A stretch of DNA of 64,000 nt from Pseudoalteromonas espejiana DSM 9414. GTDB lineage: Bacteria; Pseudomonadota; Gammaproteobacteria; Enterobacterales; Alteromonadaceae. The position numbers and the translations under genes were made by a program. The stretch spans positions 3,235,001 to 3,299,000 of the forward strand of contig NZ_CP011028.1 of assembly GCF_002221525.1 (NCBI RefSeq). Direction: 5' to 3'. How positions within the stretch are numbered: the first letter of the stretch is position 1; each line of letters opens with the position of its first letter. The notes under the pieces are model-generated. The model had not been told where the DNA came from, did not search any database, and saw only the letters and a list, made by a program, of their open reading frames with translations. This document shows positions 1 through 64,000 of the stretch, piece by piece.

Positions 1-232
1 CTTTTTCGCCGCGAGCACGGATATCTGTAAGTACCGCGTCGATGCCTTTTTTATCGATAATACGCATACCTTTAGTAGTAGTGCGTAGTGTTACAAAACG
101 TTTTTCACTTTCAACCCAAAAACGGTGTGTTTGTAGGTTAGGTAGGAAACGACGTCTAGTCGCGTTTCTCGCGTGTGAACGGTGGTTACCAACCGTTGGA
201 CGCTTACCTGTAACTTGACATACTTTAGACAT
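1..232 (-). CDS. rpmB: 50S ribosomal protein L28 (3' end cut by window)
   Basis: Reading leftwards from the ATG at 232, the frame begins [12 protein letters not shown] and continues with the conserved L28 stretch around RRFLPN and [16 protein letters not shown]28 is a small basic protein of the large ribosomal subunit. About 77 codons are visible, ending in GEK. The E. coli protein has 78 residues, so only one or a few codons plus the stop lie outside the window. In related genomes rpmG follows and radC lies upstream on the same strand, as radC does here. Identification is certain; only the end is missing. Confidence 0.95.
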
Positions 233-502
233 GTCTATATATCTCCAATAACTTCGCTCGAGCTTAATTTAACCTAAGGCCATGTATTTGTGCCCTAGAT
301 AAATCGAAGGGCGCTCTTTATACAGCTTTTACAGGCAAAGATCAAATACTGATCTATCCAACCAGCTCATATGTAAATTTGATAGCGGCTAATTATAAAG
401 ATCGAAAGCCCTTAGGGAAAGTAAAAACTGCATTTAAATTAAACTAATTTGCTAAAATGCCTCAAACCGCTCATTTTTAACACACTTATTCATCAAGCAG
501 GG

Positions 503-1177
503 TTAAATCAAGCCTCGCTCAGCAAAAGAAACACAGGTTTCTCCTCCCACAATGATGTGATCAAGCACATTTATGTCTACCAATTGCAGCGCTTGCTGTA
601 ATTTATTGGTGATAAGTTTGTCAGCTTGGCTTGGTTCAGCAATACCGCTTGGGTGGTTATGAGCTAAAATAACGGCCGCTGCGTTATTTTTAAGTGCCGC
701 CTTAACAACTTCCCTTGGGTAAACACTGGCAGAATTAATGGTGCCATAAAAAAGTACTTCATCATTTACTAAGCGGTTTTGGCTATCGAGGTAAAGCACC
801 ATAAATACCTCTTGCTGTAATCCACGCATCTGAATGGTTAAATATTCGTACACAGCATTGGGGGAATTAAACACAGCCTCTCGCTGGCAGCGCTCTTGCA
901 TATAACGCTGGCTTAGTTCAAGTACAGCTTGTAACTGCACATATTTAGCCATGCCTAGACCTTTTTGCGCACAAAACTCATCTTGGCTGGCATTAAATAA
1001 ATTATGCAGTGTTTTATTCTCGTTAAGTAAGTGTTGGGCAAGCTCTATCACATTCATTCCTGGTAACCCAGTACGTAAAAATATAGCCAGTAACTCAGCA
1101 TCAGTGAGCGCTTTAGGGCCTTTTGCAATTAATTTTTCACGTGGGCGCAGTGAATTAGGTAACGATGTTAATTGCAT
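503..1177 (-). CDS. radC: RadC/YicR family JAB1/MPN-domain protein
   Basis: The protein has 224 residues, the usual length for RadC. An N-terminal helix-hairpin-helix-like region (LRPREKLIAKGPKALTDAELLAI) precedes a JAB1/MPN metalloprotease-like domain. The metal-binding signature is visible as H173-N-H175-P-S-G with D186 downstream. The old assignment to DNA repair has been questioned in E. coli and the biochemical function of chromosomal RadC is unsettled. It lies between rpmB and the divergent coaBC, the standard gammaproteobacterial arrangement. The start ATG gives the conserved N-terminus. Confidence 0.93.
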   Translation of the reverse strand: MQLTSLPNSLRPREKLIAKGPKALTDAELLAIFLRTGLPGMNVIELAQHLLNENKTLHNLFNASQDEFCAQKGLGMAKYVQLQAVLELSQRYMQERCQREAVFNSPNAVYEYLTIQMRGLQQEVFMVLYLDSQNRLVNDEVLFYGTINSASVYPREVVKAALKNNAAAVILAHNHPSGIAEPSQADKLITNKLQQALQLVDINVLDHIIVGGETCVSFAERGLI

Positions 1178-1322
1178 TATTCATCCTTGATGATTAAAAA
1201 ACAGTCATATAACTGTAATGCAAATTTTAAAATTAGCCTGATTATTTAATCTTAAAAACTTAGCTCAAAGCACAAAGATTTGTTATTTTAGCCTGCATAT
1301 AAACTCAAGCTGAAAAACACTC

Positions 1323-2516
1323 ATGACTAACTTAACAAACAAAAAAATTGTCCTTGGCATAACCGGCGGTATTGCAGCCTATAAATGTGCAGAGCTCGTT
1401 AGGCGCTTAAAAGACGCTGGTTGCGAAGTAAAAGTCGTTATGAGCGAATCAGCTAAACACTTTATCACCCCGTTAACCATGCAAGCTGTAAGTGGCGAAA
1501 TGGTGTCTGACTCATTACTTGACCCATCTGCAGAGGCGGCAATGGGCCACATAGAATTTGCCAAGTGGGCTGATTTAATTTTAGTGGCGCCTGCAACCAG
1601 CAATACTATAGCTAAAATGGCCGCAGGTATTGCCGATGACTTACTCACTACACTGCTATTGGCTACACCAGCAAAAGTAGCCGTAGCGCCTGCAATGAAC
1701 CAGCAAATGTATGCACACCCTGCTACACAGGCTAATTTGGCAACGCTTAAATCTCGCAATGTACTAATTTGGGGTCCAGGTAAAGGCGAGCAAGCGTGTG
1801 GCGATGTAGGCGCTGGGCGCATGTTAGAACCACACGAACTAGTCGCACTGTGCACAGCCACAGAGCAGCCACAAATACTAACGGGTAAAACACTTACCAT
1901 TACCGCAGGCCCAACACGTGAGCCACTTGACCCTGTGCGTTTTATATCAAACCACAGTTCAGGAAAAATGGGCTATGCCCTTGCACAAGCCGCATTAGAG
2001 CTTGGTGCTAAGGTTAATTTAATTTCAGGCCCGGTGACTATTAAAGCCCCTGCCGGCGCTAATTTAATAAACATAGAAAGTGCAGAGCAACTTTTAAATG
2101 AATCATTAACCTATGCCGCACATTCTGACGCTTTTATAGGCTGCGCCGCCGTAGCTGATTACAGAGCAGCGAATGTCGCTACTCAAAAAATGAAAAAACA
2201 AGGCGATGAGCTCACCCTTACCCTTGTTAAAAACCCCGATGTTGTTGCCGCCGTTGCTAGCTTAGAGCAAAGCCGCCCTTATACAGTAGGTTTTGCAGCC
2301 GAAACACAAAATGTAGAGAGCTACGCAAAGGGTAAACTTAAAAACAAAAACTTAGATATGATTTGCGCAAATGATGTATCAAAAAGTGGTTTAGGTTTTA
2401 ACTCCGATCATAATGCTTTAACACTTTATTGGCATAATCAAAGCTTAGAATTACCAGCAACAAGTAAAACAGAAATTGCACATCAAGTGATCGAACAGCT
2501 CGCTAAACATCTATAA
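1323..2516 (+). CDS. coaBC: bifunctional phosphopantothenoylcysteine decarboxylase / phosphopantothenate-cysteine ligase
   Basis: This 397-residue cytoplasmic protein performs two consecutive steps of coenzyme A synthesis. It couples cysteine to 4'-phosphopantothenate (CoaB, C-terminal half) and then decarboxylates the product with FMN (CoaC, N-terminal half). Visible CoaC motifs are [10 protein letters not shown] at the start, VAPAMN near residue 120, and the cysteine-containing [10 protein letters not shown] segment. The CoaB half begins around [24 protein letters not shown] and keeps the KMKK loop. Length matches the family. In E. coli dut sits directly downstream; here slmA follows after only about 100 bp, so dut is absent from this locus. 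Confidence 0.96.
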
Positions 2517-2617
2517 AAATGCTGGAAACAAACTGAATAAAACATTAACATAAGCCACTCATTTGAACAGAAAATGACTAGCCCCAGCTAAGAATAACTA
2601 ATAAAAAAGGAAGGTTC

Positions 2618-3205
2618 ATGCCTGCGACAAAAAGAAGTAATCGCAAAGAGCAGATACTGCAAGCACTCGCACAAATGTTAGAAACCAGCCCAGGACAACG
2701 AATTACCACAGCGAAGCTTGCTGCTGAAGTAGGCGTTTCTGAAGCTGCGCTTTACCGTCATTTTCCTAGCAAAGCACGTATGTTTGAAGGCCTAATTGAG
2801 TTTATTGAAGACACCCTTTTGTCGCGCATTAACCTTATTTTAGAAAACGAAAAAGAAAGCCAAACACGCGTTTACAATATTTTATTATTGCTACTCACCT
2901 TTGCAGAAAAAAACCCAGGTATTACCCGCATATTAACAGGCGACGCCCTGCAAGGTGAGCAAGAGCGATTACGCGAGCGTGTACAAGGTTTATTTGAAAA
3001 ACTAGAAACACAATTCAAACAAGTTCTGCGCGAGCGAAAGCTCCGTGAAGGTAAAACTTTTCAAAGCGATGAGCTCACCTTAGCAAACTTTTTACTTGCT
3101 TACGTAGAGGGCAAAATGAACCAATTTGTACGCAGCGACTTTAAAGTAAAGCCAAGCTCTCAGTTTGAAAAACAATGGCCTGAACTACAAAAAATTTGGC
3201 TATAA
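2618..3205 (+). CDS. slmA: nucleoid occlusion factor SlmA (TetR family)
   Basis: SlmA binds chromosomal SBS sites and disassembles nearby FtsZ polymers so that septa do not form over the nucleoid. The protein has 195 residues (198 in E. coli). It carries an N-terminal TetR helix-turn-helix (residues about 25-60, [23 protein letters not shown]) and an all-helical C-terminal domain. An AAAAAGGAAGG-type ribosome site precedes the ATG. The synteny with coaBC supports SlmA over other TetR regulators. A short inverted repeat (3227-3251) lies after the stop but lacks a clear T-run. Confidence 0.93.
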
Positions 3206-3365
3206 CACAAATTTACTCACTTCGTTTAAGCGCGGTACTTAATCGCGCTTAGCTTACTCCCTTTCATCCCTTTTCTTATACCGCTTATCTGATCCGCTCG
3301 AAATATAAGCCAAACTCGTTACAATGGTTGTTACCCTAAAAGCACCGTAAAAACGAGAATCAATA

Positions 3366-6125
3366 ATGAAAACAACGCTCACCTTTTTAAGCTCTGCGCT
3401 TATAGCAAGCTTAGCGAGTTCCTCTGCTTTTGCTCAGCAGGCGTTAGCATTTAAAGATGTATTTGATTTTAAATACGCTAAGCAAACGCAACTTTCTGAA
3501 AACGGAAACATACTTAGCTTTAGCGCTAAACCATATCGTGGAAACGCCAGTGGCCAAGTTTATAATTTAGCTACAAACACCCTATTAAGTACTGTAGAGC
3601 GCGGCACTAAGCCTGTTATTAATAAATCAGCTAACTGGGTGGCCTTTACACAAGTACCAACGCTTTTAGAGCAAGAGACCGCTAAAAAGAAGTCTGAGCT
3701 AAAAAACAACCTTATACTCATCAACACTCAAACCGGCGAAAAACAACAATTTGCCGACGTAAAAGATTATGTATTAGCTGATAATGGCCAGTGGCTTGCT
3801 TACAGAGTTGATCAAAAAGCTGAAAAAGACGAAACCACCGACGATAAAACTGAAGAAAAAAGCGAGATCACGCCAGACAAAAAAGATAAAAGCTTTGAGC
3901 TGGTTATTGTCGATTTAAAAAACAACACAACACATAGCTTAAATAATGTATTTAGTTACGCCATAAGCCCTAAAGCCAGCCAGTTACTCGCAAGCCAAAG
4001 TTACAGCGATGGCAATAATAATCAAATTGTACTGCTTGAACTCAATAACAACTTTGCACAAAGTGTACTAATAGATGAGCCAGGTGTTGTTGCGCAAACA
4101 ATTGTGTGGCACCCAAGTAAAGAAATTGCAGCATTTAGCTTAGGTAATTATGTAAATGACGATACACGCCGTAGGCAATATGAACTAAAACTTTGGCAAA
4201 ATAATACCCTTAGCACTATCGACTCCCCTAATAAAGAGTGGGTAATAGGCAAAACATCAAAAATTACATTCTCCGAAGATGGCGAGCGTTTATACTTTGA
4301 AAATCACCCAAAACTCGCTGCAAAAATAACAGCAAAAGAGTACACAGACGAAGCGTCACTGTATGACTTTGACACGATTCGTGAGCATAAAGGGCTGAAT
4401 GTTTGGCACAATAACGACGCTCAAATAAAACCACGCGAAGAACAACAGTGGAACAAGGTCAATAAAAACCGCCATTACAGCGCCGTTTTACATTTAAATA
4501 GCCAAAAAACAGTACAGCTTAGTAATGAAAAAGTGAGCGATTTAGCGCTTAACACTGAGCGAAACCAAAGCGTATTAGGCTACTCAAACCAAGCTCACCT
4601 TGAAAAAATAATGTACGGCGGCTTTTTTGCCGACTACTACAGCATTAATGTAAATACCGGTGAGCAAACAACAATTGTTAAAAACTCTCCGTTTACACCA
4701 AGCCTTGCGCCAAATGGTCAGTACGCGGCTTATTTTGCTAATAGCCAAGTGCAGCTTAAAGATTTAAAAAATAATAAAGTAACTGCGCTTAGCAAAGCTA
4801 TTAATGCCACCTTTGCAGATGACAAGCACGACTACCCATCAGAGCAGCCTGGCTATGGGTTTGCCGGTTGGTTAAATAACAGCAGCCAAGTATTAGTGTA
4901 TAGCAAATACGATATTTGGGCGTTTGATGTAAATACCCAACAAGCAACCCAACTTACAAACGGTAAAGATACAGACACCCAATACCGCGTAATTCAGCTA
5001 GATAAAAACTTAATTGGCTATAATAAAGACGACACCTTGCTACTATCGGCTGTGAACTTACAATCAAAACAGCGTGAAGTTGCTAAGCTCGACTTAGGCT
5101 CAAACACAGTCACTAAAGTACTTAGCGGTAATAAACGCTTTGATGTGGTTAAAAAAGCAAAAAATGCCAATAAATACCTGTTTACCGAGCAAACTTACCA
5201 ACAATTTCCTGATTACTACCAAACTGACTTTAGCTTTTCTGCACCTAAAAAGGTGACTCATTTAAACCCACAAATTGCTGATTTTGCCTGGGGCGAAAAG
5301 CCAGAGCTAATAAGCTATAAAGGCTTTGATGGCGAAGACTTACAAGGGGTGCTAATCAAACCTGCAGGCTATAAAAAAGGAGATAAAGTACCGGTTGTTG
5401 TATACTTTTATCGCTACATGAGCCAGCGCATGTATGATTTTCCTAAAATGGAGCTAAATCACCGTCCTAACTTCCCTATGTTTACTTCAAACGGTTACGC
5501 TGTATTTTTACCTGATATTCGCTTTGAAATAGGCCACCCAGGTAAATCGTCAACGCAAACCATGATAAACGCCACTCAAAAATTAATAGATTTAGGTATA
5601 GCCGACCCAGATAAAATAGGCCTACAAGGGCATTCATGGGCGGGTTATCAAAGTGCATTTATGATCACTCAAACAGATATGTTTAAAGCGGTTGTATCGG
5701 GCGCGCCGGTTTCAAACATGACAAGTGCTTACAGTGGCATACGTTTAAAGTCGGGCCTTGCACGTCAATTTCAATACGAAACAGGGCAAAGCCGTATAGG
5801 TAAAAACTTATTTGAAGCACCCGAGCTTTACATTGAAAACTCACCGGTGTTTTTTGCAGATAAAGTAAATACCCCTATTTTAATTATGTTTGGCGATAAA
5901 GATGACGCAGTACCGTGGCACGAAGGCGTACAGTACTACTTAGCACTAAGAAGAGCAGGTAAAGACGCGACCTTTTTACAATACGAAGGCGAACCACACC
6001 ACTTGAAAAAGTTTCCTAATCAGGTCGATTTTTCAGTACGTATGATGCAGTACTTTGATCATTACTTAAAAGGTAAACCAGCTGCAAAGTGGATGACACA
6101 AGGCGAAGCATTCGTTGAAGAGTAA
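3366..6125 (+). CDS. exported S9 family prolyl oligopeptidase-like peptidase
   Basis: This 919-residue protein has a classical signal peptide (charged start, hydrophobic core, cleavage near AFA-QQ at about residue 24), so it is probably periplasmic or secreted. A long N-terminal region with beta-propeller-like repeats is followed by a C-terminal alpha/beta hydrolase domain from about residue 640. The nucleophile elbow reads GHSWAGY (Ser near 756). The acid lies in GDKDDAVPW (near 846) and the histidine in GEPHHLKKF (near 878). It probably cleaves peptides after particular residues and may serve nutrient scavenging; the exact specificity cannot be read. An acidic/lysine-rich insertion occurs around residues 155-175. 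It appears monocistronic. Confidence 0.85.
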   Translation: MKTTLTFLSSALIASLASSSAFAQQALAFKDVFDFKYAKQTQLSENGNILSFSAKPYRGNASGQVYNLATNTLLSTVERGTKPVINKSANWVAFTQVPTLLEQETAKKKSELKNNLILINTQTGEKQQFADVKDYVLADNGQWLAYRVDQKAEKDETTDDKTEEKSEITPDKKDKSFELVIVDLKNNTTHSLNNVFSYAISPKASQLLASQSYSDGNNNQIVLLELNNNFAQSVLIDEPGVVAQTIVWHPSKEIAAFSLGNYVNDDTRRRQYELKLWQNNTLSTIDSPNKEWVIGKTSKITFSEDGERLYFENHPKLAAKITAKEYTDEASLYDFDTIREHKGLNVWHNNDAQIKPREEQQWNKVNKNRHYSAVLHLNSQKTVQLSNEKVSDLALNTERNQSVLGYSNQAHLEKIMYGGFFADYYSINVNTGEQTTIVKNSPFTPSLAPNGQYAAYFANSQVQLKDLKNNKVTALSKAINATFADDKHDYPSEQPGYGFAGWLNNSSQVLVYSKYDIWAFDVNTQQATQLTNGKDTDTQYRVIQLDKNLIGYNKDDTLLLSAVNLQSKQREVAKLDLGSNTVTKVLSGNKRFDVVKKAKNANKYLFTEQTYQQFPDYYQTDFSFSAPKKVTHLNPQIADFAWGEKPELISYKGFDGEDLQGVLIKPAGYKKGDKVPVVVYFYRYMSQRMYDFPKMELNHRPNFPMFTSNGYAVFLPDIRFEIGHPGKSSTQTMINATQKLIDLGIADPDKIGLQGHSWAGYQSAFMITQTDMFKAVVSGAPVSNMTSAYSGIRLKSGLARQFQYETGQSRIGKNLFEAPELYIENSPVFFADKVNTPILIMFGDKDDAVPWHEGVQYYLALRRAGKDATFLQYEGEPHHLKKFPNQVDFSVRMMQYFDHYLKGKPAAKWMTQGEAFVEE

Positions 6126-6168
6126 ATAATATTCGATAGAACTAGAGCCTATCAATAAAATTTTAGGG

Positions 6169-7101
6169 TTATTCTATTAGGGCTTGTTGCAGCTTGCTAT
6201 ACAATGCAGCATGCCCTTTACCAAAATCAGTGGTGTTTCTATCAATGCGACTCAACCACTTTTTGGCATGTGCCATATTGCCTGTTTGCCAATGAGCTTG
6301 TGCTAAACGTAAGCTATAAATTGCTTGATAAATACTTTGTGGCTCAGTGAAATCAAACGCTTTTTTATAATAGCTTATAGCCTCTTTATAATTTTTATTT
6401 TGATGGTAACTGTAAGCTAAATTGCCACTTGCGAGCACAATTTTAGCATGATGATTAGTGTGTTTAATGGCGTTATACGCCATTAAATTACTGCGTATAG
6501 CTTGCTCGTATTGCTGCCAATTTAAGTAAATATGAGCCTTGTTTACATGCAACTCTAAATGAAAAATAGGGTCGTTGTTTTTTGCAAAACGTTGCTCTGC
6601 GTCTATAAGCAAACGCATGGCTGTTTTTTTACTACCAAATACATAATGTAAATTAGCCAATTCCACCAGCCTTAGTGGGTCGCCAAACGCATCATAAATG
6701 CCATCAAGCTGTGAAAACGCTTTTGCTGCATAAACTTTTGCCTCTTCTTTTTTACCAATATAATTAAGGGTTTTAGCGTAGTAATAATACATTTGCAGCT
6801 TAAAAATACCCGGTAGGTGCTCTTGTTTTACAAATGGTGTTATAGCGGCAAATAAATTATCGAACTGTTGGTAGTCGTAGTAGTAATCAAACTCGTAGGT
6901 TTTAATTTTATACCAGTCTGCGGGGTTTCTTTTAGCATCATTAAGGCGAGTTTTAATATATGGGAGGCACTGCTGTTGTGATTGCTGCAAACAAAATGCT
7001 TCATGATCGCTGTAGTTTTCTGACGCTAATGCATTAAAACTTATAGCAACAATGCTTAACAGCAAAAATATACGCACTAATATTACACTCTTTAAAATCA
7101 C
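6169..7101 (-). CDS. exported TPR-repeat protein of unknown function
   Basis: The product has 310 residues if the GTG at 7101 is used. A GTG at 7077 would instead give MRIFLLLSIVAISFNALA, a compact signal peptide, and is a credible alternative. After the signal sequence the protein is helical with tetratricopeptide-like units. The clearest lie around residues 200-270, for example YEQAIRSNLMAYNAI and YKEAISYYKKAFDF. No enzymatic motif is seen. TPR proteins usually scaffold complexes, but no partner can be inferred. It converges on the S9 peptidase gene. A perfect 14-bp inverted repeat (7079-7123) surrounds the upstream GTG start. Confidence 0.7.
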   Translation of the reverse strand: MILKSVILVRIFLLLSIVAISFNALASENYSDHEAFCLQQSQQQCLPYIKTRLNDAKRNPADWYKIKTYEFDYYYDYQQFDNLFAAITPFVKQEHLPGIFKLQMYYYYAKTLNYIGKKEEAKVYAAKAFSQLDGIYDAFGDPLRLVELANLHYVFGSKKTAMRLLIDAEQRFAKNNDPIFHLELHVNKAHIYLNWQQYEQAIRSNLMAYNAIKHTNHHAKIVLASGNLAYSYHQNKNYKEAISYYKKAFDFTEPQSIYQAIYSLRLAQAHWQTGNMAHAKKWLSRIDRNTTDFGKGHAALYSKLQQALIE

Positions 7102-7123
7102 CTTTAATTAAGAGTGTAATATT
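7079..7123 (-). repeat. perfect 14-bp inverted repeat around the TPR gene start
   Basis: AATATTACACTCTT at 7079-7092 is repeated exactly in inverted orientation at 7110-7123, with a 17-nt spacer. On the minus strand the loop contains AAAGGTG, a possible ribosome site overlapping the upstream GTG. The hairpin could influence translation start, or it could be an operator. No T-run follows in a terminator position. Confidence 0.6.
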
Positions 7124-7155
7124 TTTATCTCACCTACCACAATACGCTGAAATGC

Positions 7156-8340
7156 TTATGCATATTGCCCACATGCAAACCCACAGCTCCACGCATATTG
7201 GAAGTTGTAGCCCCCAAGCCAGCCCGTTACATCGGTAACTTCGCCTATAAAATATAAGCCTTTGGCTTTTTTAGCTTCAAAAGTTTTAGAACTAAGCTCG
7301 TCGGTATCAACACCGCCCAAAGTTACCTCAGCGGTACGGTAGCCCTCTGTGCCATTAGGTTTTATTTTCCACGCGTGAATATAATGTACCAGCTCATCTA
7401 TTTGAGCATGGGTAAGCTGATTAATATTACAATCAGGGATGGCTTTGCTCTCGTGTAGTATTTCTATAAAGCGTTTGGGTAAAATAGTCGCCAGGCTATT
7501 TTTTAATGACTTTTGAGATTGTGTTTCTCGCCAATCGGCTAGTTGCTGTTTTAAATCGAGCTCAGGAAGTAAGTTAATGGTTACGGCCTGCCCTGCTCGC
7601 CAAAATGAGCTTATTTGCAATATAGCAGGGCCCGAAAGGCCACGGTGGGTAAACAAAATATTTTCTTTAAATACTGTGCCGTCTTGACTTGAAACTTCAC
7701 ACGGTATGCTAATACCTGAAAGCCCTTCAAAGCGGTCTTTATCATGTTGGTGCAAAGTAAATGGCACTAGCGCCGCCATGGTAGGCAGTACGTTTAAGCC
7801 AAACTGCTCTGCAATTTTATAGCCTATGGGGGAAGCGCCAAGCTTGGGCATTGTTAAACCGCCCGATGCAATAACTAACGACTCGCATGTTAAGGTTTCT
7901 TGCTCTGTGGTAACGCTATAACCAGACTCAGTTTTAGAAACGCTTAACACTTCGCTACGTAATTTAATATTAACACCCGCCCACTCGCACTCAGTTAGTA
8001 GTATATCTACTATATCTTGTGCGCTGTTATCGCAAAAAAGCTGGCCTAGAGTTTTGTGGTGATAAGCCAAGCCATGGCGATCCACCAGCTCAATAAAGTC
8101 GTGTTGCGTGTAACGGCTTAAACACGATTTAACAAAGTGAGGGTTGCCACATAGGTAATTTTCGGGGCTGGCATTTTCGTTTGTAAAATTACAACGCCCC
8201 CCACCACTTATTAAAATTTTTCGGCCTGGTTTTTTACCCATATCAAGCACTGTAACGCTTCGGCCGCGATAACCTGCTTGTGTAGCGCTCATTAACCCGG
8301 CTGCACCTGCGCCAATAACAATTACATCTACTTGATTCAT
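7156..8340 (-). CDS. BaiN/HI0933 (YhiN) family FAD-dependent flavoprotein
   Basis: This 394-residue predicted cytoplasmic flavoprotein opens with the dinucleotide-binding fold VIVIGAGAAGLMSA. It then has the family-specific GGGRCNFTN motif near residue 47-55 and a C-terminal GEVTDVTGWLGGYNFQYAWSCG segment that closes the FAD site. Members of the HI0933/YhiN group are annotated as NAD(P)/FAD-dependent oxidoreductases; the physiological substrate is generally unknown. Length is normal. The gene stands alone, converging with nothing, and its upstream region (8341-8669) is shared divergently with the S8 protease gene. Confidence 0.88.
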   Translation of the reverse strand: MNQVDVIVIGAGAAGLMSATQAGYRGRSVTVLDMGKKPGRKILISGGGRCNFTNENASPENYLCGNPHFVKSCLSRYTQHDFIELVDRHGLAYHHKTLGQLFCDNSAQDIVDILLTECEWAGVNIKLRSEVLSVSKTESGYSVTTEQETLTCESLVIASGGLTMPKLGASPIGYKIAEQFGLNVLPTMAALVPFTLHQHDKDRFEGLSGISIPCEVSSQDGTVFKENILFTHRGLSGPAILQISSFWRAGQAVTINLLPELDLKQQLADWRETQSQKSLKNSLATILPKRFIEILHESKAIPDCNINQLTHAQIDELVHYIHAWKIKPNGTEGYRTAEVTLGGVDTDELSSKTFEAKKAKGLYFIGEVTDVTGWLGGYNFQYAWSCGFACGQYA

Positions 8341-8669
8341 TACTTTACCTTACTAAAAAATTTGCTCAATTATAGCAAAGTTTAGCTAAACACCCTGAAC
8401 AGAATTTATTGTTAATTATATAGCAACAAATGTAATTACACTTAATTACGCTTCACATCAAACCAGTCAAAACTACTAATACTTATACCTTATTTTGTTA
8501 TTTAATAACAAATACTAAAATGCTGCAAAACCGCTAATCGCCTAAGTTATAACCAAAAGAAATAGGTACATAAGTAATTGGTATTTTAAAGAGGTTAACA
8601 GATCATTTACCTTTGTTTCTGTTTCGTAATCAAGCGTTACGAATTGACTAATAACAACTAGGGATAATT
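8341..8669. other. divergent intergenic region between flavoprotein and S8 protease genes
   Basis: This A+T-rich stretch of 329 bases must carry the promoters of both flanking genes. A small inverted repeat, TTTGCT/AGCAAA, lies near 8359-8378 just upstream of the flavoprotein start. I see no ORF, RNA gene or convincing sigma-70 promoter with good spacing. Confidence 0.5.
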
Positions 8670-10445
8670 ATGACAACAAGTAAATCATTTAAGCGTTGTG
8701 CAATAGCGCTAACTATTAGTACCGTATTTGCAGCATCTGCAAGTGTTGCTCAAGATGTTTCAACCTCTATGGCAGAAACCTCGGCAAAGCTACAAAGCCA
8801 AGCCGGCTTTGAAACCCAATTTATTATTAAATACAAAAATAGCGCTAACGATATGGCAAGTTTTTCAGTTGCTGATGCTAGCCCTTCAAACATGAAAAAA
8901 CGCGCTAAAAACTTTGTTAAAAATTTCGCATCTAAAAAAGGCAAAGTTAAAGCTAAATATATTCGTGCTATGGCGCTTAATAACCATCACGTTATGCGTG
9001 CAGACAAAAAGCTAAGTGCATCAGAAGCACAAGAATTTATGCAAGAAATGGTGGCCTCTGGCAATGTTGAATACATTGAAGTGGATCAAATGCTTAAACC
9101 ATTTGCAACGCCTAATGATCCTCGTTATGGCGATCAATGGCACTACTACGAACAAGCCAGTGGCTTAAATTTACCTACCGCTTGGGATACCGCAACCGGT
9201 AGCGGTGTGGTAGTGGCCGTACTTGATACAGGTTATCGCCCACATGCTGATTTAAACGCTAATATTTTACCTGGTTACGATATGATCTCTAACCTGTCGG
9301 TAGCTAACGATGGTGGTGGTCGCGATAGCGATGCTCGCGATCCGGGTGATGCTGTAGCCGCGGGTGAATGTGGCAATAACGGCGCACAAAGCTCTAGCTG
9401 GCACGGAACGCATGTTGCAGGTACTGTTGCTGCTGTTACTAATAACGGCGAAGGTGTAGCCGGTGTTGCTTACGATGCTAAAGTAGTGCCAGTACGTGTA
9501 CTTGGCAAATGTGGTGGTTTAACTTCAGATATTGCAGATGGCATTATTTGGGCATCGGGCGGAAATGTATCTGGCATCCCTGCAAACTCAAACCCTGCTG
9601 ATGTAATTAATATGAGTTTAGGTGGCAGCGGCTCGTGTAGCTCTACTACGCAAAACGCGATTAACACAGCACGTAGTAACGGTACTGTGGTTGTTATTGC
9701 TGCGGGTAACGACAACGATAATTCAGCAAACTATAACCCGGGTAACTGTAGTGGCGTTGTAAACGTTGCATCGGTTGGTCGTAATGGTGGGCGCGCATAT
9801 TACTCAAACTACGGTAGCAACATTGACGTTGCAGCACCGGGTGGCGCACAAAGCTTTGCAAACGATTCTGAAGGTGTTTTATCTACTTACAACTCAGGTT
9901 CTTCTACACCATCAAGCGATAGCTATGGTTTTTCACAAGGTACATCAATGGCGGCTCCTCACGTTGCCGGTGTAGCTGCATTAATTAAGCAAGCAAAACC
10001 TAATGCTACTCCTGATGAAATTGAAAGCATTTTAAAATCAACAACTCGCTCATTTGCAGCAACGTGTACCAGCTGTGGTACAGGTATTGTTGATGCTGCG
10101 GCTGCAGTCGCTGCGGCAAGTGGAAATTCAAGTACGCCAAAAGCTGGTGGTGGAAGTGTAAGTGATGTCAGTGCAAATACAGGTCAATGGAAGCACTATA
10201 CGTTAGATGTACCAGCAGGTATGAGCACGTTTACCGTAACAACCTCAGGTGGTAGCGGTGATGCTGACTTATTTGTTAAATATGGCAGCCAACCTACAGC
10301 GTCTAGCTACGATTGTCGTCCTTATAAAAACGGCAACGCAGAAACATGTACATTTAGCAATCCACAAGCAGGTACATGGCACTTAAGTGTTAATGCTTAT
10401 AGCACCTTCTCGGGCTTAACCTTAAGCGGCCAATACCAGCCATAA
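8670..10445 (+). CDS. secreted subtilisin-like S8 serine protease with C-terminal PPC domain
   Basis: This 591-residue preproprotein has a signal peptide (cleavage near VAQD at about residue 27). An inhibitor-I9-like propeptide runs to about residue 150 and a peptidase S8 domain follows. The catalytic triad is Asp186 in AVLDTGYRPH, His245 in SSWHGTHVAGT and Ser426 in GTSMAAPHVAG. Several paired cysteines suggest disulfides in the extracellular enzyme. Residues about 490-591 form a bacterial pre-peptidase C-terminal (PPC) domain (DADLFVKYGSQPT, WHLSVNAYS), which in marine bacteria often helps secretion or substrate binding and is usually removed. It probably degrades extracellular protein. A strong bidirectional terminator follows directly. 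Confidence 0.93.
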   Translation: MTTSKSFKRCAIALTISTVFAASASVAQDVSTSMAETSAKLQSQAGFETQFIIKYKNSANDMASFSVADASPSNMKKRAKNFVKNFASKKGKVKAKYIRAMALNNHHVMRADKKLSASEAQEFMQEMVASGNVEYIEVDQMLKPFATPNDPRYGDQWHYYEQASGLNLPTAWDTATGSGVVVAVLDTGYRPHADLNANILPGYDMISNLSVANDGGGRDSDARDPGDAVAAGECGNNGAQSSSWHGTHVAGTVAAVTNNGEGVAGVAYDAKVVPVRVLGKCGGLTSDIADGIIWASGGNVSGIPANSNPADVINMSLGGSGSCSSTTQNAINTARSNGTVVVIAAGNDNDNSANYNPGNCSGVVNVASVGRNGGRAYYSNYGSNIDVAAPGGAQSFANDSEGVLSTYNSGSSTPSSDSYGFSQGTSMAAPHVAGVAALIKQAKPNATPDEIESILKSTTRSFAATCTSCGTGIVDAAAAVAAASGNSSTPKAGGGSVSDVSANTGQWKHYTLDVPAGMSTFTVTTSGGSGDADLFVKYGSQPTASSYDCRPYKNGNAETCTFSNPQAGTWHLSVNAYSTFSGLTLSGQYQP

Positions 10446-10450
10446 CAAAA

Positions 10451-10478
10451 AGGCCCTAAGTGTGCGCACTTAGGGCCT
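10451..10478. terminator. bidirectional terminator between S8 protease and peroxiredoxin genes
   Basis: A perfect 12-bp stem, AGGCCCTAAGTG at 10451-10462 pairing with 10467-10478, closes on the 4-nt loop TGCG. It is preceded by an A-run and followed by a T/A-rich tract. It sits between convergent genes and could serve both. Confidence 0.85.
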
Positions 10479-10497
10479 AATTTAAAACGCTGTGTGG

Positions 10498-10971
10498 TTA
10501 TAGTTTTTCTAAAACTGCTTCTGCACGGCTTACTGTAAATTCTTTTTCTTTTTCAACAAATAAACCGCTTACTACGTTGTCATCAATAATCATTGCATAA
10601 CGCGTAGAACGTGTACCACCAAAACCGCCGGTGTCTTTATCAAGGCCTAATGCTTTAGTAAAACTGGCATCGCCATCTGCAAGCATATCAATTTCTTGCG
10701 CATTTTGAGACTCACCCCATGCTTTCATAACAAACGCATCGTTTACTGATACACAGTAAATTGCAGCGATGCCTTTGGCTTTAATTTTATCGCTAAGGGT
10801 TATAAATTCAGGCAAATGGGCATTTGAGCACGTTGGGGTAAATGCACCTGGCACTGCAAATAACACAACTTTTTTACCGCTAAAAAGCTCAGTATTAGTA
10901 AGCGTTTGCATACCTTCATCGGTTAATTGCGATAATGTCACTGCGGGTAAAGTTTGGCCTTGTTCAATCAT
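10498..10971 (-). CDS. peroxiredoxin of the Prx5 (redoxin) family
   Basis: The protein has 157 residues, typical of the atypical 2-Cys/1-Cys Prx5 group. The active-site segment PGAFTPTCSNAHLPEF carries the peroxidatic cysteine near residue 49. An additional Cys occurs in AIYCVSVND. It reduces hydrogen peroxide or organic hydroperoxides with glutathione/glutaredoxin- or thioredoxin-derived electrons; the reductant cannot be read from sequence. No glutaredoxin domain is fused, unlike some marine homologues. No OxyR site was identified. Confidence 0.92.
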   Translation of the reverse strand: MIEQGQTLPAVTLSQLTDEGMQTLTNTELFSGKKVVLFAVPGAFTPTCSNAHLPEFITLSDKIKAKGIAAIYCVSVNDAFVMKAWGESQNAQEIDMLADGDASFTKALGLDKDTGGFGGTRSTRYAMIIDDNVVSGLFVEKEKEFTVSRAEAVLEKL

Positions 10972-11053
10972 AATAAATCCTTAAGCATTTGATTAATGTA
11001 CTCACAGTATAACGTTATTAAGCACGCTTAAAAGCAAAGTTTTAATACTGAAT

Positions 11054-12979
11054 TTACAAACCGAGATTCGCTTTTATCGTTTGCGTTTGCTGCTGAAGCT
11101 GAGCGCGAATATCATCAACCAGTAGGCTTGATTCACTTACTTGGCCTTTCATGCTTTGCATAGACTGACTAAAGTTATCCAGTAGAGCACTTTGTTGTTT
11201 TGCAAGCGCCATTGCCTCAAAGGCAACCTTATTAGCATGTTGTGCATTACTCGCTACGCCTTCGGAGTTTACTTTGAGCTCTTGGGCATTTTGAGTTTGC
11301 GACTGCGCACCGTTTGCTAAAGCTGATATTTGCGTAGATACCACACCTGACTTTTCACTTAAAAGCGTAAGTTGCTCATTAATGTCACTTAACGACCCTT
11401 GTGTTTGGCGTGCTAGCTGCCTTACTTCATCAGCAACTACTGCAAAGCCTCGTCCGTGCTCACCCGCACGAGCTGATTCAATTGCCGCGTTAAGCGCAAG
11501 TAAATTAGTTTGATCGGCAATATTTCGGATCACTTCAATAATTTGCCCTACTCCTTCAACCCCAGATAACAGCTCTTGCAGGTTTTGCATACTTTGCTCA
11601 ACTCGTGTCTGCGTATCTGAACTGGCGTTTAGCATACTCTGCGCAAAGCCTAAGCTTTGCTCCATAGCACTAAAGGTAGTTTTTGCGTTATCTGCAACTT
11701 GGCTATTAATCTCGTTAACGTGCTCGCCAATTTTTTGTATGTCGGTAAGTAAGTGCTGATTTTGTTCAACCTGCCCATGACTTGCTGCAGTTTGTTGACT
11801 AATCGTATGCAAGTGCTCGCTCATTTGTAACATAAAGCTATTTACTACTTTTAACATTTGAGCACGCTCATGCGCTTCTTGTCGTTGCCGCTCAATAAGT
11901 TGGTTAAAATAACTGGCTATTTCACCGACTTCTGTTTTTGGATTTTTGCTTTGGATATTTTTAAGCTCATTACTTTCAATTAAAAATGCAAATCCATCTC
12001 TAAGCTGCCTGAGCGGGTTAAGCACCTGATTACGCTGTACGATATATACACCTGCTGCCAATAAAACGAGTGTACTAATGGCAAAGCAAAACACCCAAAA
12101 TACCTTTTCTTTAAGGGCGCTTTGCTGTTGTTTTAGCTGTTGCTCTGCATTAATTACCGTTTTAGATAACAGGCTTATTTGATTACGAAGTGCAGTGCTG
12201 CCTGCTTCTCTAAGCTGTGCTTGTTCAAGGGTGTTTGCTAAATCACGTGGATAACGGTTAGGCCAACTAATAAGCTCTGATTTTATCTCATCGGCTAAGT
12301 CTTCTGCTTCTTCATCAAAAAACAAGGCATCTTCGTCCACTTCGCTCATAACGCCTAAGTTTGGTAGTTGCTCTACTTGCATGGCTAACGAGTTCAAGTT
12401 AGTAACACTTTGTTGCAAGCTCTGCTTAGTACTTGCCTCATAGTTCATAACTAGCTGGTAAGTAAATAAACTAAGGTTTACAACTTCGTTGTAATAATCA
12501 GCAGCAAGAGAGTAGTAAGCCAATGCGTTAGCGTTTTGGTTGGGAGATTTTTTAGCGTAACTAATTAATGACGACGCTGATCCCATCATTTGTCGTATCG
12601 CGTTATCAAGCAGTGCAGTTTCGTTGCCTGAGAGTTTGCCAAGCGCCCTGTATTTGCCTTTAATATCAGTATCTAAATTACTTAACTGCTTATTGAGTTG
12701 TAGTGCTAACATGCTTGGTAGAACCTTAAGCTGCAGGCCTTTTACTTGCTCAATTAAAGCCGAGGATTGATTTAAGTATTGGCTATCTCCTTGCTCGAGG
12801 TAGGTTCCTAAAAAACCAGCTAAATCGACTACAATAGTGTTTTTTAATTCACTATACGCGCTATCTTGCTGCTCAAGTTTAAGTAAGGTTTGGCTTGCCC
12901 AAAATAATGTAATAGCTAATAAAATACTGGCTAAAGTTAGCAAAATAGCTAATAACCGAGTAAAAGATGAAACGCGCAT
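11054..12979 (-). CDS. methyl-accepting chemotaxis protein
   Basis: This 641-residue inner-membrane chemoreceptor has transmembrane segments near residues 8-30 and 290-315. They bracket a helical periplasmic sensor domain of about 260 residues. A HAMP region follows ([15 protein letters not shown]). The cytoplasmic signalling hairpin has the family hallmark [29 protein letters not shown] near residues 490-520. The ligand is unknown. No C-terminal CheR-tethering pentapeptide is seen. It is transcribed alone, and no other che genes lie in the window. Confidence 0.93.
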
Positions 12980-13101
12980 AAATAACTACCCCTCGTGTTT
13001 ATGCGCGTAGAGTATTAACTATTTATGACAATTTAATGTAAGTAATTCAAAACGCGTATATTTAGTGTAAATATACGAGTAAAGCATTAAAAATTAGACA
13101 T

Positions 13102-13130
13102 AAAAAAACCGCGATAAACGCGGTTTTTTT
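13102..13130. terminator. terminator downstream of DUF3718 gene
   Basis: AAAAAAACCGCG and CGCGGTTTTTTT form a stem closing on ATAAA. Poly-T on the outgoing strand makes it a good intrinsic terminator. The symmetric A/T flanks let it act for the leftward DUF3718 gene and insulate the chemoreceptor promoter. Confidence 0.85.
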
Positions 13131-13142
13131 TATAATTGCTAA

Positions 13143-13520
13143 TTAAAGACCAGCACGGTCTTTTATTACAGCAATTAATGGTGACCCACCGTGGCCATTA
13201 CCTTCAGCCCACGCGATGTCTGCGCCGTCTGATAATGAACTTTTTGATAAGTTTTTAACTATGTACTCACCAGAATTTACAGCGTTACTAGCTACAGCAT
13301 GACGCAGTAAGTTATTACCATTACATTGAACAGCATCGTAAATATTGCGAATTTTTACACGTGAACTTTTTAGTTTACTACGTAAACGATTTTTATCGTC
13401 AGCTGCAATATATTCACAAATAGATACAGCTAATTGATCATTTGCTTTAGCAGGCACGGTATACATTAACGAACCAGCAGCAACGGCTGTGATAACAACT
13501 AGCTTTGACAATTTAAACAT
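13143..13520 (-). CDS. exported DUF3718 family protein
   Basis: The product has 125 residues with a clear signal peptide (MFKLSKLVVITAVAAGSLMYTVPAKA, cleavage after about residue 26). The mature part, about 100 residues, contains SICEYIAADDKNRLRSKLK and a second cysteine in AVQCNGNNLLRHAV, matching the small DUF3718 proteins of Alteromonadales. The function is unknown. The two cysteines may form a periplasmic disulfide. It is monocistronic between two terminators. Confidence 0.78.
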   Translation of the reverse strand: MFKLSKLVVITAVAAGSLMYTVPAKANDQLAVSICEYIAADDKNRLRSKLKSSRVKIRNIYDAVQCNGNNLLRHAVASNAVNSGEYIVKNLSKSSLSDGADIAWAEGNGHGGSPLIAVIKDRAGL

Positions 13521-13598
13521 GAAACACCCTTTATGGTACTTTTTACCTATTTTGACTGCCTAATATTGTACCAACCTGCTGAAAGTTTCGCAATAATG

Positions 13599-14090
13599 TT
13601 AATCTTTTTTATATAAAGTTACGAATTTATAACTATATTGATTCTTTTCGTCGGGTTTATTTTGCTGTTCATCGACGATTTGCCAATTTGCCTCAGCTTG
13701 ATAATCTGGGAACTGAGTATCCCCCTCAACCGCTAAGTCAATAAAGGTTAAATATAGACGAGTAGCTAAAGGTAAAAATTGCTGATAAATATTACCACCA
13801 CCAATAATCATCACCTCTTCCACTTCGTTAACCAAGTCTAGCGCGGCCTCTGGCGTAGTAACTGTTTCAATACCTGATGCACTGTAATTCTCATTTCGGG
13901 TAATAATTATGTTTCGGCGCCCCGGTAACGGTCGGCCAATTGACTCAAAGGTTTTGCGCCCCATGATCACAGGCCTCCCCGTTGTGACCTTTTTAAAATG
14001 CTGTAAATCGGCTGGTAAGTGCCAAGGCATATTGTTATCAAGGCCAATAACACGGTTATTTGCCATAGCGGCTATCATTGAAATTATCAC
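13599..14090 (-). CDS. folA: dihydrofolate reductase
   Basis: This 163-residue cytoplasmic enzyme reduces dihydrofolate to tetrahydrofolate with NADPH, supplying one-carbon carriers for thymidylate and purine synthesis. The N-terminus MIISMIAAMANNRVIGLDNNMPWHLPADL contains the M20-type loop and the active-site acid (Asp near residue 28). GRKTFESIGRPLPGR is the NADPH-binding segment, followed by VMIIGGGNIYQQFL. Length and motifs match chromosomal FolA rather than plasmid-borne trimethoprim-resistant types. It is the last gene before a terminator shared with obgE. Confidence 0.96.
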   Translation of the reverse strand: MIISMIAAMANNRVIGLDNNMPWHLPADLQHFKKVTTGRPVIMGRKTFESIGRPLPGRRNIIITRNENYSASGIETVTTPEAALDLVNEVEEVMIIGGGNIYQQFLPLATRLYLTFIDLAVEGDTQFPDYQAEANWQIVDEQQNKPDEKNQYSYKFVTLYKKD

Positions 14091-14123
14091 ACTAAATACC
14101 TAATACTTTTATATTAAACAAAT

Positions 14124-14147
14124 AAAAAGGAGCTTTCGCTCCTTTTT
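14124..14147. terminator. bidirectional-type terminator between obgE and folA
   Basis: AAAAAGGAGC (14124-14133) pairs with GCTCCTTTTT (14138-14147) across TTTC. It follows obgE on the minus strand, just upstream of folA. Confidence 0.85.
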
Positions 14148-14160
14148 AATTAATTCGATT

Positions 14161-15318
<1,158 letters not shown>

Positions 15319-15407
15319 TCACTTTAGGGATTGGCTTTAATTTAACTATTATATACCCAAGCCAACGCAAATGCAGGCTTGGGTATATATTTGATGTATC
15401 TGAAAAC

Positions 15408-15435
15408 AAAAAACCCCGCAAAGGCGGGGTTTTTT
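15408..15435. terminator. terminator after rplU-rpmA
   Basis: CCCCGC (15414-15419), loop AAAG, GCGGGG (15424-15429), flanked by six A and six T that extend the stem. It lies on the outgoing side of rpmA, between rpmA and obgE. Confidence 0.88.
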
Positions 15436-15448
15436 ACTACCTTACTGA

Positions 15449-15706
15449 TTACTCAGCTACGATAGTTACGTATTTACGGTTTAAAGGACCTTTTTGTTCA
15501 AATTGAACTTTACCATCTGCTTTTGCGAAGATAGTGTGGTCTTTACCGATACCTACGTTTGCGCCAGCGTGGAAACGAGTACCACGTTGACGAACAATGA
15601 TGCTACCCGCTAGAACTGATTCGCCACCAAAACGCTTAACACCTAGGCGTTTGCTTTCTGAATCGCGACCGTTACGAGTACTACCAGCTGCTTTTTTATG
15701 TGCCAT
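15449..15706 (-). CDS. rpmA: 50S ribosomal protein L27
   Basis: This 85-residue protein of the large subunit lies near the peptidyl-transferase centre. It starts [24 protein letters not shown], the standard L27 N-terminus without the cleavable Firmicute extension, and continues [15 protein letters not shown]. It is 16 bp downstream of rplU, in the same operon. Confidence 0.98.
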
Positions 15707-15722
15707 TTCTAAGTACCTCTAA

Positions 15723-16034
15723 TTAAGCGCTAATGCCAGTGATTTTAACTTCAGTGAACCATTGACGATGGCCCATTTGCTTACGAGAATGCTTACGGCG
15801 TCTAAATTTAACAACCTTAATCTTCTCACCGCGACCATGTGAAACAACCTCAGCTGTTACTTTACCACCGTTTACGAACGGTACACCGATCTCGATTTTC
15901 TCACCATCAGCAACTAAAAGTACTGAATCAAATTCAACTGCTGCACCAGTTTCAACGTCTAATTTTTCAAGACGAATCGTTTGACCTTCAGTCACACGAT
16001 GCTGTTTACCACCACTTTGGAAAACCGCGTACAT
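15723..16034 (-). CDS. rplU: 50S ribosomal protein L21
   Basis: L21 binds 23S rRNA in the large subunit. I place the start at the ATG at 16034, giving [14 protein letters not shown] and 103 residues, the normal L21 length. A GGAG ribosome site lies 6-7 nt upstream. A longer frame reaching 16070 adds 12 non-conserved residues and is rejected. Motifs include [19 protein letters not shown] near the C-terminus. It is the first gene of rplU-rpmA, with a candidate promoter at 16097-16125. Confidence 0.97.
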
Positions 16035-16096
16035 AATTAACTCCGTCTGTGCGCCCTCAAATCGACGCAACTAAAATATTCTTCGATAGGGCGCGA

Positions 16097-16125
16097 AGTT
16101 TACGCTAATGCATAAAAACTAGCAA
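16097..16125 (-). promoter_or_regulatory. candidate sigma-70 promoter for rplU-rpmA
   Basis: On the minus strand TTGCTA (16120-16125) and TAAACT (16097-16102) are separated by exactly 17 bp and lie about 65 bp upstream of the rplU start. Both hexamers match consensus at four of six positions. No experimental start is known. Confidence 0.45.
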
Positions 16126-16455
16126 GCCTATTTTGTAATTAAAATGAATAAAAAGTAGCTGCATTGAGAGCAATTCAATATTTCCCCCATTTTATATTAA
16201 ATTGCCCTGTTGCCAAGCGCTTTTTAACCGAATAATAAAATAAATTAGTACACAGTTACGCCTGCTCCAGAAGTTATTCACTGCACACTTAATAAACACG
16301 CTTTGATTGCAAAACAAACAATTAAATTAGCTAATTAAGCCTCAATTAAGCTTTTTAACTCGGTTTTTTTAATGAATCGTCACAAAATATCGAGCTAGTG
16401 CATTTTTTGTTGTACAATCGGCGCCGTTCACACATAAAAATTGGCTCGGAGATCA
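16126..16455. other. divergent intergenic region rplU / ispB
   Basis: About 330 A+T-rich bases remain between the rplU promoter and the ispB start. A TACAAT hexamer at 16413-16418 lies about 40 bp upstream of ispB and may be its -10 element, though no good -35 is spaced from it. I see no ORF or RNA gene. Confidence 0.4.
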
Positions 16456-17427
16456 ATGGATATAAAAGCTATCCAGGCGTTAATCGAAAGCGATATGAAT
16501 GACGTCAATCAACTTATACACGCGCAAATGCGCTCAGATGTGGCGTTAGTCAATCAACTCGGTTTGTACATCGTTAACAGCGGTGGCAAGCGTGTACGCC
16601 CTATGCTTGCTCTATTGGCAGCAAGAGCTTTAGGTTATCAAGGCAAAGATCATATTACCTTGGCAACGATTGTTGAATTTATTCACACCGCAACACTATT
16701 GCATGACGATGTTGTTGATGAGTCTAACCTGCGCCGTGGTACACCAACAGCTAATGCTGAGTTTGGTAATGCGGCAAGCGTGCTTGTTGGGGATTTTATT
16801 TACACTCGCTCGTTTCAGCTAATGGTGGGGCTTGGCAAAATGCAGATTATGCAAATTCTTGCCGATGCTACCAATATTATTGCTGAGGGTGAAGTATTGC
16901 AGCTTATGAATTGCAATGACCCTGATACCACTGAAGCAAGCTATATGCAGGTGATTTATTCTAAAACAGCTAAGTTATTTGAAGCAGCTACTGGGCTTGC
17001 AGCAATTATAACCGAACAAGACAATAGCGTTTTAGATGCACTAAACTTATACGGTATGCATTTAGGTACTGCTTTTCAGTTAGTTGATGATGTACTCGAT
17101 TACAACGCCGACGCCGACCAATTAGGTAAAAATATTGGTGATGATTTAGCTGAAGGCAAGCCAACTTTACCATTAATATATGCTATGCAGCACGGTAGTG
17201 ATGAGCAAAGAGCGCTTATTCGTGATGCCATTGAGCATTGTAATGGTATGGACCACCTTGAGGCTATTTTAACGGCGCTTAAAGAAACCAACGCACTTGA
17301 ATTTACCATGCAAAAGGCGCAACAAGAGGCAGAAAAGGCCATTGCGTGTTTAGACTTTTTAGCAGAGTCAGAATATAAACAAGCACTAATTAGCTTAGCG
17401 CGTATTGCTGTAGAGCGAGATCACTAA
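16456..17427 (+). CDS. ispB: octaprenyl diphosphate synthase
   Basis: This trans-polyprenyl synthase elongates farnesyl diphosphate with isopentenyl diphosphate to make the side chain of ubiquinone/menaquinone. The two aspartate-rich motifs are visible: DDVVDESNLRRG near residue 84 and DDVLDY near residue 211. I use the ATG at 16456 (323 residues, MDIKAIQALIES). A TTG five codons upstream would place the GGAGA ribosome site inside the coding region. The location next to rplU-rpmA-obgE is the usual gammaproteobacterial one. Confidence 0.95.
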   Translation: MDIKAIQALIESDMNDVNQLIHAQMRSDVALVNQLGLYIVNSGGKRVRPMLALLAARALGYQGKDHITLATIVEFIHTATLLHDDVVDESNLRRGTPTANAEFGNAASVLVGDFIYTRSFQLMVGLGKMQIMQILADATNIIAEGEVLQLMNCNDPDTTEASYMQVIYSKTAKLFEAATGLAAIITEQDNSVLDALNLYGMHLGTAFQLVDDVLDYNADADQLGKNIGDDLAEGKPTLPLIYAMQHGSDEQRALIRDAIEHCNGMDHLEAILTALKETNALEFTMQKAQQEAEKAIACLDFLAESEYKQALISLARIAVERDH

Positions 17428-17476
17428 TTTGGTTGCCCCCCTTAACTAACATTAAGGGTAATAATTTTCGAGCAAT

Positions 17477-17504
17477 AAAAAAGCCTGCATAAGCAGGCTT
17501 TTTT
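17477..17504. terminator. bidirectional terminator between ispB and mdh
   Basis: AAAAAAGCCTGC (17477-17488) and GCAGGCTTTTTT (17493-17504) close on ATAA between convergent ispB and mdh. The A-run and T-run are symmetric, so it can serve both genes. Confidence 0.9.
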
Positions 17505-17520
17505 GTGTATATCTTGGCTA

Positions 17521-18453
17521 TTACGCCATGAAATCAACACCTTCTTTGATGTCTTTTTTCAGTGTTTCAAGCATATCGTTTTTAGCTTTTTCTTCAAATG
17601 CGCTTAGTTCGCCGTAAGAAAGAATTTCTTCTACGCCGTTTGTGCCTAAACGTACTGGGTGAGCAAAGTACTCTGCATCGCCATTTTCAACAGCAACGTA
17701 TGCGTAATCTACTACTTCTTCACCTTGTAGGCCTTTAACTAAAGACATACAAAAACGTGCAGCAGCAGCACCCATAGATAATGTAGCTGAACCGCCACCC
17801 GCTTTAGCGTTTACTACTTCAGTACCTGCGTTTTGGATACGTGGAGTAAGTGAAGCAACTTCTTCTTCAGTGAAGCTTACGCCTTCAACTTGAGAAAGTA
17901 GCGGAAGGATAGTTGTGCCTGAGTGACCACCAATTACTGGTACTTTAACAGTTGCTACGTCTACGCCTTTAAGCTCAGCAACAAATGCTTCTGAACGAAT
18001 TACGTCAAGCGTAGTAATACCGAATACGCGCTTAGCGTCGTAAGTACCTGCTTTTTTGAATACTTCAGCAACAATTGGAACTGTGCCGTTTACTGGGTTA
18101 GTGATAACACCTACTAACGCTTTAGGACAGCTAGCAACAATGCCTTCAGCTAATGTTTTGATGATGCCGGCATTTACGTTAAATAAATCCGCACGATCCA
18201 TACCTGGTTTACGTGGCATACCCGCTGGGATAAGTACGATATCACAACCTTCAAGCGCTTTGTTTAAATCGTCTGCGCCAAAACCTGCTACTTTAACATC
18301 TGTAGGGATGTGAGATAGGTCAACAGCAACACCTGGTACAACTGGCGCAACATCGTAAAGTGATAATTCAGAACCAGCTGGTAAGCCTGTTTTTAATAAT
18401 AAAGACAACGCTTGACCGATACCGCCTGCAGCACCTAATACAGCAACTTTCAT
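17521..18453 (-). CDS. mdh: malate dehydrogenase
   Basis: This NAD-dependent TCA-cycle enzyme interconverts malate and oxaloacetate. It has 310 residues from the ATG at 18453 ([21 protein letters not shown]), with a GGAGAA-like ribosome site upstream. A longer open frame to 18600 adds 49 unconserved residues and is not used. Motifs are the Rossmann loop GAAGGIGQ, the substrate loop [12 protein letters not shown] and the catalytic histidine in VIGGHSGTT. It is divergent from argR, the same arrangement as in E. coli and Vibrio. Confidence 0.97.
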
Positions 18454-18617
18454 TGGAATTCTCCGTAATTTGAGGTAGGAAATATTTGTGGCTCTTAAGA
18501 TAATGAAATTAGCGACTAAAAACAAATTTATCCTGCTTATTTCAGGTATATTTTCGACCATAGTTGTAAACTTTGTTGGTTTATCGCAGCAAACTGGCAA
18601 GTTAACTAAACAACTGC

Positions 18618-18631
18618 TGCATAATTATTCA
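18618..18631. promoter_or_regulatory. candidate ARG box (ArgR operator) upstream of argR
   Basis: TGCATAATTATTCA differs at one position from the palindromic ARG-box core TGAAT-W4-ATTCA. It lies 48 bp upstream of argR in the mdh/argR intergenic space. ArgR autoregulation is established in E. coli. A second, phased box 21 bp away is weak here. Confidence 0.5.
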
Positions 18632-18678
18632 TTTTTGTGTAGAATTTACAGCATAAATAACAAAAATGAATAAAGACT

Positions 18679-19146
18679 ATGCAACCACAAGACAAACAAG
18701 AAGCACTGGTAAAAGCGTTTAAAGCGCTTTTAAAAGAAGAAAACTTTGGCTCGCAAGGCGAAATAGTCGAAGCATTAAAAGAACAAGGCTTTGATAATAT
18801 AAGCCAAAGTAAAGTGTCGCGTATGTTAAGCAAGTTTGGCGCAGTGCGTACACGTAACGCTAAACAAGAAATGGTTTACTGCTTACCGGCTGAAATGGGT
18901 GTACCAACGGCTAAGAGCCCGCTACGCCAGCTAGTTATTGATATAATGCACAATGAGATGATGATTATCATCACCACCAGCCCTGGCGCTGCACAGCTAA
19001 TTGCCCGCTTACTTGACTCGTTAGGTAAAGCCGATGGCGTACTAGGCACAATAGCAGGTGATGACACTATTTTTATTGCCCCAGCAAAAATATCTGAAAT
19101 AGACATTACCCTAGAGCGCGTTCGTATTTTATTTGATACGGTTTAA
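18679..19146 (+). CDS. argR: arginine repressor
   Basis: The product has 155 residues. An N-terminal winged helix (residues 1-75, including [36 protein letters not shown]) binds ARG boxes. The C-terminal oligomerisation domain binds arginine and forms hexamers ([13 protein letters not shown]). It represses arginine biosynthesis when arginine is abundant. No arg biosynthetic genes are nearby. A near-consensus ARG box upstream suggests autorepression. Confidence 0.95.
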
Positions 19147-20042
19147 AGCTGCTTTAAAAAGCCAATTGACGGCGCAAAAAACGCAGACCCCATATCGGCT
19201 TGAGTAAAATCAAGCCAATGGTCGTAGCACTCCCCTTCTCCTAAGCGACTAGCCAATACTTTTTCAAATGCACTGCCCGAAGCCGAACACGTTATGCTGA
19301 GCATGCCCTGCTCGTAAACATCGCCATATGGTATGCTTTGGTTAAGTAAAATAGCATGGCCGTTTTCATCAACTAACTCACTGCGCGTGGCGTGGCTTGT
19401 ATCGACCTTTGGTTCAATTAAGGTGTTATCTAAACGCGTGCGGCCCATAATATGCTCTTGCTCGCTAAGAGAAAGATGCTGCCATACTGTAAGGTCGTGC
19501 TTGAAGCGTTGTACATGAATATAACTGCCTTGGTTTTCAAAGCTATCTGGCTTATTTACCAATGCAGTAACACGCTTTTGTCTTCCGTGGGGAGTATTTC
19601 CACCATAAATAAAACCGTTAAAGTCTCGGCCATCTAAAAATCTAAAATTACGGATTTGTTCAACTAGTTCTACATCGGGCGAAAACAGTTTTAAAATTTG
19701 CAAAGCAAATAGATGGTTTACATCTTCTCGGTCTGAGCGAATTTGTATAAATAAATCACAAGGCTGAACCCGCATCACAAAATCGCTGTGGTTAATATTG
19801 GGAAAGCTTTGTAATTCACTGGGAATGTATTCCGGTAGAATATGCGGCCAATATTGCGCGCCAATGGCAACCATGCACGAGAGCATGGCTTCAGAGAATT
19901 GATCATTAAACTCTTCTTCAATCGCACTGACTCGCTTAAGCTTTGCGCGCAACGACTCATCTTGGCCGTCAAATACATTAAAAAATAAATGCAAACCGTG
20001 TAAGTTTGCTTCAGCACAAATCCCAGATTGCGCTTGTGCCAT
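19143..20042 (-). CDS. DyP-type heme peroxidase homologue (YfeX-like) lacking distal catalytic Asp and Arg
   Basis: The 299-residue sequence follows the E. coli YfeX type of DyP peroxidase nearly throughout, e.g. [29 protein letters not shown] and the C-terminal GSAFFAPS. The proximal heme ligand is present as His217 in DTSHATR. The hallmark GxxDG motif instead reads G143-F-I-Y146-G, so the distal Asp is replaced by Tyr. The position of the distal Arg (VRQSLPYG in YfeX) reads LLNQSIPYG, with Asn234. His-to-residue spacing is 17, as in YfeX. It may bind heme without normal peroxidase activity; the role is unknown. It lies 46 bp downstream of fbpC on the same strand, and its 3' end abuts argR. 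Confidence 0.82.
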
Positions 20043-20067
20043 TGTTATTCCTTAGTTTTATTCAAAA

Positions 20068-20113
20068 CACAGTGAATAACAAATCAACTCATAGTTTGAA
20101 AAAATTCACTGTG
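20068..20113. repeat. perfect 10-bp inverted repeat at the fbpC stop codon
   Basis: CACAGTGAAT (20068-20077) and ATTCACTGTG (20104-20113) flank a 26-nt spacer containing the fbpC stop codon. On the minus strand the hairpin would form in the transcript between fbpC and the DyP homologue and is followed by a short TTTT. It could attenuate or stabilise; the function is unknown. Confidence 0.5.
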
Positions 20114-21138
20114 TGCGGTTTTATTTTTATTATAACCGACTCATTAATATCAAATGATTGGCCATATTGAGCGGCAACTTCAATTTCTTGCTCTGCAATA
20201 ATTAAACTGTAAATATAAGCAGAGCCAATAAAGCGCTGGCTAAGTATTTTAGCTGTATAAGCAGCACTTGTTTGCCCATTGTGCTTGTGTAATTCAATGT
20301 GGTGCGGTCGAATATATATTTGTCCAATATTTGAATTATCACTGTGCTCATTAAACGATTTAACAACCCCTAAAGGTGTTTGGTATTCAGCTGCTGTTAA
20401 CACTTTTGCGCTTAAGTATATGCCCTGACCAAGAAATTCTGCAACCACCTTTGAACTTGGCATTGAAAAAAGCTGCTCAGGCGTACCGTGCTGAACAATT
20501 TTTCCACTACTCATAATTGCTAACGTGTCTGAAAACGCAAATGCCTCTTCTTTTGAATGTGTTACAAACACAGCTGAAACTTTTGCCGCCTTTATAATGC
20601 GCCGAATATCTGCAATTAGCTCAAAACGCACCAGTGGGTCTATATTCGAAAATGGCTCATCAAGTAACAATAAACTCGGCTTATAGGCAAGTGCACGCGC
20701 AATAGCTACGCGCTGTTGTTGACCACCTGAAAGTTGATGAGGATATCTATCACCGCAGTCTTCTAGATGCACCAGCTTTAGCATCTCATTAACGCGTGTT
20801 TGCTTTTGTAGTTTAGTTGCTTTATCGAGCCCAAAAGCAATATTACTTGCCACTGTTAAATGAGGAAATAGCGCATAATCTTGAAACATCATACCAATAT
20901 TTCTATGCTCAGGCGGTGTAAAAGTTTGCTCGTCGCTTACAAGCTGTCCATCAACAAAAATACGTCCTTGTTTTGCCTCTAGCACACCTGCGATGGCTTT
21001 TAAGGTGGTCGTTTTACCACAGCCGCTAGCACCAAGTAAGCATACAATTTCATTTTTACCTACGGTTAAGTTTAAGCCGTCTATAACCGGTGTATCGTTA
21101 TAGTAGTAACTCACATTTTGTAAAACTAAACTGCCCAT
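20089..21138 (-). CDS. fbpC: ferric-iron ABC transporter ATP-binding protein (FbpC-like)
   Basis: This 349-residue ATPase powers uptake through the adjacent permease. Walker A is GASGCGKTT (near 36-44), the signature is LSGGQQQRVAIARA (near 136), and Walker B is LLLLDEPFSNID. A C-terminal TOBE-like regulatory domain (residues 235-349) resembles the FbpC/PotA subgroup. The start directly abuts the fbpB stop, so the genes are translationally coupled. The assignment to iron rests on the substrate-binding protein of the same operon. Confidence 0.88.
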   Translation of the reverse strand: MGSLVLQNVSYYYNDTPVIDGLNLTVGKNEIVCLLGASGCGKTTTLKAIAGVLEAKQGRIFVDGQLVSDEQTFTPPEHRNIGMMFQDYALFPHLTVASNIAFGLDKATKLQKQTRVNEMLKLVHLEDCGDRYPHQLSGGQQQRVAIARALAYKPSLLLLDEPFSNIDPLVRFELIADIRRIIKAAKVSAVFVTHSKEEAFAFSDTLAIMSSGKIVQHGTPEQLFSMPSSKVVAEFLGQGIYLSAKVLTAAEYQTPLGVVKSFNEHSDNSNIGQIYIRPHHIELHKHNGQTSAAYTAKILSQRFIGSAYIYSLIIAEQEIEVAAQYGQSFDINESVIIKIKPHTVNFFKL

Positions 21139-22770
21139 TTAACTGCGTGACTCCATAGAACGATTAATAAAATATAAAGGCACTAAGCCAACAACAACAA
21201 TTAATAATGCAGAAAGAGAAGCCAGCTCAAGCTGCTCATCACTCACATACTGAAAAACATGGGTCGCTAAACTTTCAAAATTAAAAGGTCTAAGTAATAA
21301 GGCGGCAGGAAGTTCTTTCATACATTCAATAAAAACAAGTAGTGCTGCAGTTAAAATACCTCGTCGTAACAAAGGTAAATGCACTAACCTCAAAGTTTGG
21401 CTCTGGCTTTTACCCATAGATTGGCTTGCCATATCAAGCGAGGGGCTAATACGTACAAAGCTAGACTCAATAGCGCCATGCGCAATAGCATAAAATCGAA
21501 CGACATAGGCAATAATAATAGTAACTATGCTACCGGTTAACAATAAGCCAATATTTAAATGGTAAGGCTCAAGCATAGTGTTTAAAGCGTTTTCAATGAG
21601 TGTAAGCGGTAATAGTACTGCAATGGCTAATACAGTACCTGGTAAGGCGTACCCTGTACTTGCTAACCGACCTGGTATTAAAGGGTGGGCTTGTTTTGCA
21701 ATTCGCTGATAAAAAACAACAAAAACACTTAATACAATTGCTATCACACTAACAATTGTGGCAACTTTTAGACTTTGCCATGCATAGCTTAAAAGCGCAT
21801 TACTCCATATGCTATCAAAATAAGTAACTGCGTAACTCAATAATACAGCCACAGGTAAAACAAAGGCGATTGCTAAAATAAAACTACAAAATAAAGTAGC
21901 GAACCAAGCAGATTTACCTCTTAACTGATAAAGCGCTTCGCTATTAACACTTGTTTGACGCTCAAATACCGCTTGATCTCGACGACTAAAACGCTCCGTA
22001 ATTAATGCTAAGAATAAAAGTAATAGCATGACTCCAGATATTTTTGCTGCCGCAGTAAGTGAGTAATAACCAAACCAAGTGTCGTAAACAGCGGTTGTAA
22101 GGGTGCTTACGGCAAAATAGCTCACAGTGGCAAAATCAGCCATGGTTTCCATGCTAATAAGAGCAAGCGCAGCAACAATTGCGCCACGAGAAAGAACCAA
22201 ACTTACTTTATAAAAGCTGCGTGAAGGTGAAAGCCCCATAAGCTGACTAGCTTGTACAAGTTTAAATGACTGCTCGCGTAGTGCGGTTTTAAAAATTAAA
22301 AATAAATAGGGGTATAACACTAACGACAACATCACAATTGCCCCTGGCAATGTTCGTATATCAAAAAACCAATAATCATCTGGCGATTGCCAACCAAACC
22401 ATTGTCTAAGCGCTATTTGTACAGGGCCTGCATAATCAAGTAAGTCGGTATAAACGTATGCAATAATGTAAGTTGGCATTGCAAGTGGCAGCATTAACGC
22501 CCATTCAAACTGCCTTTTACCAGGAAAATGGCAGTATGCTGTTAGCCAACCAAGAGGAAGAGCAATAAAACAGCTGAGAAAGCACACACCAAAAATAAGT
22601 ACAACGGTGTTAAAAATATAATCCCATAAAACAGTGTTCCAAAGGTGTATAAATACCTCTGAATCACCCTTTAACGACTCAACGACTAAAAAGAATAATG
22701 GCGCCGATAACAACAGCCCCACTAACCAAGCAAAGAGCTGCCATTTAGACAGCTTAAATTTATCGCTCAT
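21139..22770 (-). CDS. fbpB: ferric-iron ABC transporter permease (FbpB-like)
   Basis: This 543-residue inner-membrane protein has about twelve hydrophobic segments in two homologous halves, each with a binding-protein-dependent transport signature (EAA-loop-like region around GLSPSRSFYKVSLVLSRGAI and SMGKSQSQTLRLVHLPLLRRGI). The fused double permease is typical of Fbp/Fut/Sfu iron systems. Its ATG overlaps the fbpA stop by one base (TAATG). Confidence 0.88.
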   Translation of the reverse strand: MSDKFKLSKWQLFAWLVGLLLSAPLFFLVVESLKGDSEVFIHLWNTVLWDYIFNTVVLIFGVCFLSCFIALPLGWLTAYCHFPGKRQFEWALMLPLAMPTYIIAYVYTDLLDYAGPVQIALRQWFGWQSPDDYWFFDIRTLPGAIVMLSLVLYPYLFLIFKTALREQSFKLVQASQLMGLSPSRSFYKVSLVLSRGAIVAALALISMETMADFATVSYFAVSTLTTAVYDTWFGYYSLTAAAKISGVMLLLLFLALITERFSRRDQAVFERQTSVNSEALYQLRGKSAWFATLFCSFILAIAFVLPVAVLLSYAVTYFDSIWSNALLSYAWQSLKVATIVSVIAIVLSVFVVFYQRIAKQAHPLIPGRLASTGYALPGTVLAIAVLLPLTLIENALNTMLEPYHLNIGLLLTGSIVTIIIAYVVRFYAIAHGAIESSFVRISPSLDMASQSMGKSQSQTLRLVHLPLLRRGILTAALLVFIECMKELPAALLLRPFNFESLATHVFQYVSDEQLELASLSALLIVVVGLVPLYFINRSMESRS

Positions 22771-23774
22771 TAAAGGTCGAATTTAACTTCGTCAATTAAT
22801 TTAAGTGCCACAGAACGATATTTACTAACTTCATTTAAAGGTAGGTTATCTTCTTTAAAACTCCCCCAAGATGCCACTAAGCTAGAAAGCTCAACGCCTG
22901 GCTTTACAGGGTATTCCATATTAACTGATGCATATGTATTTTGAGCCGTAGTGTCTGTCATATATTCGATTAGCTTTAATGCATTATCAGGGTTTTTGGC
23001 ATATTTAGTAATAACGACACCTGATACATTAATATGTGAACCACGGTTTGTTTGATTAGGAAAATTAATATTTACCGCTTCGGCCCACGCTCTCTGATCT
23101 TTATTTTCGATCATTTTGCCAAGGTAATAGCTATTACCTAAAGCTAAATTACACAGCCCTTCTTTTACCGCTTTTACTTGAGCTCGGTCATTACCTTGAG
23201 GCTTGCGCGCAAGATTTGCTTTAACACCTTCAAGCCATACTTTAGCTTTTTCCTCACCGTGGTGCGCTACCATAGAGGCAATTAAACCTAAGTTATATGG
23301 GTGTTTACCTGAGCGAGTACAAATTTGCCCTTTAAATTTTGGATCGGCTAAATCTTCGTAGGTTAGTTCAGCAAGTGGGCCTACGCGCTCTTTTGATGAA
23401 TACACATTGCGAACACGTTTTGTTAGAGCAACCCATTGCCCGTTTTCATCGCGAAAAGAAGCCGGTACGTTAGCATCAACATGCTCGCTTTTTATTGTCT
23501 GAGTTAATTTAAGGTCTTCTAATTGAATAAGCGCACTAAAGTTAGATGTTAAAACTAGATCTGCTTTACTATGTTTACCTTCACGCTTTACACGTTCAAT
23601 TAACCCTTTTTTTGCAAAAACCACATTAGTTTTAATGCCAGTTTGCTCAGTAAAGTCATTTAAAATTGGCTGAATCAAATAAGGTTGACGAAAAGAGTAT
23701 ATATTTACAACATCGCTTGCAAAAGCAGGCGTAGCAGTGATTAAACCTAAAATTATAGCGAATATTTTTTTCAT
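22770..23774 (-). CDS. fbpA: ferric-iron ABC transporter substrate-binding protein (FbpA/FutA-like)
   Basis: This periplasmic binding protein has 334 residues from the ATG at 23774. MKKIFAIILGLITATPAFA is a clean signal peptide, and a slightly longer upstream frame is not needed. The NSYYLGKM segment carries the twin tyrosines that coordinate Fe(III) in FbpA/FutA proteins; VVNIYSFRQPYLIQP is the conserved N-terminal strand. With fbpB and fbpC it forms an operon for TonB-independent transfer of periplasmic ferric iron. A half-conserved Fur box lies just upstream. Confidence 0.9.
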   Translation of the reverse strand: MKKIFAIILGLITATPAFASDVVNIYSFRQPYLIQPILNDFTEQTGIKTNVVFAKKGLIERVKREGKHSKADLVLTSNFSALIQLEDLKLTQTIKSEHVDANVPASFRDENGQWVALTKRVRNVYSSKERVGPLAELTYEDLADPKFKGQICTRSGKHPYNLGLIASMVAHHGEEKAKVWLEGVKANLARKPQGNDRAQVKAVKEGLCNLALGNSYYLGKMIENKDQRAWAEAVNINFPNQTNRGSHINVSGVVITKYAKNPDNALKLIEYMTDTTAQNTYASVNMEYPVKPGVELSSLVASWGSFKEDNLPLNEVSKYRSVALKLIDEVKFDL

Positions 23775-23789
23775 ATTGTTTTGCCCAAA

Positions 23790-23804
23790 TAACAACTATT
23801 ATCA
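23790..23804 (-). promoter_or_regulatory. candidate Fur box upstream of fbpA
   Basis: On the minus strand TGATAATAGTTGTTA matches the 7-1-7 Fur model TGATAAT-N-ATTATCA at all seven left positions and four of seven right positions. It lies about 16 bp upstream of the fbpA start. Fur control of such operons is usual. Confidence 0.4.
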
Positions 23805-23886
23805 AATAATTTTACCGTGATCAGTCAAAATGTACACACTTTAAATAAATGTAAATAAGTAATTAATGTCGAAAAAGGAAATACAG

Positions 23887-23904
23887 TGTAAGAGATCTCT
23901 TACG
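23887..23904. promoter_or_regulatory. GacA/UvrY-type upstream activating site for csrB
   Basis: TGTAAGAGATCTCTTACG matches the GacA-family box TGTAAG-N6-CTTACA at 11 of 12 specified bases and contains a 16-bp perfect palindrome. It lies about 175 bp upstream of the predicted csrB start, the distance commonly seen for GacA-controlled Csr/Rsm sRNAs. Confidence 0.8.
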
Positions 23905-24049
23905 GTACTGGCAGCTAATGAGTAAAAAGCAACGTAAAAAAACGCCCCCCAAAACCTAAGCCATTGTAATTATTGTTATTTTTTAAATTTACTATTGCGC
24001 ATATGCTAATTGAATGCAGTTTTAACCTACTTTAGTTAACAACAAGCTC

Positions 24050-24055
24050 TATAAT
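24050..24055 (+). promoter_or_regulatory. -10 element of the csrB promoter
   Basis: A perfect TATAAT at 24050-24055 is placed so that transcription would begin near 24062. No good -35 hexamer exists at 17 bp, which fits an activator-dependent promoter served by the box at 23887. Confidence 0.65.
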
Positions 24056-24061
24056 TACTAC

Positions 24062-24533
24062 ATCAACCAAGCAGTGATGCTTACCGAGTAAATGGAAATG
24101 GATTGCTTACTCGAACAACCAATGATTAGGTTATTACGGAAAACACGGAAACTAGGACAGACTCAGGATGAGTATCGCAATGGATTGTTGCACAAAGGAT
24201 AGCATCAGGGTGATGCGAAAAGGATAACAACAGCGGATTGTTGTACAACAGGATGTTGCAGGAATAAACGGACAGGCCCTCGCGGCAACGCAATGGAGTT
24301 GTGATTTAACGGACTGCACTAGGAAGTGCGAATAGGATTAAGTAATAGATTTTACCATTACAGGATGTTTAAGGATTTAAGGGAGATAGGCCCGGATAGC
24401 CTAAATTACATAGAACTAAAAAGTAATATCGTAATAACATGGATAAGTAAAAATTGGAGTTGATTAAGTTCAATTGCAGGATGCAAAATTAGAAGATTCC
24501 GCAAGCGCGCCTAGAGATAGAGCGCGCTTTTCT
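24062..24533 (+). ncRNA. csrB: CsrB-type regulatory sRNA that sequesters CsrA
   Basis: The stretch has no ORF but contains 24 GGA triplets between 24094 and 24481, against about seven expected by chance. Many sit in loops of short hairpins, as CsrA prefers. Examples are ACTC-AGGAT-GAGT (24161-24173), CAACA-GGA-TGTTG (24246-24258), GCACT-AGGA-AGTGC (24316-24329), TAGGC-CCGGATA-GCCTA (24387-24403) and TTGCA-GGA-TGCAA (24474-24486). It starts after a perfect TATAAT and ends in an intrinsic terminator. CsrB/RsmZ-class RNAs bind many CsrA dimers and relieve CsrA repression. At about 470 nt it is longer than E. coli CsrB (about 370). Exact ends are inferred. Confidence 0.88.
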
Positions 24534-24535
24534 TT
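24503..24535 (+). terminator. intrinsic terminator of csrB
   Basis: AAGCGCGC (24503-24510) pairs with GCGCGCTT (24522-24529) over an 11-nt loop and is followed by TTTTCTTT. Confidence 0.88.
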
Positions 24536-24622
24536 GCCCAAAATTTAGTGCTTTGCCTACTTAATGTTAAAGGTATGCAAGCGACTGATATCAATTAGCT
24601 TCGGCTCTTAAATGATTAAGTT

Positions 24623-24666
24623 ATACCAATCCGCTTAATTAAGTGATCTATTTTGAGGATTGGTAT
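24623..24666. repeat. 44-bp palindromic repeat between csrB and tapT
   Basis: ATACCAATCC (24623-24632) and GGATTGGTAT (24657-24666) are perfect inverted 10-bp arms around an A+T-rich core. The arms resemble the ends of the larger palindromes at 27202-27358 and 62427-62510. It lies between the convergent csrB and tapT. Confidence 0.6.
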
Positions 24667-24678
24667 TATAGATTGGCA

Positions 24679-25365
24679 CTATAACGGCCTACCCTTATTT
24701 CGCTTGCCGAGTAAATACGCATCACGAAACTTAATAAAGTGCTGCTCAAGCTTTGAGGCTGCATCTTGCTCCCCCGCCAGCGCGAGCACCATAATTCCTA
24801 CTTCCGCAGTCCCTAGCTGATAAGCATGCGGGGCAACGCGTAAACGATAATCTGAGAGCTTATCCGCAGTAATTGATAATACCGGTAAGTTGTCAAGGTA
24901 GGGGCTTTTTCGTATCATTTTTTTAGCTTCACGCCAGGTGCCATCTAAAAATATAAACAGTGGCTTTTTGCCGTGTTCAATATTGACCTCAGTGACTGCT
25001 CGGCCCTCTTGAACATCCTCTTGCGGAAATATCACCATAGGCTGGTATTGTGAATCGTTAATTAACTCTAAAAGTGCAGGATCAGGGTCTGTTCTATCCC
25101 ACCTAAACGCGTGGTTATCAGGTACTATTTGTGCAATTAAGCGCCCTGTATTCGACGGTTTAAAACTCTCGTTATGGTACATTAGTAAACACACTGCAGC
25201 ATCGCACTGAGCGTACTCAACCCCTTCACAAATACAGTAATGTTTGGCAATTAAACACTGCTCACAGCGGTCCATTTTACCACCGCGGGCATTAAATTCT
25301 CGTCGCGATTCGCTAATTTGCTGGGCGCGTAATGCCAGTACAGAGTTTTTAAAAGAATTGGCCAC
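24679..25365 (-). CDS. tapT: tRNA-uridine aminocarboxypropyltransferase (DTW domain protein)
   Basis: The 228-residue protein matches the DTW-domain family whose E. coli member TapT (YfiP) transfers the 3-amino-3-carboxypropyl group of SAM to U47 of tRNA. Visible are N-terminal paired cysteines CEQC and CIC (near 34-50), the TGRLI segment, and FLDGTWREAKKM, the family DxTW region, followed by YRLRVAPHAYQLGTAE. The start is a GTG at 25365, chosen because the residues just after it align with the family N-terminus. An eight-copy heptamer tandem repeat begins 61 bp upstream and could alter expression. Confidence 0.86.
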   Translation of the reverse strand: MANSFKNSVLALRAQQISESRREFNARGGKMDRCEQCLIAKHYCICEGVEYAQCDAAVCLLMYHNESFKPSNTGRLIAQIVPDNHAFRWDRTDPDPALLELINDSQYQPMVIFPQEDVQEGRAVTEVNIEHGKKPLFIFLDGTWREAKKMIRKSPYLDNLPVLSITADKLSDYRLRVAPHAYQLGTAEVGIMVLALAGEQDAASKLEQHFIKFRDAYLLGKRNKGRPL

Positions 25366-25425
25366 AGTGATTAATTACCTTAAATTTGATCGGCGCGTAT
25401 TGTAGCTAAAATCCTAGGGAATAGA

Positions 25426-25481
25426 TATCAGCTATCAGCTATCAGCTATCAGCTATCAGCTATCAGCTATCAGCTATCAGC
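25426..25481. repeat. tandem repeat (TATCAGC)x8
   Basis: Eight uninterrupted copies of the heptamer TATCAGC occupy 25426-25481, upstream of tapT and downstream of lpdA. Perfect heptamer arrays can change length by slippage, and since it is outside coding sequence it could only change promoter or leader spacing. Confidence 0.95.
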
Positions 25482-25547
25482 TCAAAATAAAAAAACATAC
25501 TAACTGACGCTCATTTTATTTATCTATTTAAATTCCTGCTGTAAAAA

Positions 25548-25574
25548 CAAAAACCCAGCAAAAGCTGGGTCTTT
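25548..25574 (-). terminator. terminator of lpdA
   Basis: ACCCAGC (25553-25559), loop AAAA, GCTGGGT (25564-25570). On the minus strand the stem is followed by a T-rich tail (TTTTGTTTTT), placing it at the end of the lpdA transcript. Confidence 0.8.
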
Positions 25575-25597
25575 AAAAACTAAATTAAAAAGTTAAA

Positions 25598-27025
25598 TTA
25601 CTTCTTCTTTTTAACTGCTTTTTTATTTGGTAAATCAGTGATTGAACCTTCAAATACTTCAGCGGCAAGGCCGATTGATTCGTTCAATGTTGGGTGAGCA
25701 TGAATTGTTAATGCGATATCTTCGCCATCAGCGCCCATTTCAATACCTAGGCCGATTTCGCCAAGCATTTCGCCTGCGTTAATACCAACCATAGCACCAC
25801 CAATGATACGACCACTGTCTTTATCAAAGATTAGTTTAGTTTGACCTTCTGTACGAGCAGATGCAATTGCACGACCTGAAGCAGCCCACGGGAATACCGC
25901 AGTTTCAATGCTTAAACCTTGCTCTTTTGCTTCTTTCTCAGTAACACCTACCCATGCGATTTCTGGGTCAGTGTACGCAATTGATGGAATACATTTAGGG
26001 TCGAAGAAATGCTTCTGACCAGAGATAACCTCTGCAGCAACATGGCCTTCGTGTACCGCTTTATGCGCAAGCATAGGTTGGCCAACTAAGTCACCAATTG
26101 CGAAGATGTGGTTTACGTTAGTGCGTAATTGCTTATCAACATTAATAAAGCCACGCTCATCAACGTTTACGCCTGCTTTGTCTGCATCTAAAAGCTTACC
26201 ATTTGGAGTACGGCCAACAGCTACAAGTACTTTGTCGTAACGTACGGCATCAGCTGGGGCGTTTTTGCCTTCAAATGATACGTATAAGCCATCGTCTTTC
26301 GCTTCAACGCCAACAACTTTAGTTGAAAGCATAACGTTAAATTTGTCTTTAACGTAGCGAGAGTAAATTTTAATTACGTCTTTATCAGCAGCAGGGACTA
26401 GTTGGTCTGCAAATTCTACAACATCTACTGTAGAACCTAATGAGCGGTAAACTGTGCCCATTTCAAGACCGATGATACCACCACCTAATACAAGTAGTTT
26501 TTCAGGTACGTCTTTAAGCTCTAGTGCGCCAGTTGAATCAATCACACGGTCATCTTCTGGGATGAAAGGTAAGTTAACTGGTTGAGAACCTGCAGCAATA
26601 ATTGCGTTTTCAAACGTAATAGTAGTTGAACCTTCGCTGCCTTCAACAGCTAAAGTGTTGCTACCTGTAAATTTACCGTAGCCATTTACTACTTTTACTT
26701 TACGCATTTTAGCCATTCCGTCGATACCGCCAGTAAGCTTGCTTACTACAGAATCTTTCCAAGAACGGATTTTATCTAAATCAATTTGCGGCGCGCCAAA
26801 CGAAACACCGTGAGATGACATTTCTGCAGCGTCATCAATCACTTTAGCTACGTGTAAAAGTGCTTTTGAAGGGATACAACCAACATTAAGACATACACCG
26901 CCTAATGTTTCGCGAGATTCTACTAATGTAACTTCTAAGCCCAAGTCAGCAGCACGGAAAGCCGCAGAGTAACCACCAGGACCACCGCCTAGTACAACAA
27001 CTTGAGTTTTTAATTCGTTGCTCAT
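25598..27025 (-). CDS. lpdA: dihydrolipoyl dehydrogenase (E3)
   Basis: This 475-residue FAD enzyme reoxidises dihydrolipoyl groups of the pyruvate and 2-oxoglutarate dehydrogenase and glycine-cleavage complexes, passing electrons to NAD. It has the FAD fold VVVLGGGPGGYSAAFRA, the redox disulfide GGVCLNVGCIPSK (near residues 45-50), the NAD fold VLGGGIIGLEMG, and the C-terminal catalytic HAHPTLNE. The tail ends in a lysine stretch (KKAVKKKK). It is separated from aceF by a 334-bp gap filled by a palindromic repeat, so it may have its own promoter. Confidence 0.97.
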   Translation of the reverse strand: MSNELKTQVVVLGGGPGGYSAAFRAADLGLEVTLVESRETLGGVCLNVGCIPSKALLHVAKVIDDAAEMSSHGVSFGAPQIDLDKIRSWKDSVVSKLTGGIDGMAKMRKVKVVNGYGKFTGSNTLAVEGSEGSTTITFENAIIAAGSQPVNLPFIPEDDRVIDSTGALELKDVPEKLLVLGGGIIGLEMGTVYRSLGSTVDVVEFADQLVPAADKDVIKIYSRYVKDKFNVMLSTKVVGVEAKDDGLYVSFEGKNAPADAVRYDKVLVAVGRTPNGKLLDADKAGVNVDERGFINVDKQLRTNVNHIFAIGDLVGQPMLAHKAVHEGHVAAEVISGQKHFFDPKCIPSIAYTDPEIAWVGVTEKEAKEQGLSIETAVFPWAASGRAIASARTEGQTKLIFDKDSGRIIGGAMVGINAGEMLGEIGLGIEMGADGEDIALTIHAHPTLNESIGLAAEVFEGSITDLPNKKAVKKKK

Positions 27026-27201
27026 GCTATTACCTTAATTGTTTGAACGGGACACAGCCCTAAAATTTAACTGCCATGTTTCTGCATGGGCAGAAAATCA
27101 GAGCAATTCACAAATAGTGCAAAGATTGTATCATTGCAAATGGTAAAAATCCCAGCTAAAAACAACCGGCTGGGATTTGATTTTATTTTTCTTGCAAACA
27201 T

Positions 27202-27358
27202 CAATTGAATTAAATTAGCGAGCAATTATCGCGACAAGAAAATAGCGCTATAACAAGGTAGAAATTACGCTGTATAGTTTTTCCTATATGAGTAATTTCT
27301 GACGCCGTTAAAGTGCTATTTAATTCGCTAGAATGATCGCCTTTTTAATAAAATTGGT
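27202..27358. repeat. about 157-bp imperfect palindromic repeat between aceF and lpdA
   Basis: Left arm 27202-27268 and right arm 27292-27358 are each 67 bp and roughly complementary. The inner part is perfect (AGAAATTAC at 27260-27268 and GTAATTTCT at 27292-27300), with TATAG/CTATA inside the loop. The outer end reads CCAATTTTATTAAAAA on the minus strand. A diverged copy of one arm is at 62427-62510. It fills most of the 27026-27359 gap, and I see no ORF in it. Confidence 0.65.
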
Positions 27359-27359
27359 G

Positions 27360-29270
27360 TTACATCACCAATTGACGTATGTCGCTCATGTAGCTAGCAA
27401 GCGTTGCAGTAAAGCGTGCTGCTAGAGCACCGTCAATCACACGGTGATCGTACGACATAGACAGCGGAACCATTAGTTTAGGTTCAAAGTCTTTACCATT
27501 CCACTTAGGTTTCATTTCAGATTTAGATACACCTAAAATAGCCACTTCTGGTGCATTAACAATCGGCGTAAATGCCGTACCGCCAATACCACCTAAGCTA
27601 GAAATAGTAAAACAGCCGCCCTGCATATCAGATGACGTTAGCTTACCTTCACGTGCCTTTTTAGAAATATCCATTAGCTCGCGAGATAATTCCATAATGC
27701 CTTTTTTGTCCACGTCTTTAAATACCGGAACAACTAAGCCATTAGGTGTATCTACTGCAACACCTACGTTTATGTATTTTTTAAGAATTAAGCTTTCGCC
27801 ATCTTCAGACAGTGATGCATTAAACGTTGGGAATTCAGCAAGTACTTTAGCTACCGCTTTCATCACAAACACAAGCGGTGTAATTTTAACGCCAAGCTTT
27901 TTCTTCTCGCTTAACACGTTTTGCTCTTTACGGAACACTTCAAGGCTTGTGATATCAGCTTCGTCAAACTGTGTAACATGTGGTATTTGTACCCAGTTAC
28001 GGTGTAAGTTTTTACCCGACAGCTTTTGAATACGAGATAGTTTTTTCTCTTCAATTTCGCCAAACTTAGCAAAATCTACTTTAGGCCAAGGAATTAAACC
28101 AAGTTCACTACCGCCCGCATTGCCTTTACCTGCTGGTAATTGGCCAGATTCAACTTGCTTAACTAAGTTTTTAACATAGTTTTGCACGTCTTCTTTAACT
28201 ACGCGGTTTTTACGGCCTGAGCCTTTAACGTTTGCTAAGTTAATACCAAACTCGCGCGCTAAACGGCGAACAACTGGCGATGCATGTGCATATGCACTGT
28301 TGTTTTCAAAGCTTTCGTTGCTTGCTTTAGCCGCAGGTGCAGCTTGAGCTGGCGCAGACTCGGTTTTTGCAGGTGCAGCCGCTGGCTTTTGCTCAGCAGG
28401 TGCAGAAGCTTTTGCAGGTGCACTACCGGCAACTTCAAATACAAAAATAAGAGAGCCTGTTTTTACTTTGTCGCCCGCAGCTACTTTAATTTCTTTAACT
28501 GTACCTGCAAACGGCGCTGGTACTTCCATCGCGGCTTTGTCGCCTTCAACGTTTAAGATAGATTGCTCTTCTTCTACGCTATCGCCAACAGCTACCATGA
28601 TTTCAGTTACTTCAACTTCATCATCGCCAATGTCAGGTACGTTTACTTCTTTAGTGCTCGGCTGTGCACTTTGAGCAGGCTCTGCTGGTGCAGACTCTTG
28701 CTTAGGCGCATCTGATGCTGGTGCACTTGAACCGGCAACTTCAAAAACAAACACTAAAGAGCCTGTTTTTACTTTGTCGCCTTCGGTTACTTTAATTTCT
28801 TTTACAGTACCTGCAAATGGAGCAGGCACTTCCATAGATGCTTTGTCGCCTTCAACACTTAAAATTGACTGCTCTTCATCTACGCTGTCGCCAACGGCAA
28901 CCATGATTTCTGTTACTTCAACTTCGTCGTCACCAATATCTGGTACGGTGACTTCTTGAGTATCAGAGCCTGAAGCTTCTGCAGGTGCAGCCGCTTCAGT
29001 TTTAGCCGGCGCTTCTGGCTCGCTTTGTGAGCCTGACTCTTCGCCTTCAAAAATCATAATTAACGAACCGGTTGTTACCGTGTCACCTTCGCTTACTTTA
29101 ATTTCTTTTACTGTACCTGCTTGTGCAGCAGGTACTTCCATTGATGCTTTATCGCCTTCAACGGTAAGTAAAGATTGGTCAACATCTACTTTGTCGCCAA
29201 CGCTTACTAGAATTTCGGTTACTTCTACGTCATCGCCACCGATATCTGGTACTTTAATTTCAATACTCAT
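27360..29270 (-). CDS. aceF: pyruvate dehydrogenase dihydrolipoyllysine acetyltransferase (E2)
   Basis: This 636-residue core subunit of the pyruvate dehydrogenase complex transfers acetyl groups to CoA. Three tandem lipoyl domains carry the lipoylated lysines at K41, K143 and K245 (GDKASMEVP or GDKAAMEVP), separated by Ala/Pro/Glu-rich flexible linkers. A peripheral subunit-binding domain follows ([16 protein letters not shown], near residue 335), then the catalytic domain ending in [10 protein letters not shown] with the active-site His. Three lipoyl domains is the E. coli-type architecture. Ten bases separate it from aceE, its operon partner. Confidence 0.97.
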
Positions 29271-29280
29271 TGCAAACCTC

Positions 29281-31947
29281 TTATGCGTACAGTGGATTTA
29301 GTTTGTTTGTGTCAATGTCGAACTTTTTAATTGCTTCAACAACCACTGACTTTTCAACATCACCACGTTTAGCAAGTTCAGATAACGTAGCAACAACCAC
29401 GTAGCTTGCATTAACTTCAAAGTGACGACGTAAGTTTTCACGGCTATCAGAACGTCCGTAACCATCTGTACCAAGCACTTTATAGTTGCTGCTTGGAATA
29501 AATGAACGCGCTTGCTCTGCGTAGTTTTTCATGTAATCGGTAGCGGCAACAGTTACTGAGTCGTTTAACACGCTCGTAATGTAAGCTGTTTTTTGCTCGC
29601 TTTCTGGGTTAAGCATGTTGAAACGTTCAACATCTTGACCATCACGCGTAAGCTCATTGAATGACGTTACTGAGTAAACATCTGATGCAATACCGTAATC
29701 TTCACTTAAAATTGCCGCTGCTTTACGTACTTCAGTCATGATAGTACCTGAGCTAAGTAGCTGTACGTTGGCTTTTTTACCTTCGTAGCTTTCAAGCTTA
29801 TAAATACCTTTACGAATACCTTCTTCAGCACCTTCTGGCATAGCTGGCTGATGGTAGTTTTCGTTCATAAGCGTTAGGTAATAGTAAATGTTCTCTTGGT
29901 TTTCACCGTACATACGACGAATACCATCTTGAATAATTACCGCTACTTCAAATGCGTATGTTGGGTCGTAAGAAATACAGTTAGGAACCGTATTTGCAAG
30001 AATGTGGCTGTGACCATCTTCGTGCTGTAGACCTTCACCGTTAAGCGTAGTACGACCAGCCGTAGCACCTAATAAGAAACCACGTGCCTGTTGGTCACCC
30101 GCCATCCATGCCATGTCGCCAACACGTTGGAAACCAAACATAGAGTAGTAAATGTAGAACGGGATCATTGGTAAATCGTTTGTGCTGTATGATGTTGCAG
30201 CAGCAACCCATGACGACATTGCACCTAACTCGTTAATACCTTCTTGAAGTACTTGGCCTGATGTTGCTTCTTTGTAGTAAGAAACAATATCGCGGTCTTG
30301 AGGGGTGTAGTTTTGGCCATGTGGATTGTAAATACCGATTTGACGGAATAAACCTTCCATACCAAATGTACGTGCTTCATCGGCAATAATTGGCACAATG
30401 TTTTTACCAATGCCTTTGTCTTTAAGTAACACGTTAAGTGCACGTACAAAGCCCATTGTGGTAGAAATATCACGCTTTTGCTCTTCAAGTAGCGGCTTAA
30501 ATGCCTCTACTTCTGGCAGTTTTAACTCTTCGCTAAAGTTAGGAATACGTGTAGGTGTGTAACCTTTAAGTGCATCACGGCGTGCGTGTAAGTACTTGTA
30601 TTCTTCTGAACCTTCTTCAAGTGTTAAGTATGGAAGATCTTTAATTTGCTCTTCTGATACTAAATCTTGTAGGCCTAAACGGTCACGTAAGTGCTCAACA
30701 TGGCTCATGTCCATTTTTTTCACTTGGTGCGCAATGTTTTTACCTTCCGCTGCTTCACCCATGCCGTAACCTTTAACCGTTTTAGCAAGAATTACAGTAG
30801 GACGGTCATTAGTTTGTTCAGCCTTTTTAAATGCAGCATAAAGTTTTGATGGCTCATGACCACCACGCTTAAGTGCAAAGATTTCGTCATCCGTCATATC
30901 AGCAACAAGGGCTGCTGTTTCTGGGTAACGACCAAAGAAATGCTCACGTACGTACGCACCATCTTTAGCTTTATATGTTTGGTAATCGCCATCAATTGTT
31001 TCGTTCATCAATTGTAGTAATTTACCTGTTGTATCTTTAGCAAGCAGGATATCCCAACCGCTACCCCATACAACTTTAATTACGTTCCAACCAGCGCCTT
31101 TAAACAGGCCTTCTAGTTCTTGAATAATTTTACCGTTACCCATAACTGGGCCATCTAAACGCTGTAAGTTACAGTTAATTAAGTAACATAAGTTGTCTAG
31201 CTTTTCACGAGCAGCAAACGAGATTGCGCCGCGTGATTCTGGCTCATCCATTTCACCGTCACCTAAAAACGCGTATACACGTTGGTTTTTAGTGTCTTTT
31301 AAGCCGCGGCCGTCTAAATATTTTAAGAAACGTGCTTGGTAAATAGATGCAATTGGACCTAAGCCCATTGATACCGTAGGGAACTGCCAAAATTCAGGCA
31401 TTAACTTAGGGTGTGGGTATGAAGGTAAACCTTTGCCATCTACTTCTTGACGGAAGTTATCAAGCTGGTCTGCACTTAAGCGACCTTCAACAAATGCGCG
31501 CGCATAAATACCCGGAGAAATATGACCTTGGTAGTAAACTAAGTCACCGCCGTCTACGTCATTTGGTGCTTTGAAAAAGTGGTTAAAACACACTTCGTAA
31601 AAAGCAGCAGACGATTGGTAAGACGCCATATGGCCGCCTAAGTCGAGATCTTTTTTCGATGCGCGTAATACAATCATGATTGCATTCCAACGAATGATCG
31701 AACGAATACGACGCTCAAGGTTTACATCCCCTGGGTAAGCCGGTTCTTGATCTACTGGAATAGTATTAACGTAGTTAGTTGTAGTGCCAGTTGGCATATC
31801 AACGCCGTCTAAACGGGCTTGCTCTAACACTTGCTCAAGTAAATACTGAGCTCGTTCAACACCTTCTTCGCGCACAACTGATTCAAGAGCTTGTAACCAC
31901 TCTTGTGTTTCTAGCGCGTCTACGTCAATTTTATTGACTTCAGACAT
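29281..31947 (-). CDS. aceE: pyruvate dehydrogenase E1 component (homodimeric type)
   Basis: This 888-residue thiamine diphosphate enzyme decarboxylates pyruvate and acetylates lipoyl groups on AceF. The ThDP-binding motif is [32 protein letters not shown] near residue 230-260, and the length matches E. coli AceE (887). An AUG with upstream GGAGG-like site is used. With aceF it forms the pdhR-aceE-aceF unit and is expected to be repressed by PdhR in the absence of pyruvate. Confidence 0.97.
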
Positions 31948-32038
31948 ATGGAGGTTTCCTTATGTTTAAAATACGAATGTTGTTAATTTAATACTACGTA
32001 TACTTAATTTGTGTGTTCAATAAGTACAGCGTATTAGC

Positions 32039-32788
32039 TTAATTTTGTTTTGTGCGTCTTAAACTACGTTCAATTCGCGAATGTTCTTTACCCGCTTCAA
32101 GTAATGCTTCTTCAATAAATGCTAAGTGAGCATTACTTGCTAAACGAGCTTGTTCTGGATTGCCATCTATTACGGCATCCATTAATAAACGCCTGTGCTG
32201 TGCTAACTGATTGCTAATATCTGGCTTTTTTAATAAAACCGTTAAGTTTTGCAATACATTTTGCTCAAGTAGCGCTTGCATGCCTCGCACCAAGTGAAGT
32301 AAAACCACGTTGTGTGAGGCTTCAGCTACACTAAAGTGAAACGCATTAATTGCTTTGGCTTTTAGCTGTAAATCGTTATTAACTTGAGCAATTTTATCAA
32401 AGCTTTGTTTAACCTTGGTAAAATCGGTGCTGGTACCACGAAGCGCAGCATAATAAGCAGCGATCCCCTCAAGTGCATGACGAAATTCTAGTAAATCAAA
32501 TTGAGATTCAGGGTGTTTACTGATCAAATCAAATAATGGATCGGTAAGGCCTTCTTCAAGCTGATTTTTTACAAACGTGCCACCGCCTTGCCTGCGTGTT
32601 ACCAACCCCTTAGCTTCTAGCTTTTGGATGGCTTCACGTAGTGAGGGGCGAGACACCTCAAACTGTTTTGCTAATTCACGCTCTGGCGGCAGTTTTTCAC
32701 CTGGCGCTAATGAGCCCTCAAGAATCATATTCTCAAGTTGCTGTAAAATAACATCAGATAATTTTGCTGCTTTAATCTTTAAAGACAT
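32039..32788 (-). CDS. pdhR: pyruvate dehydrogenase complex repressor (GntR/FadR family)
   Basis: The product has 249 residues. The N-terminal GntR winged helix (residues 8-75) contains LPPERELAKQFEVSRPSLREAIQKLEAKGLV. The C-terminal FCD-type ligand domain is all-helical and binds pyruvate in E. coli PdhR. It precedes aceE with a 91-bp gap, as in E. coli. A near-perfect PdhR operator lies about 80 bp upstream, indicating autoregulation of the whole cluster. Confidence 0.94.
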   Translation of the reverse strand: MSLKIKAAKLSDVILQQLENMILEGSLAPGEKLPPERELAKQFEVSRPSLREAIQKLEAKGLVTRRQGGGTFVKNQLEEGLTDPLFDLISKHPESQFDLLEFRHALEGIAAYYAALRGTSTDFTKVKQSFDKIAQVNNDLQLKAKAINAFHFSVAEASHNVVLLHLVRGMQALLEQNVLQNLTVLLKKPDISNQLAQHRRLLMDAVIDGNPEQARLASNAHLAFIEEALLEAGKEHSRIERSLRRTKQN

Positions 32789-32850
32789 TAATCAACGTCC
32801 ACGTTGTATAAATACTAAAAAGCCTAATTTTTAAGGCCTAGAGCTTGACG

Positions 32851-32883
32851 ATTTACCCAAAAGGTAAATTGGTCATACCAAAA
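32851..32883. promoter_or_regulatory. PdhR operator upstream of pdhR
   Basis: AATTGGTCATACCAAAA at 32867-32883 matches the PdhR box AATTGGT-N3-ACCAATT at 12 of 14 specified positions. A second small palindrome, ATTTACC/GGTAAAT (32851-32869), overlaps its left side and may be part of the promoter or a second site. Confidence 0.75.
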
Positions 32884-33106
32884 ATTTTCAATAAGGTATC
32901 AAAAAGGCTAATAACTGTCAATTTACCGCTAATTTGAGCAATTAGAGTAGCGTAACGCATTTTGAACGAAGTTCAAACAATGCTCAATTAAGGCAAGTTA
33001 ACTTAAAAGTTAATAAGATGAAAACAAATGGTCTGACCAGATAGGTTTAGAATAATAGCTCTAGTTGAATTTATTGAAGAAATTAATTTTTGAATTAGAG
33101 AAAACC
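32884..33106. other. intergenic region between PdhR operator and REP repeats
   Basis: This A+T-rich sequence has no ORF or RNA gene that I can recognise. It joins the pdhR regulatory region to the RAYT/REP cassette. Confidence 0.4.
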
Positions 33107-33197
33107 GTAACAGCGGGTTTACCCCGCGACAAATTAGCTCACCGCGATATAAGCCCTAAGCGATGTAGGCATTGCGCGATGTAAAATCGCGACTACG
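33107..33197. repeat. REP pair (BIME-like) upstream of RAYT gene
   Basis: REP type A, with the palindrome GCGGG-TTTA-CCCCGC and the tetramer GTAA (variant of GTAG) at its 5' end, is at 33107-33130. REP type B in the opposite orientation (palindrome GCGAT-GTAAA-ATCGC followed by CTAC, the complement of GTAG) is at 33174-33197. This A-B pair is repeated twice downstream of the transposase. Confidence 0.8.
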
Positions 33198-33264
33198 CAA
33201 GTCCATAAAAATTGCTACGCTTGTGTAATTAATTGCTCTGTAATTACTAAAATATAGGAATGGT

Positions 33265-33717
33265 ATGCATAGCTCATATTTATTACGTAAAGGAAGAATA
33301 TCTAAAGCAAACCACTATTATGCTATTACGTTAGTTTGCTACGAACGGAAAAATCTACTCACAAACTTAATAAGTAATAGAGCAGTAATCAATGAAATGA
33401 AAAATCTAGAGAAAGAGAAGCAAATTAACTCAAATACATTTGTATTAATGCCGAATCATATTCATTGGTTGTTTCGATTAAACGATATAGCAACATTAAG
33501 TGAGGTAATCAGAAATTTTAAAGGGCGCTCTGCAACTGTGTACCGAGAATTCAGTAAACAAAAACTTTGGCAAAAAGGGTTTTATGACCATTTAGTCAGA
33601 AGTGATGAAGATTTAACTCATTGCGCTAGATACATAGTCGCCAACCCATTACGTGCACATTTAATAAAAAACATTGCAGATTACCCATATTGGGACAGCG
33701 TTTATTTAAATCCGTAG
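33265..33717 (+). CDS. REP-associated tyrosine transposase (RAYT, IS200-like Y1 family)
   Basis: The 150-residue protein has the HUH nuclease motif H65-I-H67 in LMPNHIHWL. Downstream are GFYDHLVRSDEDLTHCARYIVANPLRAHL, the conserved C-terminal region of RAYT proteins, and a candidate catalytic Tyr near YREF. RAYTs are single-copy domesticated transposases that bind and cleave REP hairpins next to a GTAG tetranucleotide. REP pairs flank the gene here, and the stop codon lies inside a REP. An AGGA ribosome site precedes the ATG. There is no passenger gene. It is likely intact. Confidence 0.88.
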   Translation: MHSSYLLRKGRISKANHYYAITLVCYERKNLLTNLISNRAVINEMKNLEKEKQINSNTFVLMPNHIHWLFRLNDIATLSEVIRNFKGRSATVYREFSKQKLWQKGFYDHLVRSDEDLTHCARYIVANPLRAHLIKNIADYPYWDSVYLNP

Positions 33718-33805
33718 CAGTGGGTTTACCCCGCGACGAATAACCGCAACTCCAAAATATAACTTAAAAGCACCATGTATTGCGCGATGTAAAATCGCGA
33801 CTACG
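33714..33805. repeat. REP pair downstream of RAYT, overlapping its stop codon
   Basis: REP A at 33714-33737 (GTAGCAGTGGGTTTACCCCG...) begins with GTAG, whose TAG is the stop codon of the transposase. REP B at 33782-33805 is identical to the upstream B copy. Confidence 0.85.
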
Positions 33806-33812
33806 CAATATC

Positions 33813-33896
33813 GTAGCAGCGGGTTTACCCCGCGACCATTAGCCGAGCAATCTCCCAAGCATCAAACACAATACGCGATGTAAAATCGCGACTACG
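33813..33896. repeat. second downstream REP pair, overlapping the ampE stop codon
   Basis: REP A at 33813-33836 and REP B at 33873-33896. The CTA inside the terminal CTACG of REP B (33892-33894) is the reverse complement of the ampE TAG stop, so the repeat supplies the end of ampE. Confidence 0.85.
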
Positions 33897-34743
33897 ATAG
33901 CCCACCAAATAAAGTAAGCAGTGCAATTAGCACTAAATAAAATAAAACATTACGTTTAACTAGCTTAATCATACAGGTAGCTTCGTATGTACAGCCATAA
34001 TAGCGTTTTTCTACTTGCTCTGCGGCAAGCGCGGTACACGTAACCACTTTGCGATTTGGGGTTTTAAAATCTAATGCATAGTGCAGCCAACAGCTGGTAC
34101 CTTTATTAAAGTTACCAATAACTAAGTACCCAAAACTTGCTACACGCGCAGGTAGCCAATCAAGCCAAAAAAGTAATTTATGAATAAGCTTAAAGCGCTT
34201 AGCAAATACTACTTTGTGGTTTTCTCGCACTAAGTCGGCAAAAGTACGCACTATTGCATACAGCACAGCCCCTGGCGCACCTAGTATTACAAACCAAAAA
34301 ATTACAGCGCAATAAAATCTAAAGTTTACCCACGCTAAAGTTTGTCCGAAGGTTTCGCCGTTTTCTTCATCTTCTAAGTGTTTTTGCCCCATTTGTAATG
34401 CATACAAAGAGGCCGCGGTTTGATCGTCGCGGGTTAACGCGTTTAAATACGACTTATATAAAGCACGTTGTTTTGCACAGCCAAAGCAAGCTAGTAGCAC
34501 AGCTACATTTACAACCAATTGCCAAAGCACAAAGTCAGAAAGCACATAAACAAGGCCAACAGCTATAACAGGAAGCACTAGCCAAATTAAAAATCCCACA
34601 GCCGAGCTAAATAGCCCTTTATCTGCAAGTAACTTGGTCGAGCGGTTTAAATAACCATTGGCGTAGTAACTTATTTGCCAATAATTTGAACGAGCCCCTA
34701 AACGCTCAAGAATTAGTGCAATTATTATAGAAACTAAAATCAT
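33892..34743 (-). CDS. ampE: AmpE-like inner membrane protein
   Basis: The protein has 283 residues with about four hydrophobic segments, at the N-terminus, about 45-95, 140-165 and the C-terminal end. The start MILVSIIIALILERLG matches AmpE. AmpE is an inner-membrane protein of uncertain function encoded with ampD and historically connected to beta-lactamase signalling. It is 13 bp downstream of ampD. Its stop codon sits in a REP element. Identification depends largely on the ampD linkage and length. Confidence 0.82.
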   Translation of the reverse strand: MILVSIIIALILERLGARSNYWQISYYANGYLNRSTKLLADKGLFSSAVGFLIWLVLPVIAVGLVYVLSDFVLWQLVVNVAVLLACFGCAKQRALYKSYLNALTRDDQTAASLYALQMGQKHLEDEENGETFGQTLAWVNFRFYCAVIFWFVILGAPGAVLYAIVRTFADLVRENHKVVFAKRFKLIHKLLFWLDWLPARVASFGYLVIGNFNKGTSCWLHYALDFKTPNRKVVTCTALAAEQVEKRYYGCTYEATCMIKLVKRNVLFYLVLIALLTLFGGLS

Positions 34744-34756
34744 GATAGCGACTCAC

Positions 34757-35311
34757 TTAATTTACTTGCTCAAGCCTACTTATATAAGCAGACCAATTAA
34801 AACTTTCCCCGGGGTCTGTTTTACGCCCTGGTGCTATATCACAATGCCCAACAATGCGCTGAGCATTTATATGCGGATAATGTTTGAGTACTGCTGTAGT
34901 AACTTTATGTAAACTAGCATACTGAGCTTGAGTATAAGGTGTGGTGTCGGTGCCCTCAAGCTCAATGCCTATACTAAAATTATTACATGCGCTTTGCCCA
35001 GCATACTCAGACTGCCCAGCATGCCAAGCACGCTTACAAAAAGGTACATACTGAATCACTTCCCCAGTGCGTTTAATAAAGCAATGCGCAGATACACGCA
35101 GCCCATTTAAATCACAAAAGCTTGGGTGAGCGCTGCAATCAATCTCTCCCATAAATAACGCATCAACATGCTCAGTGCCAAACTGCCCAGCAGGGAGTGA
35201 AATATTATGAATTACCAATAACGAAATATCTGTATTTTCGGGGCGTTCATCAAAGTGAGTGCATGGGCGCTGAACAACATTTGAAATTACCCCGTTTAAA
35301 TCTATTTTCAT
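34757..35311 (-). CDS. ampD: 1,6-anhydro-N-acetylmuramyl-L-alanine amidase AmpD
   Basis: This 184-residue cytoplasmic zinc amidase cleaves the peptide from anhydro-muropeptides during cell-wall recycling, lowering the inducer of AmpR-controlled beta-lactamase. The Amidase_2 fold has zinc ligands visible in LLVIHNISLP (His near 34) and in GHCDIAPGRKTDPG (His near 150, Asp near 160). There is no signal peptide, supporting AmpD over periplasmic AmiD-type enzymes. It is divergent from nadC as in E. coli. Confidence 0.94.
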   Translation of the reverse strand: MKIDLNGVISNVVQRPCTHFDERPENTDISLLVIHNISLPAGQFGTEHVDALFMGEIDCSAHPSFCDLNGLRVSAHCFIKRTGEVIQYVPFCKRAWHAGQSEYAGQSACNNFSIGIELEGTDTTPYTQAQYASLHKVTTAVLKHYPHINAQRIVGHCDIAPGRKTDPGESFNWSAYISRLEQVN

Positions 35312-35401
35312 AATACAAATACCAATATATACATACCCTTGATGCTAAAGGATTTATAAAAAAATTGATAGCGCACAGCCCATATGACCGCGCACTCTTA
35401 A

Positions 35402-35445
35402 CATTATTTATTCTGTTTGGCTAAAGTTAGCCACAATAAATAATG
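35402..35445. repeat. compound inverted repeat in the ampD/nadC divergent region
   Basis: Outer arms CATTATTTATT (35402-35412) and AATAAATAATG (35435-35445) are perfect. Inside them lies GGCTAA-AG-TTAGCC (35419-35432). The position between divergent promoters suggests an operator or a leader hairpin; no regulator can be named. Confidence 0.5.
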
Positions 35446-35521
35446 GGCTATTTTAATAAACACCCATTTCAAAGCCAGCTTAAAGCCTAAATCACTTCTA
35501 TTAACTATTTAAACATAGTAA

Positions 35522-36403
<882 letters not shown>

Positions 36404-36878
36404 AATAGCTGCGGCAATTTTGTTTTATTGCTGCTAATTAATTGACAAAGCGAATGAAAAGACATTTAATAATCCAAAAGACTTACTTTGTAACACTTTG
36501 TTAAATAAAGTATCCTTTTTAGAAAATCATGTGTGCTTTACAGTAAAAAAAAGTGTTAGACTAACCCTGTTGTATTACTTAAATAAAAAATATAGTGATA
36601 AATAATTTCTTTTTGTTTTAATTTTTAAAAATCATCAAAAAAATTAAAGCAAATGGTCAGTATGTTTTCTATATTAAGCTTACTTTGTTTATAAAGTAGC
36701 CCATGTAAGTTGCAACATGATGAACTCACATTTAGCTTTTGTGTTTCATACCTAAGGCTAAAAGTGCGTAAAATTTTATTTTTAAGTAAAACTGTAAAGT
36801 AAGTCGGTTACCTTGAGTTTGGCATTTTTGCCTTACACCTGACTTTACTTACAAACATTATCCTTTAGGAGAGGAAAC
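36404..36878. promoter_or_regulatory. long A+T-rich pilA upstream region with candidate promoter
   Basis: This 475-bp gene-free region precedes pilA. TTGACA (36442-36447), 17 bp, TTTAAT (36465-36470) is a good sigma-70 candidate about 400 bp upstream of pilA, which would give a long leader or a separate short RNA. Just before the pilA ribosome site, an imperfect stem (36793-36805 with 36841-36853) encloses the small hairpin GGCA-TTTT-TGCC (36821-36832). No sigma-54 site with correct spacing was found. Confidence 0.4.
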
Positions 36879-37346
36879 ATGAAAACAATGACTCAAAAAC
36901 AACAGGGTTTCACCCTAATCGAATTAATGATTGTTGTAGCAATCATCGGTATTCTTGCTGCAGTAGCATTGCCTGCGTATCAAGATTATACGGCTAGAGC
37001 TAAAGCAGCCGAATTGTTACTTGCTGCAAGCACAGCAAAAACCTGTGCGAGTGAAAAGGCTCAAATAGGCGGTAGCCCGGCTAAATGTGCCGACGATTTT
37101 ACTCCAACTAAATACGCTTCAGACGTAGCAATAAACGCTGCTGGAGAAATAACAGCTACTGGTGCTGATGATTTAACGGGCTTATCTATTATTTTGACAC
37201 CTAAAACAGGTACTGGCGAAAATGCAGCAGATGCAACTGCAGATAATTTTACAGAAGGATTCCCTTTAACTGAATGGGTCTGTACTGGAGCTATAAGTGG
37301 GGACGATGCGAAAGCAAGTTGGTTGCCTAGCTCTTGTAGTATTTAG
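36879..37346 (+). CDS. pilA: type IV major pilin (prepilin)
   Basis: This 155-residue prepilin has a 10-residue leader ending in Gly10, then [27 protein letters not shown]. Phe+1 and Glu+5 are the determinants for PilD cleavage/methylation and filament assembly. Two cysteines near the C-terminus (WVCTGAI...PSSCSI) would close the D-loop by a disulfide; two more occur in the middle ([12 protein letters not shown]). It is the structural subunit of twitching/adhesion pili. A strong GGAGAGG ribosome site and a terminator immediately after imply high, separate expression. Confidence 0.94.
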
Positions 37347-37373
37347 TAAGGTATTAGTCAATCTATGAACCAA

Positions 37374-37402
37374 GGTAGCTTATTTAGCTACCTTTTTTGT
37401 TA
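37374..37402 (+). terminator. terminator after pilA
   Basis: AAGGTAGCT (37374-37382), loop TATTT, AGCTACCTT (37388-37396), followed by six T including those at the stem base. Confidence 0.88.
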
Positions 37403-37424
37403 ATGACGGCAAAGAGCTTGATAA

Positions 37425-38651
37425 ATGGCAAAACAACCGGATAAAAAAAAGTTAGACACTTTCGAGTGGGTTGGTGTAAGTGCACGAGGTAAAAAGCTAG
37501 ATGGTAATATTACAGGCACCAGTGTTGCTTTAGTAAAAGCACAACTACGTAAACAAGGCATAACCCCTTCAAAAGTAAAACGTAAAGCCAAACCTTTATT
37601 TAGCTCGCGTCTACAAAAAATCACTCCTAAAGATATTGCGCTAGTTACACGCCAAATAGCCACTATGTTAATGGCGGGCGTACCTCTTATTCAGGCTATC
37701 GAAATGATAGGATCTGGCTCCACTAACAAAAGCGTAGCCAAATTGATGGAAACTATTGGCGATGAGGTTAAAGCTGGTCAACCCCTCTCGCAAGCTCTGA
37801 GGCGCCATCCTCGCTACTTTGATGATTTGTATTGTGATTTAGTCGCATCAGGTGAGCAATCGGGCGCGCTTGATAAAATATTTGACCGCGTAGCCCTTTA
37901 CAAAGAAAAATCAGAAGCGCTTAAATCAAAAATTAAAAAAGCCATGTTTTATCCCATTGCTGTTTTAGTGGTTGCCCTCATAGTTACCTCAATACTACTT
38001 ATATTCGTAGTACCACAATTTCAAGATATTTTTAATGGCTTTGGTGCAGAACTTCCTGCATTCACTCTTTTTGTAATCGCCATATCTGAATTTATGCAAG
38101 AATACTGGTGGATTGCGCTAATTACGGTTTCTGCTGCTGGTTATATATTTAAAGAAGCAAGCTTAAGGAGTTTAAAACTCAGAGATGCAACTGATAGAGC
38201 CATTTTAAAACTTCCTGTAATTGGTACGATTTTGAATAAAGCAGCGGTTGCCCGTTACGCACGAACTCTTTCGACCACCTTTGCAGCGGGTGTACCGCTA
38301 GTTGATGCACTGGACTCAGCTGCAGGGGCTTCAGGCAATGCGGTGTACCGCTATGCTATTTTAGATATAAAAGCAGAGGTTAGCTCAGGTAACCAAATGA
38401 ACTGGGCAATGCGTAACTCTAAAATATTCCCTGATATGGTTATTCAAATGGTCGCCATTGGTGAAGAGTCTGGCTCGCTTGATGGCATGCTAGCCAAGGT
38501 AGCGACTATTTACGAACAAGAAGTTGATGATGCCGTTGATGGCCTTTCTAGCTTATTAGAGCCGCTTATTATGGCAGTACTTGGTGTGCTTGTAGGTGGC
38601 TTAATTGTGGCTATGTACTTGCCAATTTTCCAGTTGGGCTCTGTAATTTAA
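37425..38651 (+). CDS. pilC: type IV pilus inner-membrane platform protein PilC
   Basis: This 408-residue protein has two GspF domains (about residues 70-195 and 270-395), each starting with a helical segment (RQIATMLMAGVPLIQAI, ARTLSTTFAAGVPLVDAL) and followed by membrane helices near 170-190, 210-240 and 380-400. It couples the PilB/PilT motors to pilin insertion. In most relatives pilB precedes pilC; here pilC follows pilA directly. Confidence 0.94.
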   Translation: MAKQPDKKKLDTFEWVGVSARGKKLDGNITGTSVALVKAQLRKQGITPSKVKRKAKPLFSSRLQKITPKDIALVTRQIATMLMAGVPLIQAIEMIGSGSTNKSVAKLMETIGDEVKAGQPLSQALRRHPRYFDDLYCDLVASGEQSGALDKIFDRVALYKEKSEALKSKIKKAMFYPIAVLVVALIVTSILLIFVVPQFQDIFNGFGAELPAFTLFVIAISEFMQEYWWIALITVSAAGYIFKEASLRSLKLRDATDRAILKLPVIGTILNKAAVARYARTLSTTFAAGVPLVDALDSAAGASGNAVYRYAILDIKAEVSSGNQMNWAMRNSKIFPDMVIQMVAIGEESGSLDGMLAKVATIYEQEVDDAVDGLSSLLEPLIMAVLGVLVGGLIVAMYLPIFQLGSVI

Positions 38652-38802
38652 TTAATAAATTTACAAGAATTAAAGAGCGCCTTACTTTTAAATAGGGTTG
38701 GCGACCAGCGTATTCTCATTTACTCTCTTTAACTTCTCTTTGTGATAATTACTTTACTTAATTTTTAAACGCTTAATTTTTTAAATAGATTTCAGGTACA
38801 TA

Positions 38803-39693
38803 ATGCAAAGTATTATAGAAGTAATGCAAAGCCAAATGTGGTTTTATCTAACAACGGTTGGCTTAGTTAGTTTATGTGTGGGCAGTTTTTTAAATGTAGT
38901 AATTTACCGACTGCCAGTCATGATGCAGCGTGAGTGGCAAAGTGAATGTAGGTTATTATTAGAAGATGAACTAACAGCTAAACCTACACAAGCCAACACC
39001 AATGAGCCTTTTAATTTAGTAAAGCCTAATTCTACCTGCCCCAAATGCAAAACCGCCATTAAGCCTTGGCAAAATATTCCTATTATTAGCTGGCTTTTAC
39101 TAAAAGGTAAATGCGCTAATTGCAGCAACCCAATATCAGCGCGTTACCCAATAGTTGAAGCCATTACCGCACTATTAAGTTTAGTTATTGCCTATAACTT
39201 TGGCGCTACAGAGCACGCCCTTTTATATATTTTTGTAACCTGGATTTTAGTGGCACTCACCTTTATAGATATTGACCACATGCTACTGCCCGACCAGCTC
39301 ACTCTGCCCTTAGTATGGCTTGCGCTTATTGTCGCTGTAATGGGAGTAACAATAAGCCCCGCTGATGCAATTGTAGGCGCAGCATGTGGCTACTTAAGCC
39401 TCTGGAGTGTATTTTGGCTATTTAAGCTATTAACCGGTAAAGAGGGCATGGGCTATGGCGATTTTAAATTACTCGCGGTATTTGGTGCTCTGCTTGGCTG
39501 GCAATCGCTACTAACCATTATTTTGCTTTCAAGCGTAGTGGGCGCCATTATTGGTATTGCCCTTTTGAGTATTCAAGGTAAAGACAAAACAACCCCTATC
39601 CCTTTTGGGCCTTACTTAGCCATAGCAGGTTGGATAACACTTTTGTGGGGCACTCAAATTCAAAATACTTACTTTAATTTAATTGGTTACTAG
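38803..39693 (+). CDS. pilD: prepilin leader peptidase / N-methyltransferase PilD
   Basis: This 296-residue inner-membrane aspartic peptidase cleaves and N-methylates prepilins and type II pseudopilins. The N-terminal cytoplasmic loop holds two CxxC pairs (CPKC, CANC, near residues 75-108). Catalytic aspartates are in FIDIDHMLLPDQ (near 155) and GYGDFK (near 220). About eight transmembrane helices are apparent. Its end overlaps coaE by 11 bp, so the two are translationally linked. Confidence 0.95.
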   Translation: MQSIIEVMQSQMWFYLTTVGLVSLCVGSFLNVVIYRLPVMMQREWQSECRLLLEDELTAKPTQANTNEPFNLVKPNSTCPKCKTAIKPWQNIPIISWLLLKGKCANCSNPISARYPIVEAITALLSLVIAYNFGATEHALLYIFVTWILVALTFIDIDHMLLPDQLTLPLVWLALIVAVMGVTISPADAIVGAACGYLSLWSVFWLFKLLTGKEGMGYGDFKLLAVFGALLGWQSLLTIILLSSVVGAIIGIALLSIQGKDKTTPIPFGPYLAIAGWITLLWGTQIQNTYFNLIGY

Positions 39694-40336
39694 TATGAGT
39701 AAGCCAATAACTAAAACAAATAACTGGGTGTTAGGCTTAACTGGCGGTATAGGTTGTGGTAAAACAGCCGTCAGCAATATGCTTGAAGAGCTTGACGTTA
39801 CTGTTGTTGATGCCGATATTATTGCCCGCCAAGTCGTAGCCCCTAACAGTGATGGGTTAAATGCTATTATTGAATATTTTGGCCAAAATATTTTATTGCC
39901 AGACGGCACATTAAATAGAGCGGAATTACGCAGCAAAATTTTTACTAATAATGAAAATAAAGAATGGCTAAACGCGCTACTCCACCCGCTTATACGGTTA
40001 AAAATATTAACCGATTTAAACAACGCAACAAGTGCTTATGTTGTGTTAGTAGCGCCACTGTTATTTGAAAATAACTTAGATAAATACTGCAACCGCACTT
40101 TATTAATTGATGTACCAATAGCTACTCAAATAGAGCGTACAGCAAAGCGTGATAATACCAGTATTGAGCAAGTTAAAAGCATTATTGCCGCACAAATGCC
40201 CCGTAATGAAAAACAGCAAAAAGCAGACGACATATTAAATAATGACCGTAATTTATCGCTAGTTCATACAGAACTTGTTGTTCTTCATAAAAATTACCTA
40301 CAATATGCATTACAAAATACAACTAATGCCCCTTAA
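39683..40336 (+). CDS. coaE: dephospho-CoA kinase
   Basis: This enzyme makes the last step of coenzyme A synthesis. The 217-residue protein has the P-loop GLTGGIGCGKTAVS near residue 18 and the DADIIARQVV acceptor-site segment. The family-typical start may be at one of several early methionines: the ATG at 39683 overlaps pilD, and MSKPITK at 39695 is an alternative. Linkage pilD-coaE-yacG is common, but here pilB intervenes before yacG. Confidence 0.94.
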   Translation: MVTSMSKPITKTNNWVLGLTGGIGCGKTAVSNMLEELDVTVVDADIIARQVVAPNSDGLNAIIEYFGQNILLPDGTLNRAELRSKIFTNNENKEWLNALLHPLIRLKILTDLNNATSAYVVLVAPLLFENNLDKYCNRTLLIDVPIATQIERTAKRDNTSIEQVKSIIAAQMPRNEKQQKADDILNNDRNLSLVHTELVVLHKNYLQYALQNTTNAP

Positions 40337-40461
40337 TGTGGTCATAACTACTTAAACTCGTAATTTGGTTAGCAAATAAAGTATTGATGATTAAGATTAA
40401 TGTAATCACCTGCTTTTTTCTGATAAATTGTTAACTATTGAAGGACTAAAACAGGTGCGCA

Positions 40462-42138
40462 ATGAATATTAACTCACCGTTATTGAGAAAATTTATAACG
40501 CTAGGCCGTATTGATGCCGATACAGTAAAAGCAAAACAGCAAGAATTTGCCTCAACCGCTGAGCTTATTTCTAAATGTGGAAGAATCGACAGTAAAGACT
40601 TAGCTGAGCAATGTATAGATTTATTTCGCGTACCGTATTTTGATTTAAAAGACTTCGACCCAGCGCAAATACCTGCCGATTTAGTAAAAGAAAAACTAAT
40701 ACGCAAGCATCACATTTTACCTCTGGTTCAAAAAGATAGAAAAGTATACATAGCCGCCTCAGATCCAACTGACTACGGCGCGTTTGAAAACTTTGAATTT
40801 AGTACAGGTTTATCGTGCGAAATTGTTGTTGTTGACTACATACAGCTCGACAACAAAATTGAACAACTACTTGATGCGGCGGGCAGCTTAGATTTAAGCG
40901 CAGATGAATTTAAAGAATTTGCCGACTTAGATACTGAAGGCCCTAAAGAAGCCACCCCAAAAGATGACGATAAAGACGATGCGCCAATCATTGTTTATAT
41001 CAACAAAATTTTAATGGATGCCATTAAAAAAGGCGCATCTGATTTACACTTTGAGCCTTATGAGCACAAGTATCGCATTCGCTTTCGTATCGACGGCATT
41101 TTACACGAAGTTGCCAACCCGCCAAATACCTTGGCGAGTAAGCTCTCTGCACGTATAAAAGTAATGTCACGCCTTGATATTGCTGAAAAACGTAAACCGC
41201 AAGATGGTCGTATTAAACTAAAAATGACCGAGCGAAAAAGCATTGATTTTCGTGTAAGTACTATGCCGACCCTTTGGGGCGAAAAAATAGTAATGCGTAT
41301 TTTAGATTCATCAAGCGCTATGCTAGGCATAGATGTTCTTGGTTATGAAGAAGAGCAAAAAAAGTTATACATGGATGCGCTTGGCCAGCCACAAGGCATG
41401 ATACTTGTTACCGGCCCTACTGGCTCGGGTAAAACGGTATCGCTATATACTGGTTTGAATATACTTAACCAACCAGAGCGTAACATTAGTACCGCAGAAG
41501 ACCCTGTTGAGATAAACCTTGAAGGCGTTAACCAAGTACAAATTAACCCTAAAGCAGATATGACCTTTGCAAACGCCTTGCGTGCGTTTTTACGTCAAGA
41601 TCCAGACGTTGTAATGGTAGGTGAAATACGTGACCTTGAAACCGCAGAAATTTCTATTAAGGCGGCGCAAACGGGTCACTTAGTATTATCAACACTACAT
41701 ACCAACTCAGCGCCAGAAACAATTACGCGTTTGTTAAATATGGGCGTACCCGCCTATAACGTAGCAAGCTCAATAAGTTTAATTATTGCCCAGCGCTTAG
41801 CACGTCGATTATGTACTAAATGTAAAACGCCAGAGTCACTGCCAGCAGAAGAACTTGCTCGTCAAGGCTTTAGCGAACAGCAAATAAACGATATGACGCT
41901 ATATTCCCCTAAAGGCTGCGAAAGTTGCACTGATGGCTACAAAGGCCGTGTAGGTATTTACGAGGTAATGCAAATAACCCCTGAAATAGCGCAAATTATT
42001 ATGCGCGGTGGTAACTCACTAGAAATAGCCGAAGTATCACTACAGGCTGGGTTTAATAACTTACGTTTATCGGGTTTACGAAAAGCCTCAGATGGTTTAA
42101 CGTCTCTGGCTGAAATAAACCGTGTTACCAACATGTAG
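40462..42138 (+). CDS. pilB: type IV pilus assembly ATPase PilB
   Basis: This 558-residue cytoplasmic hexameric motor drives pilus extension. An N-terminal MshEN/GspE_N domain (residues 1-150) is followed by the secretion ATPase core: Walker A GPTGSGKT (near 318), Asp box, Walker [13 protein letters not shown] (near 378) and the [11 protein letters not shown]is box. A zinc tetracysteine site is seen as CTKC...CESC (near 452-494). In related genomes it sits between pilA and pilC; here it lies between coaE and yacG with its own 125-bp upstream gap. Confidence 0.95.
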
Positions 42139-42145
42139 AGTAAGT

Positions 42146-42171
42146 AGCGTTAAGTACCTGTACTTAACGCT
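42146..42171. repeat. perfect inverted repeat between pilB and yacG
   Basis: A 12-bp perfect stem (AGCGTTAAGTAC at 42146-42157 with its complement at 42160-42171) with a 2-nt gap. It is followed by TTAATTG rather than a clean T-run, so it is either a weak terminator or a protein-binding palindrome. Confidence 0.45.
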
Positions 42172-42190
42172 TAATTGTAGAGAGTAAAGT

Positions 42191-42421
42191 ATGCCAACAA
42201 TTGTTAACTGCCCAACCTGTAAAAATAAAGTTGAGTGGTCAGAGCAAAGCCCCCACCGCCCTTTTTGTTCTAAACGCTGTCAGCTTATAGACTTAGGTGA
42301 GTGGTCGTTTGAAAACAATAAAATATCAAGCCCAATTACATCAGCAAATCAAATTAGCCAAGATATGATTGAAGACATTGAAGAAATGATGGCTAAAAAC
42401 GATGACGACTTTTTTAAATAA
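42191..42421 (+). CDS. yacG: DNA gyrase inhibitor YacG (zinc protein)
   Basis: The 76-residue protein has four zinc-binding cysteines in CPTCKNKV and [15 protein letters not shown]. coli YacG binds GyrB and inhibits gyrase. The C-terminal half is acidic and probably flexible. It closes the pil-coaE cluster before a strong terminator. Confidence 0.9.
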
Positions 42422-42431
42422 AAAGCCTATT

Positions 42432-42468
42432 AAAAACAAAAGCCAGCATTAAGCTGGCTTTTGTTTTT
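42432..42468. terminator. strong bidirectional terminator between yacG and cpxP-like gene
   Basis: A 16-bp perfect stem (AAAAACAAAAGCCAGC, loop ATTAA, complement ending TTTTGTTTTT) lies between two convergent genes. Confidence 0.92.
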
Positions 42469-42509
42469 AAGCTAAAATGTAAGGTTGTGGTAACCTACAT
42501 TTTGGCAAA

Positions 42510-43001
42510 TTAATCTCTTTGCTTACGGTGCTTTTTGCCCATACGCTTTTGCATTTTAGCAAACTTCTCTTGCTGCTCAGCGTTAAGTACCTGCATTACT
42601 TGGTGTTGGGTTTTAAGCTTAATTAAGCCAAACTCCGTGCCTTTTTCATGGCGTGCATTTAATAGCTCTTTTGCAGCATTTTCGTCAAAAGTTGCTGCGC
42701 TAAGTAATGCATCCATTTTAGCATTATGCGCTTCACGCTCTGCTTTACGTGCTTCTTTATCGTCGCCTCGCAGGGCTTTCATTTGCGTTTTTTGCGCTTC
42801 AAAAATAGACTCGAGCTTAGTTTGTTGCTCGTCGGTTAAATCAAGCTTTTCGGCACCGCGCTCAGACAATAAAAAACGCGCTTGAGAATGGCCTTGCTTG
42901 TTGTGCATACCGCCTTTAGCTAATACGCTACCTGCGCCAAGTGTAGCCGTTGCTAGACCACAAATAAGTACTAATTTTGAAAGTGTATTTACTTTAGTCA
43001 T
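42510..43001 (-). CDS. cpxP: Spy/CpxP family periplasmic stress protein
   Basis: The product has 163 residues from the ATG at 43001 (MTKVNTLSKLV). AAGG lies 8 nt upstream, so the upstream GTG and ATG codons are less likely. The signal peptide ends near VLAKGG. The mature part is helical and very basic/charged, with two LTxxQ-type motifs (LTDEQQ, LNAEQQ) characteristic of Spy/CpxP chaperones. CpxP binds misfolded envelope proteins and inhibits the CpxA sensor. It is divergent from cpxRA across a repeat array resembling CpxR sites. Confidence 0.86.
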   Translation of the reverse strand: MTKVNTLSKLVLICGLATATLGAGSVLAKGGMHNKQGHSQARFLLSERGAEKLDLTDEQQTKLESIFEAQKTQMKALRGDDKEARKAEREAHNAKMDALLSAATFDENAAKELLNARHEKGTEFGLIKLKTQHQVMQVLNAEQQEKFAKMQKRMGKKHRKQRD

Positions 43002-43073
43002 AATCATCACCTTAATATTGGGTTGTTGTAAATGTGGCTGCTTAGCCAGTGAGTTAACTATACCTCTTGCAAC

Positions 43074-43110
43074 GCAAAGTAACGCAAAGCAGTGTAAAGG
43101 TTGTGTAAAG
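43074..43110. promoter_or_regulatory. phased G(C/T)AAAG array, candidate CpxR binding region
   Basis: Direct repeats GCAAAG (43074, 43084) and GTAAAG (43094, 43105) are spaced 10, 10 and 11 bp, one helical turn. The last two form GTAAA-N6-GTAAA, within the CpxR consensus GTAAA-N4-8-GTAAA. They lie between cpxP-like and cpxR, divergent genes. Confidence 0.6.
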
Positions 43111-43172
43111 ATTCACTTTTGCACAATTTAAGAAGTAAAATAACACTATAGAAAGTTGCCTAAGGGTTTGAA

Positions 43173-43862
43173 ATGAAGCTATTAATGATTGATGACGACA
43201 CGGGTTTGTGTGAACTACTCACCGAGTATTTAGCTGCACAAGGTTTTGACGTACAAAGCGTTCACGATGGGGAGCAAGGCTTAAAACTAGCTCAAACAAA
43301 CGACTACGCACTTATATTACTTGATGTAATGCTTCCTACCCTTGATGGCTTTGAAGTTCTTAAGCAACTTAGGCAAACAAAATTAACGCCTGTTATTATG
43401 CTTACTGCAAAGGGTGAAGACTTTGACCGAATTTTTGGTTTGGAGCTTGGCGCCGACGACTACATTCCTAAACCATTTAACCACCGCGAGCTGCTGGCTC
43501 GCGTAAAAGCAATTACCCGACGCATAGAGCACATTAATAGCTTAAATGTTGCTAGCCCTAGTAAAATGGTTATTAACGGTATTACAGTTAATTTAGCAGC
43601 CCGAGAGGCCACAATTAACGAACACACCCTAACTCTTACAGGCACAGAGTACGAAGTATTAGTGCTATTAATTAAAAACGCCGGCGAAGTCGTTAGTAAA
43701 GAACAAATAAGTGAAGAAGTGCTCGGTAGGCGCTTAGCCTCGTTTGATCGCTCTATTGATATGCATGTAAGTAATATTCGTAAAAAAATAGCTGAGCATA
43801 TTCAAGGCGAACGAATTAAAACAATGCGAGGGACAGGCTATGTCTTCATCCAAGGTGAATAA
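43173..43862 (+). CDS. cpxR: envelope-stress response regulator CpxR
   Basis: The 229-residue OmpR-type regulator has a receiver domain with phosphoacceptor Asp51 in LLDVMLP, acidic pocket DDD at the start and the conserved lysine in KPFNHRE. An OmpR/PhoB winged helix follows (residues 130-229, GTEYEVLVLL... RRLASFDRSIDMHVSNIRKK). The RRLASFDRSIDMHVSN stretch is typical of CpxR. It overlaps cpxA by 23 bp. Confidence 0.92.
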   Translation: MKLLMIDDDTGLCELLTEYLAAQGFDVQSVHDGEQGLKLAQTNDYALILLDVMLPTLDGFEVLKQLRQTKLTPVIMLTAKGEDFDRIFGLELGADDYIPKPFNHRELLARVKAITRRIEHINSLNVASPSKMVINGITVNLAAREATINEHTLTLTGTEYEVLVLLIKNAGEVVSKEQISEEVLGRRLASFDRSIDMHVSNIRKKIAEHIQGERIKTMRGTGYVFIQGE

Positions 43863-45255
43863 AAGCACCTACTTTGCTTGGTTAAAACGCCCACAACATT
43901 ATCTGTTTTTTAAAATATTTGTTTGGTTTTGGCTTACCATAACCGGTACCGTTGCCGCGCTTATATTTTTAAGCAATATAACTGCAATTAATGCAGTAAG
44001 CACCGAGCCCCTGCGAGGGCCAATGAAAAAAAACCTCATTTATACCGCCAAAAGTATTGAGCGAAGTGCTACTAAGCACAAACGCACGCTTGTTGATGTT
44101 TTATCGCACCCTAGGCTTTCAAAACGTAAAATTTTATTTTTAGGTGCCACTCAGCCAGAAGATGCACTCAGCAATAAAGAAATCCCTGCAGAAATAGATT
44201 TAAGCCTACTAAGCTTTAGCCAAAATATGGCCGCACAAGTTATTTTTACCGAAAAATACCAAGCTTTTGGCCCTATTAATATAACCGTGCCGGAGGGTAG
44301 TTTTTACCTTTATGAAATAGACATAAACCATCAGCCGCCCTTAATAATGCGCTTTAAGCTAATGCCAAACTGGATGAAAATTTTAGTAGCTATATTTGCC
44401 TCTTTAATACTTAGTTTTATATTTAGCCGCAACTTAATAGCGCCAATTAATAGCCTAAAAAAGGCAGCTATTAAGCTATCTTCTGGTGATTTATCAGCGC
44501 GAGTTGCTATACCAGCCAACAGAAAAGATGAACTAGGTGTATTAGGTCGCGACTTTAACAGCATGGCTAATCAGCTTGAACAACTTATTAGTGCCCAAAA
44601 ACGCCTATTGGCTGATATATCGCATGAGCTGCGCTCTCCTCTTACGCGTTTAAAAATGGCTACAGGCCTTGCGCAAATGCAAGCTAACGAGGCAAGCCAA
44701 TCGTATTTATTACGCATAGAAAAAGAAGCTAACCAGCTAGATAAAATGATTGCTGATGTACTGCAAGTGTCGCGCCTAGAAGCCAAAAGCCAAACGCTTG
44801 CCCTACAAAAACAATCATTAAAAGGAATTGTTGATCACGTAATAAACGATGCTCAATTTGAAGCCAAACAAAACACCAAAACACTTAAGGTAAGCGGCAG
44901 TGCAGATGTAATGATTAATTGTGATGAGTCGCTAATAGCCAGCGCGCTCGAAAACCTGCTACGCAATGCCATTAAATATGCACAGAACGAAATAAGCTTT
45001 AGCGTAAATTACAACAAGGCAATCCATATAGAAATATGTGACGATGGCCCTGGCGTACCCGCAGATCAGCTCAGTAAACTGTGCGAGCCATTTTTTAGGC
45101 AATCAGATGCTCGCGACAGAGTAAGTGGCGGCACTGGGCTTGGCTTAGCCATCGCTAAAAATGCTATTATTGCTCACGGCGGTAATTTAGCATTATCAAA
45201 CAAAGTAAAAGGCGGGCTATGTGCCAACATCACCCTGCCAATAATAAAAGAGTAA
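43840..45255 (+). CDS. cpxA: envelope-stress sensor histidine kinase CpxA
   Basis: This 471-residue inner-membrane kinase/phosphatase partners CpxR. Transmembrane segments lie near 25-48 and 180-200 around a periplasmic domain of about 135 residues. A HAMP domain (SRNLIAPINSLKKAAIKLSSGDLSARV) and DHp helix with DISHELRSPLTRLK (phosphoacceptor His near 264) follow. The ATPase domain has N-box LENLLRNAIKYA, G1 DDGPGVP and G2 GGTGLGLAIAK. It overlaps cpxR, so expression is coupled. Confidence 0.93.
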   Translation: MSSSKVNKSTYFAWLKRPQHYLFFKIFVWFWLTITGTVAALIFLSNITAINAVSTEPLRGPMKKNLIYTAKSIERSATKHKRTLVDVLSHPRLSKRKILFLGATQPEDALSNKEIPAEIDLSLLSFSQNMAAQVIFTEKYQAFGPINITVPEGSFYLYEIDINHQPPLIMRFKLMPNWMKILVAIFASLILSFIFSRNLIAPINSLKKAAIKLSSGDLSARVAIPANRKDELGVLGRDFNSMANQLEQLISAQKRLLADISHELRSPLTRLKMATGLAQMQANEASQSYLLRIEKEANQLDKMIADVLQVSRLEAKSQTLALQKQSLKGIVDHVINDAQFEAKQNTKTLKVSGSADVMINCDESLIASALENLLRNAIKYAQNEISFSVNYNKAIHIEICDDGPGVPADQLSKLCEPFFRQSDARDRVSGGTGLGLAIAKNAIIAHGGNLALSNKVKGGLCANITLPIIKE

Positions 45256-45258
45256 ACC

Positions 45259-46227
45259 ATGTTTTACAGCAGTGAATACGAGCTTGAGAGTAACCAACCT
45301 TTAATTGATGACTTTTACGAAAACATCCTTGTTAAGTCTTACTTAAAAACACCTCACGGCGCATTATTTTATGCTTATGCAAAGCCAGCTAATGCAAAAA
45401 TGGCATTGGTTATTAGCTCAGGCAGGGTTGAAGGTGCTGATAAATACAAAGAACTCTTATGGGAATTTTACAATAATAACTACGCTATTTTTATCGTTGA
45501 CCATCAAGGGCAAGGCCGCTCTTATCGTCACCTAAAAAATAAACACAAAGGCTATGTAGAACATTTTAAAAATTACAGTGCCGATCTAAATCAATTTACC
45601 CAAGAAATTGTAGATACATACTGGCACGGTAACAAGGTACTCATTGCTCACTCTATGGGCGGCGCTATAGCGCTTAATTACTTAGCCGAATACCAGCACA
45701 GCTATAAAGGGGTATTTTTATCTGCCCCCATGTTAAACATATTTACTAAAAAGGTGCCTCGTTTTTCTACCACTTTGGCTGTAAATATAGCTAAATTTTT
45801 AGGCTTACAATACAGCTATGCATTTGGGCAAAAAAACTATATCCCCCTAAACTTTGATTTAAACGTGCTAACAAGTAGTGAAATACGTTATAAGCAATTT
45901 AGGCACACTTACCACACTACGCCCTCATTACAACTAGGTGGAGTAACCTATGGCTGGCTACATGCGGTTATTAAGTTTTTGCCATCGGTAGATAAATTAA
46001 ATATTACTATTCCAATGTATATAGCCAAAGCCGAAAACGATGAAGTAGTTAATAATACCGCGCTTGATAAGCTAGCGAGCAGCCATGCTAATGCATCAAT
46101 AAAAAGTTTTAAAAATGCAAAGCACGAACTCTTTTTTGAACGCGACGAAATCCGTAAACCAGCATTAAAAAGCCTGTATACATTTTGCGAGTCTATTGAA
46201 CCACAGAAAGTGGATCGAGGTGAATAA
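45259..46227 (+). CDS. alpha/beta hydrolase, lysophospholipase-like (PldB family)
   Basis: This 322-residue serine hydrolase has nucleophile elbow AHSMGGAIAL (Ser near 132), DHQGQGRS upstream, acid in KAENDEVV, and histidine in KNAKHELFFE. It resembles PldB-type lysophospholipases/monoglyceride lipases that act at the inner membrane. No signal peptide is seen. It starts 4 bp after cpxA and is probably in the cpxRA operon, which would connect it to envelope stress. Its 3' end overlaps the convergent fieF by 35 bp. Confidence 0.82.
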   Translation: MFYSSEYELESNQPLIDDFYENILVKSYLKTPHGALFYAYAKPANAKMALVISSGRVEGADKYKELLWEFYNNNYAIFIVDHQGQGRSYRHLKNKHKGYVEHFKNYSADLNQFTQEIVDTYWHGNKVLIAHSMGGAIALNYLAEYQHSYKGVFLSAPMLNIFTKKVPRFSTTLAVNIAKFLGLQYSYAFGQKNYIPLNFDLNVLTSSEIRYKQFRHTYHTTPSLQLGGVTYGWLHAVIKFLPSVDKLNITIPMYIAKAENDEVVNNTALDKLASSHANASIKSFKNAKHELFFERDEIRKPALKSLYTFCESIEPQKVDRGE

Positions 46228-47074
46228 GAATATCTACCTCTGATTCAAAGCAGTTAGCAATCATCTTTTCAACTTCATCAGCCACATTATGCGCACGTAT
46301 TAAGGTTAAATCGTCATCTAGCTCTAAATGCATTTGAATAAACTTAATTTTTCCGCCTTGGCGGGTACGAATATCGTGCACGCCGTGTACGTCTTGATGC
46401 TTATTGGCTATATCATAAATGCTTTGCTTTTCTTCATCGGGTAGCTCTTTATCCATTAAGTGATCTGCACTCTCACGCGCTATATCCCAGCTGTTGTAAA
46501 GTAAGTAACCCGCAACGCCAATGGCAAAAAGCGGATCGGCATACAGCACACCATAATACGCAAGTAATATGGCTAGTAATACGGCAGCATTTAAGATTAA
46601 ATCGCCCTTGTAATGAACCGAATCAGCTCTAATAGCAATAGACTCAGTATGCTTAACGACTTTATTTTGAACAAATACAATAACTAAAGTACATACAATT
46701 GCAAAAGCGCTCACCCATACACCTAACAGCGAATGGTTAAGTACTATAGGGTTAAATAAGCGCTCAACACCATGAAATGCCAATAAACAACCGGAGCCTG
46801 CTATAAATGCAGCTTGGCCAAGCCCTGCAAGCGCCTCAGCTTTGCCGTGACCAAAACGGTGGTCGTCATCTGCGGGGCGCAGCGCATAACCTAAAACTAA
46901 AAAGCTCATTGCGGTGGCGGTAATATCCATTAATGAATCGGTTAAAGAGCCAAGCATAGAGGCAGAGCCCGACGCCAGCCAAGCCCAGGCTTTAGCCGCT
47001 ATCATTAAGCTCACCATTATCATGGTAACTAGGCTTGATGTTTTAACCCAAAATTCGTAACTGCGGTGGTGCAC
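46193..47074 (-). CDS. fieF: cation-efflux pump FieF (CDF family)
   Basis: This 293-residue inner-membrane antiporter exports Fe(II)/Zn(II). Six membrane helices occupy residues 10-205, with metal-site residues in TDSLMD (Asp pair, helix II) and IRADSVHYKGD (His/Asp, helix V). The cytoplasmic CDF dimerisation domain (205-293) includes GVHDIRTRQGGK and HLELDDDLTL. The open frame begins with GTG at 47074 (MHHRSYEFW), aligning with the FieF N-terminus though no strong ribosome site is visible. Neighbourhood with cpx genes mirrors E. coli cpxP-fieF. Confidence 0.91.
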   Translation of the reverse strand: MHHRSYEFWVKTSSLVTMIMVSLMIAAKAWAWLASGSASMLGSLTDSLMDITATAMSFLVLGYALRPADDDHRFGHGKAEALAGLGQAAFIAGSGCLLAFHGVERLFNPIVLNHSLLGVWVSAFAIVCTLVIVFVQNKVVKHTESIAIRADSVHYKGDLILNAAVLLAILLAYYGVLYADPLFAIGVAGYLLYNSWDIARESADHLMDKELPDEEKQSIYDIANKHQDVHGVHDIRTRQGGKIKFIQMHLELDDDLTLIRAHNVADEVEKMIANCFESEVDILIHLDPLSVVQ

Positions 47075-47182
47075 GTTTATGTTCGCTAATCGCTGTATTC
47101 AATAGCGTGAGTATATCATTTTTTTAGCTAGATTCGTGTATACTGCCCTTCGTCAAATTACAAATTATTAGAAAGGCGCATT

Positions 47183-47647
47183 ATGCTGGATATCGTTTTA
47201 TATCAACCTGAAATTCCACCAAATACAGGTAATATTATACGCTTGTGTGCAAACACGGGTTACTCGTTACATTTAATTGAGCCGTTAGGCTTTGAGTGGG
47301 ACGATAAGCGAGTAAAGCGTGCTGGCCTTGATTACCACGAATTTAGCAATGTGCAACGTCATGCATCGTTCGACGCATACCTTGAAAAATGCCAACCTAA
47401 AAAAGTATATGCCTGTACCACTAAAGGTAGCCAGTTCCATCACGAGGCAAGTTATGAAGCAGGCGATTGCTTAGTATTTGGCCCTGAAACACGTGGCCTA
47501 CCAGATGATATGATCCAAGCCCTGCCAAACGATCAGCGCGTACGTATTCCTATGCAACCTAATAGCCGCAGTATGAACCTATCAAACGCTGTTGCTGTTT
47601 TTGTATATGAGTCTTGGCGCCAGCTAGGCTTTCCGAACGCGCAGTGA
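47183..47647 (+). CDS. trmL: tRNA (cytidine/uridine-34-2'-O)-methyltransferase TrmL
   Basis: This 154-residue SPOUT methyltransferase modifies the wobble base of tRNA-Leu isoacceptors. It starts [26 protein letters not shown] and has the knotted SAM site [11 protein letters not shown] and [19 protein letters not shown]. Length is as in E. coli TrmL (157). It faces gpsA across a shared terminator, the E. coli arrangement. Confidence 0.96.
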
Positions 47648-47667
47648 TTAATGTTGCATTAGGCAAT

Positions 47668-47694
47668 AAAAAACCGACTTAGCGTCGGTTTTTT
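47668..47694. terminator. bidirectional terminator between trmL and gpsA
   Basis: AACCGAC (47672-47678), loop TTAGC, GTCGGTT (47684-47690), flanked by A-run and T-run. Confidence 0.9.
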
Positions 47695-47716
47695 AGTTTA
47701 AGTTTAGCTAACGTGC

Positions 47717-48724
47717 TTACTCAGCGCGTTGCTCTCGACCCAAAAGCGCCATAGCGGCTTCTTTCATGTCTTTGTTTTCATAAAGCACTTTATAAATTTG
47801 CTCAGTGATTGGCATTTCTACGCCAGCACGCTCAGCTAATAAATATACTTCTTTGGTGTTTCTAAAGCCTTCAACAACTTGGCCAATTGACTCAATAGCT
47901 GCGTCTACGCCTTCACCTTTACCTAATGCTAATCCAAAGCGGCGGTTGCGCGATTGATTGTCGGTACAGGTTAAGATTAAATCGCCAAGCCCAGCCATGC
48001 CCATAAAGGTTTCTTGTTTTGCGCCTAGCGCGCAGCCTAACCGTGTAAGTTCGGCAAGGCCACGGGTAATCAAAGCGGTTCGTGCATTGGCTCCAAAACC
48101 AACCCCGTCCGACATACCCGCACCAATAGCAATAACGTTTTTAACAGCTCCACCTAACTGAATGCCAATAAAATCATCGTTGTTATATACACGAAACGAG
48201 CGACCACAATGTAGTAAGTCAGCAAGTTGCTGAGCAAACTCAGTTGAAGTAGACGACACCGAAATAGCCGTAGGTAAACCCATTGCCATTTCTTTAGCAA
48301 ATGTGGGCCCTGATAAAACCGCAAGCGGTATATCATCACCTAGCTCTTGCAATGCAACCTCTTGTAACAAGCGCCCCGTATTTGGTTCAAGCCCTTTAGT
48401 TGCCCATGCTACTTGCGCTCCGTCAACCAATGCAGGTTTAATTTGCTGTAACGTATCGCCAAATGCATGGCTAGGTATAACCACAAGTACAATGGCACTA
48501 TTAGCTACGGCTTGTTGTAGATCGGCTTGTAATAAAAGAGTGTCGGGGAAAGGTACATCAGGTAAGTAACGTTGATTTTTCCGCTCAGCTGCAAGCGTGG
48601 CAACGTCGTCGCTATTGCGTCCCCAAAGAGTCACTTTATGACCATTTCGGGCTAAGCAAATAGCAAGAGCGGTGCCGTATGACCCCGCTCCTAATACAGT
48701 AACAGCTGAAGTTGCTGTACTCAT
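47717..48724 (-). CDS. gpsA: glycerol-3-phosphate dehydrogenase (NAD(P)+)
   Basis: This 335-residue cytoplasmic enzyme reduces dihydroxyacetone phosphate to sn-glycerol-3-phosphate for phospholipid synthesis. The N-terminal Rossmann motif is [21 protein letters not shown] and the catalytic lysine in [13 protein letters not shown] follow, with the C-terminal domain [10 protein letters not shown] near residue 245. It begins 3 bp after the secB stop, so the pair is co-translated. Confidence 0.96.
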
Positions 48725-48727
48725 AAA

Positions 48728-49213
48728 TTATGCGTCTGCTGAAACCTGCTCAGCTTGCGCAGTGCGTTGTTGCATGTATTGTGCAAATAACGCATCAAAA
48801 TTTACTGGCGCAAGGTTAAGCTGTGGGAAAGTACCACGGTTAACAAGATTAGATACGGCTTCACGCGCGTATGGGAATAACACGTTAGGGCAGTACGCGC
48901 CTAGCATATGTGCTAGTTGCACTTCTTCAAGTTCACCAACAGTAAAAATACCTGCTTGTTGAATCTCACATAAAAACGCAGTTTCTTCACCAATAGACGC
49001 TGTAACAGTTAATGCTAAAACAACTTCAAACACACCTTCGTCTAATTTATTAGAACGCGTGTCTAAATCTAGCTTAACTTCTGGCGTCCATTCTTTTTGA
49101 AAAATCGCAGGCGAGTTAGGCGTTTCAAACGATACATCTTTTGTGTAAATGCGTTGAATAGTAAATTGTGCGCCGGCTTCTTGTGCTGCTGCGTTTTGAG
49201 TTTCTTCGTTCAT
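48728..49213 (-). CDS. secB: protein-export chaperone SecB
   Basis: This 161-residue tetrameric chaperone keeps preproteins unfolded and hands them to SecA. The family core is visible in [19 protein letters not shown] at residues 16-35 and in the [21 protein letters not shown] segment near 105-130. The acidic Ala/Glu-rich ends are typical. It sits in the conserved rhodanese-grxC-secB-gpsA order. Confidence 0.96.
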
Positions 49214-49247
49214 TGTGCTTCCTACGTGTTAGTTTTTATAATTAAAA

Positions 49248-49505
49248 TTAAGCATTTAGCTTAGCGTCAAGTTTACCTTGCGCTTCAATTGCCATCATGT
49301 CGTCGCAGCCACCGATATGTTCATCATTAATAAAAATTTGCGGTACTGTGCTTGCGCCACCGGCTTTAGCAATCATCTCATCGCGAAGCTCTGGTTGAAC
49401 ACCAATATCAATATTTGTGTACTCAACGCCTTTACTGTTTAAAAGTGCTAATGCACGTTGACAAAATGGACAGTACGCTTTGGTGTATAAAACAACATTA
49501 CTCAT
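49248..49505 (-). CDS. grxC: glutaredoxin 3
   Basis: This 85-residue thiol-disulfide oxidoreductase has the dithiol active site CPFC at residues 12-15 (YTKAYCPFCQRA), the cis-Pro TVPQIF, and GGCDDMMA for glutathione binding. It reduces protein and glutathione mixed disulfides using glutathione. It is upstream of secB in the same operon. Confidence 0.95.
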   Translation of the reverse strand: MSNVVLYTKAYCPFCQRALALLNSKGVEYTNIDIGVQPELRDEMIAKAGGASTVPQIFINDEHIGGCDDMMAIEAQGKLDAKLNA

Positions 49506-49535
49506 AATAAATCCTCTATCGGCGCTACTAACTGA

Positions 49536-49967
49536 TTAGCGTCCTGTTGTAGTTGGAAGGCTCGCAGATTGCCACGACCCCATACCACCTGATAATACAT
49601 AAACCGATTCAAAGCCTGCTTTATGCATTGCATTAGCAGTACCTTGAGCAGTCATGCCTGTGGCACATACCAATATAATGGGTTTGCTCGTGTGCTTTTC
49701 AAGGCTTGAAAAGTCAGATTGTTTTGCTTTTTCTGGGCTTAAGTGCTCTGCACCTGCAATACGACCTGCGTTAAATTCTTTTTGCGCACGTATATCAACT
49801 ACCTTGCCATCTTCACGATTAATAAGGAGTGTTAATTGTTGTGGGTTAATTTCTCTAACTGCTGAAAATTTACTTTTTATCCAGCCACTTACAATAAGAA
49901 ATACAATACCAACCCAAGCTAGGCTTAAAATAGGATGATTTGTAATAAATTCAATATATTGATCCAT
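49536..49967 (-). CDS. membrane-anchored rhodanese-like protein (YibN type)
   Basis: The 143-residue product has a single N-terminal membrane helix (residues 12-30, ILSLAWVGIVFLIVSG). One rhodanese domain follows, with active-site Cys in VCATGMTAQG near residue 105 and RAQKEFNAGRIAGA. Homologues (E. coli YibN) precede grxC-secB. It may transfer sulfur or sense redox at the membrane; the substrate is unknown. Confidence 0.88.
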   Translation of the reverse strand: MDQYIEFITNHPILSLAWVGIVFLIVSGWIKSKFSAVREINPQQLTLLINREDGKVVDIRAQKEFNAGRIAGAEHLSPEKAKQSDFSSLEKHTSKPIILVCATGMTAQGTANAMHKAGFESVYVLSGGMGSWQSASLPTTTGR

Positions 49968-49999
49968 TCTACTTCCACTATGAAATTATGTTCTAAACC

Positions 50000-50314
50000 T
50001 AGGGCGTGTTGGCCTTTGTGGATTGAAATTTGTTCAATCTAGGGGCTATTAAATCGCGGCGCGAGATTTGTAACCTAGTGGGCTAAGTAAAAACCGAGCA
50101 AAGCTTCCGCGTCCTGCTCACGCCCCTTACCTACATCCATGTAGGCAACAAAAAGGTAATAGTCCCTAGAAAGAACCCAACGGGCAGCGCATGTTTGGGA
50201 TTTATGCTACGTTATCGCCTATTTATGGGGAGTAACCACACTTCATAGGCTCTGCCTTGCCTAAAAACCAAACATACTGCTGCAAATTCAGCCACCAAAG
50301 TGCAACACGCCCTA
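50000..50314. mobile_element. MITE-like element, copy 1 (about 315 bp)
   Basis: Terminal inverted repeats TAGGGCGTGTTG (50000-50011) and CAACACGCCCTA (50303-50314) continue imperfectly for about 30 bp on each side (CTTTG, TGG and TGAAATTTG shared). The outer TA on each side would fit a TA target duplication as for IS630/Tc1-type elements. No ORF is present. Copy 2 in direct orientation is at 56535-56802. It lies between the rhodanese gene and gpmI. Confidence 0.78.
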
Positions 50315-50545
50315 ATATTTTAGGTATTTTGTACTTTAGCCACGCAAGTATACCCAAACCAAGTTAAAATGCGAGTTTGCCGCAGTTTAAAAACACATAA
50401 AGCGCCCCATATATAATGTATATTTAAATTTTAATATCTTGTTTTCAGGGCTGATCCTAGCGTTAAAACACGGTATGCTAAAACTAACCAGATAACCTTT
50501 TCGGTGCAAAGTGCCATCAACAGGTGCTAATTTTCAGGAGCTATT
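50315..50545. other. gpmI upstream region after MITE
   Basis: 231 A+T-rich bases with no ORF. A ribosome site TTTTCAGGAGCTATT directly precedes gpmI. No convincing promoter hexamer pair was found. Confidence 0.4.
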
Positions 50546-52090
50546 ATGACAGAGCATAAAAAACCACTGGTATTAATGATTTTAGACGGTTGGGGATACC
50601 GCGAAGACGAGCAAAGCAACGCAATTCTTGCTGCAAATACTCCCGTTTTAGACAAATTATGGGCTACCCGCCCACGCACATTAATTTCAGGCTCAGGATT
50701 AGATGTTGGTTTACCTGAAGGGCAAATGGGCAACTCAGAAGTTGGCCACGTTAATTTGGGTGCCGGACGAATCGTTTATCAAGACTTTACCCGCATTACA
50801 AAAGCGATTAACGATGGCGAGTTTGACTCAACACCTGCACTTGTTGAAAACATAGATAAAGCAGTTGCTGCAGGCAAAGCAGTACACATTATGGGCTTAT
50901 TGAGCCCAGGTGGCGTTCACAGCCATGAAGATCACATAGTTGCAAGCATTGAACTTGCGGCAAAACGCGGCGCTAAAGAAGTTTACTTTCACGGATTTTT
51001 AGATGGCCGCGATACGCCACCACGCAGCGCTAAAGCATCGATAGAGCGTATTGAAGCTTTATTTAGCGAACTTAAATGTGGTCGTTTAGCCTCTTTAGTT
51101 GGTCGCTACTACGCAATGGATCGAGACAACCGCTGGAACCGTGTAGAAAAAGCTTACAACGTTATGGCTTTAGGCGAAGGCGAATTTACCTTCGCTGATG
51201 GCGTTTCGGCACTTGAAGCGGCTTACGAGCGCGATGAAAACGATGAGTTTGTAGCCCCAACCACCATTACACCACAAGGTACTGAAGCTGCACAAATTAA
51301 TGATGGCGACACCGTTATTTTTGCCAACTTTAGAGCCGACCGTGCCCGCGAAATTACACGTGCATTTGTAGAGCCAGAGTTCGATGGTTTCACCAAGAAA
51401 AAATCACCGGCTCTTAGCGCATTTGTAATGATGACAGAATACGCAGCCGACATAGACGCCCCAGTAGCCTTTGGCCCTACACCACTCGTTAACGTGTTAG
51501 GGGAATGGTTTGAAAAAAATGGTAAAACACAATTACGTATTTCTGAAACAGAAAAATACGCACATGTTACGTTTTTCTTCAGTGGTGGCCGCGAAGATGA
51601 ATTTGAAGGCGAATCACGCGAACTAATTCCTTCGCCGCAGGTTGCAACCTATGATCTACAACCAGAAATGAATTCAGAAATGCTAACCGATAAACTTATA
51701 GAAGCCATAAAAAGCGGTAAGTTTGACGCCATTATTTGTAACTACCCTAACGGCGACATGGTTGGTCACTCTGGCGTATTTGAAGCAGCTGTTAAAGCGT
51801 GTGAAGCAGTTGACGCTTGTATTGGCCGTGTAGTAGAGGCACTTGATGAATTTGGCGGTGAAGCACTAATAACAGCCGACCATGGTAATGCTGAGCAAAT
51901 GGCCAGTCCTGCAACTGGGCAAGCACATACAGCACACACCAGCGAACCTGTACCATTTATTTATGTAGGTCGTGATGCTACGCCTAGTGAAGGTAAAGCA
52001 TTAAGTGATGTTGCCCCTACCATGCTGCACCTTATGGGCATGGAACAACCAAGCGAAATGACAGGCACACCTATCATGACGTTGAAATAA
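50546..52090 (+). CDS. gpmI: 2,3-bisphosphoglycerate-independent phosphoglycerate mutase
   Basis: This 514-residue manganese-dependent glycolytic enzyme interconverts 3- and 2-phosphoglycerate. The N-terminal metal/alkaline-phosphatase fold is in LMILDGWGY. The catalytic Ser lies in [19 protein letters not shown] (near residue 62) and the metal-binding region in [11 protein letters not shown] and AHTSEPVPF. Length matches E. coli GpmI (514). It heads the run gpmI-envC-S41 peptidase-yibQ, with 3 bp before envC. Confidence 0.97.
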
Positions 52091-52093
52091 CAC

Positions 52094-53233
52094 ATGAGCA
52101 AACCTGTAAACTGGTTTAGTGTAAGTACATGTGTACTGGCTTTGTTAGTGGTTGCGCCTGCAACCGCTAACGAAGATCGCACTAAAAAGGATCTCTCAGA
52201 GGTGCAATCAGCCCTAGAGCAAAGCCAAGCAGATTATAATTCACAACGAAAAAAAATTACTCAGCTACAAAAAAACTTAAAAAAGCATGAGCTAGAAATA
52301 GCCAAAAATGCCAAAGCTCTCAATATGGCGGCCCAATCGGTAAAAGAAACCGAACAGCAACAAAAAGCCCAACAACAAAAAGCTAAAGAATTAGACAACC
52401 AACATAGTGAATTTCAAGCCATTTTGGCCGCACAATTAAAAAGTGCTTACATGGCTGGCGGTGACGACTACTCAAAAATGATTTTAAATCAGCAAGACAC
52501 GGCTAAATTTGAGCGCACCTTAAGCTATTACAACTACTTAAATAAAGCCCGTATAGAGCAGCTTGAAGAGCTTAAAGCACTCCAACAAGAAATAGCCGAA
52601 AACCAAGTTGAACTTGCCAAAACTAAACAAAAACTCGCCGCTTTATTTGATGAGCAAAAAAGGCGTCAAAGTGCTTTAGTTAATGCTCAAAGTGAGCGCC
52701 AAACCAACCTTAAAAATTTGCAAGCACAGCTTAATAACACCAAAAGCTCTATTAACTATTTAAAAGATAACGAACAAACGCTTATCACCACAATTGAAGA
52801 ATTAGAGCAAGAAAAAACCCAAAAAATAGAGTTGCTTGGTCTGAATAAAAGCAAAGGCAAACTTAGCTGGCCAAGTAAAGGTAAACTTAAGCACACCTTT
52901 GGCCAACGTAAACATGGCGGCATAGACTGGAAAGGCGTATTAATTGGCGCTAAAGAAGGTACCAACGTAAATAGTATAAACAATGGCCAAGTTGTTTTTG
53001 CTGATTGGCTTAAAGGCTTTGGCTGGGTGATTGTGGTTGACCACGGCGAAGGCTTTATGAGCCTATATGGCCATGCGCAAACTTTACTAAAAGATGTAGG
53101 CGATATGGTTCGCGAAGGCGAAACACTCGCTTTAGTAGGTCAAAGCGGCGGGCAGGCAAGTTCTGGTCTATACTTTGAAATACGCCACAAAGGACGCGCA
53201 GTAAATCCTGTAAAATGGTGCAGACGTATTTAA
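52094..53233 (+). CDS. envC: murein hydrolase activator EnvC (degenerate LytM/M23 protein)
   Basis: This 379-residue exported protein has a signal peptide ending near ATA-NE, a long coiled coil (about residues 30-250), and a C-terminal LytM domain starting at KHGGIDWKG. The catalytic HxH of active M23 enzymes is replaced (GLYFEIR), so it cannot cleave peptidoglycan. That is the expected state for EnvC, which instead activates AmiA/AmiB at the septum under FtsEX control. ftsE and ftsX are also in this window. Confidence 0.92.
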   Translation: MSKPVNWFSVSTCVLALLVVAPATANEDRTKKDLSEVQSALEQSQADYNSQRKKITQLQKNLKKHELEIAKNAKALNMAAQSVKETEQQQKAQQQKAKELDNQHSEFQAILAAQLKSAYMAGGDDYSKMILNQQDTAKFERTLSYYNYLNKARIEQLEELKALQQEIAENQVELAKTKQKLAALFDEQKRRQSALVNAQSERQTNLKNLQAQLNNTKSSINYLKDNEQTLITTIEELEQEKTQKIELLGLNKSKGKLSWPSKGKLKHTFGQRKHGGIDWKGVLIGAKEGTNVNSINNGQVVFADWLKGFGWVIVVDHGEGFMSLYGHAQTLLKDVGDMVREGETLALVGQSGGQASSGLYFEIRHKGRAVNPVKWCRRI

Positions 53234-53269
53234 TTGAATAAAGCAGCTGCACCGCATTAGGAGCAGCTG

Positions 53270-54535
53270 ATGACTCAACAATCAACGCATATAGCCACCG
53301 TTAAAACCACCTATACTCGTGCCGCGTTTTTATTGTGGGCGCTTTTATCCCTCTCTATTTTTTGTTTTAGTAATGCTTTACATGCAAGCTCGATTAAAGA
53401 TTTAAAAAGCCAACAAATATCAGAAATACTTTTTAATATTCATGCTTATTATGTTGACGATTTATCGCTACAAAAAACGCCTCACTACACCTATAGCAAC
53501 CAACAAGTAGAAGTGTTATTAGAGCAACTTGACCCATACTCAAAATACTTAAACGAAAACGATTTAAACGCCCTGTTTAACAACACAAATGGTCAGTACA
53601 CTGGCGTGGGTATTGAAGTAAAAAACATTGATGAGCACATTACCATTGTTGATGTAGTTAAAAACTCACCAGCAAAAGATGTCGGTATTTTAGCTGGCGA
53701 TATTATTGTGAGTGTTAATAATAAAAGCACACAAGCACAAAGTTTAGAACACGTTGCCGCACTCATTAAAGACCCAAGCTTTAACACGGTAGCCATAAGC
53801 ATAAGCCGTAAAGGTTACCAACAACCTCTTAACTTTGCAGTAAAGCGCAGTGAAATTAACCTTGAAAGCGCAACCAGCGAATTACTTGAATCGGGCGCAG
53901 GGTATTTAGCAATTCATAACTTTTCTAACCACACATTGCATGAGGTTGCTTTACATGTTGCTGCGCTCAAAAATGATTACCGCACGCCGTTAAAAGGCCT
54001 AGTAATTGATTTACGCGATAACCCCGGCGGCACGTTACAAAGCGCAGTGGCTGTGTCTGATTTATTTTTACAAAGTGGCACCATAGTAACTACAAAAGGG
54101 CGTTATTACGATGCTAACCAAGCCTATTACGCAAAACGAGGCGATATATTAAAAGGCGCCCCCATTATTGTGCTAATTAACGAAAACTCAGCGTCTGCCG
54201 CTGAAATACTCGCCGCCGCATTAAAAGATAACAAACGCGCCACAGTGGTAGGCAATCAATCGTATGGTAAGGGCTCGGTGCAATCGCTAATTCCTTTAGG
54301 TGATGGTAACACAGCACTAAAATTAACCACCGCAAAGTACTTTACTCCCTCAGGGGCTTCTATCGAGGGGGTAGGTATAACGCCTGATGTAGCAATTGCT
54401 CAAGCAACCCTTTCACAATCAAATAAAGCCGTTATAATAAAAAATAAACAGAACAAAAATACACCACAGTTAAAAAGTGAAATACTGGGTGATTTACAGC
54501 TAGTAAAAGCAAAGCAATTACTTAGCATGCAATAA
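53270..54535 (+). CDS. exported S41 C-terminal processing peptidase (CtpA-like)
   Basis: The 421-residue protein has a signal/anchor sequence (residues 15-40). A PDZ domain follows (YTGVGIEVKNI, SPAKDVGILAGDIIVSVN, about 115-195). The S41 catalytic core has nucleophile Ser in NENSASAAEILAAAL (near 305) and the base Lys in GNQSYGKGSVQ (near 330). It probably processes periplasmic proteins, possibly cell-wall factors given its place between envC and yibQ. In E. coli envC and yibQ are adjacent without it. Confidence 0.9.
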   Translation: MTQQSTHIATVKTTYTRAAFLLWALLSLSIFCFSNALHASSIKDLKSQQISEILFNIHAYYVDDLSLQKTPHYTYSNQQVEVLLEQLDPYSKYLNENDLNALFNNTNGQYTGVGIEVKNIDEHITIVDVVKNSPAKDVGILAGDIIVSVNNKSTQAQSLEHVAALIKDPSFNTVAISISRKGYQQPLNFAVKRSEINLESATSELLESGAGYLAIHNFSNHTLHEVALHVAALKNDYRTPLKGLVIDLRDNPGGTLQSAVAVSDLFLQSGTIVTTKGRYYDANQAYYAKRGDILKGAPIIVLINENSASAAEILAAALKDNKRATVVGNQSYGKGSVQSLIPLGDGNTALKLTTAKYFTPSGASIEGVGITPDVAIAQATLSQSNKAVIIKNKQNKNTPQLKSEILGDLQLVKAKQLLSMQ

Positions 54536-54578
54536 CAAAGCACTTAATAAACTTAAAAAGATAATAAAAATTATAAAC

Positions 54579-55340
54579 GTGAAAATAATAAAATGGCTGT
54601 TATTGGCTGTTTGTTTAAGCTCCAGCTCTGTTGGGGCAAAGCAAATAGCCATCGTAATTGATGATATTGGCTATCATCAGCGGGATTTAGAATTTCTAAC
54701 CTTACCTGGGCAATTGTCGTATTCAATTTTGCCCCATACACCTTACTCTCAAATTTTTGCCACTTTAGCCAGCCGAGCTAATAAAGAGTTGCTTTTGCAC
54801 GTGCCTATGCAAGCCCTTAACGGTAAAGCATTAGGCCCTGGCGGACTGACGGTTAATATGGACAAGGAACAACTCCAGCAAACATTAGGTACTGCCTTGG
54901 CAAGCTTACCGCAAGTTAAAGGGGTTAATAACCATATGGGATCGGCTCTTACTCAACAAAGTAAAGCAATGAAGTGGACTATGGAGGTTCTAAAAAAACG
55001 TAAGTTATTTTTTTTAGATAGCCGCACAACCGATCTAAGCCAAGCGCAAAATGCTGCAAATTTTGTAGGTGTTAATAATATTGGTCGCCATGTGTTTTTA
55101 GACAATATAACCACTCATAACCAACTTCAACAAAGGCTCGATGAATTAAAATACAAAGCTACTAAGCACCACTTTGCCATTGCTATTGCGCACCCCTACC
55201 CTGAAACCATAGATTTTTTGCGCAAGGCACTACCAGAACTAGTAAAGCAAGGCTACGAACTAGTCCCTGTATCGCAATTAGTTGAAAGAAAATATATTCA
55301 GTTAGCTCAGGCACAAGGCAAAGCAATTAATGCAAGGTAG
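54579..55340 (+). CDS. yibQ: divergent polysaccharide deacetylase family protein (YibQ)
   Basis: This 253-residue exported protein starts at GTG, with signal MKIIKWLLLAVCLSSSSVGA and cleavage before KQIAIVIDDIGYHQ. The DD pair (IVIDDIGY), HVPMQAL and NNHMGSALT are typical of the DUF610/YibQ group distantly related to NodB deacetylases. Activity is unproven, and some metal residues of true deacetylases may not be conserved. It ends the gpmI cluster. Confidence 0.86.
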   Translation: MKIIKWLLLAVCLSSSSVGAKQIAIVIDDIGYHQRDLEFLTLPGQLSYSILPHTPYSQIFATLASRANKELLLHVPMQALNGKALGPGGLTVNMDKEQLQQTLGTALASLPQVKGVNNHMGSALTQQSKAMKWTMEVLKKRKLFFLDSRTTDLSQAQNAANFVGVNNIGRHVFLDNITTHNQLQQRLDELKYKATKHHFAIAIAHPYPETIDFLRKALPELVKQGYELVPVSQLVERKYIQLAQAQGKAINAR

Positions 55341-55420
55341 GCGCTTAGCCAAAGGAGTGCAGGTTATTTAAGTCAAAATCTTACATTCAACTAAGTAAGT
55401 AAAATTTTGCGCCCAATAGC

Positions 55421-55452
55421 AAAAAGCCCTGCATTTTAATGCAGGGCTTTTT
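55421..55452. terminator. bidirectional terminator between yibQ and rpoH
   Basis: A 15-bp perfect stem (AAAAAGCCCTGCATT with its complement at 55438-55452) between convergent genes. Confidence 0.92.
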
Positions 55453-55475
55453 AGTTTTTGCTGTTTAAAGCTTAA

Positions 55476-56339
55476 TTAGCTCATAGCGCTTTGCAGCTTT
55501 TTCATTGCTGTTTTTTCTAGCTGGCGTACTCGCTCAGCTGATACGCTATATTTTTCAGCAAGCTCTTGTAATGTCGCTTTGTCGTCAGACAACCAACGTG
55601 CGCTTACAATATCTTGCGAGCGTTCGTCTAGTGTTTTTAGTGCACTAAACAAACGAGTATGCGACTGCTCTTGCCATTGTTGCTGCTCAATGTCGTCAGC
55701 TAAATCGGCAGAACCATCTGTTAAGTATTGTACTGGTGAATAAGTACTTGTTGGTGCGTCGTCGTTATCGTCGCCCGTTAAGTCAAAGCCCATGTCTTGG
55801 CCGCTCATACGCGATTCCATTTCACGTACTTCTTTTTCACTCACACCTAGCTCACTCGCTACAGTGCTAACTTCAGCTTGGTTAAACCAACCTAAACGCT
55901 TTTTGTTTTTACGAAGATTAAAAAACAATTTACGTTGTGCTTTAGTCGTTGCAACTTTTACGATGCGCCAGTTTTTAAGCACAAACTCATGAATTTCTGC
56001 TTTAATCCAATGAACAGCAAACGATACTAAGCGTACACCCACACTTGGGTCGAAACGCTTAACGGCTTTCATCAGACCAATATTGCCTTCTTGTATTAAG
56101 TCGGCTTGCGGTAAACCATATCCCGAGTAGCTTTTAGCAATATGTGCTACAAAGCGTAAATGCGACATAATGAGTTGCTTTGCAGCACTAAGATCGCCTT
56201 CTTCTTGAAGTCGTGTTGCTAGCTCTTTCTCTTGCTCAGCTTTAAGCATAGGAATAGTGCTAACCGCTTGAAGGTAGCCGTCCATGCTTGCGCTTTGTTG
56301 TCCAACTGTAAGTGCCATTGCGTATAAATCTTTACTCAT
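55476..56339 (-). CDS. rpoH: heat-shock sigma factor RpoH (sigma-32)
   Basis: This 287-residue alternative sigma factor directs transcription of chaperone and protease genes on heat shock. It has region 1.2 ([20 protein letters not shown]), region 2 ([46 protein letters not shown]), the RpoH box ([14 protein letters not shown], near 130-142), and region 4 ([27 protein letters not shown]). In E. coli rpoH follows ftsX directly; here a 526-bp gap with a MITE-like element separates them. Confidence 0.96.
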
Positions 56340-56534
56340 TTTTCACCTCGGTGATAAACATTTGAAACCATCTTAGCACTCTTTCTCTAAGAGTGCTAAC
56401 CCCAATTTAAAACTTTTTTAAAGCATAAATCAAGCGGTTTTTTAGTGTAAGTTAAGTCTACTACAAGCGACTGAATAAGTGATGAATTAAGGGATTGCTA
56501 GAGATTAGCAGCAAGGCAACAGGCCATTTACAAC

Positions 56535-56802
56535 TAGGGCGTGTTGACCTTTACGGATTGAAATTTGTTCAATCTAGGGGCGTTCAAATCGCGGCGCGAG
56601 GTTTGTAACCTAGTGGGCTAAGTAAAAACCGAGCAACAAAGAGTTTATCGCCCCTAGGCAGAACCCGCAGGGCAGCGCATGTTTGGCATTTATGCTGCGT
56701 TATCGCCTATTTATGGGGAATAACCACACTTCATAGGCTCTGCCTTGCCTAAAAACCAAACATACTGCTGCAAATTCAACCATCAAAGATCAACACGCCC
56801 TA
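56535..56802. mobile_element. MITE-like element, copy 2 (about 268 bp)
   Basis: The same terminal inverted repeats (TAGGGCGTGTTG at 56535, CAACACGCCCTA ending at 56802) and the same internal blocks as copy 1, e.g. ATTGAAATTTGTTCAATCTA and GGGCAGCGCATGTTTGG, in direct orientation. It is about 47 bp shorter owing to an internal replacement around 56634-56670. It lies in the rpoH-ftsX gap, the rest of which (56340-56534, 56803-56865) shows no gene. Confidence 0.78.
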
Positions 56803-56865
56803 ATATCTTTTGAGGATATTAATATACAAACATGACATTTTTGAGTCAGGCTTTAGCAGTGATAG

Positions 56866-57852
56866 TTAAACTTTGTCAGGTTCTATTTCTTTTATATATC
56901 GATTAACCGACAAGTAAGACCCAATAAAGCCTAAGCTAGTTGCAAGTAATACCAGTGCACCAAATTCGTTAAGTGTTAAACCAACAAGCTCAAAACTAGT
57001 TTGATACACCCCTGCTACACTACTTACTGCACTACTTAGCCACCACATCATTAGCGCTATACAAATAAAGGCAAACAAGCCACCTATTACACCATACCAA
57101 ATACCCGTCCATAAAAATGGTGCATGTATAAAGGTATTAGTGGCCCCTACTAACTTCATTACTTGTATCTCTTCTTTTTTATCCATAATAGATAAACGAA
57201 TAGTATTACCAATAATTAACGTCACCGAGGTAAGCAATAACAGAGCAATAGTGATTACACTCTCTTTTAATAAATCTAATAACGCATTTAAACGCTCTAA
57301 CCAAGCGATATCGAGCTTACCAAAATCAACTTCCCGCTCACTCTCAAGCTTTCTCAGTAGTGCTTTAGCTGCATTAGGCTGGCGATGTCGCTTGGTAGGT
57401 GTAACAAGTACTACATCAGGTAGAGGGTTGCTATCAAGGTACTCTAGCGCTTGTCCAAATCCCGATACATCTTTAAATTCGGTTAATGCTTGCTGCTTAG
57501 AAATAAATTCAACGCTTTCCACCTCTGGGTATAGTGCAAGGCGTTTTACAAGAGTTTGTGTTTCTTGTGTACTCATCGTCTCTTTTACAAATAGCGAGAT
57601 CTCACTGGCTTCTTCAAAGCCACTACTTACTTGCTGCACGTTTTTAACCACTAAGTAAAGCGTAGCAGGTAATGTTAAGCTCAAGCCAAGTACTGCTATT
57701 GTCATGAGTGAGGCAAGAGGCGTCCGCCACATTTCACCTAAGCTGTGTACACCTTGGCGAAAAATATTAATAACAAAAAAATAACCGCCAGCAATTGCCG
57801 ATTTTTTTTGTTTGTCGTTTGTGTTTTGTCGCCCTTTAAATAGCAAGCTCAT
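56866..57852 (-). CDS. ftsX: cell-division ABC transporter subunit FtsX
   Basis: This 328-residue inner-membrane protein has four membrane segments (near 45-65, 195-220, 245-270, 295-315) and a periplasmic loop between the first two (ISLFVKETMSTQETQTLVKRL) that recruits EnvC. It works with FtsE to activate septal amidases. The start overlaps the ftsE stop by 4 bp. Confidence 0.94.
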   Translation of the reverse strand: MSLLFKGRQNTNDKQKKSAIAGGYFFVINIFRQGVHSLGEMWRTPLASLMTIAVLGLSLTLPATLYLVVKNVQQVSSGFEEASEISLFVKETMSTQETQTLVKRLALYPEVESVEFISKQQALTEFKDVSGFGQALEYLDSNPLPDVVLVTPTKRHRQPNAAKALLRKLESEREVDFGKLDIAWLERLNALLDLLKESVITIALLLLTSVTLIIGNTIRLSIMDKKEEIQVMKLVGATNTFIHAPFLWTGIWYGVIGGLFAFICIALMMWWLSSAVSSVAGVYQTSFELVGLTLNEFGALVLLATSLGFIGSYLSVNRYIKEIEPDKV

Positions 57853-58526
57853 AATGCGCCCTCCGCAAGTGGGTCTTGAAGCATACGGCCATCTTTTAAG
57901 GTTAGGCTGCGGTATTTTAAACGAGAAATAAGGCCAAGATCGTGAGTTGCTATAAGTACAGTGGTACCGTGTTTATTAAAATCTTCAAATAGCCTTAATA
58001 TTTCCATAGATAATTCAGGGTCGAGGTTACCGGTAGGTTCATCGGCCAATAAAATAGGCGGAGAGTTAACAATAGCCCTAGCAATACCTACACGTTGCTG
58101 CTCACCACCGGATAACGTTGAAGGGTGGCATTTTACTTTATCAAGTAAGCCCACTTTATCTAGCGCACCATGTACACGCTTAGCTATTTGCTTATGGTGT
58201 GTGCCTTCAATAATAAGCGGCAGTGCTACGTTATCAAATACGGTATAACGCTCTAATAAACGGTGGTTTTGAAAAATAATACCAATATCGCGACGAGCAT
58301 ACGGAATTTGCCGCGAGTTCACTTTATTTAAATCAACACCATTTATAAATACGTTACCCGCAGATGGACGCTCCATTAAACTGATTAGCTTTAATAAGGT
58401 ACTTTTACCGGCGCCACTGTGGCCCGTTAAAAAAGCCAGCTCGCCAGGTTTAATATGAAAAGTGACTTTTTCGAGTGCCCGATGCCCACCCGGATAGGTT
58501 TTGCTTACTTGCTGAAAATTTATCAT
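57849..58526 (-). CDS. ftsE: cell-division ATP-binding protein FtsE
   Basis: This 225-residue ABC ATPase associates with FtsX and FtsZ. Walker A is GHSGAGKST (near 36-44), signature LSGGEQQRVGIARA (near 138) and Walker B ILLADEPTGNLD. Hydrolysis drives EnvC activation through FtsX. A terminator separates it from the upstream ftsY, unlike the tighter E. coli operon. Confidence 0.96.
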   Translation of the reverse strand: MINFQQVSKTYPGGHRALEKVTFHIKPGELAFLTGHSGAGKSTLLKLISLMERPSAGNVFINGVDLNKVNSRQIPYARRDIGIIFQNHRLLERYTVFDNVALPLIIEGTHHKQIAKRVHGALDKVGLLDKVKCHPSTLSGGEQQRVGIARAIVNSPPILLADEPTGNLDPELSMEILRLFEDFNKHGTTVLIATHDLGLISRLKYRSLTLKDGRMLQDPLAEGAL

Positions 58527-58575
58527 TATTTATTGTGCCAGCCCCAAAATAGTAAATTGGAATTCCTTGCAATTA

Positions 58576-58597
58576 AAAAGGGAGCAAGCTCCCTTTT
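58576..58597 (-). terminator. terminator between ftsY and ftsE
   Basis: AAAAGGGAG (58576-58584), loop CAAG, CTCCCTTTT (58589-58597), just after the ftsY stop on the minus strand. Confidence 0.8.
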
Positions 58598-58602
58598 ATA
58601 AA

Positions 58603-60687
58603 TTATACGTCATCCTCGTCTTGGCTAAATAACGCATCAATAAAGTCGTCGCTCTTAAACGCACGTAAGTCATCAATACCTTCACCTACACCAATGTAAC
58701 GAATTGGAATATTAAACTTATCGGCAACAGCAAAAATAACACCGCCTTTAGCCGTACCGTCTAGCTTTGATAACGTAATACCTGTTAAGCCTACACATTG
58801 GTTAAATAGGTTAACTTGGCTAATTGCATTTTGACCCGTGCCTGCGTCAATCGTTAACATGACTTCGTGCGGTGCATCAGGGTCTATCTTTTTCATTACA
58901 CGCGCTATTTTTTCAAGCTCTTGCATCAAGTTATCTTTATTTTGCAAGCGTCCTGCTGTATCAGCGATTAATACATCTACATTACGCGCTTTAGCCGCTT
59001 GGAACGCATCAAATACAACCGATGCGCTATCTGCACCTGTGTGCTGAGCAATAACCGGAATACTATTACGCTCACCCCAAACCTGAAGTTGCTCAACAGC
59101 AGCAGCACGGAATGTGTCACCTGCGGCTAACATAACCGACTTACCTTCATTCTGAAATTGTTTAGCAAGCTTACCAATGGTGGTTGTTTTACCAACACCG
59201 TTTACGCCTACCATTAAAATAACAAATGGTTTTTTATCTGCATTTATCTCTAGTGGTTGCTCTGCCGTTTTAAGCATAGCGGCCATTTCTTGTTTCATTA
59301 ACTCATAAAGTGCATCACCATCTTTTAGCTGCTTACGATCAGCGGCATCAGTTAGGCTATCAATTAGCTTCATGGTGGTATCAACACCTAAATCGGCAGT
59401 GAGAAGCTGAGTTTCAAGATCTTCAAAAAGGTCATCGTCTATTTTTTTACCGCTAAAAATAGAGGCAAAGCCCGAACCTATGTTTACGCGGGTTTTTAAT
59501 AAGCCCTTTTTAAGCCGAGAGAAAAAGCCTTCTTTTTTAGGCTTTTCAGCTAACTTAGCTTCTTCGTTTGCAAGTTCGGCCGTTAGGCGCTCTTGCTCTA
59601 ATCGCTCAGCTTCTGCTTCAGCAGCTATACGTTCTTGTTCTGCACGTTCAGCCTCTGCTTGTTCTGCAGCAATACGCTCTTGTTCTAATCGCTCAGCCTC
59701 TGCTTGTTCTGCTGCAATACGCTGTTGCTCTAAACGCTCGGCCTCTGCCTGTTCTGCTGCAATACGCTGTTGCTCTAAACGCTCAGCCTCTGCCTGTTCT
59801 GCTGCAAGTCGTTCTTGCTCTAAACGCTCAGCTTCTGCCTGTTCTGCTGCAAGTCGTTCTTGCTCTAAACGCTCAGCTTCTGCCTGTTCTGCAGCAATAC
59901 GCTGTTGCTCTAAACGTTCAGCCTCTGCTTGTTCTGCATCAATACGCTCTTGCTCTAAACGCTCAGCCTCTGCCTGTTCTGCTAAAATACGCTGTTGCTC
60001 TAAACGCTCAGCTTCTACTTTTTCAGCAGCAATTCGCTCTTGCTCTAAACGCATTTGAGCTTCTTGCTCAGCTAAACGCTCTGCTTGCACTACCCTTTGC
60101 GCCTCTGCATCTGCTTGCTCTTTTGCAAGTAACTCAGCATTGGCTTTTTCAATGGCTAGTTTTTCATCTTGCTCTGCCTGCTCACGCTCTCGCGCTAAAC
60201 GCTGTTGTTCAGCCTCTTCTGCAGCTTTTCGCTCTTGCTCTAAACGCATTTGAGCTTCTTGCTCAGCTAAGCGCTCTGCCTGTGCTACTCTTTGCGCTTG
60301 TGCATCTGCCTGCTCTTTTGCAAGCAACTCAGCATTCGCTTTTTCAATGGCTGAACGCTCTTCATCGCGCTTTTCAGCGGCTATTCGCTCTTGCTCTACA
60401 CGCTCGGCTTCTGCTTTTTCAGCGGCAATGCGCTCTTGATCTAAACGTTCAGCTTCTGCTTTTTCAGCAGCAATACGTTCTTGCTCTGCACGCTCGGCTT
60501 CTGCCTTTTCAGCAGCTATTCGCTCTTGCTCTAAACGCTCGGCTTCTGCTTTTTCAGCCGCAACACGTTCTTGCTCTAAGCGCTCAGCCTCTTGCTGAGC
60601 TAATGCTTGTTGTTTATCAGCTTCTGCTTGTTTTTTATCTGACTTACCAAAACCGAGCCAAGACATGAATTTACTTTTTTTTGCCAT
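58603..60687 (-). CDS. ftsY: signal recognition particle receptor FtsY with expanded coiled-coil domain
   Basis: This GTPase receives SRP-bound ribosomes at the membrane. The 694 residues far exceed E. coli FtsY (497). Residues about 33-370 are charged 15-residue repeats close to AEAERLEQERIAAEQ: five in a first block, two copies of an IEKANAELLAKEQADA-containing module, then about ten more. The NG domain from about 375 is normal: GVNGVGKTT, DTAGRLQNK, SKLDGTAKGG and GVGEGIDDL. The repeat DNA also generates long spurious frames on the opposite strand. It faces rsmD divergently as in E. coli. Confidence 0.95.
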   Translation of the reverse strand: MAKKSKFMSWLGFGKSDKKQAEADKQQALAQQEAERLEQERVAAEKAEAERLEQERIAAEKAEAERAEQERIAAEKAEAERLDQERIAAEKAEAERVEQERIAAEKRDEERSAIEKANAELLAKEQADAQAQRVAQAERLAEQEAQMRLEQERKAAEEAEQQRLAREREQAEQDEKLAIEKANAELLAKEQADAEAQRVVQAERLAEQEAQMRLEQERIAAEKVEAERLEQQRILAEQAEAERLEQERIDAEQAEAERLEQQRIAAEQAEAERLEQERLAAEQAEAERLEQERLAAEQAEAERLEQQRIAAEQAEAERLEQQRIAAEQAEAERLEQERIAAEQAEAERAEQERIAAEAEAERLEQERLTAELANEEAKLAEKPKKEGFFSRLKKGLLKTRVNIGSGFASIFSGKKIDDDLFEDLETQLLTADLGVDTTMKLIDSLTDAADRKQLKDGDALYELMKQEMAAMLKTAEQPLEINADKKPFVILMVGVNGVGKTTTIGKLAKQFQNEGKSVMLAAGDTFRAAAVEQLQVWGERNSIPVIAQHTGADSASVVFDAFQAAKARNVDVLIADTAGRLQNKDNLMQELEKIARVMKKIDPDAPHEVMLTIDAGTGQNAISQVNLFNQCVGLTGITLSKLDGTAKGGVIFAVADKFNIPIRYIGVGEGIDDLRAFKSDDFIDALFSQDEDDV
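59580..60591. repeat. in-frame 45-bp tandem repeat region of ftsY
   Basis: Degenerate 45-bp units encode the 15-residue coiled-coil repeats of FtsY, most homogeneous at about 59580-60030. Near-identical units make expansion or contraction by recombination likely. Confidence 0.85.
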
Positions 60688-60893
60688 ACTTGCTAATAAC
60701 CACTTATAAAAATCTGATAAACTAAAATTTGAAATAGCTTGGTGTAGCTCAGCATAGAGTGCCGGCCAAACAACCGTTCAAAACGTAAGTGCTCAATAGT
60801 AACACTTTTAAAGCGGTTGAAAAATGAAGCTAAACGTAAACTAGTACAATATTATCTGAGCTAGATCCCATATACCATTTTTTAGTGACCTAA

Positions 60894-61499
60894 ATGAGAA
60901 AAAAAACAACGCAAAATAAAGCAATTAGCAAACCTAAAGACGGCTTTATTAGAGTAATAAGTGGGCAGTTCCGTGGCCGTAAACTTCCCGTTAAAAATGT
61001 TGAAGGGCTTCGCCCAACAACCGACCGAATTAAAGAAACCGTTTTTAATTGGCTAATGCAAGACACCCGCGATGCAACAGTACTTGACTGCTTTGCGGGA
61101 TCGGGTGGGCTAGGTTTTGAAGCGCTCTCACGTTATGCAAAAAGTACAACATTTATTGAGTTAGATTTATCAGCTGCGAAACAAATCGAACAAAACATTA
61201 GCACTTTAAAGCTAGAAAATGCACAAGTTAAACACACCAACTCTTTAACTTTTTTAGAGCAAAAAAATGTAAATGAACCTTTTGATTTAGTTTTTGTTGA
61301 CCCGCCTTTTCGTAAAAATTTAGCGCAAAGTAGCTGTAATTTATTAGAAAACAACCAATGGCTCAGTAGAGAAGCACTTATTTATATTGAAGTTGAAACC
61401 GAGTTAGCTGAGTTTTCACCACCAAGTAACTGGCTGTTAATTAAAGAGAAAAAAGCAGGACAAGTACTTTGTAGGTTGTATCAACGCCAAGTAAATTAG
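60894..61499 (+). CDS. rsmD: 16S rRNA (guanine-966-N2)-methyltransferase RsmD
   Basis: This 201-residue SAM-dependent methyltransferase modifies G966 of 16S rRNA. It has VISGQFRGRKLPV near the start, RPTTDRIKETVFNWL, SAM motif VLDCFAGSGGLGFEALSR and catalytic DPPF in LVFVDPPFRK. It is divergent from ftsY, the standard arrangement. Confidence 0.95.
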   Translation: MRKKTTQNKAISKPKDGFIRVISGQFRGRKLPVKNVEGLRPTTDRIKETVFNWLMQDTRDATVLDCFAGSGGLGFEALSRYAKSTTFIELDLSAAKQIEQNISTLKLENAQVKHTNSLTFLEQKNVNEPFDLVFVDPPFRKNLAQSSCNLLENNQWLSREALIYIEVETELAEFSPPSNWLLIKEKKAGQVLCRLYQRQVN

Positions 61500-61644
61500 C
61501 ACTATTTTAGCTGCTGCATTTCTGTTAATATTATCCTTTACATGTGGTGTTGCTTCGGATTACAATACCGCACCATTTTTGAACCACTTGATCAATGTTT
61601 GATCAACTTGAGCAACGCTCATAATTTAGGTAGGTGAATTTTTA

Positions 61645-61860
61645 ATGCCAGTAATTAAAGTAAGAGAGAACGAACCGTTTGACGTAGCACTTCGTCGCTT
61701 CAAGCGTTCATGTGAAAAAGCAGGTATCCTTTCAGAAGTTCGTCGTCGCGAGCACTATGAAAAGCCAACAGCTGAGCGTAAGCGTAAAAAAGCTGCAGCG
61801 GTTAAGCGTCACATGAAGAAGCTTTCTCGCGATAACGCACGCCGCGTTAAATTATACTAA
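61645..61860 (+). CDS. rpsU: 30S ribosomal protein S21
   Basis: This 71-residue very basic small-subunit protein reads [27 protein letters not shown] and ends RRVKLY, as in other gammaproteobacteria. It is the first gene of the macromolecular-synthesis operon rpsU-dnaG-rpoD, here with yqeY inserted after it. Confidence 0.98.
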
Positions 61861-61880
61861 TAGTATTAGGTCTTGTATAA

Positions 61881-62327
61881 ATGAGCCTTTTAATAACGCT
61901 AAAAGATGCGCAAAAAGATGCGATGAGAGCCAAAGACAAACAACGTCTTAACCCTATTCGCATGGTACTTGCCGCAATTAAGCAACGTGAAATTGACGAG
62001 CAAATAACACTAGACGACGCAGGTATTACCTCCGTTATAGTGAAGCTTGTTAAACAACGTCGTGATTCTTACACTCAGTACAAAGATGCTGGACGTGAAG
62101 ATTTAGCCGAAATTGAAGCCAATGAGATCACCGCACTAGAAACTTTTTTACCTCAACAATTGAGTGAAGAAGAAATAGTAGCGCTTATTGATGCGGCTAT
62201 TGCTGATACTAATGCAGCAGGTATGCAAGACATGGGTAAAGTAATGGGTATAATCAAAAGCAAAGCCGAAGGACGTGCCGATATGGGCAAGCTTTCTGGT
62301 TTAATTAAGCAACGATTAACAGCCTAA
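61881..62327 (+). CDS. GatB/YqeY domain-containing protein
   Basis: This 148-residue protein resembles the tRNA-binding tail of GatB: MRAKDKQRLNPIRMVLAAIKQREID, then MGKVMGIIKSKAEGRADMGKLSGLIKQRL. It may bind tRNA or assist amidotransferase-related reactions, but its function is not established. It lies 20 bp after rpsU and before a terminator. Confidence 0.9.
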   Translation: MSLLITLKDAQKDAMRAKDKQRLNPIRMVLAAIKQREIDEQITLDDAGITSVIVKLVKQRRDSYTQYKDAGREDLAEIEANEITALETFLPQQLSEEEIVALIDAAIADTNAAGMQDMGKVMGIIKSKAEGRADMGKLSGLIKQRLTA

Positions 62328-62359
62328 TACTCCCACATACATAAAGTATGATTAAAGCA

Positions 62360-62389
62360 AACCGAGCCTAGTGCTCGGTTTCTTCGTTT
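62360..62389 (+). terminator. terminator between yqeY and dnaG
   Basis: AACCGAGC (62360-62367), loop CTAGT, GCTCGGTT (62373-62380) followed by TCTTCGTTT. The interrupted T-run suggests partial termination, comparable to the internal terminator before dnaG in the E. coli operon. Confidence 0.7.
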
Positions 62390-62426
62390 ATGGAGCAATA
62401 AATCTGCTTTTACAAACGCAAAAATT

Positions 62427-62510
62427 ACAACATACCGTTATTCTATATGAATTATTAGTACGCTAATTTAATACGATAGAATGAACATGTTTTTAATAAA
62501 ATTGGTATAA
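62427..62510. repeat. single-arm copy of the palindromic repeat at 27202-27358
   Basis: From CTATATGA through TAGAATGA to TTTTTAATAAAATTGGT this stretch follows the right half of the 27.2-kb palindrome with scattered differences. It fills the space just upstream of dnaG. Confidence 0.6.
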
Positions 62511-62566
62511 ATACGCACATTGTGTTGAAATTACTACTCATCAATTGTTAGGACTACTTACAGAGC

Positions 62567-64000
62567 ATGGCTGGAAAGATCCCACGAAATTTTATTGACG
62601 ATTTACTCGCCAGAACAGATATTGTAGAGCTAATAGACTCAAAGGTTGGTCTTAAAAAAGCCGGTAAAGACTACCAAGCTTGCTGCCCTTTCCATAATGA
62701 AAAATCCCCTTCTTTTACTGTTTCTCAAGACAAACAGTTTTATCATTGCTTTGGCTGTGGGGCGAATGGCAACGCAATTTCGTTCGTTATGGAATATGAC
62801 AAACTCGAATTTGTTGATGCCATTGAAGAGTTAGCAAGTTTACTCAATTTAGATGTTCCTCGCGAAAAAGGTACTAACTCTGCACCCGAGCGAACAGCGG
62901 CGCAAAAACGTTCTGACTACGATTTAATGCTGCATACAGCGCGCTTTTATCAACACCAACTAAAGCACCATAGCAACTCTGCTGCGGTTATTGATTATGT
63001 AAAAGGGCGTGGTTTAAGCGGCGAAACAGTTAAAAAGTTTATGATTGGCTATGCGCCTAGCGAATGGGAAGCGCTTTGCCAGCAGCTTGGCCGCACAAAA
63101 GAACAAAAAGAGCAATTAGTAGAGCTAAAACTCGCTTCAGAAAAAACACCAGGCAGACAGTTCGACTTTTTCCGCGACCGCCTAATGTTTCCTATACGAG
63201 ATAAGCGCGGACGTGTAATTGCGTTTGGTGGGCGTGTTATGCAAGCCGACCAAGGGCCAAAATATCTCAACTCGCCAGAGACCCGTATTTTTCATAAGGG
63301 TTTTGAACTCTATGGCCTTTACGAAGCAAAACAAGCGCATAAAAAACTTGAGCATGTACTCATTGTTGAAGGTTACATGGACGTGGTTGCGCTTGCTGAG
63401 CAAGGAATAGAATACGCTGTGGCGGCTCTTGGTACAGCGACTACAAGTGAGCATATGCACACCTTATTTAGAACCACCGACAAAGTAGTGTGCTGTTATG
63501 ATGGCGACAGGGCTGGGCGCGATGCTGCTTGGCGAGCGCTTGAAAATGCCTTGCCATATTTAACTGATGGCAAAGCACTGCATTTTGTATTTTTACCTGA
63601 TGGCGAAGACCCAGACTCACTAGTACAACAAGAAGGCAAAGCACAATTTGAACAACGCCTAGCCCAAGCAGATGACTTCACTAAAGTACTGTTTAATAAA
63701 CTTAGCCAAGAAGTAGATTTAACACTCGACTCTGGTAAAGCTAAATTATTGAGTGCCGCATTGCCGCTAATTGAGAAAATTCCGAGTGAGTTTTATCAAG
63801 AGAACATTTTAGAGCAATTAGGTCGTTTAATTGGCCGAACCCGAGAGCAATTAAACAGCCGATTAAAAACCCCTAAACAGCAACAAGCGGTTGAACGTAA
63901 ATTTAAAATTACCCCTATGCGTCAAGCTATTGGTATTTTAATTCAGCATCCTCAATTAGCTAAAAGCGTGCCTTACTTGCCTGAGCTTGCTCAAATGAAC
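62567..64000 (+). CDS. dnaG: DNA primase DnaG (3' end beyond window)
   Basis: This enzyme synthesises RNA primers at the replication fork. The open frame starts MAGKIPRNFIDDLLARTDIVELID at 62567 and runs 478 codons to the window end without a stop. The N-terminal zinc-binding domain has CPFH and CFGCG (near 40-65). The TOPRIM catalytic core includes IVEGYMDVVALAEQG (near 265) and CCYDGDRAGRDAA (near 310). The C-terminal helicase-binding domain is cut. It belongs to the rpsU-yqeY-dnaG operon. Confidence 0.96.
   Translation, partial: MAGKIPRNFIDDLLARTDIVELIDSKVGLKKAGKDYQACCPFHNEKSPSFTVSQDKQFYHCFGCGANGNAISFVMEYDKLEFVDAIEELASLLNLDVPREKGTNSAPERTAAQKRSDYDLMLHTARFYQHQLKHHSNSAAVIDYVKGRGLSGETVKKFMIGYAPSEWEALCQQLGRTKEQKEQLVELKLASEKTPGRQFDFFRDRLMFPIRDKRGRVIAFGGRVMQADQGPKYLNSPETRIFHKGFELYGLYEAKQAHKKLEHVLIVEGYMDVVALAEQGIEYAVAALGTATTSEHMHTLFRTTDKVVCCYDGDRAGRDAAWRALENALPYLTDGKALHFVFLPDGEDPDSLVQQEGKAQFEQRLAQADDFTKVLFNKLSQEVDLTLDSGKAKLLSAALPLIEKIPSEFYQENILEQLGRLIGRTREQLNSRLKTPKQQQAVERKFKITPMRQAIGILIQHPQLAKSVPYLPELAQMN

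Follow-up and report, generated by a model that had tools for sequence, protein, structure and literature searches.

A predicted CsrB-type small RNA of Pseudoalteromonas espejiana, very probably the ortholog of Pseudoalteromonas fuliginea Pf2, at a conserved place beside a DTW-domain gene

The 64-kb window considered here (the whole stretch of DNA that was analysed) derives from the 4.5-Mb genome of Pseudoalteromonas espejiana, which is assembled in two contigs. It contains an intergenic region flanked by a solute-binding protein gene and a DTW-domain gene, both on the minus strand, and between them, on the plus strand and with the DTW gene convergent to it, lies a candidate small RNA. The solute-binding protein gene is part of an iron-type ABC transporter operon (ATPase, permease, and solute-binding protein) at 20089-23771 that heads away from the RNA. 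The features of the region are as follows:

22770-23771, minus strand: solute-binding protein gene of the iron-type ABC transporter (Pfam SBP_bac_6)
23887-23904, plus strand: GacA/UvrY-type box TGTAAGAGATCTCTTACG, with one mismatch to TGTAAG-N6-CTTACA
24050-24055, plus strand: -10 hexamer TATAAT, its letters kept in 30, 30, 26, 30, 24, and 29 of 30 aligned sequences (window included)
24062-24533, plus strand: predicted Csr-type small RNA, Pf2-like, with 24 GGA (from GGA count, folding, conservation, and covariation; RF00018 below gathering score)
24161-24173, plus strand: hairpin ACTC-AGGAT-GAGT with GGA in the loop (helix 4, 100% of cells paired in 24 sequences)
24202-24216, plus strand: hairpin GCATC-...-GATGC (helix 6, 100% of cells paired, two pairs with two-sided change)
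24316-24329, plus strand: hairpin GCACT-AGGA-AGTGC, a perfect 5-bp stem in the window (helix 9, 64% of cells paired)
24388-24402, plus strand: hairpin AGGC-CCGGATA-GCCT with GGA in the loop (helix 11, 100% of cells paired, three of four pairs with compensatory change)
24474-24486, plus strand: hairpin TTGC-AGGAT-GCAA with GGA in the loop, in the 3' part (helices 12 and 13, four pairs invariant in 24 sequences)
24503-24536, plus strand: intrinsic terminator (A)AGCGCGC...GCGCGCT followed by TTTCTTTG (present in the fold; helix 14)
24679-25365, minus strand: DTW-domain gene (Pfam DTW)

A preliminary description of this DNA had pointed to 24 GGA triplets in a gene-free stretch that ends in an intrinsic terminator, and all of this was borne out. 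The count for the 472 nt of 24062-24533 is exact (11 triplets occur as AGGA and 13 as ANGGA) and compares with means of 1.7 and 1.8 GGA per 472 nt on the plus and minus strands of the window, respectively; the next-best non-overlapping 472-nt stretches reach 7 (plus) and 8 (minus), the highest values elsewhere in the window on either strand. The longest open reading frames overlapping the stretch comprise 55 amino acids on the minus and 45 on the plus strand, and none longer than 55 amino acids lies between the solute-binding protein gene and the DTW gene. The terminator, a GC hairpin with a run of T, is paired in 96% of cells in 24 aligned sequences (window included); it was not listed by a simple consensus terminator scan of the plus strand, which we attribute to a loop longer than the scan allows.

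Upstream of the candidate RNA, the box at 23887-23904 was recognized by sequence match to TGTAAG-N6-CTTACA, which we take to be the GacA/UvrY motif, and its centre lies about 167 nt before the predicted start. This start would fall at about 24061-24063, as read off the position of the conserved -10 hexamer. The hexamer is absent from a consensus promoter scan of the window and no good -35 element was seen upstream of it, a poor -35 that would fit activated promoters. Across all 30 aligned sequences, 11 of the 18 box positions are identical, and in the spacer downstream of the box, up to the -10, just 30% of triplets are kept in the same sequences. With zero mismatches, the pattern GTRAGANATNTCTYAC occurs at a single place in the whole P. 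espejiana genome, namely the window box, and the zero-mismatch pattern is found at only two places in P. fuliginea KMM 216, the Pf1 locus and the ortholog of the window RNA (see below). When one mismatch was allowed, there were 2 and 2 matches in P. espejiana (1 and 1 for a control pattern read backward) and 2 and 2 in KMM 216 (4 and 4 for the control); since the relaxed pattern is no rarer than its control, only the zero-mismatch places point to the two loci. Further GacA-type boxes brought the number of places in the P. espejiana genome to four, including the window box (backward control: 2 and 0), a second box search yielded one additional partial match, and the loci at the four other box places (L002, L003, L005, and L132) carry at most 6 GGA per 450 nt.

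Sequence matches to the window RNA were obtained in 72 of 108 genomes of the genus, and conservation was counted in the 30 best-scoring loci among them (own included). Over the 29 best-scoring relatives, GGA cells are kept in 85% of cases as compared to 55% for 313 other triplets (those before 24495 that do not touch any GGA; Mann-Whitney p 1.7e-6, with triplets that are not independent of each other). Only a minority of the 29 relatives retain the three GGA at 24235 (10), 24335 (13), and 24373 (6). The claim that many GGA are presented in loops of short perfect hairpins holds in part and depends on the stem length demanded. If Watson-Crick stems must have 4 bp or more and loops no more than 9 nt, 9 of the 24 GGA are in loops, against a mean of 2.4 in shuffles with the GGA fixed (none of 500 attains 9); the number is 14 at stems of at least 3 bp and 6 at stems of at least 5 bp, and falls to a single one, the chance level, at 6 bp. 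When pairs are restricted to within 60 nt, the mean unpaired probability of the GGA is 0.72 versus 0.53 in shuffles (0 of 200 as high), and 21 of the 24 exceed 0.5. Conserved GGA lie in hairpin loops or single strands of the predicted fold, the overall energy of which is unexceptional (z -1.57; 8 of 100 shuffles fold as well).

The hairpins themselves were evaluated in an alignment of 24 sequences, that is, the window and 23 of the 29 other best-scoring loci; L008, L014, L015, L017, L023, and L024 were omitted, being taken as near-duplicates from their scores alone. Overall, of the 1444 cells of 61 hand-set pairs, 91.4% are paired, and 14 of the pairs have changed on both sides. Moving the partners by 1 to 3 columns lowers pairing to 29-44%, a sliding control in which the hand-set structure, having been taken from the window sequence, is favoured. 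In a shuffle control, which is free of this structure-choice bias but ignores relatedness, none of 500 shuffles did as well on four measures; 198 of 500 did so on the fifth, the number of further pair types, which is no higher than in shuffles. Among the 14 helices counted, pairing stays below 80% of cells in helices 5, 8, and 9, and the four invariant pairs of the hairpin at 24474-24486 neither support nor argue against pairing. RNAalifold, applied to the same alignment, predicted 68 pairs, 15 of them with two-sided changes and several in the same hairpins. The loop of the hairpin at 24202-24216 carries GGA in 18 of the 23 relatives and reads AGGGT in the window, so that one CsrA site has probably been lost in P. 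espejiana.

As regards classification, the Rfam check proposed at the outset gave a match, but one below threshold: the CsrB model RF00018 scores 28.7 bits at 24141-24539 (E 5.8e-6 on 901 nt), with a gathering score of 71. At gathering score, Rfam has no match in the window, in line with the expectation that standard annotation would miss the RNA. A whole-genome search with RF00018 up to E 10 listed the Pf1 ortholog (see below) and one weak 35-nt match (8.9 bits) and did not list the window locus. RsmZ-type families were not listed at the locus either, in a search where overlaps within a clan collapse to the best match and RF00166 is hence not scored apart. A Trp_leader match, likewise below threshold (19.8 versus 41 bits), was read as a shared terminator shape and set aside, and a BLAST search of the sequence against plasmid records gave no match. 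By function and anatomy, as judged from these sequence features, the window RNA is to be regarded as CsrB-type; by the Rfam threshold, it is not a member of RF00018. The CsrB RNA of Escherichia coli, about 370 nt long, shares with it the repeated GGA in hairpin loops, the UvrY box upstream, and the intrinsic terminator, whereas the window RNA is longer (about 475 nt), has a lower GGA density, and stays below the Rfam cut-off. Of the earlier statement that it exceeds E. coli CsrB in length and GGA richness, the first part accordingly stands, and the second does so by count (24 versus 22 GGA; PMC11882849) but not by density. The CsrB-C analogs Aln1a-c of Alteromonas macleodii Te101, a member of a related marine genus, are similar by description only, being reported to bear A(N)GGA in single-stranded regions (PMC5864184).

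The genome also appears to encode the proteins with which such an RNA would operate. It contains one csrA and, among 76 response-regulator matches, one regulator above the curated cut-off (393 bits) of NCBIfam NF007018, which we take to be the UvrY/SirA/GacA model. In addition, a second GGA-rich RNA at C1:1339934-1340411 (25 GGA in 481 nt) is 81% identical to the Pf1 locus of P. fuliginea and is, on this likeness, the Pf1 ortholog; compared with each other by blastn, the two GGA-rich RNAs of P. espejiana share matches of at most 22 nt (best E 0.009). Parts of a complete Csr circuit, i.e., CsrA, a GacA/UvrY-family regulator, and at least two sponge RNAs, are thereby indicated in P. espejiana. 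Together with the box, the GGA conservation, the covarying hairpins, and the terminator, the csrA and UvrY/GacA-family genes support the initial suggestion of a CsrA-sequestering RNA, and the window RNA very probably sequesters this regulator protein. Mechanistically, phosphorylated GacA/UvrY would bind the box at 23887-23904 and activate the promoter at 24050; the resulting RNA, ending at the terminator at 24503-24536, would expose many GGA in hairpin loops and single-stranded stretches, bind several CsrA dimers, and thus free CsrA-repressed mRNAs, presumably alongside at least one further such RNA, the Pf1 ortholog.

RNAs of this kind have already been described for P. fuliginea, a sister species. 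Wen et al. (2023, PMC9927453) reported Pf1, with the box CGTGAGACATCTCTTACA and 21 GGA, and Duan et al. (2025, PMC11882849) added Pf2 and Pf3 in strain BSW20308. The available text of the latter gives 25, 21, and 9 GGA for Pf1, Pf2, and Pf3, respectively, and the printed counts for Pf1 itself thus differ between the two papers. According to the same text, Pf1-Pf3 are the top CsrA RIP-seq peaks, and CsrA binding and relief of CsrA control are described for all three; for Pf2, which lies between D172_RS02375 and D172_RS02370, promoter activity, CsrA binding by EMSA, an effect on glycogen, and enrichment in CsrA RIP-seq were shown, and in a figure legend, Pf2 and Pf3 are marked as having the conserved upstream sequence of the CsrB family (PMC11882849). 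The literature matches listed included no earlier account of this locus.

P. fuliginea KMM 216 has an ortholog of the window RNA (L018/L057) that is 80% identical and carries 23 GGA (24 in the conservation count, where the piece runs past the terminator). The Pf1 box CGTGAGACATCTCTTACA occurs exactly once in KMM 216, at another locus (L041) whose RNA has 25 GGA, as stated for Pf1 in 2025, and the Pf1 locus is therefore not the window locus. Given 23 GGA, the zero-mismatch box, and the zero to four GGA of the other CsrA-bound small RNAs of P. fuliginea (PMC11882849), we take the ortholog to be Pf2, an assignment that is almost certain and was made by these properties rather than by comparison to the Pf2 sequence itself. 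Its count is distinct from those of Pf1 (25) and Pf3 (9) and near, not equal, to the published 21, which refers to another strain (BSW20308) and to ends that may be set differently. This small discrepancy would also suit a fourth Csr RNA of the genus, i.e., a working CsrA sponge overlooked in 2025 that is not Pf2. Such a scenario seems improbable, as, apart from Pf1-Pf3, every RNA on the RIP-seq list in the available text of that paper has at most four GGA, as the two zero-mismatch boxes of KMM 216 belong to Pf1 and the window-RNA ortholog, and as the upstream CsrB-family sequence is marked for Pf2 and for Pf3, the latter with 9 GGA only (PMC11882849). We thus consider it very likely that 24062-24533 on the plus strand yields a CsrB-type small RNA of about 475 nt that is the ortholog of Pf2. 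Like Pf2 of BSW20308, it is intergenic, located on the first chromosome, and endowed with about 20 or more GGA, a conserved CsrB-type upstream sequence, a promoter, and a terminator, and differs from it in species and GGA count (24 versus 21; PMC11882849); with Pf1, it shares the design and the probable function (PMC9927453), though it occupies another locus. The window RNA is not new, its counterpart in P. fuliginea almost certainly being the published Pf2; it is real, ordinary for its class, and already in print for the genus.

That the RNA sits between two genes, and that GGA sites generally also regulate mRNAs, might suggest that the conserved GGA belong to the untranslated region or leader of an adjacent gene instead of a free small RNA. 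With both neighbours on the minus strand and the RNA on the plus strand, where a box, a -10, and a terminator of its own precede the convergent DTW gene, we regard this as highly unlikely. That the GGA arise through codon or composition bias in a simple repeat or in a gene for a small protein, an alternative for which the short plus-strand reading frames of up to 45 amino acids could be cited, can practically be dismissed in view of the lengths of gap runs (18 of the 229 counted against 23 relatives are multiples of three), the covariation of the stems, a GC content of 41%, and a search for a tandem array that found none in the stretch.

To the published Pf2-type small RNAs, the present analysis adds a modest observation, namely a GGA cluster beside the DTW gene at all 60 loci where the DTW and transporter genes adjoin. 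Searching with the DTW protein gave 72 loci (L054-L125), all from Pseudoalteromonas (P. prydzensis HyVt-346 twice) in a scan that reaches close relatives only, and 60 of them also carry the solute-binding protein gene. On the strand expected for the RNA, their clusters contain 13-33 GGA per 450 nt (median 24; at least 20 in 54 of the 60), as compared to peaks of 4-13 (median 7) on the opposite strand, and a strict GacA-type box is nearby in 55 (the exceptions being L103, L109, L114, L117, and L124). The 12 loci devoid of the solute-binding neighbour are exactly those devoid of the cluster (at most 11 GGA), although two of them, L060 and L071, end 88 and 488 nt past the DTW gene and could hardly show one. 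At E 1e-3, blastn with the window sequence matched 33 of the 60 loci (the match exceeded 400 nt in 24 cases and spanned just 55-107 nt in 9) and none of the 12; the 27 loci it missed include those of P. luteoviolacea, P. rubra, and P. amylolytica. A search of 295 genomes of the family with the 3' 111 nt matched 13 genomes, 12 of them in the genus (own included); the single match outside (L153, 34 nt), with 7 GGA per 450 nt and hence no cluster, and with no box, was put down to chance.

With a cluster in 60 of 60 loci, of which blastn detects 33, the RNA was probably already present in the ancestor of much of the genus. We think it likely that RNAs of the Pf2 type go back to an ancestral Csr sponge and have kept a fixed position between the DTW gene and the iron-transporter gene in most Pseudoalteromonas, among them the luteoviolacea, rubra, and piscicida groups, where searches by sequence detect few matches or none. 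The positional orthologs were recognized by their location, strand, number of GGA, and box. Pf2-like sequences have been reported, by similarity, in 303 of 672 Pseudoalteromonas genomes (PMC11882849), a figure that the 27 positional orthologs missed by blastn suggest to be too low, bearing in mind that the published sample consists of strains and ours of one genome per species. If the ancestral reading is true, the published distribution of 45% is an underestimate, and the sequence turns over while GGA load, box, and place stay. The positional orthologs form a natural series in which to follow how the function of a sponge RNA may survive changes in its sequence. In practical terms, coordinates are now supplied for an RNA overlooked by Rfam-based annotation, and searching by neighbouring genes would help to close this annotation gap for the genus. 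A further observation concerns the second sponge RNA of P. espejiana: the GacA-type box of its Pf1 ortholog reads CGTGCGATATATCCTACA in place of the CGTGAGACATCTCTTACA of P. fuliginea, and GacA control of this RNA may therefore be weakened in P. espejiana.
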